21,493 bases of DNA, taken from a virus. The notes beneath the pieces were generated by a model. That model was not told the DNA's origin, made no database searches, and saw only the letters and a list, made by a program, of their open reading frames with translations. Each line of letters opens with the position of its first letter. Position 1 is the first letter of the stretch. The DNA lies in IMG/VR virus record IMGVR_UViG_3300025418_000418, positions 1-21,493 of that record; one strand, written 5' to 3'. The position numbers and the translations under genes are program-made. Shown piece by piece: positions 1 through 21,493 of the stretch.

Positions 1-304
1 TTTTTCTAAATTTTCATGCAACTTGTAACATAGTTAGGGTTAATTTTATCAAATATTGTAATATAGTTAGGGATATTTTTGTATGACTTATCATTCATAA
101 AAGACAAATTGAGTTATAATGAATTAAATATCATTCAACTTGTTACATATTTATATAAAAAAGTAACAAAACTTGCATAATGTGTCATAAAATGCACAAA
201 TATTTAAAAAATTGTGACATAAAAGGGATATTATAGTTTAAAAAAAGTTTGGCATTTTTCTTGTTTAGGTAGTATTATTACTTAACTTTGTTAAAATTTA
301 AACT
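1..304. promoter_or_regulatory. Gene-free AT-rich control region with short repeats
   Basis: No convincing coding frame lies here. It holds several short repeats. ATAGTTAGGG occurs at 30-39 and 63-72, starts 33 bp apart. CAACTTGTAACATA at 19-32 recurs with one mismatch at 136-149. TGTGTCATAAAA at 181-192 recurs with one mismatch at 213-224, starts 32 bp apart. An inverted repeat TTGTTAC/GTAACAA lies at 140-146 and 163-169. A TAnnTTTG-like box (TATTTTTG) is at 74-81 and another (TAACTTTG) is at 283-290, next to the first gene. The spacing of the repeat pairs, close to three helical turns, suggests protein-binding sites upstream of a late promoter. That role is inference; the region might equally be a replication or packaging site. 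Confidence 0.45.
283..290 (+). promoter_or_regulatory. Candidate Bacteroidota-type -7 element for the 304-aa gene
   Basis: TAACTTTG matches TAnnTTTG, the Bacteroidota -7 box. It lies 15 nt before the ATG at 305, so the leader would be very short. A good -33 TTTG at the usual spacing is not seen; TTGT at 261-264 is the closest. Recognition by the host primary sigma factor is inferred. Confidence 0.4.
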
Positions 305-1219
305 ATGGCAAAAGCAACTGAGTTGGCAAGTGTACCAACATTAAGTCCGCAACCAGCTTCAAGCAGGAAAGTTACGGTGGCGAAAAAAGCTAAAAAAGAA
401 CCAGAATTACAAGTATTTAAGTTGTTAAAAGAACATCCTAAATATTCAGAGCATGGTTCTATTTTCCCGGCAGTATTTACAATCCCAAACACAGACACGG
501 TTATTTGGAACTATGGCACAGAAGATGAACCTGATTTTCAGCCTAGAGAGATTCGTTACATTGATGGCATGAAGACTATTTTTGTAGACGAGCAAGAAGT
601 TAATGGTCCATTGGCTGATTCTGTATTAAACAAGCAAACAAACGTAATCACTTTTAACGAGGGTTTCTTACGAGTTCCATCTTGGAACAAACCACTTGTT
701 CAGTTCTTAACATTGAATAATCAATGCGACAGAAACGTGAATAAGTTTAAAATGATTAATAGTACATATACATTAATGTCTCTTGGAGACTCAGATGACG
801 ATAGAGTAGAATTAGGTAAGAAGAAAGACAGAGCTTATGATTTAGCCAGAACATGCTCTGACGATGAGATGGTTCCACATGCTAAATTCTTAGGTATCCC
901 GTTTATCCATGCAAGCACAGGAGAGGAAAGAGACTTAGATGCTATCAGAGAGGATTACAAGGCAAAGGCTTTAGAAATGCCAGAGAAGTTCTTATTGATG
1001 GCAAATAACCCTAAGGTTAAGTTGAGATATTTAATTGACAAGGGTTTAACAAGCGGTATTATCACAACAGGTTTGGTTAGAGGTCAGGCTCATTGGGTGG
1101 CTACTAAACAAATGATTACTGAAATACCTGTAAACATGAAAGATATAGATGCGTTAACGGATTATGCAGCCTCAGAAGAAGGAGCATCATTTGTGACAAC
1201 TCTTAAAATGCAATTATAG
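305..1219 (+). CDS. Unrecognised phage protein, 304 aa, transcribed as a single gene
   Basis: I do not recognise this family. Residues 1-33 are low-complexity and rich in Ala, Pro, Ser and Lys, which suggests a disordered, basic N-terminal tail. The rest looks like a soluble mixed alpha/beta protein with no signal peptide or membrane segment. A helical stretch (SDDEMVPHAKFLGIPF, around residues 185-200) is followed by a charged C-terminal part. The gene has its own candidate promoter just upstream and a strong terminator at 1253-1280, so it is probably made as a monocistronic message, as abundant virion or nucleic-acid-binding proteins often are. It ends in two consecutive TAG codons, the only TAG stop among the genes here. 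Its place directly before the tail adaptor genes suggests a virion or assembly role, but nothing in the sequence proves it. Confidence 0.85.
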   Translation: MAKATELASVPTLSPQPASSRKVTVAKKAKKEPELQVFKLLKEHPKYSEHGSIFPAVFTIPNTDTVIWNYGTEDEPDFQPREIRYIDGMKTIFVDEQEVNGPLADSVLNKQTNVITFNEGFLRVPSWNKPLVQFLTLNNQCDRNVNKFKMINSTYTLMSLGDSDDDRVELGKKKDRAYDLARTCSDDEMVPHAKFLGIPFIHASTGEERDLDAIREDYKAKALEMPEKFLLMANNPKVKLRYLIDKGLTSGIITTGLVRGQAHWVATKQMITEIPVNMKDIDALTDYAASEEGASFVTTLKMQL

Positions 1220-1252
1220 TAGTGTGTTTTTTTTGATTACAATTAGTAAATT

Positions 1253-1280
1253 GCCCTGTATTTCTATACGGGGCTTTTTT
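1253..1280 (+). terminator. Intrinsic terminator after the 304-aa gene
   Basis: GCCCTGTAT (1253-1261) pairs with ATACGGGGC (1266-1274), giving a 9-bp stem with one G-T wobble around a TTCT loop. Six T residues follow at 1275-1280. It separates the 304-aa gene from the tail operon. The T-run is shared with the promoter element that follows. Confidence 0.88.
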
Positions 1281-1292
1281 GTTATATTTGTA
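1275..1292 (+). promoter_or_regulatory. Promoter of the tail/ejection operon
   Basis: TTTTTTGTTATATTTGTA contains TATATTTG at 1283-1290, a full match to the Bacteroidota -7 box TAnnTTTG, 17 nt before the ATG at 1308. The same 18 bp occur identically at 18199-18216 before the fibre operon, which strongly suggests a conserved phage promoter. The -33 position holds TTTC (1261-1264) rather than TTTG, inside the preceding terminator. Confidence 0.65.
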
Positions 1293-1307
1293 TCATATTA
1301 ATATACT

Positions 1308-1976
1308 ATGGCAACAGTTGACTATTGCTATTCTGCTCTAAGGTTTATTGTAAGAAAAAACCAATTAGGTAGTTTAAGCCCTTCTGATTTTCAATACGCA
1401 TTCAATACTGCCCAAAGAAACTATTACGATTTTTTAGTTGGTAGAGTTGAGCAATATAGATATGACAGCCCTAAACCTAGGGTAGGATTATCTATGACTG
1501 ATAATATTGTGTCTAGGCTAATGCCTTTTGAAAAGTCAGCTACAGTTTCAGTCTCTTCAGGATTGGCTACAAAACCATCTGATTTTAATAAATTACTAGG
1601 TCTTTATACTGCAAATAATTACAGAGTATATAGACTTGAGGAAAATAGATTTGCAGAACGTATACAAGATTCTATTGACCCAATAGATGAGCCTAATGCA
1701 TTTTATGTAGAGCAGTCTACAAACTGGAGAGTATATCCAACTACATTAACAACTTTATCATTAAAGTATTTAGCAGTACCTACTGATGTAGTTTGGAATT
1801 ACACAACAGATGGTTCAGGTAGACCAGTATATAATCCTACAGGCAGCGTTGACCCATTATGGTATAGCAATGACATTGATGAAATATTAGGTCGTGCTGC
1901 TAAAATAATAGGCGTAAGCTTTAAGGAACCAACATTAACCCAATTCGGAGAATCAGTAATGGCTAAAGGAGAATAA
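1308..1976 (+). CDS. Putative head-tail adaptor or ring protein, 222 aa
   Basis: First gene of the tail operon. The N-terminal 50 residues look helical, with a Tyr-rich run (RNYYDFLVGRVEQYR). A central part follows in which a Pro-Asp-Phe (TKPSDFNKLLGLY, about residues 88-100) is followed by a beta-rich segment ending in RVYRLEENRFAERI. This arrangement, a short helical bundle and then a 'P-[SD]-D-[FY]' turn into beta strands, is common in the small connector proteins that sit under the portal of short-tailed phages (P22 gp4 or T7 gp11 type, and crAss-like ring proteins). It is encoded 2 nt before the next gene, which has a similar build. The call rests on pattern and position, not on clear sequence identity. 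Confidence 0.6.
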   Translation: MATVDYCYSALRFIVRKNQLGSLSPSDFQYAFNTAQRNYYDFLVGRVEQYRYDSPKPRVGLSMTDNIVSRLMPFEKSATVSVSSGLATKPSDFNKLLGLYTANNYRVYRLEENRFAERIQDSIDPIDEPNAFYVEQSTNWRVYPTTLTTLSLKYLAVPTDVVWNYTTDGSGRPVYNPTGSVDPLWYSNDIDEILGRAAKIIGVSFKEPTLTQFGESVMAKGE

Positions 1977-1978
1977 TT

Positions 1979-2608
1979 ATGATTGTTACAACACAAAATA
2001 TGATTGACAGGGTTAGACGTCAATACTATAACGACTATCCAGATGATGCTGCAGTATTAACAGACAATGAATTGTTGTTACATGTTAACGATGCAGTAGC
2101 TGAGGTTATGACTAAGCAGGCGAATGATTCGTTTACTATCACAGGTTTGCTGTCAACACCTGAAGCATACATTACAACATACAAACTAACTACCTTCAAG
2201 AAGGACCCTGATACAAGTTATTATTACTCAACACTACCGCATCCTCCAATAGGATTGCCGGAAAATAGCGGGGTGAATAGCGTATTCTTTAGTGGTATAA
2301 AAGGACAAAGCAAACCAATATTGTATGTATCTCCTAACGAAGTTGACTATTTTAGAAATATGCCTCACCCACCAAAAGCAGCTTATTATTGGATTGAGGG
2401 TACTACTTTATTCATGTGGGTTAAATCGGACTTACCAACCACAACAAAAGTAAACGTAAGAATGGCTACACATGTGACTAACTCATTATCAGCTCCTATC
2501 AATGTACCTCCAGATGCAATAGGAATGGTGTTTGATGTTATTATGAAACGAATAATGATACGTAAACAAATACAATCAGACAATACACTAGACGGTAAAT
2601 CTAACTAA
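1979..2608 (+). CDS. Putative head-tail adaptor or ring protein, 209 aa
   Basis: The opening residues (IDRVRRQYYNDYPDDAAVLT, then DNELLLHVNDAVAEVM) form the pattern seen in many phage connector proteins: a helix, an acidic turn with Asp-rich start, and a second helix with 'ELL..[LV]N.A..E'. The rest is beta-rich with several Pro-His-Pro-Pro segments (LPHPPIGLP, MPHPPKAAYYW). The last 35 residues are a helical, Lys/Arg-rich tail. It starts with ATG 2 nt after the previous stop and ends 2 nt before the next gene, so the three adaptor-like genes are probably translated together. No enzyme motif is seen. Expected to sit between portal and tail hub in the virion. Confidence 0.6.
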   Translation: MIVTTQNMIDRVRRQYYNDYPDDAAVLTDNELLLHVNDAVAEVMTKQANDSFTITGLLSTPEAYITTYKLTTFKKDPDTSYYYSTLPHPPIGLPENSGVNSVFFSGIKGQSKPILYVSPNEVDYFRNMPHPPKAAYYWIEGTTLFMWVKSDLPTTTKVNVRMATHVTNSLSAPINVPPDAIGMVFDVIMKRIMIRKQIQSDNTLDGKSN

Positions 2609-2610
2609 CT

Positions 2611-3381
2611 ATGTCAAATAAAATAGAGAAAAATATTAAACTAGCTGATGCAGTTAACATGTATATTGACGAAGCTAGATTGACCTCAAAAGACTTTAGA
2701 AGACTTTGGGCAATGGCATTTAGAGGCCTTCAGGAAATTGGCATGGACGTTTCTTGGACTCCTAAGGTTGACATAGTGCCAGTTAATTCAAATCAAACTG
2801 CAAATTTGCCTGATGATTATTTAGATTGGGTAAGAGTTGCGGTATTTAATTCAGTTGGGGAACTTGCTACATTAAGAGTAAACGAACAGCTTACTACCTA
2901 CAGAGACACAAACCCTAATAGACTTTCAGACATACAGTCTCAAATAGGTGCTGATATAAACTATTTGCAATACCCTTATTGGTATGGTTATTGGGATGAC
3001 GCAGGCTACGAACATTACTTTGGAGCAGGCTCTCAATTAGTTCAGCCAGGGGAGTGCAGGGTTGATGCGGCTAATAGTGTTATCATATTAGACCCTCAGT
3101 TTGCATATGGACAAATTGTGTTAGAATATATTTCTAGTCCTATTATGGATGATGATTATACTATAGATTTCAAATGCCAAGAAGCATTGATTTCATTCTT
3201 ACGTTGGAAAGACATTCAATCTTTGCCATCTACAAGGTTAGTAAATATCAGCGAAAAGACTATGAGAGAAAGAGAGTATTACAACCAAAAAAGATTAGCT
3301 CGTAAGAGAATAAAACCATTTAGATTACAGGTATCTGAACAATATTATAGAGAGGCTCAAACATACGCAGTTAAAGGCTAA
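2611..3381 (+). CDS. Putative tail tubular/adaptor protein, 256 aa
   Basis: The best adaptor-like protein of the three. After a helical N-terminus (residues 1-45, LADAVNMYIDEARLTSKDF...LWAMAFRGLQEIG) comes TANLPDDYLDWVRVAVF (about residues 63-79). This is the 'P-D-D-[YF]' turn followed by a strand typical of T7 gp11 / P22 gp4-like tail adaptors and crAss-like tail tubular proteins. The C-terminal half has a beta region with YISSPIMDDDYTIDFKCQEALISFLRW, where the helix after the strands is also typical, then a very basic end (REYYNQKRLARKRIKPFR) that could contact DNA in the tail channel. It lies directly before the giant stabilisation-like protein, matching the usual order of adaptor then hub genes. 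Confidence 0.65.
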   Translation: MSNKIEKNIKLADAVNMYIDEARLTSKDFRRLWAMAFRGLQEIGMDVSWTPKVDIVPVNSNQTANLPDDYLDWVRVAVFNSVGELATLRVNEQLTTYRDTNPNRLSDIQSQIGADINYLQYPYWYGYWDDAGYEHYFGAGSQLVQPGECRVDAANSVIILDPQFAYGQIVLEYISSPIMDDDYTIDFKCQEALISFLRWKDIQSLPSTRLVNISEKTMREREYYNQKRLARKRIKPFRLQVSEQYYREAQTYAVKG

Positions 3382-3383
3382 TT

Positions 3384-6300
3384 ATGATTCAAGAAAAAAA
3401 ATTTAGCGGAATATTAAATAAAGATGACGCAAATGACATCTTACCTGCTACGCATCATAAAGATGCTCTGAATATGATTTTTAGGGGAAATGCAAGTAAC
3501 ATGAGAGGTGAAAATCTGCCCGGCAATAGGCAGGTTACAAACTCTGCTTTGCCTTCAGGGACCAATATGACTATTGGAACGTTCTATGATTCTATAAACA
3601 ATAGAATATTTATATTCAATTACAACTCTAATAATAACCACGGGATATATATTTACAATACCCAAGCAGGAACATTTCAGACTTTAATTCAGTCTGGTGT
3701 TAATACAGTGGGTGATGTTCTAGGATTTGGAACTTCTGTTGTAAACGGAGTTTCTGTTTCATACCCAATTGCAATTACATCAGTAAATTTAATTTACGGA
3801 GACCCTAATGATGGAGACATATTATATTTTGTAGACACATTAGGCAGACCAACAAAATTGAACGTACAAAGGTATTTAGCCGGCACGTACAGCTCAATCC
3901 AAAGAAGTTATTTAGATGTAGCTAAGATGCCACCTAGCAGCCCGATTAAGGCAGCCTATGGAGCTGACACTGCAACTAATACTAATAACCTAAACAACGG
4001 CTTATTTCAGTTTATTTATCGTTATGTATATGATGATAACGAGAAGAGTGTTTGGAGTACAGGTAGTGAAGTCCCTTTACCATACATGCCTAATAATGAT
4101 GGCTCAATAGCTAATGCTAAGTTTTTAAACAACTACATAGCATTATACTTTCCTACAGGAGATGTGAGTGTTAAAAAGATTGAGCTTGCATTTAGAGAAA
4201 CTAGAGATGGTGCAACAAGCGATTACAGTTTGATTACATCATTAGTTAAGGCTGATTTGAGTATTGCAAGTAATGATGTGTACAATTATAACTTTTACAA
4301 GAATGGCATTTATACATTTATAGACAAGGTTGAGCATCTATTATTATTTGACTATGTTCCACAAAAAACAAATGCGCAAGAGTTGATTAATGGCTCTACA
4401 TTAATTTATGGCGGTATTACTGAAGGTTATGCAAATACAAGTATTAATGCAACTATAGCTCAAAACGCATCTTCGGGAACTCTTTTTACCTGTAGGAATG
4501 GTTTGTTATTTGGAGCTGAACAAACAGCATCTAATACAATTAAAATATTTGTAGACGGTACTGTAGGAAGTTCTGCAGGAACTCTTGCATCTATTTACGA
4601 CACTACTGCTGCAGGAGTTGTATTTAATGTTAATGTTACAGATAATTCAAATACAAATCTTTCTTTTACATACACTGCAACTAGCAATAGCATATCTAGT
4701 TTACTTTCAGGATTAGCTAGTGCAGCAACAGCTACAGGATTTTCTACTTCTATTAGTGGCAACTTTTTAACCATAACAAAAACAGGCGTTTTATTATCTT
4801 CAACAATTTGTCAGTATAGTTTTGCTGCCTTAACAAATAATAACTGGGAAGTAATATATAGCTTATATGCAAATTCAGCTTATCAGTATGGTATAGTTTA
4901 TTACGATGCTAATGGAAAAACAAATGGCGTAAATACTATAGCGGCATTAAAATTAGGAACAAATAAAAGTAACCTATTCCCTGACCCATTAAATCAGGGC
5001 GTATATTCTTATAGACAATTAACAATAGCGAACACGCCTCCAAGTTGGGCTGTTTATTATCAGATTGTAAGAACAAATAATTTGACTTACGGAGACAAGG
5101 CTTTGTATTGGGTGTCTAGTGGTGCGTTCTCAGACAAAGATGTTTCTGTAAATCAAAAGTATGCATACATAAGAATAGACAACATTTACGATTACAATTT
5201 ATCTATCAAGGCTACTGAGGGTGTTATAGGTTATACATTTGCTCAGGGAGATAGAGTTAAGTTTATTAAGAGGTACACCTCAACAGGTTCTGTTGGACAA
5301 GATGTGTCAGCAAACAATTACGACTACTCAATTATAAGTTTAGATTCAAACCCTGTTATGACAGGTGTTGTAAAGGAGGGTTCTTATTTAAAAATAGCCT
5401 ACCCTACATCTGACATTGGAAGCGGTATAGGTTTTGATGGAACACCTGACTATCAGAATTACGAAATATTTATATACAATCCTGCCGCTAGCACATCAGC
5501 TAGTGAGCAAACATATTTTGAAATTGGGCAAAAGTTCCCAATAGTAAATGGTTACCATTCTGGTAACTACCAAAACCAAACATCAGGACAATCAGCTATA
5601 ATTAACATTAGCGATGGGGATGTGTTTTATAGAAATAGAAACGTATTGGTTACTCCTCCAAAATTAATTACAGCTCAGGGTATCGACCAATATGCGGTGC
5701 AATATGCTACACCTAAGATTGGTGATTCATCTCAAGATGTAACAACAACAAACTATATAATAGGTCATAGTACCAATCAAACTGTATCTAGTTTGGCTTA
5801 TAACCAATTCCCTAGTTCAGCTGATGCTTATTATAACTATAGTAATTTGTCTGCCGTTGATTACAATGTTAGATTCAAGTTTTCATTTACTGCATTTAAC
5901 AATGATATTAATGCAGGTAAAACAGGTTCATTATCAATATATGTAAAAGTTTATGCAAGCAATGGTAGCGCAACAAACTATTCGCTTACTAAAATATTAA
6001 ACCCTGTTGTAATACCTCAGCCTCAATCTAATAGCAATCCTTATGTGAATGTTCAGATTAACGTAGATGCTATTGTAAAGGTGCCGGCAGGATGCAGGGC
6101 TTCTTTAATATTTACAAATGACTACACCTCAAATGCCTTGCATGTAGCGCCGTTTAACATAGAAATAACTCCGCTAAACAACATCAACATAGTTGTAGAT
6201 GACCAATCTTTTAGTGACGTTTATAATGTTAAAACAAACTCTAATTCAAGACCATTAATAGTAGACATAAACGCCAAGCAGGCATATTACTCTACCTTGG

Positions 6301-7346
6301 TTAGGTACTCTCAGGCTTATCAGCAAGGGACAAGTATTAATGGAACAAATAGGTTCTATTACCTAGACTTTGACAACTACGATAAAAAGTACGGAGACAT
6401 TGTCAGAATGAAATTGCATAACAGAGACCTTAGAATATTCCAATACAAAAAGTGCGGAGTGGCTCCTGTATATTCAGTAGAGACCATGAACCAAGACGGA
6501 ACAAATAACCTAGTTGCTTCTTCTAAAATAATTAACCCAATAAGGTATTACGAGGGAGAGTTTGGCATAGGTAATCAGCCTGCTAGCTTATCAAGTTCTG
6601 GGTATGCTGATTATTTTGCTGACCCTGTAAAAGGTTACTTTATACGTTTATCTCAGGATGGGTTGACGCCTATAAGTGAGCTATATAAAATGCAAACATT
6701 TTTTGGCAATAATCTTCCAAACTATTTAAAATCAAATAGTTATGCAAATGGTGGGGTTGCAAAAGTATTGTCTGCATTTTATTTTAGCAAGGATAGAGAT
6801 GGAGAACTTATATCCGTCTTACAGCCAGGGACAGGCATAACAGGTTATAGTTTGGCATTTAATGAAATTAAAAATTGCTATACAAGTTTTTATAGTTTCT
6901 TACCTGAATGGATTGTGACTTACGAAAACAACTTGGCTACATTCAAAAATGGGCAAATCTATATTCACGACTCTAGTACCCAAAACAATTTTTACAATAC
7001 TCAATATAGTTCTTCTATAACATTTGTATTTAACAAAGACAATATTATTAAGAAAACATTTGATTATCTAACCATTGATGCTACTGATTATTGGACATCT
7101 CCTACTATGGGGGATGTAAACACATCATTAGGTCAATTAAGCAATTTAGTTCAGGGTGATTACGAAATTCACGAAGGACTATATCACGCGGCACTTCAAA
7201 GAGACAACAACAGTATAGGTGGCGTAATTAATGGAGATTATTTAAAAGGAACATGGTCTGAAATTAAGCTGACAAATAGTGCTACAAGTTTAGTATATTT
7301 GTCTGGTCTTTACTTAGGCTACATATTGTCTAACAGAAACTTATAA
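3384..7346 (+). CDS. Large tail stabilisation/hub-like protein, 1320 aa
   Basis: The N-terminus (EKKFSGILNKDDANDILPAT, then DALNMIFRG) resembles the start of tail stabilisation proteins of crAss-like and other Bacteroidota podoviruses. In these a short 'F.GG.N.DD..R.IP' stretch leads into a beta-propeller-like body (P22 gp10 / T7 gp12 role: closing the portal channel). The following region has repeated propeller-like strand pairs such as IGTFYDSINNRIFIFNYN and GDILYFVDTLGRPTKLN. At 1320 residues it is far longer than P22 gp10 (about 470) or T7 gp12 (about 790). Part of the extra length is a Ser/Thr/Asn/Ala-rich stretch at about residues 350-490 that looks like inserted Ig-like or adhesin-type material. 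It probably forms the tail nozzle. Composition is rich in Tyr, Asn and Ser with very few Cys. Confidence 0.6.
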   Translation: MIQEKKFSGILNKDDANDILPATHHKDALNMIFRGNASNMRGENLPGNRQVTNSALPSGTNMTIGTFYDSINNRIFIFNYNSNNNHGIYIYNTQAGTFQTLIQSGVNTVGDVLGFGTSVVNGVSVSYPIAITSVNLIYGDPNDGDILYFVDTLGRPTKLNVQRYLAGTYSSIQRSYLDVAKMPPSSPIKAAYGADTATNTNNLNNGLFQFIYRYVYDDNEKSVWSTGSEVPLPYMPNNDGSIANAKFLNNYIALYFPTGDVSVKKIELAFRETRDGATSDYSLITSLVKADLSIASNDVYNYNFYKNGIYTFIDKVEHLLLFDYVPQKTNAQELINGSTLIYGGITEGYANTSINATIAQNASSGTLFTCRNGLLFGAEQTASNTIKIFVDGTVGSSAGTLASIYDTTAAGVVFNVNVTDNSNTNLSFTYTATSNSISSLLSGLASAATATGFSTSISGNFLTITKTGVLLSSTICQYSFAALTNNNWEVIYSLYANSAYQYGIVYYDANGKTNGVNTIAALKLGTNKSNLFPDPLNQGVYSYRQLTIANTPPSWAVYYQIVRTNNLTYGDKALYWVSSGAFSDKDVSVNQKYAYIRIDNIYDYNLSIKATEGVIGYTFAQGDRVKFIKRYTSTGSVGQDVSANNYDYSIISLDSNPVMTGVVKEGSYLKIAYPTSDIGSGIGFDGTPDYQNYEIFIYNPAASTSASEQTYFEIGQKFPIVNGYHSGNYQNQTSGQSAIINISDGDVFYRNRNVLVTPPKLITAQGIDQYAVQYATPKIGDSSQDVTTTNYIIGHSTNQTVSSLAYNQFPSSADAYYNYSNLSAVDYNVRFKFSFTAFNNDINAGKTGSLSIYVKVYASNGSATNYSLTKILNPVVIPQPQSNSNPYVNVQINVDAIVKVPAGCRASLIFTNDYTSNALHVAPFNIEITPLNNINIVVDDQSFSDVYNVKTNSNSRPLIVDINAKQAYYSTLVRYSQAYQQGTSINGTNRFYYLDFDNYDKKYGDIVRMKLHNRDLRIFQYKKCGVAPVYSVETMNQDGTNNLVASSKIINPIRYYEGEFGIGNQPASLSSSGYADYFADPVKGYFIRLSQDGLTPISELYKMQTFFGNNLPNYLKSNSYANGGVAKVLSAFYFSKDRDGELISVLQPGTGITGYSLAFNEIKNCYTSFYSFLPEWIVTYENNLATFKNGQIYIHDSSTQNNFYNTQYSSSITFVFNKDNIIKKTFDYLTIDATDYWTSPTMGDVNTSLGQLSNLVQGDYEIHEGLYHAALQRDNNSIGGVINGDYLKGTWSEIKLTNSATSLVYLSGLYLGYILSNRNL

Positions 7347-7350
7347 TATT

Positions 7351-7956
7351 ATGGGATTAACTACACCTCAATTAGGACTTTTCCAAGCTGGCATGGGAGC
7401 AATCCAAGCTGGCATGGGTATTTGGGGGCAACAAAGACTTCAAAGAGAGGCAGATAGAGCTATACAGGCTATTCCTCAATATGCTAAGTCTCAGGCTATT
7501 TCAAATGTATACCAAGGCGCAAAAATGCGTTCTACAACAGGTCTTAGTGGGTCAGCTAAAAAATTAGCAACAAGCGGTGTTGAGTCTGCTACTGCTGCCG
7601 CTATGAGAGCAACTCAAGACAAGAAAGGCGGGCTTGGACTTATTACCGGAATACAAGCTCAAAAAGATACGGCCGCTACTGAGTTAGCAACAAGAGAAGA
7701 AGCGGCAATGCAAAGAAATCAAGCTAATCTAACTCAGGCTGCAGGAATGGAAGCTGCTGAAGATAAAGCGGTATACCAATCAGCAAAAGAAAAAGCAGAG
7801 CTAAGAGCTAATGCTGCTGCTCAAAAAGTTGCTGCTAAAAAGCAAATGCTTTCTCAAGGATTAGCTGCAATGGCTGGCGGAGCATCAACTGCTGCAAGTG
7901 GTAATAATAGTTCTAGTCAAGCTGCTGCTATTAAAGCATTTCTTGGCGGACAATAA
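7351..7956 (+). CDS. Small Ala/Gly-rich ejection (internal virion) protein, 201 aa
   Basis: The protein opens with a Gly-Met-rich hydrophobic segment (residues 9-26, GLFQAGMGAIQAGMGIWG) with small residues at regular spacing, as in glycine-zipper membrane helices. A long Ala/Gln/Lys/Glu helical region (about residues 30-175) follows, then a Ser/Asn/Gly-rich end. This build and position, a small protein just after the tail hub and before two large helical proteins, match the smallest ejection protein of short-tailed phages (T7 gp14-like role), which inserts in the envelope and helps build the DNA channel. The family assignment is by character, not by identity. The heptapeptide QAGMGAI / QAGMGIW is a tandem duplication that is also visible in the DNA. 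Confidence 0.6.
   Translation: MGLTTPQLGLFQAGMGAIQAGMGIWGQQRLQREADRAIQAIPQYAKSQAISNVYQGAKMRSTTGLSGSAKKLATSGVESATAAAMRATQDKKGGLGLITGIQAQKDTAATELATREEAAMQRNQANLTQAAGMEAAEDKAVYQSAKEKAELRANAAAQKVAAKKQMLSQGLAAMAGGASTAASGNNSSSQAAAIKAFLGGQ
7382..7418 (+). repeat. 16-bp direct repeat inside the ejection protein gene
   Basis: TCCAAGCTGGCATGGG occurs at 7382-7397 and again, identically, at 7403-7418. The 21-nt offset equals seven codons, so it duplicates a heptapeptide (QAGMGAI then QAGMGIW) in frame. Perfect identity at the third codon positions points to a recent duplication. Confidence 0.85.
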
Positions 7957-7978
7957 AATTGATTTAAAATAATTAAAT

Positions 7979-9622
7979 ATGCCATCAGGTATTTCAGAAA
8001 GAACATTGCAGGCTGCTTATGGTCCAATAGACTTAGGCGGTGTTTATAAAACTATTGAGAGCAAGGTTAGGCAACTTGCTGCTGAAGAAAAAGCATATAG
8101 GCAACAAAATTTAAAATCTTTTTTACAAGACTCAGCTAAACTAACAGAAGCTACAAAAGCAAAAGGCGTTAGGGCTGATGACATTGCAGAGATAATGGAG
8201 CATAGAAAAAAGTGGTCTCAAATGAAAATGCTTCAGGATAGCGACCCTATGCTAATCCAAAATGACACAAAATCTTATATGCAACTTCAAAATAAAATAG
8301 ATGAAGAGTTTTCTGCTGTAATGAATTTGTCTAAAAGAAGTCAATCTCAATACGAGGAGGAAAATAAGATTTTTAAGGAGATGGGAGATAAGCCGGAGAT
8401 GTATGAACTAGGTGCTAGAGAGAGATGGCAAAATGATGTAATGAAAAAACCGCTTAGTCATATTGACAAAAATAATACGGCTGATTTATCGAAGTATACA
8501 AACAAGACTCCTAATTTTGACAAGATGTTGATGGCTTATGATAAGAACGTAAAACCTTCTGCATTAGTATTAGGAGACAAAGAATACGACCCAATTAATA
8601 AACAATTATCAAGACAATTAAAGTTTCACAATCTACCACAATATAGGTCTTATTCTGATGAGGCTGCTGAATATTTACGTTCAGAAGGAACTCATGACGC
8701 AACTGCATACGGAAGAAAATTATTAGATGGGGTTACTGATGCCGAATTTAATGATGTTGTAAAAAGATTCAAGGCAGTAAAGGGTGAAGGAAGTGTTAAG
8801 AGTAAGGCTGCAATTCCAGACGACCTTAACATGGATGATTACGCTACTGTAGATAAGAATAGTGAAATTTCAGTATATGGTACTGCTGCTACTGCTGCTA
8901 AGTATATGGCTATGAAGAAATTCTTAAACCATTACAATAGTGCATCTGTAGAAGAGCCTGAGTTTAAGTACGAAAGCGAATACGATAAAATGCTTGAGTC
9001 TTCTAAACTATCTGAAGGTAGAAGTGATAGAGCATTTTACAGAAGAATGAAAACATTAGGCCTTACTGATAATGCAGGCAATTTTGATATTGCTCCTGTA
9101 TTTAATACTATATCAGCAGGAGGCGAAACAGGTCAATCTCAGATAAAAAAATTCATAGGCGAATTAAACAATAATCCTCTTTTATCAGTTGATGCTACAA
9201 TGGTTGGGTTTAATAAAGATGCAAAAGGTAAGAGAGTCCCATACGCAGCCTCTGCTGACAAATACGGTAATTACAAAAATTCTAAAAAAGTTTTAGACGG
9301 AATAATTGGAGCGGGCAAATGGGAGAACATGACAGACGAGCAAATAGCCCAAGAATTAGAAACAAAAAATAGAGAAGCAACCGGATTGGTTAGTGTAAGC
9401 GTAAATCCTGAAAGTGTAAGGACAGGTAAAATATTATCATTTAATTGGTATAACCAAGCTGCTAATAAACCTGTTACAGTAGCATTAGACACGCAAGACC
9501 CAGCTTCAGTAGAATATTTTAACAAGCTAATTAAGGCTAAGATAATGTCTAAGAAGCAAAAATCTACTGCAGCTTTTGGGGTAGCATCTGATATAGAGGG
9601 AGCATTTAATGACGTACAATAA
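7979..9622 (+). CDS. Helical internal virion/ejection protein, 547 aa
   Basis: The protein is almost entirely charged and predicted helical: KVRQLAAEEKAYRQQNLKSF near residues 29-48, then several Lys/Glu/Met-rich helices to about residue 170. A later part has short strand-like segments, and the C-terminus is again mixed. No enzyme motif, signal peptide or clear membrane helix is visible. It begins 22 nt after the small Ala-rich gene and ends 9 nt before the metallopeptidase-bearing gene, as the middle member of three consecutive candidate ejection proteins (compare T7 gp14-gp15-gp16, which are different in sequence). I do not recognise a named family. An alternative is a scaffold-like cargo protein packaged in the head, as described for crAss-like phages. 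Confidence 0.55.
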   Translation: MPSGISERTLQAAYGPIDLGGVYKTIESKVRQLAAEEKAYRQQNLKSFLQDSAKLTEATKAKGVRADDIAEIMEHRKKWSQMKMLQDSDPMLIQNDTKSYMQLQNKIDEEFSAVMNLSKRSQSQYEEENKIFKEMGDKPEMYELGARERWQNDVMKKPLSHIDKNNTADLSKYTNKTPNFDKMLMAYDKNVKPSALVLGDKEYDPINKQLSRQLKFHNLPQYRSYSDEAAEYLRSEGTHDATAYGRKLLDGVTDAEFNDVVKRFKAVKGEGSVKSKAAIPDDLNMDDYATVDKNSEISVYGTAATAAKYMAMKKFLNHYNSASVEEPEFKYESEYDKMLESSKLSEGRSDRAFYRRMKTLGLTDNAGNFDIAPVFNTISAGGETGQSQIKKFIGELNNNPLLSVDATMVGFNKDAKGKRVPYAASADKYGNYKNSKKVLDGIIGAGKWENMTDEQIAQELETKNREATGLVSVSVNPESVRTGKILSFNWYNQAANKPVTVALDTQDPASVEYFNKLIKAKIMSKKQKSTAAFGVASDIEGAFNDVQ

Positions 9623-9631
9623 TATTTAATA

Positions 9632-12600
9632 ATGGATGTTCAAGAAAATATTGCGCCAGAACAAAGTGTTCAACCTTCAGCACCTCCTGCAAAAGGAGAT
9701 GGCGGAGCTAAATATAAATTGTGGGAAGGATTAAAAGAAAGAAAGCTTTACACAAAGTCTTACGATGAGTTTGACAAACAATTTAGCACTGAGTCTGCTA
9801 TAGGAGGTTTGTATCAAGGAATGCAAAAAAGAAAACTTTACACTAAAAGTAAAGATGAATTTGCTACCCAATTTTTTTCAGATAGGGTTGAAAAAGCGCA
9901 AGATGGCAAGGTTAAAGTAAAGGAGCCAAAAGGCGCGAACATGACTATGGCTGATATGCCTAAGTTGGCTAACCCCGAGCTATTTAATACAAATATAGCT
10001 CCAATCGTAGACAACGTATACAATAAGAATACAGCAAACATTATAAATCAAGAGAAGTTAACAGCATTACTACCTAAAGCAAAAGAACAAAAAGTTAAGG
10101 ATTTAACTATAAAAACCTTATTGTCTCAGAATAAACTTGCTATGGAAGGAAGTAATAGTTACAAGGAAGTTTATGATAGCATCATGAGAGACATACCTGA
10201 TGAACAATGGATGCCATCGTGGACACCAACATCAGCTAGAATAGGTCAGTCTAAGGAAATAGAAAAACAACAAAACAAGGTAATAGAAGATTTTGCTAGC
10301 TCTATTGGAGAGACACCTGAAGAGGTAAAGGGTAAATTGCAAAACGGAGATTACGAATTTGATTACAAGAAAAATAAAATTTTAACCAAGGGCGGCTTTG
10401 GAGACATGGCTGTTTATGGGTTAAATAATTTTGCTGATAAGTGGAAGCTATTTGTGGATGCTACTGCAGCTCAAGAAAGAGCACAGCAAAGGGGTAATGA
10501 CAATGAGATTAAGTATGTTATTAATGAATACCAAAAAACAAAGGCAAAGCAAAGGGAGTTTACCCCATACGGTAAGAGTGACATAGAGAAGTCTTTTAAT
10601 GGTGGAGGACAGATGGTTGGAGAAATGGTGCCATACGTATTACTTGCTCCGGCAGGTGGAGCAACTGGCGTTGCCATGGGTATTCAAACTGCAGGAAGTG
10701 CTATAGAAGAAATCATAAATCAGCCAGGCACATTGGATGAGAAGGTTGCTAGAATTAAGAATCAAACAACCGACCAATTTATGATGGGTCTTGCTCAGGA
10801 TGCTGCATTTAAGTTGATACATGTTAACGATAGAAATGCTGCAAAAGAATTAATGGCAGGATATGGTCCTACAAAAAACTTATTTAATACATTTAAGGAG
10901 GTATTAAGAGTAGCGCCATCTGATGCGGTTAAGGCAGGATTGGTAGGCGCAAGCCAACATGTGATAGATAATTTATACAAGAGCAATGACGGTATGAAAG
11001 TTCAATGGGATTTACCATCAGCTCTTGTTGGCGGGGCAACGCTTGACCTAATGCTGAAAGCAGGTAGTGTATTTACTCATGGTTTTTCTGTATTAAAAAA
11101 TTCATTGAAGTTCAATATAGATAAGACCAATCCTAATTGGTTTAACAGATATAGTTACGACACCCAAGAAGTTTTAAATCATATAGTTTCTTCTCCTAAT
11201 AACATCTATGACAAGATTATAGAAATGTTAGATGAGCATCCATCAGAAGACGCTAGACATGCAAAAGATAAAATAGAGGCATTTAGGAATCACTATAACT
11301 CGTTACCATCAAGTCTAGACAAGGCAACTAAGTTTGATGCATTGCATTTACTTCAGATGAAGACCGAAGCAATGTCTGAGGCAAACTCTGCTGCAGATGC
11401 TACATTAAAAAAAGCATTGATAAACAAAGCATCAGCTATTGATGACATGTTGCAAATGGTTTTAGAGGGAAATAAATTGGATAAGAAACAACAGTTATTG
11501 CTCCCTAGATTTGCTGAAGCCTATAACAGAGAAGATGATGAGGCAAGAGAGTACGGGTTTAAAGATGCAAAAGATTTCTTAGAGGCTTATAACAGAAGAC
11601 AAGGAACTGAATATACTGCATTTAAAGACATACCTGCAGAAGGTAAGAATACATTTACCTCAGAGTTAGTTCCTATAGAACAACCAAAATTAGACACAAC
11701 TGTTCCTGATTGGTTTTTTAATCAAACAGAAACAACAAATGCATATGCTGTTTACGGAGATGTAAAGAAGGCATTCCCAGAATTACATGATTTCCTAGCA
11801 AATGCTGATTGGATGTTTAATGACAAAAAAGAAAATCTTAATTGGCGTGATAGCTCAACCTTAACTAGCAATGATGTTAGAAACATGATTTTGTATGTTG
11901 AGACATCTATGCCTATGAGTTCTAAAGATTTTGCTTTACAGGTAAAAGCTGCAGAACAAGCAGAAACGCTTCTTTCTTATTATCAGTCAGAACAAAGAAC
12001 AATGACTAAGGAAGATGTTAAGAGAATTTTAGAAAAACCTGGTTACAGAGGTGAAAACAAATTCACACCTCAAGAGGTTGAGATTATGCAAGACATGGTT
12101 GACAGGTTGAAGACAGATAAGCTTTTCAATTATTGGCCGCATGCAGGTGATGAAAAGAAAGATAACTTTTATGCTTTTGCAGGCAACATTTTAAAATCAA
12201 AAAAACCAGATGCATTTATACATGAAATAGGACATTGGGGTTATTTTAACATGTTGACTCCGGAAGAGAGAGTTGAGTTCATGAGATATGCCTCTAATAG
12301 ATTTGGAACAAGCACAAAAGGAAGAGCAGAAGAACTTGTTTTTGGTAAACCAGTTCAGGCTGATGACAAGTCTATGAGAAGGGTTACAAATGCTATGTGG
12401 GATTTTCAAGAATATTTTGCTGACCAATTTAGACAATATTACTACAACAATGTATTGCCTGAGCCTAAGCTTAGAAATATATTTGAAAAGGTAAAAAATT
12501 ACATAAATAACCTTATTAAGCTTTACAAAGAAAAAGGTTACAACAGAGAACTTACAAAATATTTTGACAAAATAATAGATGCAAGTAAAAAGATGGGCGA

Positions 12601-12976
12601 AGGAGAGACACTTGCGGAACAAAAAGCAAGAGAACTTTCTGAACAACAAAAAGAGGCTAACATACAAAATGCTGACCCTGACACCTTGCAAAAAGAATTT
12701 CAGAAAATAAAAGAAAAATATGACACCAGAACAGCTCAAGGAGGAGTTACAGAAATTGCCACAAGACCTACAGGAGGAGTTTCATCAGAACCTACAGGAG
12801 ACACTAAGCCGTTCAGAACAAATGAACCAACAGACGGACAGCTATCAGCCATCGATGATTGGAAAAGAGGAAACTATGCCTCAGAAGGAGAACTTGATGC
12901 AGACTTCGGAAGAAGAGGACTTTCCAGATATGGGCAAACCAGAGAGGAGTTCATTCGTAGTAGATTTTGCAAATAA
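9632..12976 (+). CDS. Polyvalent virion protein with zincin metallopeptidase domain, 1114 aa
   Basis: The N-terminus carries two copies of a 30-residue-spaced repeat: LWEGLKERKLYTKSYDEF (about 30-47) and LYQGMQKRKLYTKSKDEF (about 60-77). The extreme C-terminus has a degenerate relative (RRGLSRYGQTREEFIRSRF). Such LY..L....LYTKS..EF units recur in large Bacteroidota phage proteins. Residues around 330-355 are Gly/Ala-rich and may cross a membrane. At 864-868 there is HEIGH, the HExxH zinc site with catalytic E865. E927 in QEYFADQF is a good third zinc ligand, giving a gluzincin-like set (H864, H868, E927). This matches the zincin domains found in large polyvalent proteins that phages inject with their DNA. 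The likely role is ejection into the host and cleavage of a host, or phage, protein; the substrate is unknown. The final 257 nt overlap a second open frame. Confidence 0.7.
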   Translation: MDVQENIAPEQSVQPSAPPAKGDGGAKYKLWEGLKERKLYTKSYDEFDKQFSTESAIGGLYQGMQKRKLYTKSKDEFATQFFSDRVEKAQDGKVKVKEPKGANMTMADMPKLANPELFNTNIAPIVDNVYNKNTANIINQEKLTALLPKAKEQKVKDLTIKTLLSQNKLAMEGSNSYKEVYDSIMRDIPDEQWMPSWTPTSARIGQSKEIEKQQNKVIEDFASSIGETPEEVKGKLQNGDYEFDYKKNKILTKGGFGDMAVYGLNNFADKWKLFVDATAAQERAQQRGNDNEIKYVINEYQKTKAKQREFTPYGKSDIEKSFNGGGQMVGEMVPYVLLAPAGGATGVAMGIQTAGSAIEEIINQPGTLDEKVARIKNQTTDQFMMGLAQDAAFKLIHVNDRNAAKELMAGYGPTKNLFNTFKEVLRVAPSDAVKAGLVGASQHVIDNLYKSNDGMKVQWDLPSALVGGATLDLMLKAGSVFTHGFSVLKNSLKFNIDKTNPNWFNRYSYDTQEVLNHIVSSPNNIYDKIIEMLDEHPSEDARHAKDKIEAFRNHYNSLPSSLDKATKFDALHLLQMKTEAMSEANSAADATLKKALINKASAIDDMLQMVLEGNKLDKKQQLLLPRFAEAYNREDDEAREYGFKDAKDFLEAYNRRQGTEYTAFKDIPAEGKNTFTSELVPIEQPKLDTTVPDWFFNQTETTNAYAVYGDVKKAFPELHDFLANADWMFNDKKENLNWRDSSTLTSNDVRNMILYVETSMPMSSKDFALQVKAAEQAETLLSYYQSEQRTMTKEDVKRILEKPGYRGENKFTPQEVEIMQDMVDRLKTDKLFNYWPHAGDEKKDNFYAFAGNILKSKKPDAFIHEIGHWGYFNMLTPEERVEFMRYASNRFGTSTKGRAEELVFGKPVQADDKSMRRVTNAMWDFQEYFADQFRQYYYNNVLPEPKLRNIFEKVKNYINNLIKLYKEKGYNRELTKYFDKIIDASKKMGEGETLAEQKARELSEQQKEANIQNADPDTLQKEFQKIKEKYDTRTAQGGVTEIATRPTGGVSSEPTGDTKPFRTNEPTDGQLSAIDDWKRGNYASEGELDADFGRRGLSRYGQTREEFIRSRFCK

Positions 12977-13013
12977 GATAAAAAACTCCTTTAAATCCAA
13001 AAGACGTAAGTAA
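12720..13013 (+). CDS. Possible overprinted small protein, 97 aa
   Basis: This frame opens with ATG inside the metallopeptidase gene, in the +1 frame, overlaps it by 257 nt, then runs 37 nt past its stop. Its TAA overlaps the ATG of the next gene (TAATG), the same junction used between 14826 and 18771 gene pairs here, and without it there would be an unexplained 36-nt gap. The product is Glu/Gln-rich and helical at the start (EQLKEELQKLPQDLQEEF, a possible coiled coil) and ends in an amphipathic, very basic tail (FANKIKNSFKSKRRK). The overlapped frame keeps the codon habits of its neighbours, so this one would be the younger, overprinted gene. It may also be chance: the overlapped region is a low-complexity linker, and there is no recognisable family. 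Confidence 0.42.
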   Translation: MTPEQLKEELQKLPQDLQEEFHQNLQETLSRSEQMNQQTDSYQPSMIGKEETMPQKENLMQTSEEEDFPDMGKPERSSFVVDFANKIKNSFKSKRRK

Positions 13014-13381
13014 TGAAAATAATAACAGAAATCGTACCTTTGGAGAGTCAGCGTTATGAGACTCTTGGTGACTATTTCTTAGAGGAGGATAGGCTTGAAT
13101 TTAAAATTACCGATACAGGTAATGACACCTATAACAAGTTGATTTTGATACACGAATTAGTGGAAGAATTGATGACGAGTTACAGGGGTATAACTGAAGG
13201 AGAAATTTTAAAATGGGACTTGCAACATAAAGAAAGCGAAGACCCGGGGAGAGAAGAGGGAGCCCCTTACAGACAAGAACATTTATTTGCTGAAATGGTA
13301 GAAAGAATGATTTGCCATCAGCTAGAAATAAGCTGGGATGAATATGAAAAACATTTAAACAAAGTATTTGATGGACACTAA
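13013..13381 (+). CDS. Conserved phage HExxE protein, 122 aa
   Basis: Residues 43-54 read LILIHELVEELM, an HExxE motif (H47, E48, E51) in a hydrophobic helix. A second conserved-looking block follows, APYRQEHLFAEMVERMI (about 84-100), with H90, E94 and E97. The same plan, 'LHE[LI]-E...' followed about 40 residues later by 'Y..EH..A...ER', is one I recognise from small uncharacterised proteins of many phages and prophages. The spacing of His and Glu suggests a metal-binding helical protein, perhaps a minimal peptidase or hydrolase, but no activity is established to my knowledge. It overlaps the candidate 97-aa frame by 1 nt upstream and the ATP-grasp gene by 11 nt downstream, so all three would be translationally coupled. 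No signal peptide is visible. Confidence 0.7.
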   Translation: MKIITEIVPLESQRYETLGDYFLEEDRLEFKITDTGNDTYNKLILIHELVEELMTSYRGITEGEILKWDLQHKESEDPGREEGAPYRQEHLFAEMVERMICHQLEISWDEYEKHLNKVFDGH

Positions 13382-14672
13382 AAAAATCGGTAGTTACAAA
13401 GACAAGACAATCCTATGCGTTGATAATGGTTTGTTTTTTGAGTTTTGCTTAAAGCTAGCAGACTATTTCAAGAAGGTATATTACTATACAGAATGGAAAG
13501 ACGCATATCCAGGAATGGCAGAGGCTGTGGTAGGTACTGAATGGAAGAACGGGAAGAAGTTAAATACCTTTGATGGCAAGAATATAGAAAGAGTTGAAAA
13601 CTTATTTGAGGTAATTCATGAGATAGATTGTTTCTTTACCCCAGATATTTATGATGGAGATTTGTTGGAGCTTTTAGAGGCTGCCGGCATCCCTTGTTTT
13701 GGCTCTGGTAAGGCTGAAAGATTAGAACTTAACAGATATGAGACAGCAGTAGAGATGAAGAAGTTAGGCATGGATGTTGCGCCTACTGTTCGTATTGTTG
13801 GTATAGCAGCCTTAAGAGAACATCTAAAGAAAAATAAAGACAAGTATGTTAAAATTTCTAAATACAGAAAAACATTTGAAACGTTTCACCACATCAACTA
13901 CAAGCTATCCGAGCCATTATTGGACAACTTGGAGTCAACATTGGGGCCACTAAAATACATTTGTGAGTTTGTTATTGTAGATTCTATTCCTGCTGAGGTA
14001 GAGGAAGGTATAGATGCATACGCTATTGATGGCGTATTACCATCTAAAATGTTTACAGGATGCGAAATCAAGGACGTTTCTTACGCAGGTAAGCTAATAG
14101 ATGAAAAAGATTTAAGTGTCGGTAATAAGGCTGTAAATGAGAAATTCGGAATCTTGTTAAAGAAGTATGACCACAATGGTTTCTTCTCTACAGAGGTAAG
14201 AACTACTAAGGATGGTAAACACTACTTCATTGACCCATGTATGCGTTTAGGATTACCTCCAAATGCCTTATACCAAGAGATTTATAAGAACCTAGGGGAT
14301 ATTATTTGGAAGGGTGCTAACGGAGAGTTGGTAGACCCTGAAACAGATAATCCTTATGGAATGGAAATACTTATCAGCTCAGGATGGCATAGTGGTAACC
14401 ACCAAACAGTTTACTTCCCAGAGAGCATTCGTCAGTGGGTTAAGTTGATTAATCCTATCAAGATTGATGGTACATACCATGTATTACGTTTAGGCGATTC
14501 ATCTACCATTGGTAGCTTGGTTGCTGTAGGTAAGAGTCATGAGGAGTGTAAAAGAAAGATTGAGAAGATGGCTGAGATGATTGAGGGTTATGATTTGAAT
14601 ATCAAGACTGAGGGTGCTGATGAGGCTATTGAGGCATTTGAAACAATGATTAAGCTATCTAAAAAAAAGTAA
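13371..14672 (+). CDS. ATP-grasp ligase, PurD-like fold, 433 aa
   Basis: ATG at 13371 is chosen over a TTG one codon upstream; it overlaps the previous gene by 11 nt. Residues 87-140 (DCFFTPDIYDGDLLELLEAA then GIPCFGSGKAERLELNRYET) are the pre-ATP-grasp/linker pattern of phosphoribosylamine-glycine ligase and relatives ('GIP.FG.SK.A..LE..K'). KYVKIS at 158-163 fits the ATP-binding Lys strand. FFSTEVRTTKDGKHYFIDPC followed by MRLGLPP (271-297) matches the metal-binding 'v..DG...[ED].N.R.G.P' strand, with D288 and R292 as key residues. ATP-grasp enzymes join a carboxylate to an amine or thiol through an acylphosphate. Purine synthesis is possible, but no other pur gene is nearby. Its place among virion genes suggests modification of a protein, peptide or nucleotide. 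The substrate is unknown. Confidence 0.75.
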   Translation: MDTKKIGSYKDKTILCVDNGLFFEFCLKLADYFKKVYYYTEWKDAYPGMAEAVVGTEWKNGKKLNTFDGKNIERVENLFEVIHEIDCFFTPDIYDGDLLELLEAAGIPCFGSGKAERLELNRYETAVEMKKLGMDVAPTVRIVGIAALREHLKKNKDKYVKISKYRKTFETFHHINYKLSEPLLDNLESTLGPLKYICEFVIVDSIPAEVEEGIDAYAIDGVLPSKMFTGCEIKDVSYAGKLIDEKDLSVGNKAVNEKFGILLKKYDHNGFFSTEVRTTKDGKHYFIDPCMRLGLPPNALYQEIYKNLGDIIWKGANGELVDPETDNPYGMEILISSGWHSGNHQTVYFPESIRQWVKLINPIKIDGTYHVLRLGDSSTIGSLVAVGKSHEECKRKIEKMAEMIEGYDLNIKTEGADEAIEAFETMIKLSKKK

Positions 14673-14673
14673 T

Positions 14674-14826
14674 ATGCCACTCAAGTCAGCTAAAGGTAAA
14701 AGTAAGGAGGCTGTTCAAAAAGCTATCAGCTCTAATATTCATGAGTTAGTGCATCATGGTAAAAAACCAAGAAGTAAAAAACAAATTGTGGCAATCGCTA
14801 TTGCCTCGGCTAAAAAGAAAAAATAA
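14674..14826 (+). CDS. Small basic phage protein, 50 aa
   Basis: ATG at 14674 opens a 50-codon frame starting 1 nt after the ATP-grasp stop. Its TAA overlaps the next ATG (TAATG at 14824-14828). The product starts MPLKSAKGKSKEAV, has NIHELVHHGKKPRSKKQ in the middle and ends IVAIAIASAKKKK. This plan, 'KGKS...I..NI.EL...GKP.KQA.AIA...A', is one I recognise from a small family found in very many phages and prophages, close in style to DUF6496-type proteins. About a quarter of its residues are Lys or Arg, so nucleic-acid or membrane binding is plausible; no function is established to my knowledge. It could alternatively be a substrate of the ATP-grasp enzyme encoded just before it. Confidence 0.8.
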   Translation: MPLKSAKGKSKEAVQKAISSNIHELVHHGKKPRSKKQIVAIAIASAKKKK

Positions 14827-17774
14827 TGATTTGTCCTAATAAAACATCAAGAGAGTGGCAGGCATTAAAAGATGCTGTAAAACAAAGATTGGAGTCAGAA
14901 GGTATAACGCCTAGTGATGAAGATATTGATGATGTTGCATTCCTTGCATTTGACAGATACGGAGACATACCTAGTCCTGAAAAGGCATTTGCTTATTTAG
15001 AAAATAACGTGTCTCAGGTTTCAAAAGACTTTGACAAGTACGCAAACTTTGGTAGAGGAAGATTTGGGACAAGACAAGGCGATATGACTTTTGAGCAATT
15101 TAAGGAAGACTTTAAGAACAGATTTAATGCCGAACTTGCTGATGATGATGTTGCGATGAAAATATATGAAGAGGCAAAGAGAAGGTATGAAGCTCAAAAA
15201 TTAGCAGAGGGCAAGCTTTCGAACTTTGCGGCTGAGTCTAAAGAAAAAGAAGGCAAGAAAGAAGGATTTTGGAAAGGTATAATTCCTAGAATAAAAAACT
15301 ATTTCAGCAAAAACTTTAACAAGTTACAACAAGAAGATGCGCAGTCTAAAAATGAGGCTGCTAAGTTTTTTGCATCGGCTACACAAGCTTCATTACTTAT
15401 AAAGAAGGCTGCAGGATTTATTGCAGAAAATTACGGAGAGCAAGTTTGGACTGACCTAAGAAAAGCATTAGTACAAAGCAGATTGTACGGAATTACTGAC
15501 AGATGGATTAGCATGGCTGATGAGGTTAGAAACATGTCTAATGAAGAAATTATAGACAAGCTAGCTGATGAAGATGGAGGGTTAGTAGAACTACTAAAAA
15601 ATATTCAGCAAAGAACAGGCATGGATGAAATATCCAAAAATGCATTGATGCTTGCGCAAACAGGAAACTTTGATGGTTTAAGAGAATATATTGCAGATGC
15701 GTTCCAACATGCTTCGGAAATGGTAGCAGGTGTAGACTTTAGTGGAGGAAGAAACTACAGAGAAATATTAAATGATGAGAGTGTAATGAGAGCACTCAAA
15801 TCGTACAAAGACCTTATAGAAAAACCATTAACAGACAACCACGCTTCTAATGATGGAGTATTCTCTAATGCGTTAGGAGAGTTGAATACATACTACCCAT
15901 TAATACCATTAGATGAGAAAGGTAATATGATGGCTGACCTAAAACAAAGAAATAAATTAAACAAGCCAAAGAACGCTGCTAATAAATTTGCAACAGGTCT
16001 TTCTTATGCCTACGACCTATCGGTGAATGCGCTTTCTGACAGACTAAAAAGTGCTGTAAAGGCTAACAATAAGGCTGCATTTATTTCTCAGCTACAACAA
16101 GCAGGATTAATTAAAATTAAGGCTCCGGGACAACCTAAGCCGGATGTTATGACAATAAACGGAGTTGATTATGAGGCTGTGTCTATAGACTTTGGGGAGC
16201 CAATGATTATAGAAGGTAAGAGAGTTCCGGCACCTCAGGTAATCATGCCAAAGTGGTTGGCTATTGAGCTTAAACCTATGCTTGATGAGAAAGTAATAAG
16301 CGAGAATGGATTTGGTAAGGCTATGGGCGCTATAACAAATTATTCTCTAGGAGGCCCTAAGGAATTTTTCATACACGCTAACAACCTATTAGGTGCTGTT
16401 ATAAATGGAACTCCATTTGCAGGTACAGATATATTTTCTAAAACAATAGGGAACTTACCCTTAACAAAAATAGCAACAGGTATTTTAAATGTTGCATTTG
16501 AGGATGTTACTAGCGAGGCGGCAATAAAGCACATGCAAGACATGGCTAACATAGGATTGCTTGCTGAAAAAACAGGCTCAGTTACATTATTTAAAAGAGT
16601 AGCAGATAGAACAGGTGCTAAGAAAGTAAGCTGGATTCATGCGCCATCTGTTTGGTTATATGGTTCAACAGGTATAGACGTTAAGTCTAGGGTTCTTATG
16701 GATAGAATCTGTCTTGAGATTAACCCTAATGCTACTCCAGAACAAAGACGTCAATTCTCTGCACAATTAGGGGTGTATGTAAAAGGTTTAGAAGGGCAGT
16801 TAGAAAGAAGTCTTAAGAGAAATGGATTAGCTCCATTCTACACGGCCTCATCTACATTTCTTAAGAATGGGGTAAAGGCATGGTTAGGATTAGTACCGCT
16901 TCCTACTGATGGATTATCATTTGGTAAGGCTGCAACATATAGAGTAGCACATCAGCTTTCTTCTGGCGCTATTGGTATGGTTGCTACATGGGCTGTAATG
17001 TATAAGGCAAACACAGGAAAATACCCATGGGAGGATAAAAATTCTACCTTGTTGCAAATACCTTTAACTGATGAACAGAAAGAAGCAATAGAACAAAATG
17101 CTCAGTTGAAAGGGTTATTCTACAAGAATGGTAAGTGGCAAGACATCAGCATGGGATTCTTTAACCCAATCTTATATAGAGGTGCTAAGGCTACAGGATT
17201 ACAAGCTATGTACAACACAGAGAATGCTGAGGGTAGTGGAGCACAAATGCTAGAGAATGTTGTTAGAGACCAAACAAACTCATTCTTGATGCCAATGGTT
17301 AGTGCGCCTTCTGTACACCTTGCTACGGCGTTCTTTGGATTCTCTCCATACATAACATCTATGAGAGATTATGCAACAGGAAGCCCTATACCACAGTTCC
17401 AAAGAATTACCAAGACTATGCCTGATTATGCTCAACAAATAGGCGCAAACGTAGCACAAGGCTTGCAACAAATAAACCCTCTTGTAGGCTCAGCATTTGA
17501 GGCAACGGGTATGGACTTTAAGCCAAACTATTCTAAGGAGGATGAGGATTCTCAAAGATGGTTAGGTATGCTGAATGACATGGCATTCCCTAATGCATTT
17601 AAGCCACACATAGACAACGAGAAAAGAGCTAAACAGTTATCTAACGAAAGAAAGAAAACTGAAAGACAATATGAAAGAGAATCAGGATTAAGAAGTTCAG
17701 GTGGAGGAAGAAGTAGCGGTGGATTAGGTGGAGGCGGATTAGGTAGACAAGGACTTGGTGGAGGAGGATTGTAA
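14826..17774 (+). CDS. Large polyvalent-type ejection protein, 982 aa
   Basis: The start (CPNKTSREWQALKDAV) and long helical N-terminal third resemble large phage virion proteins that are ejected with the DNA. Around residues 480-560 the order 'PKWLAIELKPMLDE', a loop, and EFFIHANNLLGAVI recalls the LPD-type regions of large polyvalent proteins. Two more hydrophobic stretches (IGMVATWAVMY around 714-724 and VHLATAFFGFSPYI around 829-842) could insert in the envelope. The last 29 residues are a Gly/Ser/Arg/Leu tail with GGLGGGGLG repeats. No catalytic motif is seen, so this is probably the structural channel or core protein that partners the metallopeptidase-bearing one. It is the last gene before a 454-nt gap with RNA-like structure, so the operon probably ends here. 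Family assignment is tentative. Confidence 0.6.
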   Translation: MICPNKTSREWQALKDAVKQRLESEGITPSDEDIDDVAFLAFDRYGDIPSPEKAFAYLENNVSQVSKDFDKYANFGRGRFGTRQGDMTFEQFKEDFKNRFNAELADDDVAMKIYEEAKRRYEAQKLAEGKLSNFAAESKEKEGKKEGFWKGIIPRIKNYFSKNFNKLQQEDAQSKNEAAKFFASATQASLLIKKAAGFIAENYGEQVWTDLRKALVQSRLYGITDRWISMADEVRNMSNEEIIDKLADEDGGLVELLKNIQQRTGMDEISKNALMLAQTGNFDGLREYIADAFQHASEMVAGVDFSGGRNYREILNDESVMRALKSYKDLIEKPLTDNHASNDGVFSNALGELNTYYPLIPLDEKGNMMADLKQRNKLNKPKNAANKFATGLSYAYDLSVNALSDRLKSAVKANNKAAFISQLQQAGLIKIKAPGQPKPDVMTINGVDYEAVSIDFGEPMIIEGKRVPAPQVIMPKWLAIELKPMLDEKVISENGFGKAMGAITNYSLGGPKEFFIHANNLLGAVINGTPFAGTDIFSKTIGNLPLTKIATGILNVAFEDVTSEAAIKHMQDMANIGLLAEKTGSVTLFKRVADRTGAKKVSWIHAPSVWLYGSTGIDVKSRVLMDRICLEINPNATPEQRRQFSAQLGVYVKGLEGQLERSLKRNGLAPFYTASSTFLKNGVKAWLGLVPLPTDGLSFGKAATYRVAHQLSSGAIGMVATWAVMYKANTGKYPWEDKNSTLLQIPLTDEQKEAIEQNAQLKGLFYKNGKWQDISMGFFNPILYRGAKATGLQAMYNTENAEGSGAQMLENVVRDQTNSFLMPMVSAPSVHLATAFFGFSPYITSMRDYATGSPIPQFQRITKTMPDYAQQIGANVAQGLQQINPLVGSAFEATGMDFKPNYSKEDEDSQRWLGMLNDMAFPNAFKPHIDNEKRAKQLSNERKKTERQYERESGLRSSGGGRSSGGLGGGGLGRQGLGGGGL

Positions 17775-17780
17775 AATAAT

Positions 17781-17811
17781 TTTGGTAGAATAAAATAAGT
17801 TCGTATTTTTG
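17781..17811 (+). promoter_or_regulatory. Near-consensus Bacteroidota promoter for a short RNA
   Basis: TTTG at 17781-17784 and TATTTTTG at 17804-17811 are separated by 19 bp, an exact match to the Bacteroidota primary-sigma pattern TTTG-N19-21-TAnnTTTG. It is the best-formed promoter in the window. Transcription would begin around 17816-17822, just at the left arm of the folded element that follows, and no gene starts downstream for about 400 nt. Confidence 0.72.
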
Positions 17812-17820
17812 TATCAGCAA

Positions 17821-17922
17821 ATCCAATAATGTAGTGCGATATATTATTGGGCATTGCCCGTTCCCTTAAAGAAGGAACATGTAAAGCCCATCAATCGCAC
17901 TTGGTGGGTTTTTTTATTGGAT
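17821..17922 (+). ncRNA. Candidate phage small RNA or attenuator with nested stems
   Basis: Four nested pairings can be drawn. ATCCAATAA 17821-17829 pairs with TTATTGGAT 17914-17922. GTGCGAT 17834-17840 pairs with ATCGCAC 17894-17900. TGGGC 17848-17852 pairs with GCCCA 17886-17890. GTTCC 17860-17864 pairs with GGAAC 17874-17878. A competing intrinsic terminator (17887-17915) uses the 3' strands of the two middle stems: the TGGGC partner lies in its stem and the GTGCGAT partner in its loop. With a consensus promoter directly upstream, this reads as a self-contained transcription unit of about 95-100 nt, either a small RNA or a switchable leader. I could not match it to a known RNA family. All pairings are read by eye from the DNA; no energy calculation was made. 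Confidence 0.6.
17887..17915 (+). terminator. Intrinsic terminator inside the folded RNA element
   Basis: CCCATCAA (17887-17894) pairs with TTGGTGGG (17901-17908), eight pairs with one G-T wobble, around the six-base loop TCGCAC. Seven T residues follow at 17909-17915. It can end either the long virion operon or the short RNA begun at the promoter upstream. Confidence 0.85.
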
Positions 17923-18198
17923 GTAGTCAAAGCAATATGGCTACTGCAACTGAACATAGTCATAGACTATTATAGGTAGATGCATAAGGACCATCCATGG
18001 GAATCTGATATTTAATCTTTTAAATGAATGGTATTCTTTCTAAACTTGTGGTAACCATTCAGCCTCACTTAACGACAACTCATTAACTCGGTGGTAAGAA
18101 TAGCAGGTTATATCTCTATCAGGGGGAGGGGGTATAACTTGCATTTTACTTACCTTCTTTCTCCAATCTATTAATCTGGTGGTAAGTTATAGTCCGCA
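17923..18198 (+). promoter_or_regulatory. Gene-free stretch with serial hairpins before the fibre operon
   Basis: No coding frame longer than about 20 codons from an ATG is found. Pairings seen are: ATAGTC/GACTAT (17956-17961, 17965-17970, three-base loop); GAATGGT/ACCATTC (18026-18032, 18054-18060); GCAGGTTATA/TATAACTTGC (18103-18112, 18133-18142, ten pairs with one wobble, G-rich loop); and ACTTACC/GGTAAGT (18148-18154, 18181-18187). The right arm of the third could instead pair with AAGTTATA at 18185-18192, and CTTACC could pair with GGTAAG at 18093-18098, so alternative folds exist. It may be a long structured leader, a second untranslated RNA, or a cis-acting DNA site. A function cannot be assigned. 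Confidence 0.5.
18076..18186 (+). repeat. Diverged 23-bp direct repeat, two copies
   Basis: Copies lie at 18076-18098 and 18164-18186, 88 bp apart. They share CAA, ATTAA and GGTGGTAAG, and differ at six positions, all C/T exchanges in two matching triplets (CTC in one, TCT in the other). A shorter relative, GTGGTAA, is at 18048-18054. Confidence 0.7.
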
Positions 18199-18216
18199 TT
18201 TTTTGTTATATTTGTA
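18199..18216 (+). promoter_or_regulatory. Promoter of the fibre operon
   Basis: TTTTTTGTTATATTTGTA is identical over 18 bp to 1275-1292 and contains TATATTTG (18207-18214), a full match to the Bacteroidota -7 box. It lies 14 nt before the ATG at 18229. No TTTG is present at the -33 spacing, so a phage or host activator may be needed. Confidence 0.65.
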
Positions 18217-18228
18217 CAAAATATTTCT

Positions 18229-18771
18229 ATGGGTACTTTTGTAGCTTCATATACTGTACAGCAATCAGCTAATGGAACATCCTTAACGATTACAGATACT
18301 TCTAACTATACCGCTTCTAGTGAGCCTAAGAGTGGTTTTAACTGGAGAAGATTATATATTTATTATGTAGATGGTACGCCATTGGTTTTCCCTGCCGGCA
18401 ATACCTCTGGTTATGTGGACTTCCCTATTGGTGGTGCTGATACTATTACTATCACAGGTTTTAGTGCGGATTTGTCTCTAAGTGTTCAGTTAAGTTTAAA
18501 TAAGACAACTCCTATTTCAGGTTCGGTATATACCTCTACCAATGTGGTTACCATGGTTGGTTTTACTAATCAGGCTATTTATAATGCTGCTCAGATTTTG
18601 GCAAGCAATCCTATAAGATTATCAGACCCTGTGTTTAAGGATAGTTTAGTTCAGCTACAAAGAGAAAAGGTTACGGCAGTGAACGCAGGTAGTTATGGAG
18701 ACCAATTCTCCTCTCAGGCAGCCTTATCAAGAGCGGCTACTATTATCTCACAATCAAGTATTAGATTCTAA
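18229..18771 (+). CDS. Fibre-region protein, 180 aa
   Basis: The N-terminal half is beta-rich: FVASYTVQQSANGTSLTITD, then TSNYTASSEPKSGFNWRRLYI, a hydrophobic strand, and an Ile/Thr-rich segment (GADTITITGFSADLSLSVQL). This plan, 'Y.V.QS.NGTSLT.TDTSNY', recurs in small proteins before the tail fibres of Bacteroidota phages. The C-terminal half (about residues 110-180) is helical: NQAIYNAAQILASNPIRL, DPVFKDSLVQLQREKVTAV, GDQFSSQAALSRAATII. It probably attaches a fibre or forms part of the tail periphery. It has its own promoter and overlaps the next gene by 1 nt (TAATG), so translation is likely coupled. The exact function is not known to me. Confidence 0.6.
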   Translation: MGTFVASYTVQQSANGTSLTITDTSNYTASSEPKSGFNWRRLYIYYVDGTPLVFPAGNTSGYVDFPIGGADTITITGFSADLSLSVQLSLNKTTPISGSVYTSTNVVTMVGFTNQAIYNAAQILASNPIRLSDPVFKDSLVQLQREKVTAVNAGSYGDQFSSQAALSRAATIISQSSIRF

Positions 18772-19367
18772 TGCATAGTAACGACCAAATAACCTCAATA
18801 CTTCAATACTCTGATATTTCATTGTTTCTAGGAGCTGATGAGTATGAGATAGAGAAGTATTATAATTGGATAGATGAAACGGATAGGTTAGAGTTGATTT
18901 ATATTATGACTGATGTGTTAAGGTATTTTCAGCCTTATTACAATAGTTTGAATACAGCTATTCAGGCATATGTTCCTGGGTATGCAGGTAATCCTACCTA
19001 TGACAGATTGATTAACTTCTTGTATGGTTATATAGGTCATTGGATTCAAAATGCTGCTGTTGTTTCAGGAAGTACAGGTGGTATTATTACAGGTCAGCCA
19101 ACCTCATCGGTTATTACTAATGTTGTTTATTCAATAACAATTACTAATAAATCATATACAGCTACCGGTGGAGAGACCTCAATTACCTATTCTGATATGG
19201 TTGGTAAGTCATTGGTTTACATTTCACGAGGTGGTGTTACTGTAAATCAGATTATCACAAGTGGCACTCCAACGGCTGACCAAGTGTTATGGAATACAAA
19301 TACAGGTCAAATAACTTTTGGTAATGCATTAGGAGCAGGGGTTAATATTGTTGCGTTGTTTAACTAA
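18771..19367 (+). CDS. Fibre-associated protein, 198 aa
   Basis: ATG at 18771 overlaps the preceding TAA. Residues 1-95 look helical and aromatic-rich (DEYEIEKYYNWIDETDRLEL, then MTDVLRYFQPYYNSL). The C-terminal part (about 105-198) is beta-rich with many Thr, Ser, Gly and Val (NVVYSITITNKSYTATGGET, then a strand pair ending GAGVNIVALFN). The C-terminal domain looks like a surface-exposed module of the kind seen in receptor-binding accessories. No catalytic motif is seen. A small helical base followed by a beta tip, placed between a small tail protein and a long fibre, suggests a connector or chaperone for the fibre. This is a pattern-based guess. Confidence 0.5.
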   Translation: MHSNDQITSILQYSDISLFLGADEYEIEKYYNWIDETDRLELIYIMTDVLRYFQPYYNSLNTAIQAYVPGYAGNPTYDRLINFLYGYIGHWIQNAAVVSGSTGGIITGQPTSSVITNVVYSITITNKSYTATGGETSITYSDMVGKSLVYISRGGVTVNQIITSGTPTADQVLWNTNTGQITFGNALGAGVNIVALFN

Positions 19368-19372
19368 TAATT

Positions 19373-21493
19373 ATGAGTCAAATATATATAGAGCATGATT
19401 TCACCCTAAGAAGTGATAATGGAGTCTTGAAGGCTACAAATGGTTTAGTAACCTCTATAGTAGGATATACAAATCAAATTATAGATGGCACAGGCTCATT
19501 GCAGGTTTTAACAACCTCTATTGTTCCAGAGGGTTCTAATTTATATTTTACTACTGCTCGTGCCCAAGCTGCCATTAGTGGGTCAGCTCCTATTAGTGTT
19601 TCTAGTGGAGTGGTATCTATTACACAGGCTAATAGTACAACTAATGGTTATTTAAGCTCAACAGATTGGTCTACCTTTAATGCTAAACAACCTGCCTTAA
19701 ACGGAACAGGATTTGTTAAGATTGTAGGTACCACTATTTCTTATGATAACTCTACTTACTATTTGGCATCAAATCCAAATAGCTATATTCCATTAACTGC
19801 CTTAAGTGCATCAGCTCCTTTAAGTTACAACAATACCACAGGTGCTTTTACAATAAGTCAGTCAGGTACAACCTCTAACGGTTATTTGAGTTCTACAGAT
19901 TGGAACACATTTAATGCTAAGCAAAATGCCTTAGGTTATACGCCAGTTCCTAATACAAGACAATTAACAATTAATGGGGTAACCTATGATTTATCAGCTG
20001 ATAGAACATGGACTATAAGTTTCCCTGTAACCTCTGTTTTTGGAAGGACAGGTGCTGTTACTGCACAATCAGGAGACTATACTACTACTCAGGTAACTGA
20101 GGGCACTAATTTATATTTTACAAACGCGCGCGCGATAGGCTCTACCTTAACAGGTTATACAAGTGGCTCTGGAACAATAACCTCATCTGACTCTATATTA
20201 TCAGCTATTCAAAAATTAAATGGTAATGTAGGATTATTAACAGGTGCTATTATTTATCAAGGAACATGGAATGCCTCTACAAATACCCCAACACTTACCT
20301 CAGGTGTAGGTACTAAGGGTTATATGTATAAGGTTGCTGTTGCAGGTTCAACAAATATTGATGGTGTAACCCAATGGAATGTTGGAGACCAATTAGTATT
20401 TAATGGAACTGTTTGGGATAAGATTGATGGTATACCTAATGAGGTTTTAAGTGTATTTGGAAGAGTTGGTGCGGTTACTGCTCAGTTAGGAGATTATACA
20501 ACAACATTAGTTACAGAAGGAACTAATTTATACTATACGCAATCTCGTTTTGATAGTGCATTTTCTGCTAAGACTACAACAAATTTAACAGAGGGAACTA
20601 ACTTATACTTTACAAATACAAGAGCGCAGAATGCAATTACCTTGACTACAACAGGTAGTTCAGGTGCTGCTACATACTCAGGAGGAACATTAAATATTCC
20701 TAATTATGGGTCAGCACTAAGCGGTTATGTTCCATATACAGGAGCAACAGGTAATGTTAATTTAGGCTCTTACAATTTAAGTTTAAATGCTTTACAATTT
20801 TCAAGCATATCAGCACCTTCTTATTCGGAAGGGGAAGTATGGTACGATTCAACTCAAAAAGCTTTAGCATATTACAATGATGTAACAAATAACATTTTAC
20901 ACATTGGGCAAGAGGTTCAATTAAAAGTTTACAATAACACAGGTTCAACAATTGTTAAAGGTGCGCCTGTTTATATTACTTCAACTAATAGCGGGTTTAC
21001 TTATCCATTAGTGGCTTTGGCAAAAGCAGACACTTTAACAACTTCTAACGTTATTGGAGTAGCAAATCAAGATATTCCAACTTCAACGGCGGGTTATATT
21101 GTACTTTCAGGGTTGGTAAGTAGCATAAGCACAGGCTCATACACAGTTGGAACAGTTTTATATTTAAGTCCTTATTCTGCGGGTCAATTAATGAGTACAG
21201 TTCCTCCAACGGGATATGCCGTTCGTGTTGGTGTGGTTTCTTATTCAAATAGTCCTAATGGTTCTATTTATATTAACCAATCTAATGCTTATTCAACGGC
21301 TGCAAGTATTGTTGGAACGATACAAATTTCGCAAGGTGGAACGGGAGCGACAACTGCGGCAGGTGCTTTAACAAATTTAGGCGCAGCAGCTTCAAGTAGA
21401 TTAATTTCAACTACAACTCCTTTACAAGGTGGGGGAGATTTAAGTGCAGATAGAACTTTAAGCATTTTACAAGCCGGTACTTCTCAATCGGGT
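19373..21493 (+). CDS. Tail fibre protein, repeat-rich, 5' part (707 codons seen)
   Basis: ATG at 19373, 5 nt after the previous stop; open to the window edge, so the C-terminus is missing. It is built from known fibre modules. EG[ST]NLY[FY]T units occur at residues 53, 243, 382 and 407. GYLSSTDW.TFNAKQ occurs at 92-106 and 170-184. SVFGR.GAVTAQ.GDYTT occurs at about 221-238 and 360-377. YVPYTGATGNVNLGSY occurs near 456-471. Residues about 512-640 form a beta-sandwich-like domain (QLKVYNNTGSTIVKGAPVYI, then NVIGVANQDIPTSTAGYIVL) often found in phage fibres. QGGTGATTAAGALTNLGA at about 654 is the classic phage fibre linker. Predicted to trimerise and bind the host surface. The window ends in another repeat-like stretch, so the receptor-binding tip is outside. 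Confidence 0.88.
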   Translation, partial: MSQIYIEHDFTLRSDNGVLKATNGLVTSIVGYTNQIIDGTGSLQVLTTSIVPEGSNLYFTTARAQAAISGSAPISVSSGVVSITQANSTTNGYLSSTDWSTFNAKQPALNGTGFVKIVGTTISYDNSTYYLASNPNSYIPLTALSASAPLSYNNTTGAFTISQSGTTSNGYLSSTDWNTFNAKQNALGYTPVPNTRQLTINGVTYDLSADRTWTISFPVTSVFGRTGAVTAQSGDYTTTQVTEGTNLYFTNARAIGSTLTGYTSGSGTITSSDSILSAIQKLNGNVGLLTGAIIYQGTWNASTNTPTLTSGVGTKGYMYKVAVAGSTNIDGVTQWNVGDQLVFNGTVWDKIDGIPNEVLSVFGRVGAVTAQLGDYTTTLVTEGTNLYYTQSRFDSAFSAKTTTNLTEGTNLYFTNTRAQNAITLTTTGSSGAATYSGGTLNIPNYGSALSGYVPYTGATGNVNLGSYNLSLNALQFSSISAPSYSEGEVWYDSTQKALAYYNDVTNNILHIGQEVQLKVYNNTGSTIVKGAPVYITSTNSGFTYPLVALAKADTLTTSNVIGVANQDIPTSTAGYIVLSGLVSSISTGSYTVGTVLYLSPYSAGQLMSTVPPTGYAVRVGVVSYSNSPNGSIYINQSNAYSTAASIVGTIQISQGGTGATTAAGALTNLGAAASSRLISTTTPLQGGGDLSADRTLSILQAGTSQSG
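20125..20134 (+). repeat. Alternating CG run in the fibre gene
   Basis: CGCGCGCGCG, ten alternating bases, sits inside the second EGTNLYFT unit and codes for N-A-R-A (AAC GCG CGC GCG). In this AT-rich phage the other copies use GCT CGT GCC or ACA AGA GCG, so the run is a local codon oddity. Confidence 0.7.

Follow-up and report, generated by a model that had tools for sequence, protein, structure and literature searches.

What does the noncoding interval between the virion and the fibre genes of an uncultivated phage encode: a small RNA in its own right, or a switch that sets the transcription of the genes behind it? The question is raised by a 21,493-base IMG/VR virus fragment (the window, meaning the whole stretch of DNA that was analysed), whose structural genes are distantly related to those of Flavobacterium elemo phages and of Cellulophaga phages such as phi40:1. 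Because of these relatives, the host of the phage is probably a flavobacterium. A preliminary description of the interval had placed there a promoter, a closing inverted repeat, nested stems and an intrinsic terminator that shares strands with two of them, and it had weighed an attenuator against a stand-alone small RNA. The features that concern us are the following.

17781-17811, plus strand: Bacteroidota-type promoter, with TTTG at 17781-17784, a 19-nt spacer and TATTTTTG at 17804-17811
17817-17915, plus strand: predicted short RNA of about 100 nt, its 5' end inferred from the promoter and its 3' end from the U-tract
17823-17850, plus strand: 5' hairpin H1, with the loop GUGCGA at 17834-17839
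17834-17839 with 17895-17900, plus strand: predicted loop-loop kissing helix
17849-17878, plus strand: variable middle domain, with a GGGC/GCCC hairpin at 17849-17859 and a GUUCC/GGAAC hairpin at 17860-17878
17887-17915, plus strand: terminator hairpin T (stem 17887-17908, loop UCGCAC at 17895-17900) and U-tract (17909-17915)
17914-17922, plus strand: far arm TTATTGGAT, complementary to the 5' strand of H1 (17821-17829)
17916-18200, plus strand: class II conserved noncoding block, a predicted read-through RNA domain, present in the same place in related loci
18207-18214, plus strand: TATATTTG box shortly 5' of the first fibre-side gene, with a poor -33 box

Homologous loci in uncultivated phages

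The comparison covers 20 homologous loci, the window included, all from uncultivated IMG/VR phages and a few of them nearly identical; one more locus, L139, is additional to this set. A protein search led to L001 and L002, both of which carry the element in the same place, and pattern scans for the terminator and the 5' hairpin raised the set to 20, only matches with the 5' hairpin being kept. L139 came from a scan that used only the downstream block, and it carries the element too. Most matches of the terminator pattern were ordinary terminators in other phages, L156 and L157 proved to be plain terminators, pattern matches in genome contigs had no matching terminator loop, and two matches of the block scan (L138 and L140) were due to chance.

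A covariance model (R1) recovered one strong copy of the element in each of 15 phage records, with scores of 72-104 bits against noise at about 31 bits or below. In two relatives of the structural gene that lie further away it found weak matches to plain terminators but no copy of the element, nor did it find the element in 395 Bacteroidia genomes or anything above noise in four isolated phage relatives. A nucleotide search of isolated phages returned no homologue. Furthermore, searching the window and its relatives against Rfam 15, with the ROOL and GOLLD models included and at both the curated threshold and a relaxed E-value, gave nothing credible (the best score in the window was 30.1 bits against a threshold of 60), which agrees with the earlier remark that the element could be matched to no known class.

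A conserved unit from promoter to terminator

The promoter pattern is weak when taken alone, with three matches in the window against 1.1 by chance. Both boxes of the Bacteroidota promoter consensus are nevertheless present at the site first proposed for them and remain intact in 16 of the 20 homologous loci, and the -7 box stands 9-11 nt 5' of the first stem or hairpin in every locus. The transcript predicted from this promoter is markedly structured: the folding energy of 17816-17925 is -35.0 kcal/mol compared with -23.0 kcal/mol for shuffled sequences (z -3.85), and none of 200 shuffles was as low. The inverted repeat said to close the element, ATCCAATAA at 17821-17829 and TTATTGGAT at 17914-17922, matches at 9 of 9 positions, and the intrinsic terminator lies exactly where it had been placed and is the strongest in the region. 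The account of the inner stems was correct for the helix that shares strands with the terminator and for the GGGC/GCCC and GTTCC/GGAAC hairpins. It had overlooked a further 5' hairpin, H1.

H1 and T constitute the scaffold that persists in the relatives. H1 has the consensus CCRAUAA..GUA[loop]UAY..UUAUYGG over the 20 loci, and 98% of its cells are paired in the 19 relatives of the window. T, whose consensus is CCCAUCAA[loop]UUGGUGGG, has a stem that is 100% paired in the relatives and includes two pairs with double changes. G-U pairs are tolerated in the stems. The middle domain varies freely from 33 to 69 nt, with a GGGx..xCCC pairing that is kept. In 18 of the 20 loci H1 together with T is the minimum-energy fold, before any kissing energy is added, and in these members it is more stable than the purely nested fold. 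Every member has the same order of promoter, hairpin, terminator and U-tract on one strand. A promoter and a terminator of its own are conserved, as expected of an autonomous small RNA gene, and we hold with high confidence that the element is a conserved RNA gene. The idea of a stand-alone small RNA unit running from promoter to terminator, matched by no Rfam family, has gained support.

Covariation between two hairpin loops

The most telling pattern resides in the loops. In each of the 20 loci the loops of H1 and T are equal in size (6/6 or 7/7 nt) and fully Watson-Crick complementary, and they form 12 distinct loop pairs, which do not stand for 12 independent origins since the loci are related. 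The pair in the window is GUGCGA/UCGCAC; other pairs include GUAGAG/CUCUAC, GGGAAG/CUUCCC, GUACAAG/CUUGUAC and GGUCAAG/CUUGACC, and L139 contributes a 13th, GGGGAU/AUCCCC. When loops were crossed between distinct pairs, 0 of 68 combinations were complementary. Compensating changes in related phages had been named as a check on the fold, and they are abundant: in the group with 7-nt loops the kissing helix is paired in 100% of cells, with double changes in 6 of its 7 pairs and none that is one-sided. The whole structure surpassed all 500 shuffles in four of five measures as well as every slid control; in the fifth, a count of further pair types, it does not exceed the shuffles.

Two loci bear on the geometry of this helix. 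In L116 and L139 the base pair beside the loop is lost and the loop pairs are kept, so that complementarity stops at the loop edge, a pattern that favours loop-loop contact over a continuous nested stem. We therefore regard it as very probable that the loops of H1 and T pair in the folded RNA. Note however that the same base pairs could alternatively be formed as an ordinary nested helix. The preliminary description had held that the nested fold and the terminator cannot both form in full. The strands shared by the two are real, and they are exactly the two hairpin loops; the helix that they form is best read as a kissing contact, which is compatible with the terminator because H1 and T make up the minimum-energy fold in nearly all loci.

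A conserved block beyond the terminator

The roughly 300 nt that follow the element had been described as lacking a gene start. This is right, as the next ATG is at 18229, yet these nucleotides carry a conserved noncoding block directly 3' of the U-tract, with conservation that begins within a few bases of it. The block occurs in two types, class I and class II; L069 carries only part of one type, and the first part differs in L002. Class I is found in eight loci with lengths of 306-331 nt, and its 54 pairs, which include a long-range pseudoknot, are 99.5% paired, with double changes in 27 of the 54. It is located at 10876-11202 in L066 and in seven other loci (alignment A5), has no match in Rfam, and is probably itself a new large phage RNA. 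Class II, the type of the window, has a covarying hairpin near 18025-18061, but its covariation is limited (5 of 21 pairs) and its folding energy is no better than that of shuffles (z -1.2). Between 18014 and 18200 it also holds a G-rich stretch, GGGGGAGGGGG, and two copies of GGTGGTAAG facing CTTACC. Taken alone, the downstream blocks do not reach significance in folding energy, and their support comes from covariation only, strong in class I and weak in class II.

No Bacteroidota promoter was found between terminator and block in any of the 20 loci, and a -7-type box stands 23-32 nt before the next start codon in 13 of them. Since the block starts right after the U-tract without a promoter of its own, some read-through of the terminator seems to be required, and transcription from the first promoter would be the simplest source of block RNA, although the large block might be transcribed from a promoter that escaped recognition. 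The far arm fits the same picture: it lies just past the U-tract and exists only if transcription passes the terminator, as expected of a read-through RNA. It can pair with the 5' strand of H1 in every locus, with a mean z of -2.1 against shuffles over the 20 loci, but the pairing is weak in several members, and there is moderate support for its ability to replace the 3' arm of H1.

Gene contexts of the cassette

The element and its block, here called the cassette, occur in three unrelated gene contexts. In the window, L001, L002 and others the element lies between virion and fibre genes; in L088 the cassette is 5' of an operon encoding an Erf annealing protein, exonuclease VIII and a primase/helicase; and in L078 and its relatives, which belong to a different phage lineage, it is placed between the major capsid and head-tail adaptor genes. 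L028, L064 and L078 have portal, capsid and head-tail adaptor genes of their own. The element is thus not tied to fibre genes, as had already been supposed, and the regulation of those genes is not the general role of the cassette. The distribution suggests that the cassette moves horizontally between unrelated phages. No consistent class of downstream gene emerged of the kind that a cis-acting attenuator or riboswitch would regulate, no open reading frame common to the members could serve as a leader peptide, and ten related loci contained no tRNA.

A proposed two-product model and its alternatives

The explanation that we favour, as the more probable one, is a noncoding RNA cassette of Bacteroidota phages that yields two RNAs, a short one with kissing loops and a long one that arises by read-through. 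It builds on sequence comparison, namely the promoter, the hairpins, the loop complementarity with its double changes, the downstream block and the three contexts; from these we infer transcription, read-through, intra- or intermolecular kissing, and function. The cassette's own promoter would drive an RNA of about 100 nt that is structured from end to end, made up of a hairpin at the 5' end, a variable middle and the terminator hairpin at the 3' end, and whose 5' and terminator loops would pair fully and so lock both ends or join two RNA copies. Part of the transcription would pass the terminator and produce an RNA of about 400-450 nt with a second conserved domain, in which the far arm would pair with the 5' strand of H1 and remodel that hairpin. 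This division, with the short RNA made alone and the block made by read-through, is likewise probable. As a unit of its own, the cassette may act in trans, as a stable regulatory, decoy or scaffold RNA. We consider such a role more likely than the control of one neighbouring gene because the cassette precedes unrelated operons in different phages, a ranking that draws on position independence only. A broader version, which we put forward tentatively, is that of a new class of phage RNA gene with two products, which unrelated phages exchange as one unit and which acts independently of neighbouring genes. In the RNA of about 100 nt the terminator loop would kiss the loop of the 5' hairpin, possibly joining molecules into rings or chains, and the RNA of about 400-450 nt, made by read-through, would have a second structured domain, pseudoknotted in class I.

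One competitor, which appears unlikely without being negligible, is a transcription attenuator, where a nested fold composed of the far arm, the loop helix as a normal stem and a GGG/CCC helix excludes the terminator, and a signal sets the transcription of the block or operon. Several patterns suit it. The GGG after H1 has more than one kept partner, the local CCC or the CCC of the terminator, with compensated flanking letters in most members; the far-arm pairing is maintained; and the interval between terminator and block is free of promoters. Against it, H1 with T is more stable than the nested fold in 18 of the 20 loci, complementarity does not extend past the loop edges, a shared leader peptide is lacking, and the genes downstream are unrelated between contexts. 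Of the original choice between attenuator and small RNA, the stand-alone unit is the better supported; attenuation survives in another form, since the block directly after the terminator lacks a promoter of its own and seems to need some read-through. About equally doubtful, and overlapping with the cassette model, is the proposal that the kissing is intermolecular and that short RNAs form dimers or rings through their two complementary loops. Two such loops, freely changing on one RNA, suit assemblies of this kind, as do the differing interlocking loops of pRNAs (PMC5340915) and the intermolecular kissing of ROOL and GOLLD RNAs (PMC12286853), but the middle domain of 33-69 nt may let both loops meet within one molecule, and the sequences are compatible with either arrangement.

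Explanations without a functional RNA fare worse. An element acting as DNA, for instance as an origin of replication or as a hot spot for recombination where modules meet, with the inverted repeats extruded as cruciforms, would account for the single strong copy per phage record, for its differing position between phages and for fibre modules that seem exchanged beside it in L002. We judge it very improbable: the same-strand order of parts is invariant, G-U pairs are tolerated in the stems, and a complementarity limited to hairpin loops is not expected of a double-stranded site. That an ordinary operon terminator merely adjoins an ordinary promoter, the rest being chance, is scarcely credible: a terminator is indeed expected after the virion operon and the class II block folds no better than shuffles, but 20 homologues, 12 perfectly compensated loop pairs and matched loop sizes contradict it.

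Relation to known RNAs

The pRNA of phi29 is bound to the prohead, and packaging requires it. Like the element, it is small, comes from a phage and has two complementary loops that vary in sequence between relatives, and different phi29-type pRNAs have different interlocking loops (PMC5340915). The element likewise has two complementary loops that change freely; however, in pRNA the pairing is intermolecular, with the loops set around a three-way junction, whereas the element has loops of 6-7 nt, uses the terminator loop as one of the two, and showed no link to packaging. ROOL and GOLLD are likewise structured RNAs carried by phages, with a function that is unknown and with kissing loops that are conserved and act between molecules (PMC12286853). 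They are much longer, the element has no Rfam match, and their usual though not universal location near tRNA islands contrasts with the absence of tRNA from the ten related loci. We claim membership in neither group.

In ColE1 RNA I/RNA II and similar antisense pairs, fully complementary hairpin loops of about 7 nt belong to partners transcribed from opposite strands, whereas both loops of the element lie on one transcript. Lysine and purine riboswitches make intramolecular loop-loop contacts between two hairpins, with several Watson-Crick pairs in the lysine class; in the element, for which Rfam returned no match, one kissing hairpin is the terminator itself. Phage morons are self-contained units with their own promoter and terminator between phage genes, but the element is noncoding and is followed by a further conserved RNA block. 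Few large or kissing-loop RNAs are known from phages (pRNA, ROOL, GOLLD), and most of them lack an explanation. If the cassette model is true, phages of probable flavobacterial hosts carry a compact RNA family with unusually clean loop-loop covariation, whose terminator hairpin doubles as an element of tertiary structure and is linked to a second structured RNA. The model makes exact, testable predictions for loop swaps and offers a new place to seek RNA-based phage functions.

The fibre-side flank

The TATATTTG box at 18207-18214 is likely the promoter of the first fibre-side gene. An exact repeat of 18 bases around it, at 1275-1292 and 18199-18216 of the window, is probably a repeated phage promoter. 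Positions 11220-11900 of L002 are nearly identical to 18020-18700 of the window, a stretch that reaches from the class II block into the fibre-side gene, while the upstream gene of L002 is only about 50% identical to its counterpart. The fibre module shared by the two was probably exchanged recently, with a border inside the noncoding region.
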